The notes below the pieces were generated by a model. It was not told where the DNA came from. It saw only the letters and a program-made list of their open reading frames with translations, and did not search any database. A program made the position numbers and the translations under genes. A DNA stretch of 42,699 nucleotides from the IMG/VR virus record IMGVR_UViG_3300010371_000018, positions 1-42,699 of that record; one strand, written 5' to 3'. This document shows, one piece after another, positions 1 to 42,699 of the stretch (the first letter of the stretch is position 1; each line of letters opens with the position of its first letter). The stretch is from a virus.

Positions 1-123
1 AAGCTTTAATAGCTTTCTCAAGGTCACCAGCGAATAGTTTGCTTCTATCCGTTTTACTAGCAGGAATAACAACAGGACCGGCTATTTGTGCGGTGACATA
101 ACTTATAACTGCCTGTTCGCCCA
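1..123. repeat. Terminal direct repeat, copy 1 (circular-assembly overlap)
   Basis: These 123 bases are identical to the last 123 bases of the window. The repeat lies wholly inside the portal gene, and joining the ends keeps that gene in frame, so it is best read as the overlap of a circular or circularly permuted assembly rather than a packaging terminus. Confidence 0.95.
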
Positions 124-418
124 GAAATAACTGATTTTCCTTATAAGGTTTCTGATGACGATACAATCCCTTTTCATCTACGCGGCCTAAGAAATAACGT
201 ACATTCTCATTACGGCTGTTCTTGAGATCGAATCCTTTAGCATCATCCCAATATTCTCTTGACTCATTGATACGAAGATCTAGGTTTCTTATAATCTCAT
301 GATCTTCAATATCTAGGCTAAGACTAGGCTGCTTGTCAATAACACCAGATTGTTGGCTGATATTATCTACATTAGTATTGTCATAAACAGGTGCAGTACG
401 ATCATATTGAACTGACAT
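1..418 (-). CDS. Portal protein, N-terminal part (continues at 42576)
   Basis: The gene starts at the ATG at 418, with AAGGA about 10 bases upstream, and reads off the left end. Joined to the piece at 40823-42576 it gives 2172 bases, exactly 724 codons, or 723 residues. The start reads MSVQYDRTAPVYDN. Residues 40-110 are charged and helical (REYWDDAKGFDLKN), as in P22-type portals, whose usual size is about 725 residues. The dodecameric portal is the DNA channel at one capsid vertex. The gene follows terminase and a small Cys protein, the normal head-gene order. Confidence 0.85.
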   Translation of the reverse strand, partial: MSVQYDRTAPVYDNTNVDNISQQSGVIDKQPSLSLDIEDHEIIRNLDLRINESREYWDDAKGFDLKNSRNENVRYFLGRVDEKGLYRHQKPYKENQLFLGEQAVISYVTAQIAGPVVIPASKTDRSKLFAGDLEKAIKA

Positions 419-473
419 TATTCAATGTCCTTATCTGTTAGGTTAAGCACAAACATTTGCTTGGTATTGTACA

Positions 474-698
474 CTACTGAAAAAGTATAGAGTACTGCAT
501 TTTGCAACTATGGCACTGATACTCCATATAATGACTACTTGGCGGTACATCTTTAAAGCTTATTCCGTATGCATTGCTTAGTAGCATATGCTGACTATTC
601 ACTTTAAATAGTACCCGTTTACATTTGTTGCAATGATACCATTCCATCTCCTCAATCGGCTCTTGAGAAGCATAAATATACATAGTAATAGATTTCAT
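474..698 (-). CDS. Small CxxC-CxxC protein between terminase and portal
   Basis: This 74-residue protein has two Cys pairs, CNKC near residue 23 and CHSC near residue 62, the pattern of a zinc ribbon. Its ATG overlaps the terminase stop by 4 bases (ATGA), so it is translationally coupled. Small zinc-ribbon proteins are common beside terminase genes in phages. The role is unknown; a packaging or regulatory accessory is an inference from position only. Confidence 0.75.
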   Translation of the reverse strand: MKSITMYIYASQEPIEEMEWYHCNKCKRVLFKVNSQHMLLSNAYGISFKDVPPSSHYMEYQCHSCKMQYSILFQ

Positions 699-2155
699 AG
701 ATCTTCGGCTGCCTCTCTTAATGCGTTTGACATGTCATGTTTAAATTCGTTAGCCATATAAGACGGCTTAGACAGCTCCGGCGTTGGACTACTGGTTACT
801 AGTGCAGCACCATCACTACTAGTAACCTCATCCACGATAATTGCCATAGTCTGAAACGCATCGGTACCATGACTTGTCCAATCGTGGACTGGTGTATCTT
901 TATATACCATAAGTTTCTCATTCCACTCTTTCTTGTAGCCTTTGAGTGCTTCAATACCACGTTGGCATTTCTGTTCATCAAACCAACACCGTCCAAGCAC
1001 TGTACGGATAGCCTCTATGCCATCTTCTTTCTGACTAACACGTTTTACTACTTCAAACTTAAGACCAAGATCAGCAGCCACCTCTTGTCTAGTCCTGGCA
1101 TCCTTGCCCATGTTACGTACACGTATATCATGTGGTGCGTAATGCTTACCATACAAGTAATCACCCATATGTTCGAATCCTTCATGCTGACCGTTTAGTA
1201 CTTTGGCGTAGTACTTAAAACCTTCACCACTTGCTTCAAAGTAATCTATACATCGTACTTCCCTACCATGGAATTGCATAAACCAGATAGACATACTGTC
1301 ATCAACACCCAAGTCCCAAAAGGTATGCACTGGTAGCTGTGTTTCATATGGCACCCGTGTTATACGCTCTTGCTCCGCTGCTCTGCGCATTGCAGCGCCA
1401 AAGTAACTACCTACTACAGGACTGTCCCAGTTGCAATAATACTCCTGATCTACAAAGGCATGTGCTTCTTCTTCAGATTGTCCTCTTGCTAAGAAACGTT
1501 CCACTGTACGCTTACGAATACGTACCATCTGTTCTTCTGTAAAGACGGGTGTGTCATTTACCGTTAAGATGGATACATATACCCGGGGGTCTTTTTGCCA
1601 GTCCTCTACCATCCGCTTTGCGGCACTGTCCCCATTACTAGTAAGGTTGACCAATAAGCGGCCATGGTTAGCCTCTAGTATCGGTTCAATGATATCTATA
1701 ACACTTGGGTCCATTGCCTGCAATTCGCTCAAGACAAACAGCTTACTATTCCCACCACGTAAGCGTCCTGGTTTATGAGCACTAATGACACGAATACTAC
1801 CACCAGTTAAAAGCTCAATACTTTTTAAGCTGTCATTAAGACCATCATCACCTTTATTACGCTTAAACCTGAGTGCTTCTGGTACGAAATCAGTAAAGCG
1901 TAAACCATCATTAGTGTAGGATTCCCATAAGTTATCCCTTGCCATATCACCTGTGGGAAAAGCATACTTGACTGTCATAGGAGACATACTTGCGTAGTCA
2001 ATGGTAGCATTCCAACAAGTAACATCCTTACCAGCACGACGATGCCAGTTCAATACAAAGATATCGTACTTATCACTATCCCAAGCTTTCCAAAATTCTT
2101 TCTGATAGTCTCTTGCCTTATAAATATGGGGCAGTTCAATTTCAATATTAGCCAC
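695..2155 (-). CDS. terL: Terminase large subunit (packaging ATPase and nuclease)
   Basis: This 486-residue protein pumps DNA into the prohead and cuts the concatemer. The Walker A-like motif is NWHRRAGKD (residues 36-44). A Walker B position, LFVLSE (139-144), ends in Ser-Glu instead of the usual Asp-Glu. A coupling motif follows (LTSNGD, 171-176). The C-terminal RNase H-fold nuclease shows WDLGVDD (280-286) and SHGTDAF (428-434) as metal-binding acids. The start is GTG at 2155, overlapping the TerS end by 8 bases. Length and motif spacing fit the headful-type Terminase_6 family. Confidence 0.93.
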   Translation of the reverse strand: MANIEIELPHIYKARDYQKEFWKAWDSDKYDIFVLNWHRRAGKDVTCWNATIDYASMSPMTVKYAFPTGDMARDNLWESYTNDGLRFTDFVPEALRFKRNKGDDGLNDSLKSIELLTGGSIRVISAHKPGRLRGGNSKLFVLSELQAMDPSVIDIIEPILEANHGRLLVNLTSNGDSAAKRMVEDWQKDPRVYVSILTVNDTPVFTEEQMVRIRKRTVERFLARGQSEEEAHAFVDQEYYCNWDSPVVGSYFGAAMRRAAEQERITRVPYETQLPVHTFWDLGVDDSMSIWFMQFHGREVRCIDYFEASGEGFKYYAKVLNGQHEGFEHMGDYLYGKHYAPHDIRVRNMGKDARTRQEVAADLGLKFEVVKRVSQKEDGIEAIRTVLGRCWFDEQKCQRGIEALKGYKKEWNEKLMVYKDTPVHDWTSHGTDAFQTMAIIVDEVTSSDGAALVTSSPTPELSKPSYMANEFKHDMSNALREAAEDL

Positions 2156-2486
2156 GAGTGTGCTTGATTGTTAAAGTTTGTTCTCCAGTATTTTCTTGTT
2201 CAATCTTTTGTGACCAACCATACCTACCTAATGAATCAAATGCCTTAGTATCACCATTAATAGCCTTTTGCATCTGTGCCTTGATAATGGCTTTAATAGG
2301 AGCACCTTTGTATTCAATAATCTTATCACCTTGTTGAATAGCTGCTTCAAACCCCTCATCTTCCATGAGTTCCTGAATCCAGGTAGAGATATGTTTAGAG
2401 CCTTTAGGTTTACGACCATTACGAGGGTCATTTCTACCTGTAAAGGGCTTTAGATTATCAGTTGCATTAGGATTATTTGATGCCAT
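2148..2486 (-). CDS. Terminase small subunit-like protein
   Basis: This 112-residue protein has an N-terminal segment NGRKPKGSKHIS (about residues 23-34), the basic GRPKGS-type start seen in phage proteins with a DUF5681-like domain. It then has helices ending in GDTKAFDSLGRYGWS, a typical TerS-like tail. It lies directly upstream of terL with an 8-base overlap, the normal place for the DNA-recognition subunit. The small-terminase role is inferred from family resemblance and position. Confidence 0.72.
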   Translation of the reverse strand: MASNNPNATDNLKPFTGRNDPRNGRKPKGSKHISTWIQELMEDEGFEAAIQQGDKIIEYKGAPIKAIIKAQMQKAINGDTKAFDSLGRYGWSQKIEQENTGEQTLTIKHTRG

Positions 2487-2489
2487 AAA

Positions 2490-2514
2490 ATTACACGCTA
2501 ATTACACGCTAATT
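2490..2514. repeat. Two tandem 11-bp repeats upstream of terS
   Basis: The unit ATTACACGCTA occurs twice in perfect tandem, with a partial third copy, ending 3 bases before the terS start codon. It could be slippage or a protein-binding site for the terminase operon; no other copies were noticed. Confidence 0.7.
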
Positions 2515-2526
2515 TATAACACACAA

Positions 2527-2724
2527 TCACTTTTTATGCGAATCATTAACCGTTTCCAACATAAAAGTAAGTATTTCCTGAGCAATATCAATAGCCGTAT
2601 TATACTTCTCTATCTCTGTTTTGTCACTACACCTATTTCTTAATTCAGTAAGTTGCTTAATCTGGTAAATCTGCTCGTTGGTTTCTTCTTGAGTATATGT
2701 GGACTGTTGTTTAAACCATTTCAT
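2527..2724 (-). CDS. Hypothetical 65-residue helical protein
   Basis: Unrecognised. It is almost wholly helical and charged (NEQIYQIKQLTELRNRCSDK) with no membrane segment. Its ATG overlaps the preceding stop by 4 bases, so it belongs to the pre-terminase operon. The pattern fits a small coiled-coil or helix-bundle protein. Confidence 0.7.
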   Translation of the reverse strand: MKWFKQQSTYTQEETNEQIYQIKQLTELRNRCSDKTEIEKYNTAIDIAQEILTFMLETVNDSHKK

Positions 2725-2969
2725 CGCCTAATCCCCAACATAACAGCATACTCACCATCAGATGCAGCCGTATCGGGATGCCGCTGTAAATAGCTCATTG
2801 GTGTACAAGGGTTATGCCGATTAAGTATTACTTTCTCTACCTGACTAATCCTGTCAGCATCTTGTTCATCTCGCGGTTCAACTTCATTGTTCAGTACCTG
2901 CCAAATATAGCTGCCCTGTTCGGCTGTGACTGTTCTATATTGACCACTACTTAGCTTTATGAATGCCAC
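2721..2969 (-). CDS. Hypothetical 82-residue protein
   Basis: The start is set at the GTG at 2969 because GGAGG sits 6 bases before it. This makes the protein begin MAFIKLSSGQYRTVTAEQG and leaves one base after the upstream stop. The N-terminal half looks like a small beta domain and the C-terminal half is polar. A longer reading from 3011 would overlap the previous gene and ignores this ribosome-binding site. Function unknown. Confidence 0.75.
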   Translation of the reverse strand: MAFIKLSSGQYRTVTAEQGSYIWQVLNNEVEPRDEQDADRISQVEKVILNRHNPCTPMSYLQRHPDTAASDGEYAVMLGIRR

Positions 2970-2970
2970 A

Positions 2971-3174
2971 TTATTCCTCCAATTGTACCCTACTCTTCCG
3001 AACTGCTCCACAAGTACAGGCTAAGGTGGTGTATTCTACTCGCTTGTACAATGTGTCTTCTGCACTATCTCCAAAGGATTGTGGTTCAAAGTCTGACTTG
3101 GTAAGCACTACTGTAGTGTAATAGTGCTTACCTGTTTTGCTGTTTGGACAACCCTCGTATACTATTGCTGTCAT
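2971..3174 (-). CDS. Hypothetical 67-residue protein with CxC pair
   Basis: Unrecognised. It has a Cys near the start (YEGCPNSKTGKHYY) and a CTC pair near residue 54 (LACTCGAVRKSRV), so metal binding is possible but incomplete. It is coupled by a 4-base ATGA overlap to the tiny gene upstream. Confidence 0.7.
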   Translation of the reverse strand: MTAIVYEGCPNSKTGKHYYTTVVLTKSDFEPQSFGDSAEDTLYKRVEYTTLACTCGAVRKSRVQLEE

Positions 3175-3272
3175 TGCTGATTTATCTTTTCATGTAGCCA
3201 TGCAGGTACATTAGAAATTTTCTGCCACTTAGCAAAGTCTTTTTCTCTAATCCAGATAGTTACTTTAGGCAT
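3171..3272 (-). CDS. 33-residue conserved-looking miniprotein
   Basis: The gene follows immediately after the TAG of the repeat gene (TAG-ATG junction) and overlaps the next start by 4 bases. The product begins MPKVTIWIREKDFAKW and ends in a helix. Miniproteins with this strand-then-helix look (xVTIWIRxxDxxKW) are, from memory, widespread in phages and small-genome bacteria. A DNA- or protein-binding peptide is plausible; function unknown. Confidence 0.65.
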   Translation of the reverse strand: MPKVTIWIREKDFAKWQKISNVPAWLHEKINQQ

Positions 3273-3590
3273 CTAAATAATACCCCCGTTTCCGTCTCCG
3301 TCTCCGTTTCCGTTTCCGTATCCGTATCCGTATCCGTTTCCGTTTCCGTATCCGTCTCCGTATCCGTATCCGTTTCCGTTTCCGTCTCCGTATCCGTTTC
3401 CGTCTCCGTCTCCGTTTCCGTTTCCGTATCCGTATCCGTATCCGTTTCCGTTTCCGTATCCGTATCCGTATCCGTTTCCGTTTCCGTCTCCGTATCCGTA
3501 TCCGTATCCGTATCCGTATCCGCGTTTATCAGACCCTACAGCCATTGGAGACACGAAATCAGCTGTGTTAGCATTTCGTGAATAACTCAT
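3273..3590 (-). CDS. Gly-X dipeptide repeat protein (X = Tyr, Asn or Asp)
   Basis: This 105-residue protein has a 23-residue head ending in GSDKR, then about 39 uninterrupted dipeptides Gly-Tyr, Gly-Asn or Gly-Asp, and a short GII tail. Every unit is the hexamer GGA-NAC with N = T, A or G; the glycine codon and the AC never vary. The open frame and its coupling to both neighbours (TAA-ATG junction upstream, TAG-ATG downstream) argue for translation. Low-complexity Gly/Tyr/Asn tracts can be flexible or phase-separating. Function unknown. Confidence 0.75.
   Translation of the reverse strand: MSYSRNANTADFVSPMAVGSDKRGYGYGYGYGYGDGNGNGYGYGYGNGNGYGYGYGNGNGDGDGNGYGDGNGNGYGYGDGYGNGNGYGYGYGNGNGDGDGNGGII
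3287..3522. repeat. Hexanucleotide tandem array, unit TCCGTN
   Basis: About 39 tandem hexamers read TCCGTA, TCCGTT or TCCGTC on the plus strand. Only the last base varies, and it is never G. Higher-order order is visible: a block of three Tyr units and two Asn units (30 bp) recurs several times, and a longer block ending in two Asp units and one Asn unit occurs twice. Confidence 0.97.
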
Positions 3591-3926
3591 TTACCACTCC
3601 GTAATATCAATAACGGCAATGACACCTTCAGTTGGAAATGAGATAACTCCTTGACCACCAATAGAGTCTAGCTTGTAGTCGCCTTTATATTGTTTGCTAC
3701 AAAGACCACCAATACCGCGACCATTAGACCATGACCTAACTATACTTGCACCTAATAACTGAATCTTATCGGTAACACTCTTGTCACGATGACCTTCGAT
3801 AATCCAACCACGTTGAGCAATTACAATAATGTGGTCAGTATCTACAGCTGGAGTTAAATCTTTCTTGCTAGCATCAAACTCAATATACGTCTTGCCATTA
3901 AGTTCGATTGTTTCTTGTTTTGCCAT
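3591..3926 (-). CDS. Hypothetical 111-residue protein, possible DUF6948 type
   Basis: The start is at 3926, MAKQETIELNGKTY, with AAGGAAG 6 bases upstream; an earlier start would put the strong site inside the gene. The sequence has alternating strands with IVIAQRGWIIEGHRD, then LLGASIVRSWSNGRGIGGL. This resembles, from memory, the DUF6948 family of small phage proteins; that match is tentative. It is the first gene after promoter 3958-3986. Confidence 0.75.
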   Translation of the reverse strand: MAKQETIELNGKTYIEFDASKKDLTPAVDTDHIIVIAQRGWIIEGHRDKSVTDKIQLLGASIVRSWSNGRGIGGLCSKQYKGDYKLDSIGGQGVISFPTEGVIAVIDITEW

Positions 3927-3957
3927 ATTTTCTTCCTTTAGGTTATATTGTACTCTC

Positions 3958-3986
3958 ATACTACTCCGCCATATGTACTATGTCAA
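3958..3986 (-). promoter_or_regulatory. Promoter for the terminase operon, TTGACA-17-TAGTAT
   Basis: The -35 box TTGACA is at 3981-3986 and the -10 box TAGTAT at 3958-3963, with a 17-base spacer. Both read on the minus strand, 32 bases before the first start codon. It follows a terminator, so it re-initiates transcription into terS, terL and portal. Confidence 0.75.
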
Positions 3987-3988
3987 CT

Positions 3989-4021
3989 AAAAACCACTCC
4001 GGTCTAATAACGGAGTGGTTT
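3989..4021 (-). terminator. Rho-independent terminator after the replication operon
   Basis: The 11-bp perfect stem AAACCACTCCG / CGGAGTGGTTT (4011-4021 with 3991-4001) closes a 9-base loop and is followed on the minus strand by five T. It separates the initiator operon from the terminase promoter. Confidence 0.85.
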
Positions 4022-4202
4022 CACATACAAGGTGGGTACCTGGTATTGGGTTGTTGTTCTCTCGTAAACCAAGGCAGTATTCATATGGTCAGAGGCTGAT
4101 ACATTACTGTAGTTCGCATGCCATATCCCGGCTATTAAGCACTACTTGCGTTAACCAACTAGCTCTTGCTACGCCGTCATACAGGTTTACTTGGATAAGA
4201 TA
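4022..4202 (-). other. Untranslated 3' segment, possibly structured
   Basis: No plausible gene on either strand. On the minus strand GTAAACC near the 5' side can pair with GGTTTAC about 125 bases later, enclosing further short helices (for example GTAGT/ACTAC), just before the terminator. A tRNA was sought and not found. It may be a 3' UTR or a small RNA. Confidence 0.35.
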
Positions 4203-4397
4203 TCACAATAATTTTTGTTGTCTATCTTTTGCATACTTCGCAATCTTTTGCTTCTGTAATTTACGAATTAAGCGAGCGGCATCTTCCACACTATATTTCT
4301 TGTAAAGTGTGGGGTTAATGACCGTCAGTTCACTACACAATCTGTCTATATAGGCCAGTTGCTTTTTAGAAGCTCGGTGATACTTTTCCACGTACAC
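4203..4397 (-). CDS. Small helical protein, KKQxxxIDxL type
   Basis: This 64-residue protein starts at GTG, overlapping the initiator gene by 32 bases. The pattern ASKKQLAYIDRLCSEL ... SVEDAARLIRKLQK resembles the plus-strand protein at 14908-15111 (ATEKQKGMLIDLGYV ... TKDEAEELITELL). The two share the small phage/bacterial motif in which ATxKQ and IDxL helices precede an acidic-aliphatic helix. Function unknown; its place after the initiator suggests a replication accessory. Confidence 0.7.
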   Translation of the reverse strand: MYVEKYHRASKKQLAYIDRLCSELTVINPTLYKKYSVEDAARLIRKLQKQKIAKYAKDRQQKLL

Positions 4398-5121
4398 TCA
4401 TTTTCTTGCCTAATTCGGAAGCATAGTTACTCACTGGACCATATTTCTCAGGGTGTAATAATTGGCCGGGGCTAATTTCAGACGGGGTTTTGGCTTCATC
4501 CCTTAAGGGGAAAACTCCCTGCCATCCTTGGACAACCGATTCTTCCAGGCACAGACGTTGTTTCTCTGTATTAGAAGGATACCAACGTTCGAGTTTGCCA
4601 ATGATGAGTTTCAGGCTACTAGGTGTTACCGGTTTTCGTAGCGCTTTACGTGCCTCGATAAACGCAGTGAGTTCTACTTTTAGTTCTGGATAATCACTCA
4701 CTAAGTCGCTTTGCGACTGATTTCTTTTTAAATGCTCTTTTTCTCTTTTCTTATTATGGGGAACGCCAGTTCCTTCGACGACGGAACTGTACTTCCTTCG
4801 CGAGGGAACGCCAGTTCCTTCGTTAACTGCACCAACGGCAGAAAATGCCACCGTAACTATTATCTCTAATCTGTTACGCTTACCTTCACCTTTGTAAATT
4901 CTGCCTACGTACCCCTGTTGCTCTAATCTATCTAGACTGATTCGTATATTACGTTCACTAAATCCTGTAAGTTCACTAAGCGTCGTATTACTAGCCACGC
5001 ATTTCATAAGTGCCAACTTGGTCATCCAATAAATGTATCCAAATAGTATTCGATCACTAGGTTGCAAAGAACTATCCGACAATAATTGGGTCGGTATCAT
5101 GATGAAATCTGGTTGTGTCAT
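4366..5121 (-). CDS. Replication initiator (winged-helix, lambda O-like organiser)
   Basis: This 251-residue protein starts at the ATG at 5121. Residues 1-85 form a winged helix typical of phage replication initiators (LSDSSLQPSDRILFGYIYW, then LSELTGFSERNIRISLDRL and a wing QQGYVGRIYKG). A linker with twin EGTGVP repeats follows. The C-terminal part (KLIIGKLERWYP, then ESVVQGWQGVFPL) is the region that in such proteins contacts the host helicase loader. The DNA for the linker holds the iteron cluster 4759-4822, as in lambda O. No helicase or polymerase was found, so the host replisome must be recruited. Confidence 0.82.
   Translation of the reverse strand: MTQPDFIMIPTQLLSDSSLQPSDRILFGYIYWMTKLALMKCVASNTTLSELTGFSERNIRISLDRLEQQGYVGRIYKGEGKRNRLEIIVTVAFSAVGAVNEGTGVPSRRKYSSVVEGTGVPHNKKREKEHLKRNQSQSDLVSDYPELKVELTAFIEARKALRKPVTPSSLKLIIGKLERWYPSNTEKQRLCLEESVVQGWQGVFPLRDEAKTPSEISPGQLLHPEKYGPVSNYASELGKKMSVRGKVSPSF
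4711..4822. other. Putative replication origin: three iterons plus AT-rich tract
   Basis: Two identical 19-mers GGGAACGCCAGTTCCTTCG lie at 4759-4777 and 4804-4822, with a degenerate copy at 4782-4800, giving periods of 23 and 22 bases. Each contains an inverted GGAAC/GTTCC core. Next to them, 4711-4755 is an A/T and pyrimidine-rich stretch suitable for melting, and a small hairpin (AGTCGC/GCGACT) lies at 4694-4708. Iterons inside the initiator gene plus an AT-rich flank is the lambda-ori design. Confidence 0.65.
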
Positions 5122-5128
5122 TAGAAAC

Positions 5129-5157
5129 AAAATCCCCTCTGTTGCCAGAAGGGTTTT
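5129..5157 (-). promoter_or_regulatory. 5' leader hairpin of the initiator mRNA
   Basis: On the minus strand AAAACCCTTCT pairs imperfectly with AGAGGGGATTTT, a stem with one bulge and one mismatch, followed by a T-rich run, only 8 bases before the start codon. The 3' arm contains GAGGGG, the nearest ribosome-binding-like sequence, so the hairpin may act as attenuator or translational switch. Confidence 0.5.
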
Positions 5158-5177
5158 GCCGAGTTGCTATCAAATAC

Positions 5178-5206
5178 ATAGTATCACGGTCTATTTCTCT
5201 TGGCAA
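5178..5206 (-). promoter_or_regulatory. Initiator promoter, TTGCCA-17-TACTAT
   Basis: The minus-strand -35 box TTGCCA is at 5201-5206 and the -10 box TACTAT at 5178-5183, with a 17-base spacer. A palindrome (5205-5221) begins at its -35 edge. Confidence 0.7.
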
Positions 5207-5251
5207 CACTTAATTAGTGTTTTGACAAGAGTAGTGATAGCAACTCTTGTC
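5205..5251. promoter_or_regulatory. Two adjacent inverted repeats, probable operator region
   Basis: AACACT-5-AGTGTT (5205-5221) touches the -35 of the leftward promoter. Then GACAAGAGT-10-ACTCTTGTC (5224-5251), with perfect 9-bp arms, follows in the divergent region. No T-run follows either, so repressor binding is more likely than termination. Confidence 0.5.
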
Positions 5252-5368
5252 TGGCTGCATTATACCATAGTGATAAAATACTGCTTATGGACTACAAAAA
5301 AAGAACAAACCACCACCTAAAACTGATCTGTCTACAGATAGAACTAACAGATATTGGGTTTTGGAGTG

Positions 5369-5374
5369 TATAAT
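5369..5374 (+). promoter_or_regulatory. -10 box of the rightward early promoter
   Basis: TATAAT, preceded directly by TG, stands 57 bases before the first plus-strand gene. No good -35 was seen at 16-18 bases, so it may depend on the upstream TG or on an activator. The stretch 5252-5430 holds no gene. Confidence 0.5.
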
Positions 5375-5430
5375 GAAAACATCAGTACATTAACATTCAC
5401 AGCCAAGTTTAGTTAAGTGAAGGAAGATAT

Positions 5431-5817
5431 ATGAGTACAGTTAAGTTGATAACTCGTAAGAGCAATGATCTCAATTTTGGCGATGTAGTAGAGCTAGATC
5501 TCAAATTAGCAGAAGATGTTAATGTGATTGGTGTAGTACGCAGTGACTTTGAAGTAGAAGAAAATGGCGATAGACGTGTCAGTGATGGTCTGGACACTGT
5601 TATGTCCATAGAAGACATAAATAACCTACAGGGACGACTCCTGACGCTTGTAGAAGCCTTTATAACAGACCCGGAGCAACGCAAAGCCGCAAAGGACTTA
5701 GTTAAGCAAAATACCTGGAGTTGGTACACAGAACGTATGGATGGCCTCTCAAGAGCATGGCGCTTTAATAAAGGTTATGAGACTCACGAACCCGGTAAGT
5801 TTACCGAAGTACAATAA
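5431..5817 (+). CDS. Hypothetical 128-residue first rightward gene
   Basis: GAAGGAAG is the ribosome-binding site. The N-terminal half is strand-rich (VELDLKLAEDVNVIGVVRSDF). The C-terminal half is helical with INNLQGRLLTLVEAFITDPEQRKAAKDLVKQ and WSWYTERMD, a pattern I associate with uncharacterised phage proteins. As the first gene after the divergent control region it is probably early and abundant. It is followed by its own terminator. No catalytic motif was seen. Confidence 0.8.
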   Translation: MSTVKLITRKSNDLNFGDVVELDLKLAEDVNVIGVVRSDFEVEENGDRRVSDGLDTVMSIEDINNLQGRLLTLVEAFITDPEQRKAAKDLVKQNTWSWYTERMDGLSRAWRFNKGYETHEPGKFTEVQ

Positions 5818-5885
5818 ATAAACCACTTGGCTGTGGTTGTTAGTATGCTATACTCCAAACAACTCCTTAAGAGTTTGACAAAGTT

Positions 5886-5914
5886 AAAGACACTTTCGCA
5901 AGAGGTGTCTTTTT
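5886..5914 (+). terminator. Rho-independent terminator
   Basis: The 8-bp stem AAAGACAC/GTGTCTTT (5886-5893 with 5905-5912) is followed by a run of T to 5914. It ends the single-gene transcript of 5431-5817 and meets the convergent gene 5913-6176. Confidence 0.8.
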
Positions 5915-6176
5915 ACGTAATCTTCACCAACCCAATAGCCCGCTCAAACTCCCGATTCCTTTTTTCCCTAGCCAGCTTATTTCGCACTTGGCGATAATGC
6001 GTGCCGTAGCGGGCATCATACAAAGCCATACGGGCTTGGAGTGCTATGTTAGCTGTAACGTGGCTTATACGGGCCTCTACGTGGCTCACAACGCGTTCTT
6101 TAATGGTGGGGGTTATTAGTTCCCCGTCTACATATACTTGGAAGTTTTCTAGTGTGTTTGTGTTGTTTGCTTTCAT
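5913..6176 (-). CDS. Hypothetical 87-residue basic protein (leaderless)
   Basis: The start is at 6176, exactly 6 bases from the -10 box of its promoter, so the mRNA should begin at or next to the ATG; there is no Shine-Dalgarno. The C-terminal half is very basic and helical (RQVRNKLAREKRNREFERA), which suggests nucleic-acid binding. It stands alone on this strand, convergent with the 128-residue gene. Confidence 0.7.
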   Translation of the reverse strand: MKANNTNTLENFQVYVDGELITPTIKERVVSHVEARISHVTANIALQARMALYDARYGTHYRQVRNKLAREKRNREFERAIGLVKIT

Positions 6177-6182
6177 GAACAC

Positions 6183-6211
6183 ATAGTAGCATATACTACG
6201 TTTTTAGTCAA
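6183..6211 (-). promoter_or_regulatory. Promoter TTGACT-17-TACTAT (leaderless start)
   Basis: The minus-strand -35 is at 6206-6211 and the -10 at 6183-6188, with a 17-base spacer and only 6 bases to the ATG at 6176. It overlaps a divergent plus-strand -10. Confidence 0.75.
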
Positions 6212-6214
6212 GTA

Positions 6215-6223
6215 TGGTATAAT
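6215..6223 (+). promoter_or_regulatory. Extended -10 promoter TGGTATAAT
   Basis: TG-N-TATAAT at 6215-6223 is an extended -10 element, and the HNH gene's ATG is 6 bases downstream. A -35 is not evident. The pair with the opposite promoter makes a compact divergent control point. Confidence 0.65.
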
Positions 6224-6229
6224 GAAGAC

Positions 6230-6583
6230 ATGAAACTACCCCTGATAAAAAGCGATGAAGTTTTTATAATTGATGCTCGAATGTATAAAAAGGTTGAACA
6301 ATATAAATGGCGACTCTTAAAACAACAACGCGCTAATTATACGTTAAAGTATGTGACCAGCCAGTTCTATGTAAATGGAAAACACAAGATTATATATCTC
6401 CACCGGCTTTTAACCGATTGTCCAGATGGATATGTGGTAGACCATATAAACGGAAATGGATTGGATAACAGAATGTCTAACCTAAGAATATGTGACAAGG
6501 GGCAGAACTTGATGAATTGGCATAATCGTGTCAAACGAGGTAAGTCCAGTAGTTATGTTACGCAAAAGCTACGTGGACTATAA
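6230..6583 (+). CDS. HNH homing-type endonuclease
   Basis: This 117-residue protein has the HNH_3 signature YLHRLL ... VVDHINGNGLDNRMSNLRIC (about residues 64-97). Asp-His are in the metal site, the two Asn of NGNGLDN follow, and a short basic tail ends it. The family makes site-specific nicks or double-strand cuts and often spreads as a free-standing selfish element in phages. It has its own leaderless promoter, which fits an independent insertion between operons. Confidence 0.88.
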   Translation: MKLPLIKSDEVFIIDARMYKKVEQYKWRLLKQQRANYTLKYVTSQFYVNGKHKIIYLHRLLTDCPDGYVVDHINGNGLDNRMSNLRICDKGQNLMNWHNRVKRGKSSSYVTQKLRGL

Positions 6584-6602
6584 AGCTAAAATATTACAAG
6601 TA

Positions 6603-6631
6603 TTGTCAATGGGGAATTAGTGGGGTATATT
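6603..6631 (+). promoter_or_regulatory. Promoter TTGTCA-17-TATATT
   Basis: The -35 is at 6603-6608 and the -10 at 6626-6631, 29 bases before the coiled-coil gene. It probably drives the long run of small genes from 6661. Confidence 0.65.
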
Positions 6632-6660
6632 AGGGGTATTAAGTAAACAAGGTAGAAAAT

Positions 6661-7650
6661 ATGGAAACTACAGAACTAGCAACAATAGCAAAAGAGAACG
6701 GGCTAGAAGAAAGCAAAGTTAATGGACTGCTTTCCAGCTTTGGTGAGAGCTTCCAGTTAGCTACTACTGCCCTTGAATGGTCTAAGACTATCAATGTTAC
6801 CGATGAGAGCCAGAAAGACCTTATGGAAAAGGCTCGTACTGGACGCTTAAAGCTCAAGAACATTCGCATCGAGGTTGAACACACTCGTAAAGAGCTAAAA
6901 GAACAGTCCCTGCGCGAGGGTAAAGCTATTGACGGCATGGCCAATATCATAAAGGCCATGATTGTCCCAGCCGAAGAGCACCTAGAGAAGCAGGAAAAGT
7001 ACGCTGAGAACCTTGCAAAAGAGCGTAAGCAGCGAGTTATCGCAGAACGTATGAACATACTAATGGGGCTAACAGATGTCCCCACCATGTATGCTTACGA
7101 GAACATGGAGCAGGATGCTTTTGATAAGCTAGTCGAAGAACTAAAGGCTGCTAAGGCTACTAAAGAGCTGGCAATAAAGAAAGCAGAAGAAGACCGTATT
7201 GCAGCTGAAAAAGCGGCTGCTGAGGAACAAGAGCGCATCCGTTTAGAGAACGCTAAGTTAAAGGCTGAAGCTGAAGCCAAAGAAGCGGCACTTGCTAAGG
7301 AACGCGCAGCTGCCGAAGCGGAGCGTAAAGCATTGGAAGAAAAAGCGGCCAAGGAGCGTGCTGAGGCTGAGGCAAAGCTAGAAGCGGAGCGTAAAGCTCG
7401 TGAGGCTGTAGAGGCAGAAGCCCAAGCCAAAAAGGATGAAGAAGCTCGTAAGCTGGCCGCCGATGAAGAGGCAAAGCGCGTTGCCCTGCTAGCACCTGAC
7501 AAAGAGAAGCTGCTGGCACTTGCTGATACCATAGACCGCCTTGAGATGCCTAGTCTGTCTAACCGTGATGCTGGTAAGGTCTTGGATGAAACAAAAGACT
7601 TCTTACTCCGCATCACCAAGAATCTACGTGATAAAGCTAGTAAGTTGTAA
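6661..7650 (+). CDS. Long coiled-coil phage protein
   Basis: The protein has 329 residues. Residues 50-130 (RLKLKNIRIEVEHTRKELKE, then EGKAIDGMANIIKAMIVPAEEHLEKQEKYAE) match an early phage protein family often found beside recombination or SSB genes. Residues 165-270 are an Ala/Glu/Lys-rich continuous coiled coil. The C-terminus is a helical cap with IDRLEMPSLSNRDAGKVLDE. No enzymatic motif is seen. The role is uncertain; a DNA-metabolism scaffold is a family-based inference. Confidence 0.8.
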   Translation: METTELATIAKENGLEESKVNGLLSSFGESFQLATTALEWSKTINVTDESQKDLMEKARTGRLKLKNIRIEVEHTRKELKEQSLREGKAIDGMANIIKAMIVPAEEHLEKQEKYAENLAKERKQRVIAERMNILMGLTDVPTMYAYENMEQDAFDKLVEELKAAKATKELAIKKAEEDRIAAEKAAAEEQERIRLENAKLKAEAEAKEAALAKERAAAEAERKALEEKAAKERAEAEAKLEAERKAREAVEAEAQAKKDEEARKLAADEEAKRVALLAPDKEKLLALADTIDRLEMPSLSNRDAGKVLDETKDFLLRITKNLRDKASKL

Positions 7651-7659
7651 GGAGCAACA

Positions 7660-7839
7660 ATGACCTCGAAAGGCTACAACAAAGACAGGCACTCCTCCCT
7701 ACCCTACGTAGACAAGCAGTACAAGCAGCTGCTGGACAAACTGGCAGAAAAGACAGGCCGTAGTAAGAAGCGGGCTGTGGAGATGGCTATTGTTGACCAT
7801 TGTATTGTTAATGGGGTGAATGGAGAGAAAACGAAGTGA
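7660..7839 (+). CDS. Small ribbon-helix-helix-like protein
   Basis: This 59-residue protein has AAGGAG upstream. The core VDKQYKQLLDKLAEKTGRSKK fits a ribbon-helix-helix DNA-binding fold: strand, first helix, GRS turn, second helix. It likely regulates transcription; its target is unknown. The last codons overlap the next start (GTGA). Confidence 0.65.
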   Translation: MTSKGYNKDRHSSLPYVDKQYKQLLDKLAEKTGRSKKRAVEMAIVDHCIVNGVNGEKTK

Positions 7840-8012
7840 AAGAATTTTTGTTAATGATAGCTGCAAGTGCGCTCCTATTACTATTTGTGTTGTTCTTCAG
7901 AGTTGCAGATGTAACGCTGAACGCTTCTAAAACGCGTCCTTGTTCTGAGTATGGTATTAGAGCTATAAGTTTTGTACCAGCACGTTGCTACAGTTATTGG
8001 AAGAATAAGTAA
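7836..8012 (+). CDS. 58-residue single-pass membrane protein
   Basis: It starts at GTG in a 4-base overlap with the upstream stop. Residues 4-24 are a hydrophobic helix (FLLMIAASALLLLFVLFF), followed by an outer domain with two Cys (TRPCSEYG and PARCYSY) that could form a disulphide. The layout suggests a small secreted or envelope-facing phage protein. Confidence 0.6.
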   Translation: MKEFLLMIAASALLLLFVLFFRVADVTLNASKTRPCSEYGIRAISFVPARCYSYWKNK

Positions 8013-8024
8013 CCTCTCCCCCTC

Positions 8025-8053
8025 TTGCACAATATGAGTAGTAGGGGTATACT
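8025..8053 (+). promoter_or_regulatory. Promoter TTGCAC-17-TATACT (leaderless start)
   Basis: The -35 is at 8025-8030 and the -10 at 8048-8053. The ATG of the next gene is 6 bases later and no Shine-Dalgarno can fit, so a leaderless transcript is predicted. Confidence 0.75.
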
Positions 8054-8059
8054 TAGTAC

Positions 8060-8206
8060 ATGAATACAATCACAGATGATCAAGGTAATAAGTGGCAGTT
8101 TATAGAAATCTTTAACCATGAGATACAGCAGTACGTATACACTCTACAGCCAGTACCACTAAAAGATGGTGAGACTTGGGTAGAAATAGTTAAGGACAAA
8201 CCCTAA
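8060..8206 (+). CDS. Hypothetical 48-residue protein (leaderless)
   Basis: It starts MNTITDDQGNKWQF and ends EIVKDKP. The last 19 bases, including the stop, are nearly repeated at the end of the next gene (8411-8430), suggesting local duplication. The mix of strands and polar loops gives no family clue. Confidence 0.6.
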   Translation: MNTITDDQGNKWQFIEIFNHEIQQYVYTLQPVPLKDGETWVEIVKDKP

Positions 8207-8231
8207 TACTCTATATAAATGGAGAAAAGAT

Positions 8232-8429
8232 ATGAATATACTAGACCTAACAAATACAGAACCTACATTAACTGCTTACGGAAAAGCCTTCGATATCTAC
8301 TACGAAGAACATGGATGTATAGATAAGATTGTCATTCCAAAGTACATACAAGATGGAGCCTTTAATACGGTGTTCGGCCCATTAGAGAAATGGCGCGGAG
8401 TGCCATTGGAAGTTAAGGACAAACCCTAA
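8232..8429 (+). CDS. Hypothetical 65-residue protein
   Basis: TGGAGAA lies 6 bases before the start. The product is acidic and aromatic (YGKAFDIYYEEHG) and ends LEVKDKP, the same tail as the preceding small protein. Its stop overlaps the next ATG (TAATG). Unrecognised. Confidence 0.65.
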   Translation: MNILDLTNTEPTLTAYGKAFDIYYEEHGCIDKIVIPKYIQDGAFNTVFGPLEKWRGVPLEVKDKP

Positions 8430-8659
8430 TGCCCCGCACAAGTGGAGAGAAAGACTGGAAAAACGATCCTAATGTAGGCGAGTACATTCTTAAGGGAAAC
8501 CTCGTTAATCATGTAGATAAGCCATCTACAAAACATTGCAACTATTGCGGACACGGTAACAACTCTTCTAGAAAACACGAACATATACTTTTTAATGATT
8601 CGTGGCCCTGGAGAAATCGCGCATTAGCTAAAAAATCTGAGAATTGGAGATATGAATAA
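8429..8659 (+). CDS. Small CxxC protein
   Basis: This 76-residue protein has HCNYCGHG near residue 36 and SRKHEH following, so two Cys and nearby His could bind one zinc. Its ATG overlaps the preceding stop. It is one of several small Cys-pair proteins in this operon. Confidence 0.65.
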   Translation: MPRTSGEKDWKNDPNVGEYILKGNLVNHVDKPSTKHCNYCGHGNNSSRKHEHILFNDSWPWRNRALAKKSENWRYE

Positions 8660-8812
8660 ATGCCCCGTAAAACCACAGAAAAAACCATAAACGTACCAGA
8701 AGACCTATGGAATGACATAGCCATTGCTGCTAGGGATGAAGCAGTTAAGTTAGGTATTCCTAAGATGGCAATGCATGTGTATTTGCGGCGGGTTATGGAC
8801 AAACAAAAATGA
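8660..8812 (+). CDS. Small ribbon-helix-helix-like protein
   Basis: This 50-residue protein has KTINVPEDLWNDIAIAARDE, followed by KLGIPKMAMHVYLRRVMDK, the strand-helix-helix order of a ribbon-helix-helix repressor. It is coupled to the next gene by ATGA. A likely DNA-binding regulator. Confidence 0.6.
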   Translation: MPRKTTEKTINVPEDLWNDIAIAARDEAVKLGIPKMAMHVYLRRVMDKQK

Positions 8813-9042
8813 AAACGCTTAAACCAAAGTACCAATCTATAATAACTATCTGGCATTTTACTCTTGATCCTTTGTTGGTAATGCTCTGCCTAGGTGCATT
8901 TGGGCATATGAAGCATATTAGTTTCTTATATGAACTTAGTTATCTACAAGTATTTCTTGCCAATGCTGCCCTACAATTCATATGGCCAATGACCTCTATC
9001 GACACTACATTTAATATAGAGAAACCTAAAGAATCTCAATAA
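8809..9042 (+). CDS. 77-residue membrane protein
   Basis: Two hydrophobic helices (about residues 12-32, IITIWHFTLDPLLVMLCLGAF, and 40-62, FLYELSYLQVFLANAALQFIW) span most of the protein. Both ends are polar. Unrecognised; a superinfection or early membrane function is possible but not shown. Confidence 0.6.
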   Translation: MKTLKPKYQSIITIWHFTLDPLLVMLCLGAFGHMKHISFLYELSYLQVFLANAALQFIWPMTSIDTTFNIEKPKESQ

Positions 9043-9047
9043 AGTAC

Positions 9048-9165
9048 TTGCAATACATGAGTAGCTAGAGTACTATATGGGTAGTGAGATGACCGAGGGG
9101 ACGAGAAAGCTACGGCTTCCCCCGACAATCTCCTACCTTATCAAAGTAACGCACGGAGTAACAAT
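9048..9165 (+). promoter_or_regulatory. Promoter TTGCAA-17-TACTAT with a structured leader
   Basis: The -35 is at 9048-9053 and the -10 at 9071-9076. The transcript then has a leader of about 85 bases before the gene at 9166, unlike the leaderless promoters nearby. In the leader GGGG at 9099-9102 can pair with CCCC at 9118-9123, with an inner AAGC/GCTT. This could be a translational control element. Confidence 0.6.
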
Positions 9166-9354
9166 ATGCGCTTACAACAACCTATTAAGGAATACAAGAT
9201 CCTTATAGAGACTCACCCAAGTGGGTTACTAACTAGCCGACTGAAGACCTTATGGTTTACCGGTACAAAGGCTGAAGCCCAGAACCACTTAACTACATAT
9301 CTAAAGAGTCACAACCTAAGTGTCCACAAAGCTTACCTACAGGAGGTTTTGTAA
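9166..9354 (+). CDS. Hypothetical 62-residue protein
   Basis: It has the pattern EYKILIETHPSGLLTSRLKT and TGTKAEAQNHLTTYLKSHNL, a small alpha/beta domain. It ends at an overlapping TAATG-type junction with the next gene, whose AGGAGG site lies inside this gene's last codons. Function unknown. Confidence 0.65.
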   Translation: MRLQQPIKEYKILIETHPSGLLTSRLKTLWFTGTKAEAQNHLTTYLKSHNLSVHKAYLQEVL

Positions 9355-9479
9355 TGTCTCTTCTATCTGACTTCAAGAAAATAGAAAAGAAAGTAGAACA
9401 CATGATGGCAGATGTAGAAACCCTGCATGATACCCTCTGGACTATTAAGCGGAAAGCTAGCAAAGAAGTAAAACGATGA
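9354..9479 (+). CDS. 41-residue helical protein
   Basis: A strong AGGAGG site precedes the ATG. The product is one amphipathic helix (FKKIEKKVEHMMADVETLHD) with a basic tail, so a small coiled-coil peptide. Its stop overlaps the next start (ATGA). Confidence 0.6.
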   Translation: MSLLSDFKKIEKKVEHMMADVETLHDTLWTIKRKASKEVKR

Positions 9480-9586
9480 TCGACAACATAATCTACTACA
9501 GTCCCCAGATCTTTACCAGCTTCTTGTACCTGCTTGCTACACTGGTAATAGTAGTTGTACTTACTAAACTATGGAGGATTATATAA
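9476..9586 (+). CDS. 36-residue single-pass membrane peptide
   Basis: Residues 11-30 (IFTSFLYLLATLVIVVVLTK) form a transmembrane helix with a short basic tail. It is coupled at both ends by start/stop overlaps. The size resembles small phage membrane toxins or inhibitors; function unknown. Confidence 0.55.
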   Translation: MIDNIIYYSPQIFTSFLYLLATLVIVVVLTKLWRII

Positions 9587-9642
9587 TGCCACTTGAGATG
9601 TTTAACCAGCTTATGAAGGAAGGATATAGGGTGAAACTATGA
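9586..9642 (+). CDS. Possible 18-residue leader-like peptide
   Basis: MPLEMFNQLMKEGYRVKL is bounded by overlaps with both neighbours (TAATG before, ATGA after). It may be only a coupling peptide for the next gene. Weakly supported. Confidence 0.3.
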   Translation: MPLEMFNQLMKEGYRVKL

Positions 9643-9803
9643 ATAGTTTGGACGAGATTCTGGACTATCTACAACTAGGACCAGACGATGTACATTTACA
9701 AGAACAATGGAACGTCAACGATAAGTTAGTCGAAGAAGAGCAAAGGGATAACTTACTTAGGCAAATGATTAAAGATAAAGTTGCAGAGCTGTACAATCTA
9801 TGA
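9639..9803 (+). CDS. Hypothetical 54-residue acidic helical protein
   Basis: It starts MNSLDEILDYLQLGPDDVHL and has two helices rich in Glu, Asp and Leu. Both ends overlap neighbouring genes by 4 bases. Unrecognised. Confidence 0.6.
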   Translation: MNSLDEILDYLQLGPDDVHLQEQWNVNDKLVEEEQRDNLLRQMIKDKVAELYNL

Positions 9804-9916
9804 AACATTTCACCATCCCACAGCGTAAACAGCTAAACCAACTAGCCAGCCAAATGAGAAAAGGAGCTATTAGTTTTCAGGAGTATCACAACGAACTGAC
9901 TAAGTACTACAATTAA
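9800..9916 (+). CDS. 38-residue SHOCT-like helical peptide
   Basis: It reads PQRKQLNQLASQMRKGAISF and then EYHNELTKYY. The order helix, G-x-I-S/T-x-x-E-Y, helix resembles the short C-terminal oligomerisation (SHOCT) motif. It is the last gene before a 120-base gap (9917-10036) without a gene. Confidence 0.55.
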   Translation: MKHFTIPQRKQLNQLASQMRKGAISFQEYHNELTKYYN

Positions 9917-10036
9917 ATAAGCTGGGTCGGGGTAAAATGTAGTAGCTAAATAACTCTGTGAATCTACTACCCAGCACTCCGTGAACATTTACAACCAAAC
10001 AACAGTAATGTCCTCTAAGGGGCGGAAGGGAGAGAT

Positions 10037-10372
10037 ATGAGTAAGGAACTACCGGATCACGTTACCGAACAAAGAGAACTATATTTTGTGTTTCCGGAAG
10101 ACAATCAACTTTTGGCTCAGGAAATATACAGCAATATTTCTTTTCTAGAAGATGTACTTGGCTCTAAATGGGTTAACAATGAAATTGATTCTTGGAGTAA
10201 GACCTTTATGAACAACGGTGAGTATTGGCACAAGGCTGACATTGCTCTATCGATGAACAAAAGGATGCCGATATACATGATTGCGGCATATAAGAAAATC
10301 CTTAACGATTTTAAGACAGAACTAGCCCATCCCCAATTAACCAAAGAAAGGAAAGAGATATGGGTAATATAA
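10037..10372 (+). CDS. Hypothetical 111-residue protein
   Basis: GGAAGGGAGAG gives a strong ribosome-binding site. The product is helical, starting with a polar ELPDHVTEQRELYFVF strand region and ending KRMPIYMIAAYKKILNDFK. No membrane segment or catalytic motif is clear. It overlaps the next gene by 13 bases. Confidence 0.7.
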   Translation: MSKELPDHVTEQRELYFVFPEDNQLLAQEIYSNISFLEDVLGSKWVNNEIDSWSKTFMNNGEYWHKADIALSMNKRMPIYMIAAYKKILNDFKTELAHPQLTKERKEIWVI

Positions 10373-10521
10373 AGGGTCCACTTTGTTCATGCAAGCACAA
10401 CGCGGCAATGCATAACTTTGGTCACTCAGCTTGTGCCTACTGTCCCTGCAACGAGTTCGATGGTGAAAAAGAGGACCCATCTGGCTTTATAAATATGTTG
10501 TTACATAGTAACGATGTATAG
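10360..10521 (+). CDS. Small Cys-rich, zinc-knuckle-like protein
   Basis: This 53-residue protein has CSCKHN (CxC), His residues in the middle, then CAYCPC (CxxCxC), enough ligands for one or two zinc ions. It is followed by the large non-coding region. Unrecognised. Confidence 0.65.
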   Translation: MGNIKGPLCSCKHNAAMHNFGHSACAYCPCNEFDGEKEDPSGFINMLLHSNDV

Positions 10522-10581
10522 CACCTTAAAATCCAACCCCCACTAGTTGCCCTGTATTGGGTGGTGAGACAGTAATAATGG

Positions 10582-11255
10582 CGTACGGAAACATGAATGG
10601 TCATACATTCGACTGAAAAAGCCGCGTACCTTCTGAAAATCCAAGCGGACGTGGAGCCACAAAGCTATGAAGCGCTGAAGGAAAACTCCATTGCTCGCCG
10701 CCCATTCAAAGGTCAATTAGTGGAAATTGTGAGCAGTAACGGGGGGTAGGTTTCGCAAACCTGGTTGCCCTGACTTATGGACGCGATCTTAAGCACAGGG
10801 ATATGGTCACCCGGCCCCATTAGTGCTCACAATAGTTCTTTGATAATTTGATTAGACCCAAGTGGCTGCACAGGCTCTCGTATGACGAGCGTTGCAACGA
10901 TCATAAGGAAAGCAAGTAACTACTGCTAGATAACAAGCGCCCCTGGTAGGTAGCATTTAGTAGCAAATCTCTTGATATCCTGTGCAGTCAGCTAGTAGTA
11001 AGGGTAAGCGCACACCTAAGACTGTGAAAACGTAGCAGGAAATTTGTGTGATAGGAGAATCGGGACCAACTGACCCACCCCGACTACTAGCACCTAATAG
11101 ATCAGCTAGAGCCGTGTGCGCTGAAATAATGCGATACGCTATGACGCGGCTTTAGCCTATTAGGGTTCCACTTCCGGCGGTAAGCGTCGAGTGATTAACG
11201 AGAACGGGTTACATCCCTCGGTGTGTAAATCCCGTCTTGCCGTCGGAGGTGGCTA
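10582..11255 (+). ncRNA. Large ornate structured RNA of unidentified class
   Basis: About 675 bases without a plausible gene. Long-range complementarities are perfect or use G-U pairs: 10726-10735/10824-10833 (ATTGTGAGCA/TGCTCACAAT), 10864-10874/10979-10989, 10991-10999/11083-11091, 11093-11100/11157-11164 continued by 11105-11114/11147-11156, and 11168-11184/11236-11252 (17 bp with three G-U). Local hairpins include 10595-10610, 10748-10762 and 10877-10889. 11007-11014 pairs with 11115-11122 inside another helix's loop, a pseudoknot. A weak promoter (TTGCCC-18-AGTAAT) lies at 10548-10577. Size and phage setting recall GOLLD or ROOL RNAs, but the class cannot be assigned by eye. Confidence 0.75.
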
Positions 11256-11288
11256 ATCAAATGAGTACTATATAAAACTAAGGGAAAT

Positions 11289-11317
11289 CTATACAGACAT
11301 CAGCTAGTACTGTATAG
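11289..11317 (+). promoter_or_regulatory. Hairpin before gene 11338
   Basis: CTATACAG/CTGTATAG is a perfect 8-bp stem with a 13-base loop that repeats TCAGCTAGTA, a sequence also present in the large RNA at 10988-10997. The loop could compete for the same partner (11083-11091). The stem ends 10 bases before the AGGAG site. Confidence 0.5.
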
Positions 11318-11337
11318 AGCCTAAATAGGAGATGGAT

Positions 11338-11538
11338 ATGAGCAAACTAGATGAAATACTTACCTTTGACAGTCTTGCAGACTTGCCCCACGAAACTAGG
11401 GCACTGGCTAAACAAAAAGTGCAGGACCTATTCCTAGAGTTAATGAAAGACTGCGAAGACTACATCCTCGGTGACTCAGAAGAAGAAACCAGGGTATTCA
11501 ATGAAGAACTATACCGTAAAAGAATTAAATCTCTATAA
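11338..11538 (+). CDS. Hypothetical 66-residue acidic protein
   Basis: The start is at the second ATG (11338), because AGGAG is 7 bases before it and would touch the first ATG. The product is helical and acidic (DLFLELMKDCEDYILGDSEEE). Unrecognised. Confidence 0.65.
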   Translation: MSKLDEILTFDSLADLPHETRALAKQKVQDLFLELMKDCEDYILGDSEEETRVFNEELYRKRIKSL

Positions 11539-11543
11539 CTGCT

Positions 11544-11678
11544 ATGGAATACTTATTAGTGCCACATACTGCAAAATACTGGGGAGATGTATGTCTAAAC
11601 TGCGGGTACTACAGAAGTGCACACATTACAGATGATCACCTGAAGAAACTGTATAAATTAGGAAAGGTTGGAGAATAA
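11544..11678 (+). CDS. Small CxxCG protein
   Basis: This 44-residue protein contains VCLNCGYYRSAHIT, one Cys pair plus a His, then a basic helix. A zinc-ribbon half-site is possible. It is packed between neighbours with gaps of a few bases. Confidence 0.55.
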   Translation: MEYLLVPHTAKYWGDVCLNCGYYRSAHITDDHLKKLYKLGKVGE

Positions 11679-11679
11679 C

Positions 11680-11844
11680 ATGGACGATTTTCAAGATAGA
11701 GGCGAAGCCTACCGGCAAGAACTAGGTATAGATGGAACTGCTGCTGATGCACAGGACCAGAAGCACCCTTACAAGGCAGATGGTGATAATGAGTGGTGTC
11801 TAGCCTGCGGATTGGATGAAGGAGCTAGGTGTCATGTCAGTTGA
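11680..11844 (+). CDS. Small zinc-binding-like protein
   Basis: The 54-residue product ends EWCLACGLDEGARCHVS: CxxC followed by C-H gives four possible zinc ligands. The front half is polar and helical. It overlaps the next gene's start by 11 bases. Confidence 0.6.
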   Translation: MDDFQDRGEAYRQELGIDGTAADAQDQKHPYKADGDNEWCLACGLDEGARCHVS

Positions 11845-12202
11845 TAGCGAACTACTGCGTAAGCAACTAGAAGACCTTGGACTTTACAATGTTCTAATCC
11901 ATCTGCACGAACACGAGCACACGGCGTACTGTTTCTGTACCACAGAGATATCTGGACCATACCGCAAATTGTTGGATATTATAGCCCAGTCAACCCAACT
12001 GGCTGGTTTAGAGGCACGCATTGATGAGCTGAAAAATCTTACCTTTAACAATACGAGAACATATAAACAAACAGTGACCGACAGAGAGGGCAATATGTAC
12101 ATTGATGAAAGTCACTCATATATATCAGTGTATGAAACTCGAGAGCGTCTAACCGAGCTTCAGCAAGCCCTAGACACCCTAAAGAAGGAATCGGAGTTAT
12201 GA
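11834..12202 (+). CDS. Hypothetical 122-residue helical protein
   Basis: The start at 11834 is preferred because AAGGAG is about 9 bases upstream. It has HLHEHEHTAYCFC near residue 26, a His/Cys-rich patch that could bind metal, then two long helices (LLDIIAQSTQLAGLEARIDELK and a C-terminal ETRERLTELQQALDTLKK). Unrecognised. Confidence 0.65.
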   Translation: MSVDSELLRKQLEDLGLYNVLIHLHEHEHTAYCFCTTEISGPYRKLLDIIAQSTQLAGLEARIDELKNLTFNNTRTYKQTVTDREGNMYIDESHSYISVYETRERLTELQQALDTLKKESEL

Positions 12203-12447
12203 GTAAGTTCTCAGAACTCGCTAAACAGCAAAGGCTGATGCTCCATGAGACCCAAGAACAGTACGCTAAACGATTTGGATTCCAATCTGCTACGGCCTGT
12301 AGCCTTTGGGAAGCTGGAGAACGCAAAGTACCGGAAAAAGTCATAGAGTCGCTAATCTTTGATGCGTTACCTAAATTTTCTATATGTTCCAATTGTGGGG
12401 GCCGTGGGATGGTAGAAATCGATCGATTAAGTAGTAAGGGAGAATAA
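12199..12447 (+). CDS. XRE-type HTH protein with a C-terminal zinc knuckle
   Basis: The 82-residue product has a Cro/CI-like helix-turn-helix (LHETQEQYAKRFGFQSATAC, then LWEAGERKVPEKVIESL), followed by CSNCGGRGMVEI, a DnaJ-like zinc motif half-site. It probably binds DNA and regulates transcription. It is coupled to the previous gene by a 4-base overlap. Confidence 0.7.
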   Translation: MSKFSELAKQQRLMLHETQEQYAKRFGFQSATACSLWEAGERKVPEKVIESLIFDALPKFSICSNCGGRGMVEIDRLSSKGE

Positions 12448-12450
12448 TCG

Positions 12451-12543
12451 ATGAGTAAACTACACATAGTAAAAGGTGAGCCTATCCACCCTCTACTGTA
12501 CGGTGAAAGTATTTATTACACTGTAATTCATACGGGGGCATGA
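12451..12543 (+). CDS. 30-residue miniprotein
   Basis: MSKLHIVKGEPIHPLLYGES is a short beta-like peptide three bases after the HTH gene, with AAGGGAG upstream. Unrecognised. Confidence 0.45.
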   Translation: MSKLHIVKGEPIHPLLYGESIYYTVIHTGA

Positions 12544-12544
12544 G

Positions 12545-12652
12545 ATGAGCAAATGCCAAACATGCGGTGCTATAGCAGTAGGTGCTGTACCTAATTGTGG
12601 TCACGAGTCAACAACCTCAACAACCCAAAAAGCCCCCGAAGGGACTTATTGA
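12545..12652 (+). CDS. 35-residue Cys-pair miniprotein
   Basis: KCQTCGAIAV then PNCGH gives three Cys and one His, the ligand set for a small zinc knuckle, followed by a Thr-rich tail. Its start is one base after the preceding stop. Confidence 0.5.
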   Translation: MSKCQTCGAIAVGAVPNCGHESTTSTTQKAPEGTY

Positions 12653-12698
12653 GCGGAAAATCGGCATAAGTAAAAACTTATAAGGAGAATTATAACAT

Positions 12699-12851
12699 AT
12701 GAAATGGATTTACCCAAGCGTCTGCATGATCGTGGCAGCTTACATGTACCACATAAGTCAAAGTGACTCGGGCACCATCTTCACTCTTGGGTTCGTATGG
12801 AGTGTACTCTGTATGGTCATAGAGTTTAATCAGGGAGACAAAGACTCATGA
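12699..12851 (+). CDS. 50-residue membrane protein
   Basis: AAGGAGAA precedes the start. Two hydrophobic stretches (WIYPSVCMIVAAYMYHI and TIFTLGFVWSVLCMVIEF) suggest a two-pass hairpin membrane protein. It overlaps the next gene by 4 bases. Unrecognised. Confidence 0.6.
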   Translation: MKWIYPSVCMIVAAYMYHISQSDSGTIFTLGFVWSVLCMVIEFNQGDKDS

Positions 12852-13132
12852 ACCCAACAACCCAAGCAGTGGAGCAGTTACGAGAGAAAGTTAAACTAGC
12901 GGTAAGAGACTGGTTTGGTGAACCGGTTATGTCAGTAGAAGACTGGGTTATGAATGCCCTAGCCGACACCCTCAAGATATTCGATACTAGTGGAGATTAC
13001 ATAAAACTATGCCGATCTATAGGCACTAAGACTTCTCAAACAGATGTAGCGTTCAATAGAGGTGTGACTGCTGCTTTAGATTTACAGCGCCAACGCCTGG
13101 AGTTGGTTGTTGAGGAGATGAAATGCAGGTAG
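12848..13132 (+). CDS. Hypothetical 94-residue helical protein
   Basis: All-helical pattern (QAVEQLREKVKLAVRDWFGE, then VEDWVMNALADTLKIF, then FNRGVTAALDLQRQRLELVV). No membrane or metal motif. It overlaps the next gene by 10 bases. Confidence 0.7.
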   Translation: MNPTTQAVEQLREKVKLAVRDWFGEPVMSVEDWVMNALADTLKIFDTSGDYIKLCRSIGTKTSQTDVAFNRGVTAALDLQRQRLELVVEEMKCR

Positions 13133-13515
13133 CATCTAAAGAACTGTGTGAAGAGCTTTATAAGGTTAGTGGATGGATTTCAGATAGCGCTCATTGTATA
13201 ACAGACGAAGGACACGCCTGGGTATCAGAGTGGCAACATTGGTACAAAGATAGATTTGGGAAATATGTAGCACCCACTAGAAACGGTCTTGGTTATACAC
13301 CTGTATGTCCCGCCTACAATGCTGACTATTTACTAGATAAGATCCGTAACTACGATTTCACTATTGTAAACCTAAACCGTAATATCCTGTCGCTTACCAG
13401 TGATAGTCTAGACGATCCAGAGGCAGCAATCTTAGGCAAAACATTAACTGAGCTATTGGCCAAACTAGCCATACAGCTATTCAAACAAAACATCCTAACC
13501 CCTGAGAATAAATGA
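13123..13515 (+). CDS. Hypothetical 130-residue protein
   Basis: The N-terminal part is aromatic (EGHAWVSEWQHWYKDRFGKY) and the C-terminal part helical (GKTLTELLAKLAIQLFKQNI). No family recognised. A 15-residue frame at 13517-13564 follows and is probably only spacer. Confidence 0.7.
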   Translation: MQVASKELCEELYKVSGWISDSAHCITDEGHAWVSEWQHWYKDRFGKYVAPTRNGLGYTPVCPAYNADYLLDKIRNYDFTIVNLNRNILSLTSDSLDDPEAAILGKTLTELLAKLAIQLFKQNILTPENK

Positions 13516-13564
13516 AATGACCCCAGCCGAACTAGCTAAGGATACTACTGTGAAAGAGTGTTAG

Positions 13565-13735
13565 ATGTCCAAACATAATCGTCGACCACTACGGATTCAG
13601 AAGTCCTACGATACCTACACAATTAAGACTGGAGATGTAGGATTTGTTCGATTGTTTAAGAACGGTAAACGTGTTATGCCTAAAAACAGCACATTAGTAT
13701 TTACTAAGCGTAAGCATCCTACTGTCGTAAAATAA
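13565..13735 (+). CDS. 56-residue basic protein
   Basis: It has 15 Lys/Arg in 56 residues (KHNRRPLRIQKSYD ... KRKHPTVVK) and a likely small beta fold (YTIKTGDVGFVRLFKNGKRV). Basic miniproteins of this type often bind nucleic acid; function unknown. Confidence 0.6.
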   Translation: MSKHNRRPLRIQKSYDTYTIKTGDVGFVRLFKNGKRVMPKNSTLVFTKRKHPTVVK

Positions 13736-13744
13736 GTATATCAT

Positions 13745-13846
13745 ATGACCTACATATCCAAATACTGCCAAGACGGGTTACATAGAGAGTGCCCTATGCC
13801 GTATCAGTGCAGTTGTGCGTGCCACTTCCCTTCCCCTTCTAACTGA
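13745..13846 (+). CDS. 33-residue Cys-rich miniprotein
   Basis: It carries CQDGLHRECPMPYQCSCACH: five Cys and two His, a compact zinc-binding or disulphide pattern. It is the last gene before the bidirectional terminator. Confidence 0.55.
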   Translation: MTYISKYCQDGLHRECPMPYQCSCACHFPSPSN

Positions 13847-13878
13847 AATAACCACTTCCATAACAGAAGTGGTTATTT
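13846..13878. terminator. Bidirectional rho-independent terminator
   Basis: The 13-bp perfect stem AAATAACCACTTC/GAAGTGGTTATTT has A-rich and T-rich flanks on both strands. It ends the plus-strand small-gene operon and also the convergent 55-residue gene at 13920-14087. Confidence 0.85.
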
Positions 13879-13919
13879 CTTGGCGGCGAATCGTATCGCA
13901 AAGGGAAGTATACTACAAC

Positions 13920-14087
13920 CTAAACAATCTGTACATTAATCCTCTTGAACGCCTTGAGGCCTTCCTTGAACGTGAAACTGGTGCCGACTTCTTGGAGGTT
14001 TTCTTGGATACTTTTTCTATCTGCAGCAGCAACTACCTTTCGGTTAAGGTGTGTAAGATCTACATATGTTCCCAGTTCATAAGCCAT
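13920..14087 (-). CDS. Lone antisense gene, 55 residues
   Basis: The only minus-strand gene within the 6-16 kb early region. The product is basic and helical: MAYELGTYVDLTHLNRKVVA, then AADRKSIQENLQEVG and KEGLKAFKRINVQIV. It has its own promoter (14125-14154) and terminator (13846-13878), so it is a monocistronic unit. Such placement fits a regulator or a cargo gene. No weak overlapping plus frame looks better. Confidence 0.65.
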   Translation of the reverse strand: MAYELGTYVDLTHLNRKVVAAADRKSIQENLQEVGTSFTFKEGLKAFKRINVQIV

Positions 14088-14124
14088 GATTTTTCTAAAT
14101 GCCGATAGTCCAAGTCATATATAT

Positions 14125-14154
14125 AGTATAGCACTCATTACTATATGTGTATAA
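14125..14154 (-). promoter_or_regulatory. Promoter TTATAC-18-TATACT
   Basis: The minus-strand -35 is at 14149-14154 and the -10 at 14125-14130, about 38 bases before the start of the 55-residue gene. It is divergent from the promoter at 14181. Confidence 0.55.
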
Positions 14155-14180
14155 CTACCAATAGTACCTAAACTTCACTA

Positions 14181-14210
14181 TTGACCTAATGTTGGTATAC
14201 TTGGTATTAT
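14181..14210 (+). promoter_or_regulatory. Promoter TTGACC-18-TATTAT
   Basis: The -35 is at 14181-14186 and the -10 at 14205-14210. A potential ATG at 14209 overlaps the -10 and so cannot be the translated start. The promoter begins the second early operon. Confidence 0.7.
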
Positions 14211-14238
14211 GTATGTAGGAAATAAACAAAGGATGTAT

Positions 14239-14412
14239 ATGGAAAAATCTATAAACCTAACCGAAAGGTTCGACGCGCTAATGGCGAGACGAGAACTCAG
14301 GAATCCAGGTCTTAAGAATGTACGTATATATAAGTTCGGTAATAAGTCAGCAATGCTGTGGGATTACCTAATCATGCCCAAAAAGAGTGAACTGCTTAAG
14401 AACTTTAAATGA
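14239..14412 (+). CDS. Hypothetical 57-residue basic protein
   Basis: The start is at 14239 (MEKSINLTERFDALMARREL), with AAAGGA upstream. Upstream in-frame ATGs lie in the promoter or before the ribosome-binding site. Helix, then strand (NVRIYKFGNKSAML). It overlaps the next gene by 4 bases. Confidence 0.6.
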   Translation: MEKSINLTERFDALMARRELRNPGLKNVRIYKFGNKSAMLWDYLIMPKKSELLKNFK

Positions 14413-14489
14413 CTGGGGAACATAATATTTTATGTGAATGTAATAAGTGTAGAAAGGAAATGTTATGGCACGGCAAAAACCCTTTGTAG
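14409..14489 (+). CDS. 26-residue Cys-motif miniprotein
   Basis: LCECNKCRKEMLWHG contains CxCxxC and a His, a zinc knuckle in miniature. It is coupled at both ends by overlaps, the downstream one being 25 bases. Confidence 0.45.
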   Translation: MTGEHNILCECNKCRKEMLWHGKNPL

Positions 14490-14632
14490 ACATTAGAAGT
14501 CCTAAGATATGTTTTGGGCTGGGAGCACTTACCGGTATGGTAATCATCGCTGCTCCACAGATGATCGGTGCAGCAATACTTATGTGCATACTGGTAATAT
14601 CTCTTAAGCTAGTGGAAGCCGGACGACTATGA
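14465..14632 (+). CDS. 55-residue membrane protein
   Basis: GAAAGGAAA precedes the start. Residues about 15-47 are hydrophobic (ICFGLGALTGMVIIAAPQMI, GAAILMCILVISL), fitting a two-helix hairpin. The stop overlaps the next start (ATGA). Unrecognised. Confidence 0.6.
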   Translation: MARQKPFVDIRSPKICFGLGALTGMVIIAAPQMIGAAILMCILVISLKLVEAGRL

Positions 14633-14790
14633 CGGAAGACGCGTACGAGTGGGCACGAGACCGGGCTGAGGCAGAGTACTTTGCTCATGTAGAGGGAGTT
14701 ACCCACAATACTACCCCGGCTACCCACAATTACCCACAATCTTGTATAGTATCAAGTAATGAACTTGATCTTACGGGGATACCATTTTGA
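14629..14790 (+). CDS. Hypothetical 53-residue protein
   Basis: The acidic N-terminal helix DAYEWARDRAEAEYFAHVEG is followed by a Thr/His-rich linker whose DNA holds three copies of ACCCACAAT (14700-14740). These repeats may be a binding site. It overlaps the next gene by 32 bases. Confidence 0.5.
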   Translation: MTEDAYEWARDRAEAEYFAHVEGVTHNTTPATHNYPQSCIVSSNELDLTGIPF

Positions 14791-14911
14791 AGTACATGAA
14801 GAATTTGATGACTATTGGCCGGGACAGATGAAAAGTCTTATGTGGTTAGAACTACACAATGAGGATTGTGACTCACATCAATGTAGATGGGATATGGATT
14901 GGGATTCGTGA
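14759..14911 (+). CDS. Hypothetical 50-residue acidic protein
   Basis: It starts MNLILRGYHFEVHEEFDDYW and is rich in Trp, His and Asp, with two Cys (CDSHQC). No clear ribosome-binding site, so it may be coupled to the upstream gene. Unrecognised. Confidence 0.5.
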   Translation: MNLILRGYHFEVHEEFDDYWPGQMKSLMWLELHNEDCDSHQCRWDMDWDS

Positions 14912-15111
14912 GCCTTAAGATAACCAATTTAGCAACCGAAAAGCAAAAAGGTATGCTAATAGACCTTGGATATGTGGGAACAGGTAATTACAGTCTGGAC
15001 AAGTTAACCAAAGATGAAGCAGAAGAGTTAATTACCGAACTACTGGAAGAACAGCGGTTACAAGCAAGAGAAGAAATTCAGTATACAAAAGATAATAAAT
15101 GGGAGCCATAA
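14908..15111 (+). CDS. Small helical protein, EKQxxxLIDLGY type
   Basis: The start is taken as the GTG overlapping the upstream stop (GTGA), giving 67 residues. NLATEKQKGMLIDLGYV and LTKDEAEELITELLEEQRL parallel the minus-strand protein at 4203-4397. The two are probable distant homologues on opposite strands. It lies just before the SSB-like gene, which suggests DNA metabolism. Confidence 0.65.
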   Translation: MSLKITNLATEKQKGMLIDLGYVGTGNYSLDKLTKDEAEELITELLEEQRLQAREEIQYTKDNKWEP

Positions 15112-15114
15112 TAA

Positions 15115-15801
15115 ATGAGTCTGACAGCTAAAGAAACAGGTGGTGCTGATTTTGAGATTACTCCTGAGGGTCAGTATGTAGGTAGATGTTTCAAGATTAT
15201 CGACATGGGAACACAAACCACTACGGGTCAATACGGCATCAAGGATCAACACAAGGTAATGGTAAGTTGGGAACTGTTAGACGGTCCTAAGATGCAGGAC
15301 GGTCGACCATTCGCAGTAAGTCAGTTCTACACTATTTCTCTACACGAGAAGGCGAAACTACGGGCCGACCTGGAGGCCTGGAGAGGTCGTAAATTTACAG
15401 CTACTGAATTGGAGGGTTTTGACCTTTCTAACGTGCTAGGCGCTTACTGTATGCTCCAGGTAGTACATGACGAGACAGGTAAGTATGCTAATGTCCAGAC
15501 TATTATGTCTTATAAAGGTGAGAAATTACCCGCAGTCAATAAAGATGTATTGTTTGATATAGACAACCCAGATACGGACGTATTCAACAGTTTCAGTGAA
15601 AACATGCAGCTTAAGATTACCAGTAGTCCCGAGTGGAAGTTTACTCACCAACAGGTTAAACAACCAGGTATAGTGCCAAAAGATGCAAAAAGTGAAACAA
15701 AACCAGTAAAAGATGTAGTAACAGAAGACATATCAGATAAACCACTCACCGAAGATGATTTAGGTGGTGACCCAGTAGATATTTCGGAAATACCCTTTTA
15801 A
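15115..15801 (+). CDS. SSB-like OB-fold protein
   Basis: This 228-residue protein matches a phage family that sits where an SSB is expected. An N-terminal barrel (PEGQYVGRCFKIIDMGTQ, VMVSWELLDGP) is followed by SLHEKAKLRADLEAWRGRKF and LLGAYCMLQVVHDE-like strands. The last 30 residues are acidic and end DPVDISEIPF, a tip like that with which SSB proteins recruit repair partners. Family assignment is from memory. Confidence 0.7.
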   Translation: MSLTAKETGGADFEITPEGQYVGRCFKIIDMGTQTTTGQYGIKDQHKVMVSWELLDGPKMQDGRPFAVSQFYTISLHEKAKLRADLEAWRGRKFTATELEGFDLSNVLGAYCMLQVVHDETGKYANVQTIMSYKGEKLPAVNKDVLFDIDNPDTDVFNSFSENMQLKITSSPEWKFTHQQVKQPGIVPKDAKSETKPVKDVVTEDISDKPLTEDDLGGDPVDISEIPF

Positions 15802-15819
15802 TGCTACAATGTAAACTAT

Positions 15820-16053
15820 ATGTCATACGATAACAAACCACCGGTAAACAGTATGGAACGATTTGGCGGCTTAGGTCCATATGTGAATAGATTCTTTGAA
15901 ATACGCAACCTAGATCACACATATGAAGATGACGTTGTACCTCTATTTCATGTAAAAGGCAGAACCATTGCTTCTCTGGCAAGAGAAATAGATGTCGTGC
16001 CCAGCACATTTAAGAGTTGGAAAGCTATATATAAAGCAACTAATAAGGAGTAG
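15820..16053 (+). CDS. Small homeodomain-like HTH protein
   Basis: The 77-residue product contains GRTIASLAREIDVVPSTFKS (about residues 47-66), a helix-turn-helix of the transposase/terminase-small-subunit class, and a polar front. TACAAT 9 bases before the start may be a promoter -10. Likely DNA-binding. Confidence 0.65.
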   Translation: MSYDNKPPVNSMERFGGLGPYVNRFFEIRNLDHTYEDDVVPLFHVKGRTIASLAREIDVVPSTFKSWKAIYKATNKE

Positions 16054-16086
16054 AATAAAAGTTATCACTACTTAAAACACAAATAC

Positions 16087-16368
16087 ATGTGGCACCAGCT
16101 ACTTAAAATACCACATCCTAATCCAACAGAAGTTCTCGTTAGTCTGGAACTTCTGTTTCTCTTATATATACCTAGGAGAATCTTAGATAAGGTAATGACC
16201 AAAGAGGAAAAAGAACTCCGCAAACTACTCATTAAATGGCATGTAAAACACCACAAGGGCAGATTTGCCCATTGTAAGTGTTCTACTGACCCAAAAATTG
16301 GTCGGGTTCTACCGAGCCAGCAGGATCAAGCGATTGTTTCTGACCACCAATATTTGTTTGATCCTTGA
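16087..16368 (+). CDS. Hypothetical protein convergent with the holin gene
   Basis: The reading from 16087 gives 93 residues with a hydrophobic segment (VLVSLELLFLLYIP). A shorter start at 16195 (MTKEEKELRKLL) is also possible. LRKLLIKWHVKHHKGRFAHC is a conserved-looking helix. The last 86 bases overlap the holin gene on the other strand, so the C-terminus is doubtful. Confidence 0.5.
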   Translation: MWHQLLKIPHPNPTEVLVSLELLFLLYIPRRILDKVMTKEEKELRKLLIKWHVKHHKGRFAHCKCSTDPKIGRVLPSQQDQAIVSDHQYLFDP

Positions 16369-16702
16369 CTTCTGCCTGGTACTGCAAGAACGGCTGAATC
16401 CACTTAACAAAAGCAGGACTTACTACGAACCGGTGCCAAGTCTGGGCCAAGATTGCCAGACTGGCATATATAGCCGGTGCATTCTTATCTGGAACACTAC
16501 TTAGAAACGGTGCTAGTAATGCAGTCAGCCCAGCAAAAACGTGAAGCAGTGTATAGGCAAGTTTCTTACTATCTACATGCCATTTGTTTTTAAGTTTTAG
16601 CAGTAACGTTTCCAGTAGTACGGATAGTCCTGCTGCACCGCCAGTTAGTTGCAGGATCGCAGTCTTATGTAGGTAGAAATAGTTTAGTAATGTGTGCCAC
16701 AT
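16283..16702 (-). CDS. Holin-like membrane protein
   Basis: The 139-residue product has three hydrophobic helices (about residues 15-36, 49-69 and 77-95) and a polar, charged tail. It lies 9 bases downstream of the endolysin gene, the usual lysis-cassette arrangement. Holins form membrane lesions that release the lysin at a set time. Family not identified by sequence; role inferred from topology and position. Confidence 0.72.
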   Translation of the reverse strand: MWHTLLNYFYLHKTAILQLTGGAAGLSVLLETLLLKLKNKWHVDSKKLAYTLLHVFAGLTALLAPFLSSVPDKNAPAIYASLAILAQTWHRFVVSPAFVKWIQPFLQYQAEVKDQTNIGGQKQSLDPAGSVEPDQFLGQ

Positions 16703-16711
16703 AATAGTTCC

Positions 16712-17848
16712 TTATTTACGTTTCTTTGGGTGGAAAATTCCTTCAATGGTGTTAAAAATCTTGTCGTAGAAGGACTCCCAACGTTCTTGTACTTGGTCGA
16801 CAACATCGAACTCGTTTTCTAGGTAAGGCTCACCAGTATGGATGTTACTCGTAGGTATACCATACCAATAGTAGAGACCTTTGTCGTCGACACTAGTAAG
16901 CGGACGCAAGTAAGTGGTACCGTCCTTTACAAAAGAACCATATATATCAATGGTATGGCCAGCTTTTATCTGGATATCATGGCCATTGTGGATCATGTCC
17001 TTGACCGTAAAATCTCTGACTATTTTGTACTCAGCTGGTTCGTGAGTTGCGTAACCCCATTTCCATGACTTCATAACATCAGCAGATGTTTCTACTTTAA
17101 CTGGTACTGGTGGTTGCACCATATTCTCAGCTGGATTTATCCATATACCTTGTGACAGTCCTGGCTGAGTCGTAATACTTACCATTCCATTTAGTGTGTT
17201 AAAGGCATAGTAGTTAGTCGGACTCGCCTGTAAGACGCCTGTTGAGTTCGTCTTATTCAGGGCATCGGTCATACTTGCGTACTTAGGAATTGTTACCTTT
17301 ATCGGGTACACTTCCCTGCTGGGTGCCGTTACCGGGGGAGCAATTACAGGGGTGGGAAGGGGTGGGGAAGGGGGTAAGGGAGCAGGGGAGGGGATCGGAG
17401 GTGGGGGAGATGGAGCAGGAACCTGGTCTACTGTATATTCAACCACTTGCTTTCCTGATATGTCTTCACTCCAACCGACATACGACACACCATATATACG
17501 TTCTACTTCTGCAATAGAACTTATAACATCTGCATACGGTTTATGATGCCAAGGACTAGACCATACTTTGCCATCTTTATAAATAGCTACATGACCTAGT
17601 CCATGATAACCACTAAACCAGATTGGTACATACATACCGGATGGTATATCTCTATCCAGATGTTTAATATTTACATGATCATTCCAAGCTTCCCAGGCAT
17701 TACTACCAGCCCAACCAGTACCAAAAGCGTTCTGAACATATGCCAAGCACCAACCATACCAATCTGTTAGTATATAAGTCCCACCATTACCATTTGGTTG
17801 GTGAATATATGGATCAAGATTAGGAGTTACAAGTTGAGCACAACTCAT
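16712..17848 (-). CDS. CHAP-domain endolysin
   Basis: This 378-residue protein cleaves peptidoglycan at lysis. The N-terminal CHAP domain shows YGWCLAYVQNAFGTG with catalytic Cys34, then GLGHVAIY with catalytic His86. A Pro-rich linker spans about residues 146-180. The C-terminal part has repeated strand-rich segments (ASMTDALNKTNSTGV; HDIQIKAGHTIDIYGSFVKD) that look like SH3-type wall binding. No signal peptide, so export depends on the holin. Confidence 0.88.
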   Translation of the reverse strand: MSCAQLVTPNLDPYIHQPNGNGGTYILTDWYGWCLAYVQNAFGTGWAGSNAWEAWNDHVNIKHLDRDIPSGMYVPIWFSGYHGLGHVAIYKDGKVWSSPWHHKPYADVISSIAEVERIYGVSYVGWSEDISGKQVVEYTVDQVPAPSPPPPIPSPAPLPPSPPLPTPVIAPPVTAPSREVYPIKVTIPKYASMTDALNKTNSTGVLQASPTNYYAFNTLNGMVSITTQPGLSQGIWINPAENMVQPPVPVKVETSADVMKSWKWGYATHEPAEYKIVRDFTVKDMIHNGHDIQIKAGHTIDIYGSFVKDGTTYLRPLTSVDDKGLYYWYGIPTSNIHTGEPYLENEFDVVDQVQERWESFYDKIFNTIEGIFHPKKRK

Positions 17849-17851
17849 AAT

Positions 17852-18103
17852 TTACAACTTCTTTTCAGCCCTCATTTTTTGATAAATTGCACCTGCAACT
17901 CGTTCACCGACTTTCTTACTGCCATACTCTTTCTCACCTTTTTTTTCGACAGCTTTGAACCCAGTAGTTGTACCGTTATTGTGTTTGCCTACATCACCAC
18001 CTTTTTTCTTCTTTGCAATCCAGTGAAGCATTGCGCTACCTTTAGGCCTATCATCTTTATCTGCCCATTTTGTTTTCTTAAGTACTTCGGATGGCTTTTT
18101 CAC
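17852..18103 (-). CDS. Lysine-rich 83-residue protein of the lysis operon
   Basis: It starts at GTG after GGAGAAAA. More than a quarter is Lys or Arg (KKPSEVLKKTKWADKDDRPK, IAKKKKGG, VEKKGEKEYGSKKVGER), with a conserved-looking GSAMLHWIA core. It is probably a nucleic-acid-binding or minor virion protein. It precedes the endolysin by 3 bases, so it shares its promoter. Confidence 0.7.
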   Translation of the reverse strand: MKKPSEVLKKTKWADKDDRPKGSAMLHWIAKKKKGGDVGKHNNGTTTGFKAVEKKGEKEYGSKKVGERVAGAIYQKMRAEKKL

Positions 18104-18119
18104 AATTTTCTCCTATTAA

Positions 18120-18147
18120 AAATAGCCTCACGGGATGTGGGCTATTT
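18120..18147 (-). promoter_or_regulatory. 5' leader hairpin of the lysis operon
   Basis: On the minus strand AAATAGCC/GGCTATTT is an 8-bp stem with a 12-base loop, followed by TT and AATAGGAG. It lies between promoter 18162-18189 and the first ribosome-binding site. It is a member of the GGCAAATAGCC leader set. Confidence 0.65.
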
Positions 18148-18157
18148 GCCTGATATA

Positions 18158-18186
18158 TTGCATTATATAGAGTTTGGTAGTAGAAT
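18158..18186 (+). promoter_or_regulatory. groES promoter TTGCAT-17-TAGAAT (leaderless start)
   Basis: The -35 is at 18158-18163 and the -10 at 18181-18186, 8 bases before the GroES ATG. No Shine-Dalgarno precedes that ATG. It overlaps the divergent lysis promoter base for base. Confidence 0.7.
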
Positions 18187-18189
18187 CAA
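18162..18189 (-). promoter_or_regulatory. Lysis operon promoter TTGATT-16-TATAAT
   Basis: The minus-strand -35 is at 18184-18189 and the -10 at 18162-18167. It is almost fully superimposed on the plus-strand chaperonin promoter, so polymerase can occupy only one at a time. Confidence 0.7.
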
Positions 18190-18194
18190 CTTAT

Positions 18195-18470
18195 ATGGCA
18201 CAGACCCCACCAATCCTAGGGCAGACCTCTCTTATTCCTATAAATAAACATGTACTTGTCAGACTTGATCCAACTGATAAGCATGAATCAAAATACGATA
18301 CTCGTACTAGTGGTTTTTGCTTAACCCACTATGTTGACCCCGAAACTAACAAAGACTTGTTCGACAAGCATGTATTCTTTGAAGAGTACAAAGAGGGAAC
18401 TCGTATTAAACGAGAACGTGACCTCTACTGTTTTATAAAATCAGAGGACTTAACAGGATTTGAAGAATGA
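18195..18470 (+). CDS. groES: Diverged GroES-like co-chaperonin
   Basis: The 91-residue product (start ATG 18195) has the GroES strand order. LIPINKHVLVRLDPTDK matches the N-terminal strand. DKHVFFEEYKEGTRIKRERD and LYCFIKSEDLTGFEE match the usual C-terminal strands. The middle is shortened and the mobile loop (ESKYDTRTSGFCL) is unlike the host type. GroES caps the GroEL chamber. It overlaps groEL by 4 bases, a conserved operon order that supports the call. Confidence 0.78.
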   Translation: MAQTPPILGQTSLIPINKHVLVRLDPTDKHESKYDTRTSGFCLTHYVDPETNKDLFDKHVFFEEYKEGTRIKRERDLYCFIKSEDLTGFEE

Positions 18471-20008
18471 CCAAACTTACACGTAACCTAATATTCGGTG
18501 ATAATCTACACGCTAAGATAGCCTCTGGCTTCCTAAAAGTTTACAACGTAGCCAAGGAATCATACGGCCCCAACGCCGGTAATGCCCTCATAGAATACCC
18601 ATATGGTGACCCAGAGATTAGCCGAGATGGTGTCAACAATGTCCGTAAGATTAAGCTGGAAGATGGTGTAGAGAACGCTACCGCAGCTATTGCCACACAA
18701 GCTAGTAAACGGTCAGATGTATCCGTTGGTGACGGCACAACTGCTTCCGTTATCCTTGCTTACCACTTATACACCGCAGGTCGCAAACTAGTAGCTGCTG
18801 GCAATAACCAAATGGTCATTGCTAAACAGATTACCGAAGCAGCAGACAATGCTGTAAGTGAAATAGATTTGCTTAAGAAACCACTTGGCAAAGACATGCT
18901 CAACAAGGTAGCCATGACTTCTGCCGGGGATGAGGCCATTGGGGAACTAGTGGCGGATACTATTAGCACCATTGGTGCAGACGGTGGTGTAACCATTGAG
19001 GACTTTGCAGGCCGTGGTATATATAACGAGATTGTGGAAGGCTTCTATTTTCGCAAAGGTCTTATCTCTGCCTACTTAGCTAAAGACCCCGCTAACCTAG
19101 AGAGTAAGCACTTTAACGTGCCTATTATTGTCCTAGACAAGAACCTCAGTGACCAAGGTGAGGCAAGTGAAATCCTGAATACTGTAGCTGAGAAGTTTAA
19201 AGAGGTTGTTATCGTCGGTTCTGTAACCGCAGATGCACTCGGCTACGTTGTACAAAAGCGACTCAATAAAGAGAACCCTATGATTATCTCTGTTGTTGAT
19301 CCACCATATGAGTCACGTAATTTCTTCTTGGAGGATTTAGCACTTCTTACTGGAGCAACTGTTATTACCGAGGGTCTGAATACATCAGACTTCGACTTAG
19401 AAATGGTGGGCATGGCCGCTAAGGTAGTTATTACTACCCAGTCCACTACTCTACTTGGTTCTGACGGCGAACAAGATAAGGTTAACGCTCGTGTTGCCGA
19501 GTTACAGAAGCAGTTAGAAGAGGCCACACATCCCACGGACATTGAGATTATCCGTCAGCGCCTCAGCTGGTTAACTGGTAAAGTGGCCATCATTCGTGTT
19601 GGTGGTGCTAGCGAGATTGAACAGAAGGAAGTCAAACTACGGGTTATTGACGCTGTTGCGGCCTCTCAAGCAGCCCTCAAGGACGGTATCGTGCCTGGTG
19701 GTGGTGTAACCCTGGCCCGGCTAGATGTCGGCTTTAAGGAAGCTTTTGAAGCACCTTTTAAACAACTCTGTAGCAATGGTGGGTATAATGCTGAAAAGCT
19801 ACTAGCCCAGGTACAAGATGCTCCAGCCAACTACGGTTTTAACTTGCGGGATGTAGGCGACAAGCCAGTAGACCTGATTAAGGCTGGTGTAGTAGACCCT
19901 GCACTTGTAGTGAAAGAAGTCATTACTAATGCTGCTAGTGTGGCTGCTAAGTTGCTTACTACTAGTAGTGGGATTGTCCTTGTAAACCGCGAAGAAAAGA
20001 TGGACTGA
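18467..20008 (+). CDS. groEL: GroEL-like chaperonin
   Basis: The 513-residue product aligns along the whole of GroEL. SYGPNAGNALIEYPYG (32-47) and ISRDGVNNVRKI (51-62) correspond to the nucleotide loop. VGDGTTASVI (87-96) holds the catalytic Asp. IVPGGGVTLARL and GVVDPALVVKEV lie in the C-terminal equatorial domain, where RVIDAV keeps the hydrolytic Asp. It is a little shorter than bacterial GroEL (about 545) and lacks the GGM tail, as in some phage chaperonins. It probably folds large virion proteins. Confidence 0.95.
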   Translation: MTKLTRNLIFGDNLHAKIASGFLKVYNVAKESYGPNAGNALIEYPYGDPEISRDGVNNVRKIKLEDGVENATAAIATQASKRSDVSVGDGTTASVILAYHLYTAGRKLVAAGNNQMVIAKQITEAADNAVSEIDLLKKPLGKDMLNKVAMTSAGDEAIGELVADTISTIGADGGVTIEDFAGRGIYNEIVEGFYFRKGLISAYLAKDPANLESKHFNVPIIVLDKNLSDQGEASEILNTVAEKFKEVVIVGSVTADALGYVVQKRLNKENPMIISVVDPPYESRNFFLEDLALLTGATVITEGLNTSDFDLEMVGMAAKVVITTQSTTLLGSDGEQDKVNARVAELQKQLEEATHPTDIEIIRQRLSWLTGKVAIIRVGGASEIEQKEVKLRVIDAVAASQAALKDGIVPGGGVTLARLDVGFKEAFEAPFKQLCSNGGYNAEKLLAQVQDAPANYGFNLRDVGDKPVDLIKAGVVDPALVVKEVITNAASVAAKLLTTSSGIVLVNREEKMD

Positions 20009-20241
20009 TGAAAGTTGATGCCAAATACAATAACGGTAAACCATATATGACTTTATGGCCAGAAAATGAGTTAGATGAAAAAATAATGAATGACTGTTTA
20101 CACCCTGATGTCATACTATCTGGAGGAGGCTACGGTTTTAGCGGTGGCCGTGACTACTTTAATATATCCGTCAAACCGTGGCGTAAATCTCTAAAACAAC
20201 GTATTGCTATGGTTTTCCATCCCAAGAGAGTCAAATGGTAG
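20008..20241 (+). CDS. Hypothetical 77-residue basic protein
   Basis: It starts at an ATG overlapping the groEL stop (TGATG). It contains SGGGYGFSGGRDYFNIS, a glycine-rich loop between strands, and a basic tail (WRKSLKQRIAMVFHPKRVKW). Unrecognised; co-transcribed with the chaperonins. Confidence 0.65.
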   Translation: MKVDAKYNNGKPYMTLWPENELDEKIMNDCLHPDVILSGGGYGFSGGRDYFNISVKPWRKSLKQRIAMVFHPKRVKW

Positions 20242-20244
20242 TAT

Positions 20245-20520
20245 ATGAACTATGTCCTTATACTCATTCCTAGTATTACTCTGGTTCTTGGCGGAGGTAT
20301 TGGTTATTCTCTGGGTAGGTATCAAGCTACACTTATAAACAAAATACAAACACTAGAAGGGCAGACTAGGGAAGTAGAACCTGCTGTCACAATGGGAGTA
20401 CTAACACCACCGCGTGATATGGGTGAGACTAATGCACCAGTAGGCATAGCCGAGACAAAAACCCCTCAATTACTAGACTTCGAGACTGAGCAGGCTATCG
20501 AAAAACAAGGACTAAGTTAG
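20245..20520 (+). CDS. 91-residue N-anchored membrane protein
   Basis: Residues 4-24 are a transmembrane helix with a Gly-rich end (ILIPSITLVLGGGIGYSLGR), followed by a soluble coiled or disordered tail. The layout resembles small phage spanin-like or accessory membrane proteins, but no lipobox or proline-rich outer domain is present. Confidence 0.6.
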   Translation: MNYVLILIPSITLVLGGGIGYSLGRYQATLINKIQTLEGQTREVEPAVTMGVLTPPRDMGETNAPVGIAETKTPQLLDFETEQAIEKQGLS

Positions 20521-20783
20521 TGTCTTACATCGACCAATTTGGTAAATACCACAAAGATTCCCCTACTATGCAAACTGTAGTGCCACAGGTTACTTCTGTA
20601 TGGAAACAGAGTGACCACGCAAGACAACGGGCAGACCATGCTAGAGATTTGATACAACCGTTCTTACGAGATGGTAGTGTGAACCCAGCCTTTACCGAAG
20701 CATATCCCGACGAATGCAGAGAAATGTACGGACTTTTACCAACAGAAGAAGAAATAATGAAAGGACAACGGACAAATGGGTGA
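20520..20783 (+). CDS. Hypothetical 87-residue protein
   Basis: A polar, helical protein (SDHARQRADHARDLIQPFLR) followed by an acidic part (YGLLPTEEEIMKGQ). Its start overlaps the previous stop by one base. Unrecognised. Confidence 0.65.
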   Translation: MSYIDQFGKYHKDSPTMQTVVPQVTSVWKQSDHARQRADHARDLIQPFLRDGSVNPAFTEAYPDECREMYGLLPTEEEIMKGQRTNG

Positions 20784-21051
20784 TTTAAAGGCAAAAGCAT
20801 TGGCTAAAGAAGCTAATGATACACAAACTCACCAACTAACTGATCAAGAGTTCAATTACCTTAAACTCTTGCAAATGACTTTGCAATTTCATACACATGC
20901 ACAGAAGTTAATCTCCGGCTACCTATACTACCTATGTACTAATAGGCTGGGGTATGCGGTGGGGAGGGACTTACAGTTTGAACTTGACTTTGATAAAGAC
21001 GACAAAATGCTTACTGTTAAACTGTTGCCACCTATAGAAACTGCTGAATAA
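20776..21051 (+). CDS. Hypothetical 91-residue helical protein
   Basis: Helices KALAKEANDTQTHQLTDQEF and KLLQMTLQFHTHAQKLISGY are followed by strands (LQFELDFDKDDKMLTVKLL). Bases encoding LISGYLYYLCTNRLGYAVGR are the first copy of the exact 61-bp direct repeat, so this gene is the likely source of that repeat. Confidence 0.7.
   Translation: MGDLKAKALAKEANDTQTHQLTDQEFNYLKLLQMTLQFHTHAQKLISGYLYYLCTNRLGYAVGRDLQFELDFDKDDKMLTVKLLPPIETAE
20909..20969 (+). repeat. 61-bp direct repeat, copy 1 (inside a gene)
   Basis: 61 bases are identical to 22427-22487, same orientation, 1518 bp apart. This copy is translated as part of the 91-residue protein at 20776-21051. Confidence 0.97.
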
Positions 21052-21191
21052 GGACTTAATTACCTCTATAAATAGCTTGTGATTACTAGCTGGATGTGGT
21101 TAAATGTATACAAGTTTAGTCTACCGTGAAAATAGACTAGCCCACGGCCCGTGTGAAGTACAAATACTGACTGTCAGATTATTAAGTGTAT
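21052..21191. other. Intergenic segment with repeated GTCTACCGTGA
   Basis: No gene seen. The 11-mer GTCTACCGTGA at 21119-21129 recurs at 21222-21232, the latter within the small RNA unit on the other strand. A possible plus promoter (TTGTGA-17-TTAAAT) lies at 21076-21104. Confidence 0.5.
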
Positions 21192-21233
21192 AAATAAAAC
21201 CCCCAAGTATTAGTTGGGGGCGTCTACCGTGAT
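21192..21233 (-). ncRNA. Predicted small RNA, about 42 nt
   Basis: A promoter (21240-21268) points into a start near 21233 and the unit ends in a strong terminator: CCCCCAA/TTGGGGG (21214-21220 with 21200-21206), then TTTTATTTA on the minus strand. There is no coding frame. The predicted 5' end TCACGGTAGAC is perfectly complementary to the plus-strand sequence at 21119-21129, a possible antisense target. Confidence 0.6.
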
Positions 21234-21239
21234 GCCCTT

Positions 21240-21268
21240 ACTATACAGGGGTAGAACGGATAAGTCAA
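21240..21268 (-). promoter_or_regulatory. Small RNA promoter TTGACT-17-TATAGT
   Basis: The minus-strand -35 is at 21263-21268 and the -10 at 21240-21245, with a 17-base spacer. The -35 abuts the GTG start of the plus-strand gene at 21269. The spacer holds TCTACCCCTGT, which recurs at 21693-21703. Confidence 0.7.
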
Positions 21269-21553
21269 GTGGCAAATCACATCGGTGAAACACTCGCGTC
21301 TCTCTCCCTCGATGATCGAGTTCCTGTTCCCAAGCTCAGTGTTAACCAATCGATTATCGATAGGGAAACTTCCCTTTTAAGGGAAAAACTCAATGATCCG
21401 ACCATAGACACTAGGATGATCGCTAAGATCGTACAGAACCTCAGTGAGAAAGACATCAATGACTTCGCAGATTATGCTCTTAGAAAGGCTAGGAACCCTG
21501 GTAGAGCCTTTGTAAAGCTCTGTTACAATGCTATGCAATATAAGTCGTTATAA
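21269..21553 (+). CDS. Hypothetical 94-residue protein
   Basis: It starts at GTG without a clear Shine-Dalgarno. The frame is open and the product well formed: MANHIGETLASLSLDDRVPV, then helical IIDRETSLLREKLNDPTID, ending ARNPGRAFVKLCYNAMQYKS. Function unknown. It lies inside the cassette bounded by the 61-bp repeats. Confidence 0.6.
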   Translation: MANHIGETLASLSLDDRVPVPKLSVNQSIIDRETSLLREKLNDPTIDTRMIAKIVQNLSEKDINDFADYALRKARNPGRAFVKLCYNAMQYKSL

Positions 21554-21554
21554 A

Positions 21555-21659
21555 ATGGTAGTAATAGTAATATTTATCGTCGTGGTGGCCATTGTCATGG
21601 CCATACTTCACCTACCTTGGTACTTGGCCTTAATATTGTGCCTACTTTTTATGGGATAA
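21555..21659 (+). CDS. 34-residue membrane peptide
   Basis: Almost entirely hydrophobic: VVIVIFIVVVAIVMAILHLP, then WYLALILCLLFMG. It may cross the membrane twice or once with a break at Pro. It starts one base after the preceding stop. Confidence 0.5.
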   Translation: MVVIVIFIVVVAIVMAILHLPWYLALILCLLFMG

Positions 21660-21691
21660 CGACGCACATTACTGATTGTACGACTCTAATT

Positions 21692-21759
21692 AACAGGGGT
21701 AGACTACCTATCTAATTCAAGCCCATTACTTGTCAAATCTCTCCCACCCCTGTTATAAT
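21692..21759 (+). promoter_or_regulatory. Promoter TTGTCA-18-TATAAT with inverted-repeat operator
   Basis: The -35 is at 21730-21735 and the extended -10 (TGT-TATAAT) at 21751-21759. AACAGGGGT at 21692-21700 and ACCCCTGTT at 21746-21754 are 9-bp inverted repeats, the second covering the -10, so a repressor loop is possible. Confidence 0.65.
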
Positions 21760-21790
21760 ACTTATTATACAATAATGCTATACTCAGATT

Positions 21791-22429
21791 ATGAAAAACT
21801 TATTAAACAATATTTATTCTTTTGGACTGCAACGAATACTAATTATAGGTGGTATTACTACTATGCTAATACTACTAGGCCTGGGGCCTAGTATGCTGAA
21901 AAACGACCAGAAGATAACAATTGCTACTGCTAGTGATAAAAAACCCCTTCTAGATCCCTCTATGAAGGCCACAGACACAGTTGGTGTGGTTAATGGTGGC
22001 TCAGCAGGGTTCGATCCTTCTACATTTAATATAAAGCCAATTAAACTACCAGATGGATCTATAACGTTTCCCGATTATACGTTGCCACCTACCCCTACAG
22101 CTCCCGCAGCCGCAACTACGATCGACGGACCAGATCCAACTAAATGTGCTGATGCGAAAGCCGCCATGGATGCCATAGATGCGTCACATGCGGATGAGGA
22201 TACACAGTTACAGGCTAGTGTTACAAATTATCAAAATGTGTTGATCAACAACAGCAAAAACTATGCTGCTCGTGGATACGGTCCTACTGCTGACGAGCAA
22301 GCTGCTGACCAACGAGTACAGATAGCCATGCAGACTGCCAATAATACCCTTATGAACAATGTACGAGAGATGAATACCAAGAAAGCACCTTATCAACTTA
22401 TAGTTACCCAAAACTGTTGGAATCAGTAA
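21791..22429 (+). CDS. Membrane-anchored exported protein of 212 residues
   Basis: Residues 14-33 (QRILIIGGITTMLILLGLGP) form an N-terminal signal anchor. A Thr/Pro/Asp-rich linker follows (LPPTPTAPAAATT), then a helical outer domain (about 115-212) with Cys at both ends (TKCADAKAAMDAIDA ... TQNCWNQ) that may be disulphide-linked. It has its own strong promoter and is flanked by the 61-bp repeat, the look of a moron gene. Superinfection exclusion or surface modification is inference only. Confidence 0.75.
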   Translation: MKNLLNNIYSFGLQRILIIGGITTMLILLGLGPSMLKNDQKITIATASDKKPLLDPSMKATDTVGVVNGGSAGFDPSTFNIKPIKLPDGSITFPDYTLPPTPTAPAAATTIDGPDPTKCADAKAAMDAIDASHADEDTQLQASVTNYQNVLINNSKNYAARGYGPTADEQAADQRVQIAMQTANNTLMNNVREMNTKKAPYQLIVTQNCWNQ

Positions 22430-22487
22430 TCTCCGGCTACCTATACTACCTATGTACTAATAGGCTGGGGTATGCGGTGGGGAGGGA
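22427..22487 (+). repeat. 61-bp direct repeat, copy 2 (begins at a stop codon)
   Basis: Identical to 20909-20969. Its first three bases are the TAA stop of the 212-residue gene, and it ends 3 bases before a TATAAT box. It is not in a good coding frame here. Confidence 0.97.
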
Positions 22488-22490
22488 TGA

Positions 22491-22496
22491 TATAAT
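22491..22496 (+). promoter_or_regulatory. -10 box TATAAT (leaderless start)
   Basis: TATAAT lies 7 bases before the ATG of a tiny membrane peptide. No clear -35 at the usual distance; the upstream 61-bp repeat would supply that region. Confidence 0.45.
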
Positions 22497-22503
22497 TAGT
22501 AAT

Positions 22504-22587
22504 ATGGGATTTATTATATTCTTTATATTGTTCTTGTTAGTCTGTGCAATATATGAGGCAGCCAGAGATGAAGGCCATATTAAATAG
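22504..22587 (+). CDS. 27-residue membrane peptide
   Basis: MGFIIFFILFLLVCAIYEAA is a transmembrane helix, followed by a charged tail ending DEGHIK. Its stop is immediately adjacent to the stop of the converging internal virion gene. Confidence 0.5.
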   Translation: MGFIIFFILFLLVCAIYEAARDEGHIK

Positions 22588-24486
22588 TTAGTAAGCCAAT
22601 TGTCCCTGTAATTGATTCAAAACACCACCAGATATACCAGAAGTTTGTTGGTTCTGCATAAGTTGTGGTAATAACCCTATAGCAGCTTCTGGGGAAATAC
22701 CAAGTTGTGCAGCAAGTGCTTGAGCTGCACCTGCTTGCTGCTGTTGATATGTATGAGCGGCTGTACCAGGTATGAGACCACTAATACGACTCAATATTCC
22801 ACCTTCACCTTGAGCGCCACCCGCATTAGCAAATGCACCAGGAATTGCAGATAGTTCACTAGAGACTAGATTCTGTTTTTGTACTTGTGGTGCTAGTTGA
22901 CTCAGTAAAGGAGCGATAGCTGCATCATTGGGAGTAATACCACCACCTATCTGATAATTATCTAGTAGTGTCTGGTAAAGGTGTCCTAGGGTATTCTGCT
23001 CGTTAGGAGATTGCATAACTGAATTCATTGTACCACTTTGCTGCGGTGGTACAGTATCTGCACCAAGATTAGAAGCAGTTGCCGCTGTAACACCAGTAGC
23101 GGGAGCACTCTTAGAAAGCAGTGAACCCATACGTGACAAGGTGCTTAAAATGGTTGGATTATTAGCTCCATGTACTACAGCTCTTCCAGCCATTCCTATA
23201 GGTCCACCTCCACCACTAGTTATACTATGTACTACTTCTGGTACAGAAGGGACAGGTGTAACATCTGCTGTACCGTCGCCATTTATATCCATCTTTTCAC
23301 GAGCCACTGCACGAGGAGTTGCTGTTGCTTTTAGATCTTGCAATGCCTGACCGGATAATTCGTTCATTTGAGCAAACGGCAGTTTAGCGTTTACTAGGTC
23401 CTGATGTGTTTTAGCACTATTAACAGCATCTTCTATGTGTGCCGCCTGTTTCTCACCAAACTGATCTACTAATTGCTGTCTCTCTTCTGGTGAAATAGTA
23501 CGAGCCGTAATAGCTTCATTAACCCCAGGAGATTCAGATAAATTCTGTACATTCTTATAGAGTTTATTTAAGTTCGTATATTGTTCTTTTGCGGCATTAT
23601 AGTCACCTACTCGTCCATTCATCTTCGCATTAGCCATGGTGGCCTGTAAGTCACGTACTTGCCCATTTAAATCTTGTGCAAACTTGTTTGCTTGTAGTGG
23701 ACTGACGTGTGTCGGTAACGAGCCTTCTGGAGTAATAATATCGGCTTTAATAAGTGCCTGTTGTTCTTCTGGTGAAGCAGTTGTAATATCTTTCGAACTG
23801 ATTAGATCAGCCGTTTTGATAGGTTGTCCGGCACCTAAAGCCGCTTCATCTATATTATGAATAAATAGACCACCTTTAGAGGCGTCGGCCATTACTTGTG
23901 GATTTGTGTGGTCTAATCCCCATTCCTGTAATAGCTTTTGATTACCTGCCAGGTTGTTAGAAGACTGCACACTTGGTTTAATACCACCGTAATTATTCTT
24001 GATAGCGGCAGCAGTATCAGCAGCGGCCTTATCAACTGCTGCATTTTCGGCAACTGTTTTAGTGGCATTGGTAATATTGCCAGCTCGATTTGCAAGTACT
24101 TCAGCACCTTTGCCAAGTACCTTGCCAGCGATACCACCAAGAGCCTGCCCTGCACCACCCTCTATAGCACTTTTACCTACGTCATTACCAATATCTTTTC
24201 CTTCTGTAACATTCTCAGCAGCTTTAGCACCACCACCACCAAAGGCTGCACCAAGAATCCCACCAGCAAATGTGCCAATACCAGGTAGTAGAGCGGTACC
24301 TAGTGCGGCACCCCCCGCACCACCAGCCAATGATCCAGCAGTTGGTAAAAGATGTGTTAACCAATTACCATTATGAACTGGTTGAGGTACTGAATTTTGT
24401 GGTGTCTGCTGTTGGGGTGCTATGGCAGCTGTTGCGGCATTAGTTCGCACATTGTTCAGATAGTCATTAAAAGCTTGATCATCCAT
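22588..24486 (-). CDS. Internal virion/ejection protein (Gly-zipper, Ala-rich)
   Basis: The 632-residue product has a Gly/Ala-rich membrane-active stretch at about residues 45-90 (GSLAGGAGGAALGTALLPGI, GTFAGGILGAAFGGGGA). Long Gln/Ala helices, a central soluble region and a Gln-rich tail (LAAQLGISPEAAIGLLPQLM) follow. Podovirus ejection proteins carry such segments to build a channel across the host envelope. It is last in the virion operon and overlaps the 294-residue gene by one base. Role by composition and position. Confidence 0.65.
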   Translation of the reverse strand: MDDQAFNDYLNNVRTNAATAAIAPQQQTPQNSVPQPVHNGNWLTHLLPTAGSLAGGAGGAALGTALLPGIGTFAGGILGAAFGGGGAKAAENVTEGKDIGNDVGKSAIEGGAGQALGGIAGKVLGKGAEVLANRAGNITNATKTVAENAAVDKAAADTAAAIKNNYGGIKPSVQSSNNLAGNQKLLQEWGLDHTNPQVMADASKGGLFIHNIDEAALGAGQPIKTADLISSKDITTASPEEQQALIKADIITPEGSLPTHVSPLQANKFAQDLNGQVRDLQATMANAKMNGRVGDYNAAKEQYTNLNKLYKNVQNLSESPGVNEAITARTISPEERQQLVDQFGEKQAAHIEDAVNSAKTHQDLVNAKLPFAQMNELSGQALQDLKATATPRAVAREKMDINGDGTADVTPVPSVPEVVHSITSGGGGPIGMAGRAVVHGANNPTILSTLSRMGSLLSKSAPATGVTAATASNLGADTVPPQQSGTMNSVMQSPNEQNTLGHLYQTLLDNYQIGGGITPNDAAIAPLLSQLAPQVQKQNLVSSELSAIPGAFANAGGAQGEGGILSRISGLIPGTAAHTYQQQQAGAAQALAAQLGISPEAAIGLLPQLMQNQQTSGISGGVLNQLQGQLAY

Positions 24487-25370
24487 TAGAAGTTCGCTGC
24501 ATATACTGGTACACCACGTTCATCAGTAGCCACCTTATTCATACCTTGACTTTTATAATATGCTTCTTGTTGAGTTTGAGCATTCTGACGTGCTTTTGCT
24601 TGTGCAGCAGCAGCGGCAGCTTCTTGTTTTGCTTGCTCTGCTTGGTTCTGTAGGTTCTGTCCTTTTGTCTGAGAGAGTGCATACGCAGCCTGAGCACCTG
24701 CTAAACTAGCCGCTGCATATTGAGCCTGAGCAGTTGCATATGCCTGGGCTTGCTGACTGTTCATACCACCTTGTTGCTGGGCCAGATTATTGTAGAAGTT
24801 CATCATACTAGCTGCTTGATCACGCTGGTTAGCGGCGTTCTCGTATACTTTCTGGTAGCCACCAAGTGTGTTTTGCTCGCTTTGTACCTGCTGACCGGCA
24901 AACTGGTTAGCACCCGTTTGGGCCGTCTTATAGAGATCAGAAAGGTTGTTTACAACCCCCTGTTGGGCGGCAATGTTATTGTTGATATTTCCAAGTGCTC
25001 CAGCATTAGCCGCAGCAAATCCTCCAGCATTCAGACCAAACTTGGCAGCACCAGTGTTGGCAAAATCCGAGTAAGCAGACAAGGCACCATTTGCCTGATT
25101 CAAGTTGCTACGGGCAGCAGCCATTTGTGCAGGATCGTAACCAAGTTGTCCTAACTGATTCTGTAATCCTACATTGTACTGGTTGCCACCACTACCCTCT
25201 CCGGCCATGTACTTGGTGTAATCTTGTACCTGTTGACCTGCTTGGTTTGCTTGTCCTTGGTATGTACCGTAATCATTCTTAGACTGAGCAGCCTGATTAT
25301 TGTAGTTGGCTAGTTGTTGTTGCCCTTGGGCGGCTGCCTGAGATGCTTGTGCTGCAATGCTAGGAGGCAT
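24486..25370 (-). CDS. Ala/Gln-rich coiled-coil virion protein
   Basis: The 294-residue product is dominated by Ala, Gln, Asn and Gly (SQAAAQGQQQLANYNNQAAQ), with long coiled-coil blocks and a short ordered C-terminus (GMNKVATDERGVPVYAANF). It is paired with the large Gly-zipper protein downstream, as are the internal core proteins of podoviruses. It has AAGGA 7 bases before the ATG and its own promoter and leader hairpin. Confidence 0.65.
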   Translation of the reverse strand: MPPSIAAQASQAAAQGQQQLANYNNQAAQSKNDYGTYQGQANQAGQQVQDYTKYMAGEGSGGNQYNVGLQNQLGQLGYDPAQMAAARSNLNQANGALSAYSDFANTGAAKFGLNAGGFAAANAGALGNINNNIAAQQGVVNNLSDLYKTAQTGANQFAGQQVQSEQNTLGGYQKVYENAANQRDQAASMMNFYNNLAQQQGGMNSQQAQAYATAQAQYAAASLAGAQAAYALSQTKGQNLQNQAEQAKQEAAAAAAQAKARQNAQTQQEAYYKSQGMNKVATDERGVPVYAANF

Positions 25371-25382
25371 ACATTGTCCTTA

Positions 25383-25421
25383 TATTAAAAATAGGCAAAA
25401 TAGCGATAGGGCTATTTTGCC
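25383..25421 (-). promoter_or_regulatory. 5' leader hairpin/terminator of the ejection operon
   Basis: Minus strand GGCAAAATAGC/GCTATTTTGCC (25411-25421 with 25394-25404) is an 11-bp perfect stem with a 6-base loop, followed by TATTTTTAATA. It lies directly after promoter 25434-25462 and just before the ribosome-binding site. Confidence 0.8.
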
Positions 25422-25433
25422 TGATATAGCCCT

Positions 25434-25462
25434 ATTCTACTATGAAAGAACATCATCTACAA
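25434..25462 (-). promoter_or_regulatory. Promoter TTGTAG-17-TAGAAT
   Basis: The minus-strand -35 is at 25457-25462 and the -10 at 25434-25439, lying over the 3' end of the 164-residue gene. It allows separate transcription of the two internal virion genes. Confidence 0.65.
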
Positions 25463-25934
25463 ATACATGCACTGTAATGGTAACATTAGTACCGGTTAAC
25501 AGATTAGAAGATCCACCCGCTGTTTTAAACTTATTGACTATAAAATACACGTTCGTCTGATCTGTTAAGGTATATAAAAAAGCACCGTCATTAACAGTAT
25601 GGCCACCTATCTGCCCTCCGTCCTGAAAATACGTTTGCATAAAGGTAGTTCCAGGAGGTGGAGATGTTAGATTAAATAGTGTTTCTACAGATGGCACATA
25701 CTTATACCCATGTGCAAAAGATGCAACAGTCGTATAAGTGTTTGTAGCCGGACCGACTGGCTCTGGCGGATCAGTGGTAATAATAAGTAGGTAGGACTGA
25801 AACGCTTTAGGATTCTGTGTATCCAGTTTAATAAAAGGATTGCTGGTATTGAGACTTACCTTGCTAGTCGGTGCGTTAGCTACCGCTGTACCTGGTTGAG
25901 TTATAATAATCCCAAAGTCTTGTGCTGCCATCAA
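25440..25934 (-). CDS. Hypothetical virion protein, 164 residues
   Basis: Strand-rich, with few charges (GIIITQPGTAVANAPTSKVS) and an IDN-type rhythm ending NLLTGTNVTITVHVFVDDVL. It is coupled by a 4-base overlap with the 279-residue gene, so both are probably tail or fibre components. Unrecognised. Confidence 0.65.
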   Translation of the reverse strand: MMAAQDFGIIITQPGTAVANAPTSKVSLNTSNPFIKLDTQNPKAFQSYLLIITTDPPEPVGPATNTYTTVASFAHGYKYVPSVETLFNLTSPPPGTTFMQTYFQDGGQIGGHTVNDGAFLYTLTDQTNVYFIVNKFKTAGGSSNLLTGTNVTITVHVFVDDVLS

Positions 25935-26770
25935 TATTGCACCGTTGTTTGAGTTGCAGCAAACATTGGATCGCGAAGTACTACTAATGTAGCTCCTGTA
26001 TCCGTTCCAGTAAACCCAATATAGGAAAGTATGCCATCAGTAAATGTTCGAGGATAGGCCTGAGAATAGTAAGGAGCTGGCACATACTTCCCTGTTGATT
26101 GTTTAACATATCCATATACCCAAGCCGGATATTTCAGATTACTATTGTATTGTACGACAGTGCCAATACCAGTCCCAACATTAGCAGTAGGTACAGTTTT
26201 TTCAGTCTTAACCGCAAGAATAAGTGGTGACTGCGCTCTACTGTGTAATGCAAAATCACGTAGATCAGTACTGTTTATATCCTTTCCTTGTTTAACTACT
26301 TTTATGCCAAAGTTCTTATCATAGGGACGATTAAAAGTATCCCCCGGTGCAAGTATGTAGTCTATATCAGTACTAAGATCTAATTGGAAACAACGTATTT
26401 TTATATTAGATGCAGTAATCCAAAATGCCAGTTGTTGACTAGTAAAGTTTGTCGTATCCAAGTAAAGTTTGGTAGTATCTACCGGAAAAAAGAACCGCTG
26501 AGCCACTGCACTAATGCCACTTGGATCGGGACCGTATGCCCATACACAAGCAAATGGTGGAAACTTTAGGTTATGTGTAACACTAGCAGGGAATGCAGAG
26601 GTTAGTTTCTGTTCAAATGCAATTGGTAAACTGGGCCAGGAACTGTCAAATACCAGGTTACTTCCCTGTGTAGTATTAGCATCGTAACCTGGTTTTGATA
26701 TCTTAAGACCCACTGTAGTAATAGGCGCTAAAGTTTGAGCATTATTGCTGTAAGGGCTTGATAGACTCAT
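25931..26770 (-). CDS. Hypothetical virion protein, 279 residues
   Basis: A beta-rich protein with aromatic strands (SAFPASVTHNLKFPPFACVW and DYILAPGDTFNRPYDKNFGI). No clear ribosome-binding site precedes its ATG. It lies between the nozzle and ejection genes, so a tail-tip or needle role is plausible. Unrecognised. Confidence 0.65.
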   Translation of the reverse strand: MSLSSPYSNNAQTLAPITTVGLKISKPGYDANTTQGSNLVFDSSWPSLPIAFEQKLTSAFPASVTHNLKFPPFACVWAYGPDPSGISAVAQRFFFPVDTTKLYLDTTNFTSQQLAFWITASNIKIRCFQLDLSTDIDYILAPGDTFNRPYDKNFGIKVVKQGKDINSTDLRDFALHSRAQSPLILAVKTEKTVPTANVGTGIGTVVQYNSNLKYPAWVYGYVKQSTGKYVPAPYYSQAYPRTFTDGILSYIGFTGTDTGATLVVLRDPMFAATQTTVQY

Positions 26771-26784
26771 ATAAATATGTTATA

Positions 26785-27105
26785 CTAGAACCCATTTTGG
26801 GCATAACCCATTACCATGCGAGTCAAACCACTGTTGTCCTGAATAGTGGTACTTCCCTGTATATTTTGTTGCCCTGTGTTCTGTCCACTAACAATGTTTG
26901 TTGGACTAATTTGCGCTTGCATCTGTTGAGCATATATAACACTTTCAAGTGACAAATAAGGGATTGTACCAAAAGTATTACTAACTTCTCCAGTCATACT
27001 AGGCTGAATCTGGAAGTTTACATTACCAAATGTGGCCGTATACATTTCATATGGTGCACCACTGGTGTTCTGTCCAAGGTTACTATTATTATTGTCTGGT
27101 TGCAT
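26785..27105 (-). CDS. Hypothetical virion protein, 106 residues
   Basis: Polar and Asn/Gln-rich (MQPDNNNSNLGQNTSGAPYE, then VSGQNTGQQNIQGSTTIQD). It overlaps the nozzle-gene stop by one base. Composition fits a flexible linker or minor tail protein. Confidence 0.6.
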   Translation of the reverse strand: MQPDNNNSNLGQNTSGAPYEMYTATFGNVNFQIQPSMTGEVSNTFGTIPYLSLESVIYAQQMQAQISPTNIVSGQNTGQQNIQGSTTIQDNSGLTRMVMGYAQNGF

Positions 27106-29213
27106 TAACTTCCCTCACGCTGGTCATCCACTCTTACGTCCTCCTCATTGCCCAATGGGTCTATTTCCATATCTATACCTGTAATAGTTGGAACACTGCT
27201 AGGACTACTACACGTACCATAAAAGCCCCATTGCCCTTCGTAAAATCGTCCTGGTTCTACATCTATTACAATACTGGTATCACCAGCAGATGGTGAATAT
27301 GACACATTAGTTATTTGATCAGCAGTTATACGAGTTCCTCTTTCTGTAGCGTACCATACTGTAAGTGTTGCTCCAGTAGGCCACGGCAAGAAATTAACTT
27401 TATATCGAGCAAAATTCTTCTGCTTATATCGTACACCACCGTCATAGATAAGACTCGTCCAGCTAAAGTTACTAGCAGCAGTAGAACTATTGTTTACTCT
27501 ATCTAAGTAGTAAGTAGTTGTTCCCGTTACAGTTCTACGACTAGCAATGTACATGGTGTCCACAAAGTTCTTAATCATACCAATCTGTAGATTGTTAGAA
27601 GCAGAATAGTTGTAAGTACCGTTACTAAGTGCATACGAATACCCAAAACTATTAGGATAAATAAGTTCTACAGCTCCCCAAGAATATACTCCATATTTGA
27701 TGTTTACGTTGGTAGTCTTACTCGGATAACCAATCATTAAAAGATTATTACGGGGAGCCATCATATTAGGGTTTACTATTGTACTATCAGTTGTACCTAG
27801 ATAGTCAGTATTCTGATATGCAATAGGACGTACCTTAATTACTTGTTGACCACCACCCCATGCATATAACGCACCAGCCGCGATAAAGTAGGTAATATTG
27901 TTAAATGTATAGACCGAATATGGGGCACCCATTGGGATCGGTATCTTGAAGTTGTAACTAGCGTTCAAACCATCCCAAAAATATAAAGCACCTTCTTGAT
28001 AGTTGCGTGTAGCACTACTAGAACGCTTTTCAGCTGCAATTACAAGATATTGGTTATTTATACTAAGCCCACATATTTCAAAGCCTGCATCAATCGGAAA
28101 ACGCTCACGTTGCCAGACATTATTACTCGGATTGCTATCATTGGCAAAATTATAGGTACTCAAATACTGACCATTACCGATACAAAGCAGAAATCCGTTA
28201 CCAGTAAATATAGTCGCTGGATGCCATCCATTGTTAGTGGATACCATACGATAGTTAAACAAGATCATGTCTGCTGTGCTAAGATCAGATGCCGTTAGTG
28301 TGCGTATTTTGGTATCTGCTACTGTGCTCGTTACATGCCAATGATATGCCGCACTAAGACCAGATTGAATGGCACCAGTAAATGATCGTATACCAGGAGC
28401 TGGGAAAATAAACTCATTGTAACCGGTAGTCAAACTTGCATGACTAATCGTAATCGCCGCAAGAGAACGATTAAATCCATCATGTAATGTTAATGTGACA
28501 TTTCCAGTACCTACTGTATCTACATAGATAGCAATTGAGTAAAACGGTTCAAGGTCTGGTGCAAATGGACACTTTCCTGTTAAGACCGTTTCTGCCGGTA
28601 TAGAAGTCGGAGTCGTGTATGTTAAAGTCGTAGTGTTCGTAGTCACCTGACTCGTTGCAGTTACCCCTGTAGTAGTTGCGAGGGTTAACATGTTATTTCT
28701 AGCTGATCCGGTATAACTTGTAGTGGTTGGATCATAGAGATTTACGACACCATTAGCGCTACTGGCTGATTTACCAAACCAACCATCTTTAAGGGCTGGA
28801 CTACTAGATAGTGGACCATAGAGACTTACTGACTGTTGTCCAGTAATATATAAGAAATCGGATAACTGGTTATAAACAAGACCAGTACCGCTTGTTTCGG
28901 TAGTCGTAGCTACCTTCGTTAAGACATCACTAGTATCTAGTTTATAAAGATTGCCTTGGTCACCTATAAGCCACCTATTACCAGTAGGGTCTTGCACCAT
29001 TTCAACTGGAAGATCTACTAATACCGCTGATGCACCAGAAACGGCTGTTAGACCAGGAAGTACCGACATTTGGCTTGCCTTACTACGGAAATCTAACGCT
29101 TCAGATTGATAAAAGCCCCCTGCCACCCCGTTTTTAAAATCAATAGATTCTCCGCCTTCAAAGGAAGACATATTGATGTTTAACTTGCCAGAATCTCGTG
29201 GACCTTTTGCCAT
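27105..29213 (-). CDS. Tail nozzle / stopper-like beta-propeller protein
   Basis: The 702-residue product repeats blades of the kind GNRWLIGDQGNLYKLDTSDV, SDFLYITGQQSVSLYGPL, ATIFTGNGFLLCIGNGQYLS and GALYFWDGLNASYNFKIP. This is the pattern of podovirus tail-hub/nozzle proteins such as P22 gp10. The C-terminus is strand-rich and ends charged (NEEDVRVDDQREGS). The start overlaps the preceding tiny gene by one base. Role by repeat pattern, size and place after the connector gene. Confidence 0.72.
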   Translation of the reverse strand: MAKGPRDSGKLNINMSSFEGGESIDFKNGVAGGFYQSEALDFRSKASQMSVLPGLTAVSGASAVLVDLPVEMVQDPTGNRWLIGDQGNLYKLDTSDVLTKVATTTETSGTGLVYNQLSDFLYITGQQSVSLYGPLSSSPALKDGWFGKSASSANGVVNLYDPTTTSYTGSARNNMLTLATTTGVTATSQVTTNTTTLTYTTPTSIPAETVLTGKCPFAPDLEPFYSIAIYVDTVGTGNVTLTLHDGFNRSLAAITISHASLTTGYNEFIFPAPGIRSFTGAIQSGLSAAYHWHVTSTVADTKIRTLTASDLSTADMILFNYRMVSTNNGWHPATIFTGNGFLLCIGNGQYLSTYNFANDSNPSNNVWQRERFPIDAGFEICGLSINNQYLVIAAEKRSSSATRNYQEGALYFWDGLNASYNFKIPIPMGAPYSVYTFNNITYFIAAGALYAWGGGQQVIKVRPIAYQNTDYLGTTDSTIVNPNMMAPRNNLLMIGYPSKTTNVNIKYGVYSWGAVELIYPNSFGYSYALSNGTYNYSASNNLQIGMIKNFVDTMYIASRRTVTGTTTYYLDRVNNSSTAASNFSWTSLIYDGGVRYKQKNFARYKVNFLPWPTGATLTVWYATERGTRITADQITNVSYSPSAGDTSIVIDVEPGRFYEGQWGFYGTCSSPSSVPTITGIDMEIDPLGNEEDVRVDDQREGS

Positions 29214-29323
29214 TATACTGTAACCTTAGTGAATGTCTTTATGTGGCATGAACGACACAAGACCCGTCCATTAGATAAAACCGTTCTTAGTTCAGGATAT
29301 AAAGCAAAAGTAGTATAACTCAT
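29213..29323 (-). CDS. 36-residue CxxC miniprotein between connector and nozzle
   Basis: MSYTTFALYPELRTVLSNGR, then VLCRSCHIKTFTKV. It is coupled by one-base overlaps at both ends (TGATG and TAATG). The VLCRSCH end resembles the C-terminal zinc loop of an HNH nuclease, so it may be a remnant or a small zinc-binding assembly factor. Confidence 0.6.
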   Translation of the reverse strand: MSYTTFALYPELRTVLSNGRVLCRSCHIKTFTKVTV

Positions 29324-30219
29324 CAGATTGAAACATTCATCGGCGGCAAACCGAAGAGATCATATTGATATGAATCCAGACTTTGTAATACCTGACCGGT
29401 AGCCTTATCTGCATATACCTCAATATATTGGGTTAACAAATCCTGATACAACGATTTATATTCAGCGGCTGTTTCAGCATCCTTACGCTTCAAGTAGTAG
29501 TTGTACGCAGCAAAATATACCAGCCCTAGTTGATAGTCTTCGGGGATATCAGGCACCTGTCCAATAATACCTGCTACTCCCGTACTGGTTGGTCCTTGAT
29601 ACACATTTTCTAAAGTTATACTACTAGAACTTGTATAACCAACAATTGGATACCAATAACCATCACTACCATCCGTCACTTGTAAACTCATACCAACCAT
29701 TTTGCTATTAAATGCAGCAGTGGAAGTAACCGTTACAGAACCATTTGTGACATTAACCGTTGGAGTTGTATCATCTATGTTTAAGTCTTTTAAACGTGGT
29801 TCATAAGAAACAATAAGACCATTAGTAGCATTTACGGATGGTACTGGGTATAACCCAAGTTCATTTTTACCTCTAATGAACCCTGTGATTGGTATACCTA
29901 CGGTCACCGCTGGGATTAGATTAATACGATTCCACATTTCTTCACTATCTACAAGAACCACAGGTAGTGTCAAACCACCACTGGTAACACGCACAGTGGT
30001 AATTCGTACCATATCTTCTGGAAATGTGTAATATTGCTGACTAGCCACAAGGTTAGTCGTAGCTTCCTTACGTGTCCAATAACGACGACTGGCATTCTTA
30101 AAAATACGCAAACCTTGATTAATATCTGCCTGTATATTCGTCAGTGCCTGACTATTTGTAGTTGTACTTATACCTACTATGTCGGCCGCTCGTTTGTATG
30201 ATTGTGTATATGTGATCAT
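29323..30219 (-). CDS. Head-tail connector / tail adaptor protein
   Basis: The 298-residue product has the typical podovirus adaptor layout. An N-terminal helix pair (ALTNIQADINQGLRIFKNAS, RRYWTRKEATTNLVASQQYY) is followed by TFPEDMVRITTVRV, a central strand domain, then YQLGLVYFAAYNYYLKRKDA and a final helix. Such proteins (tail tubular A or gp4 type) bind the portal and carry the nozzle. It lies directly upstream of the nozzle gene. Confidence 0.75.
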   Translation of the reverse strand: MITYTQSYKRAADIVGISTTTNSQALTNIQADINQGLRIFKNASRRYWTRKEATTNLVASQQYYTFPEDMVRITTVRVTSGGLTLPVVLVDSEEMWNRINLIPAVTVGIPITGFIRGKNELGLYPVPSVNATNGLIVSYEPRLKDLNIDDTTPTVNVTNGSVTVTSTAAFNSKMVGMSLQVTDGSDGYWYPIVGYTSSSSITLENVYQGPTSTGVAGIIGQVPDIPEDYQLGLVYFAAYNYYLKRKDAETAAEYKSLYQDLLTQYIEVYADKATGQVLQSLDSYQYDLFGLPPMNVSI

Positions 30220-30235
30220 AACTTACCTTTGGTCA

Positions 30236-31216
30236 TTATAATGGTATAACCGATATTCTTCTATCCGCATATATTCCAGTGCCCGCGCCTCCCCCACCAG
30301 TCTGGACTTTGTATTTCATCTTAAACGTTGTTGAACCAGTTGATAAACCCGTATAAAGTAATGTGGTTCCAAACTTCTCTTCTGCTCCACCAGTAAAGGC
30401 TTGAAACCTCTGAGCATATATATCACTTGCAGCTAATGTATTAGCACCACTTAGTGTTACTCCTATCCAAGCAAATGCTGACGCCGTGCTTTGTATCATA
30501 TCGGCATAAATAGACACTAACGCCAACCCATTTGCTCCAATAGTGACAGTTACAGAATCAGTAGTAGTTGTAAGATCGGCATATGAAGTAGAGGTTGTAC
30601 TTTCAGATGTAGCCACATATGCTGCTTGAGCACCCGTAGATAGTTTGCTTGCTGTTACAGACGAATTCGTTAACACACTTCCAGCTATATTAGTAAGTGT
30701 ATTACTTCCTCCATCTATGGTTTTGTTGGTTAGTGTTACACTAGCAGCATTCTTGGTAGTGTCACTAGTGTTATCCACGTTTCCTAAACCAACATCTCCT
30801 TTAACTATCCCCGTAGGAGTCGTAATATTTGGACTGGTGCCGAATACAAGTGCACCACTACCAGTTTCATCAGTAATAGCTGTCGCTAAATTCGCACTAG
30901 TGGGTGTACCTAAAAAGGTAGCTATTCCAGCACCCAATGAAGTGATACCTGTACCCCCATTTCCTACCGGTAGTGTTCCCGTAATGTCTGTCGTTAGATT
31001 TGCCTGAGAAAATGCAGTAGTTCCAGAACCAGTACCACGTAGCAAGGTATTATTTGTTGCCGTAGAGACACCTGTACCTAACTTTGTTTCTACAGCTTTA
31101 ATAGCATCGTTTTCGGTACTATGAAGTATTGCGTGATCAGGATTGTTAGTAAAACTTCCAGCCAAAGGATTTGGTAAGGTAGTTCCGTCATCAATACTAG
31201 AAGGGTAATTACTCAT
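30236..31216 (-). CDS. Tail fibre-like protein, paralogue 1
   Basis: The 326-residue product begins NYPSSIDDGTTLPNPLAG with HAILHSTENDAIKAVETKLG, a fibre base motif. Typical fibre repeats follow (GNGGTGITSLGAG, SPNITTPTGIVKGDVGLGNV, VTLTNKTIDGGSNTLTNI), then a beta head. It is a clear paralogue of the gene at 31213-32118, sharing the same order and GLGNVDNTSD motif. Both probably form receptor-binding trimers. Confidence 0.78.
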   Translation of the reverse strand: MSNYPSSIDDGTTLPNPLAGSFTNNPDHAILHSTENDAIKAVETKLGTGVSTATNNTLLRGTGSGTTAFSQANLTTDITGTLPVGNGGTGITSLGAGIATFLGTPTSANLATAITDETGSGALVFGTSPNITTPTGIVKGDVGLGNVDNTSDTTKNAASVTLTNKTIDGGSNTLTNIAGSVLTNSSVTASKLSTGAQAAYVATSESTTSTSYADLTTTTDSVTVTIGANGLALVSIYADMIQSTASAFAWIGVTLSGANTLAASDIYAQRFQAFTGGAEEKFGTTLLYTGLSTGSTTFKMKYKVQTGGGGAGTGIYADRRISVIPL

Positions 31217-32118
31217 AATGGTATGGCCGATAACCTTCTTACGCCAAACGTTTCCGTGCCACCCGTTGTACGGTAGTTTAAAGTAAATGTCGTTGACCCC
31301 GCTGATAAACCAGTAACCAGAAATGATGACCCAACAGTACCGTCGTTAGAATTCATTTTATGTTGAATAGCGTTAGAATCACTGGCGGCAATCGTGTTTG
31401 CCCCAGAGGCACTGTAAGTTATAAATCCAATGTTTGTCCCTGTATTGAAAAAATATGCACTTACATTCAATAACACAATACCATTGTTTCCTATTGTTAC
31501 AGTCACAGAAGTTGTTACAGAATCTGATAGGGTTGTGACATAAGTTGCACTTGTTGTGGTAGCATTTGCCGATGTATTAATACCACTAGCAGATGTGTTA
31601 AGTTTACTTGAGGTAACAGAAGCATCCACCAAAGAAGACCCGCTTATACTACTTAATGTGTTATTACTTCCACTTATAGTCTTATTGGTTAATGTTACCG
31701 ATGCATTGTTTTTGGTCGCATCAGAGGTGTTGTCCACGTTACCCAGTCCTACATCCCCTTTAACAATGCCTGTTGGGGTTACAAGTGCCGGTGAGTTAGA
31801 TAATACAATGTTGCCCGTACCCGTAGAAGTGGTAACCCCACTGCCACCGTTAGCAACTGGCAACGTCCCGGTCACATCACTGGTAAGTACTACTTTGCCC
31901 CATGTGCTTGTACCATTACTAGAAGCCCGTAGAACTGTTGAAGTGGTAGAAGTTGAACTACCAGTACCCAATTTAGTTTCAAGAGCTGTAATAGCCCCTA
32001 TTTCGTTATCATGTAAGGCTGCATGAGTCACACTCCCTGCATTTGTTACTGTATTTGGCCCTGGTTGTGGTAGTGTTGTTGAGTCATCAAGCGATGCGGG
32101 ATAATTTGTACCACTCAT
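31213..32118 (-). CDS. Tail fibre-like protein, paralogue 2
   Basis: The start at 32118 (MSGTNYPASLDDSTTLPQPG) overlaps the upstream stop by ATGA, giving 301 residues. It shares NYPxSxDD, HAALHDNEIGAITALETKLG, GNGGSGVTTSTG and GIVKGDVGLGNVDNTSD with the next gene, but its head domain differs (after about residue 190). Tandem duplication with divergent tips suggests alternative receptors. Confidence 0.78.
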   Translation of the reverse strand: MSGTNYPASLDDSTTLPQPGPNTVTNAGSVTHAALHDNEIGAITALETKLGTGSSTSTTSTVLRASSNGTSTWGKVVLTSDVTGTLPVANGGSGVTTSTGTGNIVLSNSPALVTPTGIVKGDVGLGNVDNTSDATKNNASVTLTNKTISGSNNTLSSISGSSLVDASVTSSKLNTSASGINTSANATTTSATYVTTLSDSVTTSVTVTIGNNGIVLLNVSAYFFNTGTNIGFITYSASGANTIAASDSNAIQHKMNSNDGTVGSSFLVTGLSAGSTTFTLNYRTTGGTETFGVRRLSAIPL

Positions 32119-32504
32119 ACTACTACCGCCCAAGCTGTCACGTTCTTATTGTTACTTTGGTTCTGTACAAACATAGTGTAATCATAAGTATAAGTACTAT
32201 CGTATACTGCTGTACTATCATAAGTATACCCAAGTTGAGGAAGTGACTCATTTGACCAAGTGGTACTATTCTCTAGTCCTTTTGTCCAGGTGGTGGGGTT
32301 CTTATTATTGGTCTGATCTGTTGGTACAGCACTAATATAACTATATGTTCTGCTAGCATTGGTATAAGTTAGTGTAGAATCTGAATATAGATAGTAGGAC
32401 GGAAAGTTTGATTCATTATTCCAAATAGTTGTATTTCTAGTAGCTGTTACCCATAAGTCTATGTTTTTACTATTATTGCTCCATATTGTCTGGCTCTTTG
32501 ACAT
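32115..32504 (-). CDS. Two-repeat W/N/S/Y-rich virion protein
   Basis: The 129-residue product has an internal duplication: TTIWNNESNFPSYYLYSDST and STTWSNESLPQLGYTYDSTA, each followed by a TYxxASRTYSY or TYTYDYTM strand block and a closing QTNNKNPTTW or QSNNKNVTAW. It is nearly free of Lys/Arg/Glu runs. Probably a beta virion protein near the fibres. Confidence 0.65.
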   Translation of the reverse strand: MSKSQTIWSNNSKNIDLWVTATRNTTIWNNESNFPSYYLYSDSTLTYTNASRTYSYISAVPTDQTNNKNPTTWTKGLENSTTWSNESLPQLGYTYDSTAVYDSTYTYDYTMFVQNQSNNKNVTAWAVVV

Positions 32505-32516
32505 TTGTATTACCTA

Positions 32517-32879
32517 CTAAAATAGAGAAAAGAAGAAATTTACCACAGTACTGCTACCCGTTTTAAGATATACATTTGCTTGCCGAGCACAAGGAAATGT
32601 CATAATCGTAGCGGCAGGTAGTGTGAAATAAGCTGTCTGTGTACTATCTTCTGACACCTGTACGGCATTTGTAGTACTAATAATGGTCACTGATACTGCA
32701 TTAAGTGGTACAAGAAGTGTGGCAGTAGTGTTAACAGTTAAAGGGGAGGCGTTTGGAGATGCAGTTGCATCTATAGTCTGCATCTGGTTAGGAAAACTAT
32801 TCAAACCAACACGGTTGGCATCTGGAACTGCCGCACCAAATGGAGCAGATGTTTTAATTGCCGGCGGCGTGTATGCCAT
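32517..32879 (-). CDS. Hypothetical virion protein, 120 residues
   Basis: It starts MAYTPPAIKTSAPFGAAVPD and contains DANRVGLNSFPNQ, a phrase like DANRVPLL in the 442-residue protein two genes upstream. The rest is a small beta domain. AGGAG lies 8 bases before the start. Confidence 0.65.
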   Translation of the reverse strand: MAYTPPAIKTSAPFGAAVPDANRVGLNSFPNQMQTIDATASPNASPLTVNTTATLLVPLNAVSVTIISTTNAVQVSEDSTQTAYFTLPAATIMTFPCARQANVYLKTGSSTVVNFFFSLF

Positions 32880-32899
32880 TAGGATACTCCTAGTAAGTT

Positions 32900-32948
32900 A
32901 AAACCCACCAATAGAGGTGGGCTATTTGCCTTATACAGGGTGATTATA
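32900..32948 (-). promoter_or_regulatory. -10 box and 5' leader hairpin
   Basis: TATAAT (32943-32948, minus) has no good -35 at 17 bases. It is followed by GGCAAATAGCC and the 6-bp stem CCCACC/GGTGGG (32916-32921 with 32904-32909), then TTTTAA, before the gene at 32879. Same module, with the stem shifted into the loop part. Confidence 0.6.
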
Positions 32949-32986
32949 TCATAACACTTACACCTTAGATACAACATTGTAATTGA

Positions 32987-33460
32987 TTACATCTCTATCC
33001 AGTCAACTGATATAACTGTATTAGTTGCAAGTAATGCTTTACTGGATATTCCTAACGACCAACCTGCACTTACAGTATAGAGTTCATTGTTAAAGTCGTT
33101 TTCGGCATTGGTAAGAGCTGGTAGGTATTTTTGTACCACACCTGCAAGATCGCTACTATTAGTATCGTATGCCACATTTGCCACGGTTGTGAATATACCA
33201 TCATATAGATGTTGGTTCAAAGGAGTAACTGTATTTGCGGTCACCGTAGTAGCGGGATTACGTACCAGCTTTAGATTCGATTGTCCTACATTACTAGAAT
33301 AGATACTAATATTGTATATATATAGAGTCTTACCCGATCCTGTGGGATTAGATACAACGAATCGCAGATAGTTATTAAGTGCAAGAGTCGTGTTTGCAGT
33401 ACTTGCCGTCCAACCTTGTCCCGAGGATGCGGCAGTAAGGTTATTTTGGATGTATGACAT
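32987..33460 (-). CDS. Hypothetical virion protein, 157 residues
   Basis: AAGGAG precedes the start. It is strand-rich with a polar surface (NNYLRFVVSNPTGSGKTLYI is coincidentally P-loop-like but sits in a beta context). Unrecognised; between two virion genes. Confidence 0.65.
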   Translation of the reverse strand: MSYIQNNLTAASSGQGWTASTANTTLALNNYLRFVVSNPTGSGKTLYIYNISIYSSNVGQSNLKLVRNPATTVTANTVTPLNQHLYDGIFTTVANVAYDTNSSDLAGVVQKYLPALTNAENDFNNELYTVSAGWSLGISSKALLATNTVISVDWIEM

Positions 33461-33474
33461 ATGTTTCTCCTTTA

Positions 33475-34803
33475 TTACGCGTAATAGTTAACCCAAACAT
33501 CTACAGTAGCAGCTACTGCACCGGCAGTAATAATGTCTATTCCTGATACCATTTTAACCGGAGTTTGAAAGTTTATAATTGTCGGAATAGTTGTTAGAGC
33601 AGTCGTGGCAATTCCATTTACTAATTTCAGGGGTGTGCCTTGTTTATCCTGAATAGTTATAGTTGAAGTGGTACCAGCCACTTCGTTACTAACTGATATC
33701 GAAGAAATGTATGCCGTTGAGGCTATAGGAGTAGTTGTAGTATTACTTGTTAGATGAATCGAAAAAGTATTCAAAGAAGTACTAGCAGGTCGTAAACCTG
33801 AGTCCGAAACTACTAACTCATTACTTGCAGTAACATTGGCACCTCTTTCATTGCCAGCTGCATCACGGATTGTGGCGTACAAGTTACGATTTCCTGATAT
33901 TCTAAGGTTACCAAACTGGTTCTCGGTAATAGCCGTAGGAGATACATCGTCAAATTGCCCTATAATACCAACTGCTCCAATGCCTGTACCCGTTGAATTA
34001 GTGCCATTTACAATTGATCTTCCACGATCATAGTTAGAGCCATTGTAGTATCCAGTCGTAGTCGCAAGAGAAGTAGAACCACCCGCATCACTTACATTGT
34101 TTGAAGTAGATAAGGGTTGTAAGTTGGCAGATCCATCTTTAGCTCCTACTAGAAAGGCCGTGGTAGGAACAGCAGCTCCAGTAGTAGCGGACGAGCCAAC
34201 AATCCATGAACCTCCCTGATAAGTCGTAACACTAGCTGCTTCAGGAGTAGGCATACTCTCTATAGATATACGTACATTCACTGTGCCAGAAGCAACAGCA
34301 GTAGACCTAACCCTAAACTGATCTGCTCCACTAACAGATAATGTCCACATCCGATTTGTGTTTGTTAAAGAGGTGTAACCTGTTTCAATCGCAGTTCCAT
34401 CAGTACGTGCAGCGTTAACAGTATACCAAGTTGTACCATTGTCATCAGATATCTCAAATATACCACTAGCAGTTCCATACGTACCACTTATAGAAACAAT
34501 CACGGCTGAATAACCATCAAAGTTTGTGGTCGTTACTGAAGTAGTTTGGGTAGCATTCGTAAACGTACCAGTCGTATCAGCTAACTCACCGCCAATCACA
34601 GGCCATCCTGCCGATACAGCCGCAGCCGTACCCTGTGCAACTGTACCCCCACCGCCTCCGCTACTAGATACTTGTAGCAGATGTGTAGTGGGATCTGCTT
34701 CTAACACGACCGGTGTAACACCATCTGCTGTAGAAGCCGCTACCAACAACGGTACACGGTTTGCATCTCGTGGAGTTGAATACGGTGAACCAGATCGTGA
34801 CAT
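33475..34803 (-). CDS. Beta-rich virion protein, 442 residues
   Basis: The N-terminus RDANRVPLLVAASTADGVTP is followed by a Gly linker (SSSGGGGG) and repeated beta domains (FEISDDNGTTWYTVNAARTD; VNVRISIESMPTP). This is the type of head-fibre or tail-spike-like protein found downstream of capsid genes. Function not assigned. Confidence 0.65.
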   Translation of the reverse strand: MSRSGSPYSTPRDANRVPLLVAASTADGVTPVVLEADPTTHLLQVSSSGGGGGTVAQGTAAAVSAGWPVIGGELADTTGTFTNATQTTSVTTTNFDGYSAVIVSISGTYGTASGIFEISDDNGTTWYTVNAARTDGTAIETGYTSLTNTNRMWTLSVSGADQFRVRSTAVASGTVNVRISIESMPTPEAASVTTYQGGSWIVGSSATTGAAVPTTAFLVGAKDGSANLQPLSTSNNVSDAGGSTSLATTTGYYNGSNYDRGRSIVNGTNSTGTGIGAVGIIGQFDDVSPTAITENQFGNLRISGNRNLYATIRDAAGNERGANVTASNELVVSDSGLRPASTSLNTFSIHLTSNTTTTPIASTAYISSISVSNEVAGTTSTITIQDKQGTPLKLVNGIATTALTTIPTIINFQTPVKMVSGIDIITAGAVAATVDVWVNYYA

Positions 34804-34807
34804 TTAC

Positions 34808-35650
34808 TTAAATTGTACCATCATATAAAGACTTTGGGTCTTTATAATAATGTTTGGCATTTTCCATTTCTTCACGTTCTTGACGTAATGTTTCCCTTTT
34901 AGCCATAATCTCACGTTCTTTAGTGTCTAATGTTTGGAGTTTAGAACTTATCTCATCACTTATCTGTTGTCGTATTATATTTTGGGCGTTTATCTGCTTG
35001 TTTAGTTCATGCAGTTTGGTAGAAACAATATTAATCTCTGACTCAATTACTTCTTTACGGTTATCAATAGCAAGTACACTAGCTTCGTGATTATTCAACT
35101 CTATCTCAAATTTGTCTCGTGCAGTAGTAAGGTCAGTTTCTAAGTTTTTACATTCACTATAAAGGTTAGTTTTCTTAACTTCTAAATCCTTAATAATCTG
35201 TTTCGTTTCGATAATCTCATACTCAAGGCCACGTAGTTGCAGATTACCTTCTTGCGCTTGTTTGGATATAAGTCCTTCTTGCTGCTTATAATAATCCTGG
35301 CGCTCTGCAATCGACTCTTTAATGGTGCCAACTCCAGTGCGCAATTCACCTAACTTCTGTTCCCACTTAGCGTACGATTCTTGCTTCTTTAAGATTGCAT
35401 GTTCCAGTATAGTCTGTTTTCTAGCATATTCTTTATCCAAAGTCAACATACGGTCTTCTTGCTGAGACAATATAGCTTCGCGAGCTAATATAGTCGCATC
35501 TAACAAGGCTAAATCATGCTGACATTTAGTAATAGCAGCCTCAGTTTGTTCTGCTAATTTCTCTCTAGTGACTAGATATGCCTCACGGGCGTCCAACTCT
35601 TTAGACCTTCGCTGTAGCCGGTCGTCCAGGACCACGTTTGACTGGTTCAT
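34808..35650 (-). CDS. Coiled-coil protein, 280 residues
   Basis: A nearly continuous coiled coil (QRRSKELDAREAYLVTREKL, KQTILEHAILKKQESYAKWE, EIEIN-type heptads to residue 260). The start overlaps the preceding gene by 50 bases, and a later start is possible. It may be a morphogenesis or internal structural protein; function unknown. Confidence 0.7.
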   Translation of the reverse strand: MNQSNVVLDDRLQRRSKELDAREAYLVTREKLAEQTEAAITKCQHDLALLDATILAREAILSQQEDRMLTLDKEYARKQTILEHAILKKQESYAKWEQKLGELRTGVGTIKESIAERQDYYKQQEGLISKQAQEGNLQLRGLEYEIIETKQIIKDLEVKKTNLYSECKNLETDLTTARDKFEIELNNHEASVLAIDNRKEVIESEINIVSTKLHELNKQINAQNIIRQQISDEISSKLQTLDTKEREIMAKRETLRQEREEMENAKHYYKDPKSLYDGTI

Positions 35651-36125
35651 TTGTTTCTTCTGTTTTAAGAGCTGTAAAAGTAGGTACTTCCTTACCGATT
35701 AAAATACGGCCAATCCAATAGTCTTGAGCCGTACCATCACCAAAGTTAAATGCTCGTGCTTGGCCTGGCTTTACTTCTATGGTCATTACTGCTTTTTTAA
35801 CAGCTAACTTCTTGTACAGAGATTCAATCATAATATAGGCATTCGCACCCACAATGGTTTCAGACTCGCCCGGATCAAGCATCCAAACTTCTGGATCTTC
35901 CCTACGAGTATGGCGGTGCATACCATCTGGAGTATATTCATATTCTTCCTTCTCAGCTGGCATATATTGCCACATAAGAGGCTCGTCATCTACATTAATG
36001 ACCTTTACATACTCATGGGCTTTAAAACGCCCCATAAGGCGTTCCTGTAATGACATCTGGTTGGTATTTGGTTGAATACCATATGGCTTAACATCCTTAT
36101 TAACTGAGGTGTCTATGCGGGGCAT
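35601..36125 (-). CDS. Head-gene-cluster protein with C-terminal AT-hook
   Basis: The 174-residue product has a mixed alpha/beta core (EYVKVINVDDEPLMWQYMPA, DPGESETIVGANAYIMIESL) and ends VKRGPGRPATAKV, a canonical AT-hook (RGPGRP) that inserts into the minor groove. It may contact packaged DNA or be a capsid-associated regulator. It is the first gene after the promoter at 36200-36228. Confidence 0.68.
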   Translation of the reverse strand: MPRIDTSVNKDVKPYGIQPNTNQMSLQERLMGRFKAHEYVKVINVDDEPLMWQYMPAEKEEYEYTPDGMHRHTRREDPEVWMLDPGESETIVGANAYIMIESLYKKLAVKKAVMTIEVKPGQARAFNFGDGTAQDYWIGRILIGKEVPTFTALKTEETNEPVKRGPGRPATAKV

Positions 36126-36199
36126 TTAGTTGTCTCCATTAAATGCCACACTAAAAGAGGTTTTTGGCCTATTAGAGGGCTGTTGTTTCATGTAGTTGC

Positions 36200-36251
36200 A
36201 TAATACCATAAGTATCTTAAAAAGCAAAAAGAAGCCCGAGTAAGGACTTCT
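36200..36251 (-). promoter_or_regulatory. Terminator fused to promoter TTTGCT-17-TATTAT
   Basis: The terminator stem AGAAGTCC/GGGCTTCT (36244-36251 with 36230-36237, one G-U) is followed by TTTTT, which runs into the -35 box (36223-36228). The -10 TATTAT is at 36200-36205. It ends the upstream decoration transcript and restarts transcription. Confidence 0.7.
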
Positions 36252-36269
36252 TTTCTATATTTTTCCTTA

Positions 36270-36809
36270 TTAACTAATCTTTTGCAAGATAACGTTAATG
36301 GCACAGTTAGCTAGGTTAGTCACTGTACCGGCAAAGAGCAGGTTAACACGAGCACCTGCTGTGATAGTTGTCTGAGTTGTTATGGTCGCATTAACTGTGG
36401 TGTTCGCGGTACCTGACAACGAAACTGGTGTAGAGTTCTGAGCAGTTCCTGCACCGATGGCCTGTGTCCCCGTAGCTACCTCAATCTGAACTGTTCCCGA
36501 CGTAGAAGCTGTACCGAATACAGCACTTGCCGCCACAACTTTATAGGTACCAGTAACATTATCATTTACGAAAATGGTAGTTGATACTGCCCACGAAGCC
36601 GCAGCAGTCGGACCTTGTGTATATTGAGCACTCGTTGCGTATCCAATAATAGTTCCGTTTATAGTAACTGTTCCATTTAGAGTCATTGCTCCAGAAAAGG
36701 TGGCCGCCCCTGTGACTGCTAGTGTACTACCAAAGGTAGCTGGTTTATTTGTTCTGAGGCCGTCCATACGAACAACTTCTACGTACTTCTCCAATAGGCG
36801 GTTAGGCAT
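36270..36809 (-). CDS. Virion protein, 179 residues, fibre-stalk like
   Basis: A short charged N-terminus (MPNRLLEKYVEVVRMDGLRT) leads into tandem GTLTVTGAATFSGAMTLNG-type repeats of trimeric beta-helix stalks, then a beta domain rich in Thr/Ala. Probably a short head fibre or capsid spike. Confidence 0.68.
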   Translation of the reverse strand: MPNRLLEKYVEVVRMDGLRTNKPATFGSTLAVTGAATFSGAMTLNGTVTINGTIIGYATSAQYTQGPTAAASWAVSTTIFVNDNVTGTYKVVAASAVFGTASTSGTVQIEVATGTQAIGAGTAQNSTPVSLSGTANTTVNATITTQTTITAGARVNLLFAGTVTNLANCAINVILQKIS

Positions 36810-36846
36810 ATTAAGTACCCCTTTCTTTTAGCCGAAATTAGGCTTA

Positions 36847-37635
36847 TTAACTACCAAATGTTAGAAATGCCGGTGCTGAAGTGCTTGCATTAATTGCAAT
36901 CTTAGTAATGCCAAGGATTGGCACAGTAGATGCCGTAGCAGCTTTAACGTTACCGGCAGTTGTTGTTGACTGTCCAAATGCGCCACCTACGGTAATAGTA
37001 CCGCCAGCGTCGTTAAGTACTACACAGTCACCATATGTCTGTACCCAACCGTAGTTAGTAACTGTTGAAGTATTTGGCACTGGCATAACGGTTAGACCAA
37101 TCGTTAATGCAGCAGTCGTAGAGCTAACTACGCCGCTATAGTCACTAATGCGTAAGTTGGCAGTATCCGTACCCGGAACCAATGCAGTTGTGTGGCGAGT
37201 AGGTTCTGCTAGATAAAGTGTTACTAGACCAGTAGTACTGGTCTGGGCAGTGTTTCCCTTAATTTTGTAGGTATAGTGACCAGTATCGGCTGATGCACCA
37301 CCAACGATTACATCAATATATCCTTCCGCGAACTGATCTTGGGTAACAGCAGTACCTGCAAGAGTCACGACAAGCGAGTTTGACCCAGTCGCAAGCTGTG
37401 CAACAGTGTTACCACCTGATGTGGCTGTAGCAGTAAGTGCCAACCCCTGATAGTTTGCAGTTAGTGCAGGTGCTTGTACAAGCAAACCTGGAGCAATGGT
37501 AGATGTACCACCGAACTTTACGTAACGAAATCGTCGACCGTCGGCTGTAGCACCAGTTGCGCCAAGTTGTGTTTGCTGAGTTGTAGCCAGAACACTAATA
37601 TCTTGCTCAGCTAAGGTTCTAATTCCTGTGTCCAT
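36847..37635 (-). CDS. Capsid decoration-like protein, 262 residues
   Basis: It lies downstream of the capsid and HNH genes. The sequence is beta-rich (RYVKFGGTSTIAPGLLVQAP; YGDCVVLNDAGGTITVGGAF) with few charges, fitting a head decoration or cement protein. AAAGGAT is the ribosome-binding site. It has its own promoter and leader hairpin. Confidence 0.65.
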   Translation of the reverse strand: MDTGIRTLAEQDISVLATTQQTQLGATGATADGRRFRYVKFGGTSTIAPGLLVQAPALTANYQGLALTATATSGGNTVAQLATGSNSLVVTLAGTAVTQDQFAEGYIDVIVGGASADTGHYTYKIKGNTAQTSTTGLVTLYLAEPTRHTTALVPGTDTANLRISDYSGVVSSTTAALTIGLTVMPVPNTSTVTNYGWVQTYGDCVVLNDAGGTITVGGAFGQSTTTAGNVKAATASTVPILGITKIAINASTSAPAFLTFGS

Positions 37636-37655
37636 ATGATCCTTTTCTTAAGATA

Positions 37656-37689
37656 ATAAAAAAGCAAATAACCTGTGAGGGCTATTTGC
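37656..37689 (-). promoter_or_regulatory. 5' leader hairpin/terminator of the decoration gene
   Basis: Minus strand GCAAATAGCC/GGTTATTTGC (37680-37689 with 37664-37673) is a 10-bp stem with one G-U, followed by six T. It starts within about 10 bases of the predicted transcription start. Confidence 0.85.
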
Positions 37690-37699
37690 CAATAGGTAC

Positions 37700-37728
37700 A
37701 TAGTAACTGCTAGTTTGTGTTAGGGCAA
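37700..37728 (-). promoter_or_regulatory. Promoter TTGCCC-17-TACTAT
   Basis: The minus-strand -35 is at 37723-37728 and the -10 at 37700-37705, with a 17-base spacer, in the gap after the HNH gene. Confidence 0.75.
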
Positions 37729-37743
37729 GAAAAATATGGTAAG

Positions 37744-38241
37744 TTAACCGTAAATAAGGTTGGCATCATGCTTTTTATGACACTTACCACATAATCGAAG
37801 CCAATCTTTTACATCCCATAGATATTGACCCGATTTATTAGCCCAAACTATATGATGCCCAAATAAATTCCCTTTACCACAGTGCTCACAAGTACTAGGT
37901 GCACCAAGCTCCTGTGCAATCCATCTATGTATTGCAACGTATTGTGCCTGGTTCATTCCGATACTTTCGAGAAAACTTCCTTTCCAGTTAGGATTATTTT
38001 TTAACATACGTTTTCTAGTAAAATCTCTAGCCGCTTTTTTCTGAACTTCGCCCCCATTCCAAAATTTGTTTTTACGTACCTCTTTAATGTTCCTAGGTTC
38101 TAGCCCATATCGTTCTATATATCGGCTTACGGTTGTCCTACCTATACCAAAAAAGCGGGCTATCTCTAGCCCGCTTTTCTTTTGGTTCACATACAGATCT
38201 ATGAATACTATCTTGCTTATTGCTACTTCTGGTTTTCCCAT
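37744..38241 (-). CDS. HNH endonuclease with N-terminal HTH
   Basis: In the 165-residue product, residues about 20-50 form a helix-turn-helix (GLEIARFFGIGRTTVSRYIE). The C-terminal HNH shows CEHCGKGNLFGHHIVWANKS and LRLCGKCHKKHD, with two Cys pairs for zinc and the HH catalytic site. A free-standing homing nuclease between capsid and decoration genes. A perfect terminator-like hairpin lies within its HTH codons. Confidence 0.85.
   Translation of the reverse strand: MGKPEVAISKIVFIDLYVNQKKSGLEIARFFGIGRTTVSRYIERYGLEPRNIKEVRKNKFWNGGEVQKKAARDFTRKRMLKNNPNWKGSFLESIGMNQAQYVAIHRWIAQELGAPSTCEHCGKGNLFGHHIVWANKSGQYLWDVKDWLRLCGKCHKKHDANLIYG
38149..38178 (-). terminator. Terminator-like hairpin inside the HNH coding region
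   Basis: AAAAGCGGGCTA/TAGCCCGCTTTT (38167-38178 with 38151-38162) is a 12-bp perfect stem with a 4-base loop, followed by TT to give six T. It lies about 100 bases after the capsid stop codon, where a capsid terminator would be expected, yet is read as codons for KKSGLEIARFFG. Confidence 0.75.
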
Positions 38242-38277
38242 AAATTGAATATACTACAGAAGTAATCAAATGGCAAG

Positions 38278-39366
38278 CTAATTGGTGGTCACACCTGTCA
38301 ACTTCCCGTTACGGCGTGGCTGACGATGGATAAGATTACCCATGAGCATCAATAGACCAACTTCACCATATTGATTAACCGGTGACATTAGTTCACGGAA
38401 CTGGAAGGCAGAAGGCATTGGAACATCCTTGTAGAAACCTTCAGTTACTTCTACAGTACTACCAATTTGGTTTAGGCTGCTATCAATTAGCCGTTTGAAC
38501 TCAAGGTAGTTTCCATTGATCCAGAAATAGGTACCAGTTGTACAGTTGTCATCGGCATATATATTACGAGCACGATAAACAAGTGAGTTGAATCCACCAA
38601 AAGCAGTTAGGTTTTGTCCCTTACTACTTGGAACACCTCCACCAAAACCGCCATCGGTACGACTATATCCATCAAGACCAGTAACCTCATATCGAGCAGA
38701 AACCATTGGCTGCATCAAACCTTCAATAAACGTCCAAATAGCTTTGGTGGTTAAACCATCAGTTGGACTTTCAGAAGTAGAGCCAGCCGCACTAGCGTTA
38801 TCATACTCTGAACTCAGGTAATCAAGGGTAATAATACCACTGGCTACCGCAGTTACATCACCGTTGATGTATGCGTTACCAGATCGAGTAATACCTGCAT
38901 AACTAGAACTGTTTGTGCCAGCATCAACAATCAGACCAAGACCATCAAAGTCTTTACCAGAACCAACACCGTAGAACATCACACCAATGTTCTGACTAGC
39001 AGACACCTTGGCTTCGTCCATACGAGTAGCCAATAGCCGAAGTACCTGTTTTTCGTTGTTGGCATTGACTGCCCGCTCAATACCAGGAATGACCACAGAT
39101 TGCTCGTAAGCAGCAACGTACCAGGTCATAAGCCGAGTGTTGTTGGTAGCAGCAGTTGGGAACACATCCATGTTGGAGAACGAACCACCAGTAGTGCTGT
39201 TGGCAATAGTAATTGGCTGGTTTTCAGTCACACCACGCCAAGTACCTGGTTTACTCAGTACTTTGGCCATTAATATATTCGAGTTGTTGATCTGGTCAAC
39301 AACACTTGGCAGAATCTCTTGATAAGTGATGTCTACCACACGGTCAGTAAATGTAATACCAGCCAT
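38278..39366 (-). CDS. Major capsid protein (HK97-type fold)
   Basis: The 362-residue product follows the scaffold. It shows PGTWRGVTENQPITIANSTT, YEQSVVIPGIERAVNANNEK and RLLATRMDEAKVSASQNIGV helices of an HK97 spine region, and an A-domain with ends such as GFYKDVPMPSAFQFRELMSP. AAAAGGAC gives a good ribosome-binding site. It has its own promoter and hairpin leader, as expected for the most abundant virion protein. Subfamily not identified. Confidence 0.83.
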   Translation of the reverse strand: MAGITFTDRVVDITYQEILPSVVDQINNSNILMAKVLSKPGTWRGVTENQPITIANSTTGGSFSNMDVFPTAATNNTRLMTWYVAAYEQSVVIPGIERAVNANNEKQVLRLLATRMDEAKVSASQNIGVMFYGVGSGKDFDGLGLIVDAGTNSSSYAGITRSGNAYINGDVTAVASGIITLDYLSSEYDNASAAGSTSESPTDGLTTKAIWTFIEGLMQPMVSARYEVTGLDGYSRTDGGFGGGVPSSKGQNLTAFGGFNSLVYRARNIYADDNCTTGTYFWINGNYLEFKRLIDSSLNQIGSTVEVTEGFYKDVPMPSAFQFRELMSPVNQYGEVGLLMLMGNLIHRQPRRNGKLTGVTTN

Positions 39367-39390
39367 CTATAGTCCTTTTCGCTTAATTAA

Positions 39391-39423
39391 AATAAAAAGC
39401 ACATAACCGGGTGGGCTATGTGC
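39391..39423 (-). promoter_or_regulatory. 5' leader hairpin/terminator of the capsid gene
   Basis: Minus strand GCACATAGCC/GGTTATGTGC (39414-39423 with 39399-39408) is a 10-bp stem with one G-U and a 5-base loop, followed by TTTTTATTTT. Compared with the copy at 37664-37689, A-T at the fourth pair is replaced by C-G, a compensatory change. Confidence 0.88.
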
Positions 39424-39434
39424 CTAATAATGCA

Positions 39435-39463
39435 ATAATACCAAGTAACTACTATTACTGCAA
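39435..39463 (-). promoter_or_regulatory. Capsid promoter TTGCAG-17-TATTAT
   Basis: The minus-strand -35 is at 39458-39463 and the -10 at 39435-39440, with a 17-base spacer, right after the stop of the 51-residue gene. Confidence 0.78.
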
Positions 39464-39464
39464 A

Positions 39465-39620
39465 TTATTTGTCAGCTAAAATCTTTTTAACTACTTCCTG
39501 AGCATCTTTATAATGTACAGATTGAATACCATTTGCAAAATGTTCAGTTAGTTCTTGAGCTTCTTCACCAGTGATTATCTCTTTATATTCTAGAACTGCC
39601 AATAACGCATTCAAATTCAT
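39465..39620 (-). CDS. Hypothetical 51-residue protein
   Basis: MNLNALLAVLEYKEIITGEE, then a helix ending KDAQEVVKKILADK. It is coupled to the 69-residue gene by a 4-base overlap. It lies between scaffold and capsid; function unknown. Confidence 0.65.
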   Translation of the reverse strand: MNLNALLAVLEYKEIITGEEAQELTEHFANGIQSVHYKDAQEVVKKILADK

Positions 39621-39826
39621 TGTTTCTCAAAATCCTTCTGAGCTTTTCTTAAAACTATATTAAGTTCTAAAAGCCCATCATTAAATTTATCTCGTAATGA
39701 ATCTATAAGGTCATCAATAACGAGATCTTTTATGGAAACAGTTTCCAAGTTTATATCGTTAAAATACTTTTGTAATTCACCTTCATGATCCTTAAACTTA
39801 TGATGGAATATAATCACGTTATTCAT
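39617..39826 (-). CDS. Hypothetical 69-residue helical protein
   Basis: It begins MNNVIIFHHKFKDHEGELQK and is mostly helical and charged. Its start is adjacent to the scaffold stop. Probably an assembly accessory by position; not recognised. Confidence 0.65.
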   Translation of the reverse strand: MNNVIIFHHKFKDHEGELQKYFNDINLETVSIKDLVIDDLIDSLRDKFNDGLLELNIVLRKAQKDFEKQ

Positions 39827-40803
39827 TAGAAATCTCCCAGTTCGATACGATTTAAAATATCTCGTGTAGTGGTACCAGGACGTACCGTTGGTTTAATTAC
39901 TTTGTTAGCTGAATATCCAGCACCAGAACCTATTTTGCTAGCAATCTGCTTTCGTTCTTCATCTTCCTGCTTTTGGGCGCTTTCTTTTTTGTGAGCATCT
40001 CCTAAACGCTGCTGAATATCAAAAGCTTCCTTAAAGCCGATATGCTTATATGGCCTACCTTGTTGATATTCTGCCATATACTGATCATTAGTTTTCGTCA
40101 TAATTTCCAGCACCTCAGCCATTTGCTTAGCAGCCGGGTCATCATCAAAACCCTTTTGTCCCGGCTGAATCTTAAACTTTGGAAAATCACCATCACGCTG
40201 TAGCTCCGCTACGTCTTGTCTAATACCTTCATTTTCTCGGCGTTCAAAGTCAGCTGTCTGTGCCTGAGATTGTTGGTTACGGAAATTGCCAAGTAGTTGC
40301 TGAGCTTTATTCTCCAATCGCGTAAAACCCTGCTGTGCGGCTAGTAGATCTGCCTGACTGCCAAATTGGAAATCCTTTGGAATTTGCGTAGGGTCGTATA
40401 CTCTTAATTCTACTTCTTTATCACCACGCATACCACGAATAAGCAATGGCTCACCAATGTTATCAACTACATACTTCTGTTCAGCCGGGGAAAGGACGAC
40501 ACCGGCTGCATCTGTAGGAGCTGTTTCTGGTGTCTTTGGTTCTTCAACTTCGAGCGCGTCATCTGCTGTGAACTCTCCCTCGTCAGTCTTTTCATCTTCC
40601 TTTTCTGGTTCTTGCTTAGATTCATCTTCTTTTATTCGATTACCATCTTTATCGTACTTTTGTTTGTCTTCATCGATCTTTTTGTCCTGCTTGTCATCCT
40701 CACCATTGTCAGGGTTAACGGGTGGAAGTGTCTGCCCTTCTTCAGCATCAGTAATACCTTTTTCATTGATAATTGCTTCTACTTTGTCCTCTAGTGCACT
40801 CAT
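39826..40803 (-). CDS. Capsid scaffold protein
   Basis: The 325-residue product has an acidic, disordered N-terminal third (GEDDKQDKKIDEDKQKYDKD ... KTDEGEFTADDALEVEE). A central part with coiled-coil helices follows (LLAAQQGFTRLENKAQQLLG, SQAQTADFERRENEG), then a short C-terminal basic helix. Position between portal and capsid and composition are typical of a P22-like scaffold. Confidence 0.78.
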   Translation of the reverse strand: MSALEDKVEAIINEKGITDAEEGQTLPPVNPDNGEDDKQDKKIDEDKQKYDKDGNRIKEDESKQEPEKEDEKTDEGEFTADDALEVEEPKTPETAPTDAAGVVLSPAEQKYVVDNIGEPLLIRGMRGDKEVELRVYDPTQIPKDFQFGSQADLLAAQQGFTRLENKAQQLLGNFRNQQSQAQTADFERRENEGIRQDVAELQRDGDFPKFKIQPGQKGFDDDPAAKQMAEVLEIMTKTNDQYMAEYQQGRPYKHIGFKEAFDIQQRLGDAHKKESAQKQEDEERKQIASKIGSGAGYSANKVIKPTVRPGTTTRDILNRIELGDF

Positions 40804-40822
40804 ATTAAACCTCTTTCTTTAC

Positions 40823-42699
40823 TTATTGTATCACAGATGGCATAGCTGGTTCAGATGGGGCAGGAGCCGCCTGGGGCGGAGGTGCCATAACGCTACTCGG
40901 GGTTGGTGGTTGCATTGGAGGCATTCCCATTGGAGGCTGACCTGGTAATGGCATACCTGGCTGTCCTGGTGAAACTGAAGGCATCATACCGGGAGCAGGC
41001 ATTCCAGGCATCTGCGGTGGCATTGGAAACGGCAATGGAGGTAACGGCATTTGTGGGTTAAGATTCTGTCCAGTCGGATCTTGCTGTCCTGCTTGGTCCA
41101 ACTGCTCGCGTGTCTCTAAGCTGTCTAGACATTTAACTACGTAGTCAATAAATGCTTTCTGCTTGGATAATGGTGCATTTATGAATTCATCATTAATCAT
41201 CAGCTTGCGTAAACTTAGGATGTACTCCTTAGTTGGGTTCTCTTTCTGCTCAACCTTCTTGCCGTCCATGATATCTTGGAATATGACATATGCTTCGGAA
41301 TCATCCACCACACCTAATGCATCACGGGCGAGTGCCATTGGGTCTTGCTGTTGCTTGGCCCAATTGTCGTAAAGCTGCTGCGGGTTGTCCAACTGTAGCA
41401 GGCGGTAAGCATCTAATAGGCTGACTGCTTTTTGCTTCAGGAGTGCCAAGATAATAGCTTCAACACGGGCACGGTCGGGGTTAGCAGGACGGCCAGCCTT
41501 CACGCGTATGCCCTCTTCAATGAGCCCACGCTTAAGTGTAATGTAGTCAAACTCACCATCACCACTATCATGGACAAAACTATGTTCTTCGGTGTACCAC
41601 ACAATGAACATTTGCACCAGATATTGGTAGATCTCTGTTAGCATACGGCTAATTGCCCGTACCATTTGATCTTGAATACCAGCAGACTGGTTCTTCTTTA
41701 CCATGACTTCGCCAAGAGTTGGATCGCCATCATCCGCTTGTGAACCAGTAAAATCAGTTGGCGCACCAAGTAGGTTACCAATCTGTATACGTGCATCCAT
41801 TTTAAGGTTGGCAACAAACTCAGGTAATTGTTGTGCTTCTATCTGGTGTACTAATTCCTCTACTGATTGTCCACTAGTCTTAATCACTAGTTTCTGGTTT
41901 GGGTCACCAGTTAAGTTCTGAGCATCATCTTTGGTTAGACCACTATCTGTTGATATAACAAGTAATCCATTAGCTTTGGCAGCTACTTCAAGTATCTGTC
42001 TACCAACTTGATTCAACACTTTCTGCTGCTCAATTGCTTGTTCTACTGGAGTTGTGTCATCTATTAAATGGTCGCCCAGATTAACTAAGTTACCAAAGAT
42101 AAACGGCTTCTTAGGGTACTTGAGCAAGTTCTGCTTTTCGTTGGCATACATCCAGTTCGGGTTACGATCTTTTTCTAGTACCAAGTCGTCAAAGTAAACT
42201 ACAAAGCCTTCTATTGGCTTATTATTCTTATAATGAGTAACCCAAACCTCACGTACAGCTAATTCCTGAGTCATTTGTTTCGCAGTTCGTCGCTGTATAC
42301 CAAGATGTTTCATGACTTCTTGCTTCTTATCGGGCCAAGTACTAATAATTTCTTCCACTGACATCTTGCGTACATGACAAACAAACCCTGGATTACCACC
42401 TAATGGTGTATTTTTATCAAGGATTATGTGTTCAGGATTAATTGATTCAAGAATAATGTCACCATTTGTACCGAAGTTTGGATTGTATCTAAACTTTCCA
42501 ACAGCTAGTCTTTTTAGTCTAATGTTACGTACGAATGACTCTATAAGACGTTCTAGATCTACCACATCCTCGCCATAAGCTTTAATAGCTTTCTCAAGGT
42601 CACCAGCGAATAGTTTGCTTCTATCCGTTTTACTAGCAGGAATAACAACAGGACCGGCTATTTGTGCGGTGACATAACTTATAACTGCCTGTTCGCCCA
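40823..42699 (-). CDS. Portal protein, main part
   Basis: Reading continues from residue 140 at the joined ends (42576) to the stop at 40823. It includes VRKMSVEEIISTWPDKKQEV, the helical core NQVGRQILEVAAKANGLLVI, and NLLGAPTDFTGSQADDGDPT, with the crown region QIGNLLGAPTDF. The C-terminal 90 residues are strongly Pro/Met/Gly-rich (PPLPFPMPPQMPGMPAPGMM), an unusual disordered tail. The full product has 723 residues; see 1-418. Bases 42577-42699 repeat 1-123. Confidence 0.88.
   Translation of the reverse strand, partial: GEQAVISYVTAQIAGPVVIPASKTDRSKLFAGDLEKAIKAYGEDVVDLERLIESFVRNIRLKRLAVGKFRYNPNFGTNGDIILESINPEHIILDKNTPLGGNPGFVCHVRKMSVEEIISTWPDKKQEVMKHLGIQRRTAKQMTQELAVREVWVTHYKNNKPIEGFVVYFDDLVLEKDRNPNWMYANEKQNLLKYPKKPFIFGNLVNLGDHLIDDTTPVEQAIEQQKVLNQVGRQILEVAAKANGLLVISTDSGLTKDDAQNLTGDPNQKLVIKTSGQSVEELVHQIEAQQLPEFVANLKMDARIQIGNLLGAPTDFTGSQADDGDPTLGEVMVKKNQSAGIQDQMVRAISRMLTEIYQYLVQMFIVWYTEEHSFVHDSGDGEFDYITLKRGLIEEGIRVKAGRPANPDRARVEAIILALLKQKAVSLLDAYRLLQLDNPQQLYDNWAKQQQDPMALARDALGVVDDSEAYVIFQDIMDGKKVEQKENPTKEYILSLRKLMINDEFINAPLSKQKAFIDYVVKCLDSLETREQLDQAGQQDPTGQNLNPQMPLPPLPFPMPPQMPGMPAPGMMPSVSPGQPGMPLPGQPPMGMPPMQPPTPSSVMAPPPQAAPAPSEPAMPSVIQ
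42577..42699. repeat. Terminal direct repeat, copy 2
   Basis: Exact copy of bases 1-123; the unique genome length is therefore 42,576 bp if circularised. Confidence 0.95.

Follow-up and report, generated by a model that had tools for sequence, protein, structure and literature searches.

Does a gap of about 800 bases in the early region of a phage genome, lying among small overlapping genes, make an RNA, and if so, of what kind? The gap belongs to the virus contig IMGVR_UViG_3300010371_000018, whose entire 42,699 bases we analysed and hereafter call the window. An earlier note on this DNA had suggested that it encodes a large, structured RNA, one that could not be assigned to a class. The first and last 123 bases of the window are identical, forming an exact direct terminal repeat (1–123 and 42577–42699), which indicates a complete, circularly assembled phage genome. 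Encoded in it are a GroEL-like protein, an SU10-type adaptor and a weakly SU10-like portal. Because its tail protein matches that of TM7 phage DolZOral124_53_65 (32% identity over 98% of the length), and this phage also has a chaperonin gene, Saccharibacteria or related Patescibacteria are the likely hosts. Elsewhere in the genome, a minus-strand open reading frame (ORF; 3273–3590) contains 39.5 copies of a 6-base repeat (3286–3522) and specifies a Gly-rich (GYG/GNG) protein.

On the plus strand, the ORF map has a gap from 10522 to 11331, between a small gene of 53 amino acids (10360–10521) and one of 68 amino acids (11332–11538) that has no known domain. Within 10522–11335 we counted seven perfect Watson-Crick helices of at least 9 bp, against 0.93 ± 0.96 expected and a maximum of 3 in 60 dinucleotide shuffles, and one helix of 17 pairs is longer than the longest found in any shuffle (16). 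The minimum free energy (MFE) of 10525–11335 corresponds to a z of −6.8 on the plus strand and −3.1 on the minus strand, with none of 60 shuffles as low on the plus strand. Both ends of the region contribute: the 3’ part (10840–11265) has a z of −5.9, and the 5’ part (10525–10725) one of −4.5 on the plus strand and −0.5 on the minus strand, while flanking coding stretches range from −0.95 to +1.0 on the plus strand and from −2.2 to +2.3 on the minus strand. In 300-nt sliding windows the region is unexceptional within the genome and other places score lower; it is long-range structure that provides the evidence. The strongest 300-nt signal, at 5000–5299 on the minus strand (z −5.0), overlaps ORFs on both strands. 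Judged by these predicted folds, it is almost certain that the gap gives rise to a large folded RNA, which we place at 10524–11265 on the plus strand (about 740 nt), with approximate ends taken from the fold. A search for a promoter or terminator of this RNA found none.

The earlier claim that the gap holds no credible ORF was nearly right. One plus-strand ORF of 50 codons (10597–10749) lies inside the 5’ part; its codon usage is neutral (score 0.01 per codon), it has no database match and no relatives, and it is probably either a chance frame or a very small separate gene. All remaining ORFs of at least 25 codons in the gap have codon scores below 0, and no conserved protein frame was found across the region. 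Since the 5’ half has a z of −4.5 on the plus strand only, it is less likely to be a gene.

The predicted RNA consists of three domains on the plus strand. The 5’ domain (10540–10723) is built on stems 10540–10549/10714–10723 and 10558–10568/10694–10704 of the MFE fold, and the second (10726–10833) on a 19-nt stem, 10726–10744/10815–10833, that is 89% complementary and includes ten Watson-Crick pairs at 10726–10735/10824–10833. The 3’ domain (10846–11262) is closed by helix P1 (10846–10855/11253–11262, UUUGA.../...UCAAA), with ten perfect pairs and a U-rich composition that recurs in the relatives described below. Inside P1 lies first the P2 domain (10864–10989), whose closing helix 10864–10874/10979–10989 has 11 pairs, one of them G-U, and which is an insertion specific to the window. 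Then comes the core: helix H (10991–10999/11083–11091, nine pairs) encloses the motif GCGC-ACACC-UAAG-ACUGU-GAAAACGUAG at 11008–11035. It is followed by hairpin Pb (11093–11114/11147–11164, 18 pairs with a 4-nt bulge) and hairpin Pc (11168–11184/11236–11252, 17 pairs). The loop-side end of Pb bears one strand of a predicted pseudoknot, AGCGCACAC/GUGUGCGCU, which the earlier note had drawn at 11007–11014/11115–11122 and which extends to nine pairs at 11007–11015/11114–11122. Every helix listed in that note was recovered at its position; the note had missed P1 and the 5’ stem, and had set the start at 10582, while structure begins near 10540.

Downstream of the RNA, a further hairpin at 11288–11318 (UCUAUACAG/CUGUAUAGA) is not an intrinsic terminator, as it has no T-run. 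The word UCAGCUAGUA, which is found in the 5’ strand of H (10988–10997), occurs again in the loop of this hairpin (11300–11309), and a 9-nt copy lies in Pb (11101–11109). The hairpin loop may compete for the 3’ strand of H, or the repeat may be due to chance.

A blastn search with the window RNA against 50,697 phage records and related contigs gave no DNA match. Using window proteins (GroEL and the tail protein), we recovered about 22 related IMG/VR records and scanned their ORF-free gaps. This revealed a very strongly folded, ORF-poor region in relative G004 (contig L054, 9915–10900), with a z of −15.6 (20 shuffles), or −9.9 on a second cut, and an RNA of about 790 nt. A blastn match (E 1e-9) links the G004 RNA to a compact counterpart of about 260 nt in G003 (L052, minus strand, ~12745–12490), and a third, of about 485 nt, is present in G008 (L062, minus strand, ~8545–8060). 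On their own, the G003 and G008 RNAs have weak fold scores (z −2.1 and −2.2). They have in common a 5’ element, GGCUAGnCGUGAAG...UAAAUCGUUG, and a 3’ tail, AUGCGAACAUAACAG, that are nearly letter-identical. What lies 5’ of the core differs: G003 has a minimal version, G004 a multi-helix domain, and G008 a pair of tRNA-Met(CAT) genes (L062 8295–8390 and 8397–8474, minus strand), one with a long variable arm, set between the 5’ element and the core. In all three relatives the RNA precedes the same gene of 80–85 amino acids, upstream of the terminase genes. The window copy does not share this neighbourhood and sits at 10.5 kb on the early strand.

With the window, these make four known members. 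Pattern scans of viral contigs for the 5’ element, the 3’ tail and the core returned the known members and chance hits in genes, and a core-pattern scan of cellular genome contigs gave chance hits in genes and no new member. Nor did a further member emerge when the neighbouring 80-aa protein was used as the query, or when cellular genomes were searched for the tail protein. Sliding 300-nt fold scans discriminated weakly among the relatives, and most of the gaps inspected in G005 and G011–G023 as candidate homologues fold no better than chance. Those of G010, G012, G021 and G022 hold a second RNA, and that of TM7 phage MG269973 contains a tRNA-like element and not a window-type core; both are described at the end.

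We aligned the four RNAs by structure and by eye, and found a common plan for the 3’ domain; a MAFFT alignment misplaces the core motif and does not recover this plan. P1 closes it; H encloses an internal strand with GCGC (GGGC in G004), then UAAG, then GAAAACGUAG or CGAACGUAG; and Pb follows directly after H in all members, its loop predicted to pair back to the GCGC region. The full motif is common to the window and G008, and it recurs as UAAG...CGAACGUAG in G003 and G004. G004 also has a hairpin at the place of Pc.

Helix H carries the comparative evidence. Its arms are GCUAGUAGU/ACUACUAGC in the window, AGCCGUCAAG/CUUGGCGGUU in G003, CCAGGAGUG/UGCUCCUGG in G004 and AGUCAGUAUCAGUG/UGCUGGUACUGAUU in G008; the sequence is different in each RNA and pairs in all four. 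Over the four sequences of this hand-made alignment, each arm paired with its own partner sums to −57.0 kcal/mol, against −37.6 for the next best re-assignment of arms. For Pb, too, the pairing of own arms ranked first. As far as four sequences allow, then, the covariation that the earlier note had asked for is present. The P1 arms are AUUUGAUUAG/CUAAUCAAAU in the window, ACUUUGAGCAA/UUGCUUAAAGU in G004, UUUAAGUA/UGCUUAAA in G003 and UUUGAACA/UGCUUAAA in G008. The putative pseudoknot, whose arms are partly alike between members, has counterparts at the same place in the relatives; it is strong in the window and G003, moderate in G004 and weak in G008. P1 and the pseudoknot add consistency rather than covariation, because their arms are interchangeable between some members or, in G008, too weak.

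To describe the class we used a descriptor made up of AACGTAG, a UAAG 4–14 nt upstream, and an enclosing helix with a score of at least 20. In 893 kb of related sequence, 94 AACGTAG sites include 5 with UAAG, and the 4 that pass fully are the RNAs of G003, G004, G008 and the window. The same descriptor passed 8 times in 800 shuffles of the window, or 0.01 per genome, a figure that is somewhat flattering because the descriptor was written after all four members had been seen. As an independent check, all viral contigs were scanned for GCGC..UAAG..GAAAACGUAG; of the 15 stretches found besides the window, only the one in G008 is enclosed by a helix that equals the window's in strength.

Against known families, the window gave no match at gathering level to any of the 4227 families of Rfam 15, and cmscan of 9800–12000 at E ≤ 5 gave no convincing match. 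Permissive searches with the G004 and G008 RNAs (E ≤ 5–10) returned only tRNAs and chance hits, and among the RNAs of the three relatives the sole Rfam matches are the tRNA genes within that of G008. In 23 records, the four members among them, the GOLLD model (RF02032) found nothing close to the RNA at E ≤ 10, in a search run without a positive control; its only match in the window, 5 bits against a gathering threshold of 150 bits, lies away from the RNA. The ROOL model (RF03087, gathering threshold 99.1 bits) is absent from the four members and seven relatives, in a search that scored 128–265 bits in three control phages. The group I intron model (RF00028) has no match in any of the four members, and the window RNA is intergenic, between intact genes. 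The fold statistics and the family searches both support the earlier note, which had likened the RNA to GOLLD and ROOL in size and setting but assigned it to no class; membership in GOLLD or ROOL is not supported.

Among phage RNAs, GOLLD and ROOL are abundant and build cages made of RNA alone; to our knowledge, no function is known for either. GOLLD has a conserved 3’ domain of about 420 nt and a variable 5’ part that sometimes carries tRNAs, and it assembles into a homo-oligomeric cage of 14 copies (PMC12286853); a pseudo-tRNA has also been described within it (PMC6582537). The window-type RNAs resemble it as large phage or prophage RNAs with a conserved 3’ region and a variable 5’ region that, as in G008, sometimes holds tRNAs. 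The likeness is one of layout only, and the smallest window-type member is about 260 nt. With ROOL they share large size, pseudoknots and a phage origin, but not a match to its covariance model. A further parallel is the lytic phage ICP1, in which an ORF-less gap of about 1 kb gives rise to an abundant, unassigned RNA of about 800 nt, comparable in length to GOLLD and ROOL (PMC7567579). Phage and host differ from those of the window, and GOLLD and ROOL searches of ICP1 were both negative. On sequence grounds, we judge the window RNA to be new and narrowly distributed, a large phage RNA that is GOLLD-like in layout and outside the catalogued families.

Our preferred reading, to which we give a probability of roughly 0.6, is that the locus encodes a large, structured noncoding RNA, about 740 nt long, which stands alone, acts in trans and has an architectural role, the last by analogy with GOLLD. 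The place of the RNA and the gene downstream of it differ among members, which argues for action in trans, and the layout, being that described for GOLLD, favours an architectural RNA. The best rival is a long structured 5’ leader acting in cis on the translation or transcription of the next gene, because three of the four copies precede the same gene, part of a small-gene cassette. The 3’ tail CGAACAUA touches the start codon of this 80–85 aa gene in G004, and in the window a hairpin immediately precedes the ribosome-binding site of the 68-aa gene. However, in the window the homologue of the 80-aa gene lies on the opposite strand at 2.7–3.0 kb and has no relation to the gene at 11332, and in G008 another gene intervenes. 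The RNA can also hold tRNA genes, and a leader of 260–800 nt would be large; we consider this reading unlikely. Less likely again is a divergent GOLLD too remote for the Rfam model to detect. The conservation at the 3’ end, the variable 5’ part, the occasional tRNAs and the phage setting all correspond (PMC12286853), but RF02032 matched nothing near the RNA in the 23 records at E ≤ 10, nor in cmscan at E ≤ 5–10.

Three other explanations seem to us very improbable. The position of the RNA upstream of the terminase and portal genes of three relatives, in the same direction, recalls the phi29 pRNA and a part in the packaging motor. The window copy, however, is separated from the terminase by 8 kb and encoded on the opposite strand, and the terminases differ among members (20–23% identity) while the RNA core is kept. 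The phi29 pRNA, moreover, is much smaller than the window RNA and has a different architecture. A self-splicing intron or other ribozyme, or a derivative of one, would suit a phage RNA that is large and pseudoknotted and that in one copy contains tRNAs, and the permuted tRNA gene of another relative hints that these phages process RNA in unusual ways; against it, none of the four members matches a group I intron, cmscan gave no intron, and the RNA lies between intact genes rather than within one. Finally, the gap could hold leftover or protein-coding DNA that folds by chance, as might be argued from a 50-codon ORF with passable codon usage, the small number of homologues (four in all) and the similar z reached by other parts of the window in 300-nt scans. 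The strand-biased z of −6.8, the helix excess and a core common to three relatives through a covarying helix speak against chance.

For the trans-acting architectural RNA, we envisage that it would be transcribed with the operon and then trimmed out, that the pseudoknotted 3’ domain would be its functional core, and that the 5’ part would be a variable periphery or cargo region. The relatives show everything 5’ of the shared 3’ domain to be, by comparison of their sequences, apparently expendable or replaceable, and the range of member sizes (about 260, 485, 740 and 790 nt) suggests selection on a pseudoknotted core of about 150 nt. The role would most likely be that of an architectural RNA in lytic growth, either self-assembling or holding an RNA or ribosomal partner; self-assembly or oligomerisation is proposed purely by analogy. 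A bolder version, in which the RNAs form a new large ornate class that is restricted to phages infecting Saccharibacteria and their kin and arose independently of GOLLD and ROOL, assembling into a particle and carrying tRNAs in some variable parts, strikes us as doubtful. A further unrelated class with GOLLD-like layout, ranging from about 260 to 800 nt among close relatives and containing tRNAs in one of them, would offer a natural deletion series from which to define a minimal functional core. It would also add a noncoding RNA to the phages of Patescibacteria, on whose RNAs we found almost no published work in the literature searched.

The related phages contain other RNAs of note. A second conserved RNA occurs in distant relatives, in G021 (L086 9215–9460, plus strand), G010 (L064 5725–5492, minus), G022 (L088 12698–12453, minus) and G012 (L068 2363–2492, plus), where a tRNA-Thr lies downstream. 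Its copies are 65–70% identical, with E values down to 7e-24, and keep a CUUUUAC/GUAAAAG closing helix, seven pairs with two-sided changes and a shared ACGUC word; it has no Rfam match. In G014 (L071), a tRNA-Tyr(GTA) gene is circularly permuted (4106–4143 and 4223–4259): the 3’ half, which includes CCA, is encoded ahead of the 5’ half, the break falls in the anticodon loop, and a normal tRNA-Gly(GCC) occupies the interval (4146–4222). A group I intron search of L071 was negative, and the two tRNA-Tyr halves, joined in tRNA order, make a perfect tRNA in ARAGORN. In TM7 phage MG269973 (L172), an unannotated gap is followed by an equally unannotated tRNA-like element (8020–7955, minus strand) with a CCA end and without a D arm, which resembles the tRNA-like domain of tmRNA without the message part (34.9 bits, E 1.8e-12, below gathering).
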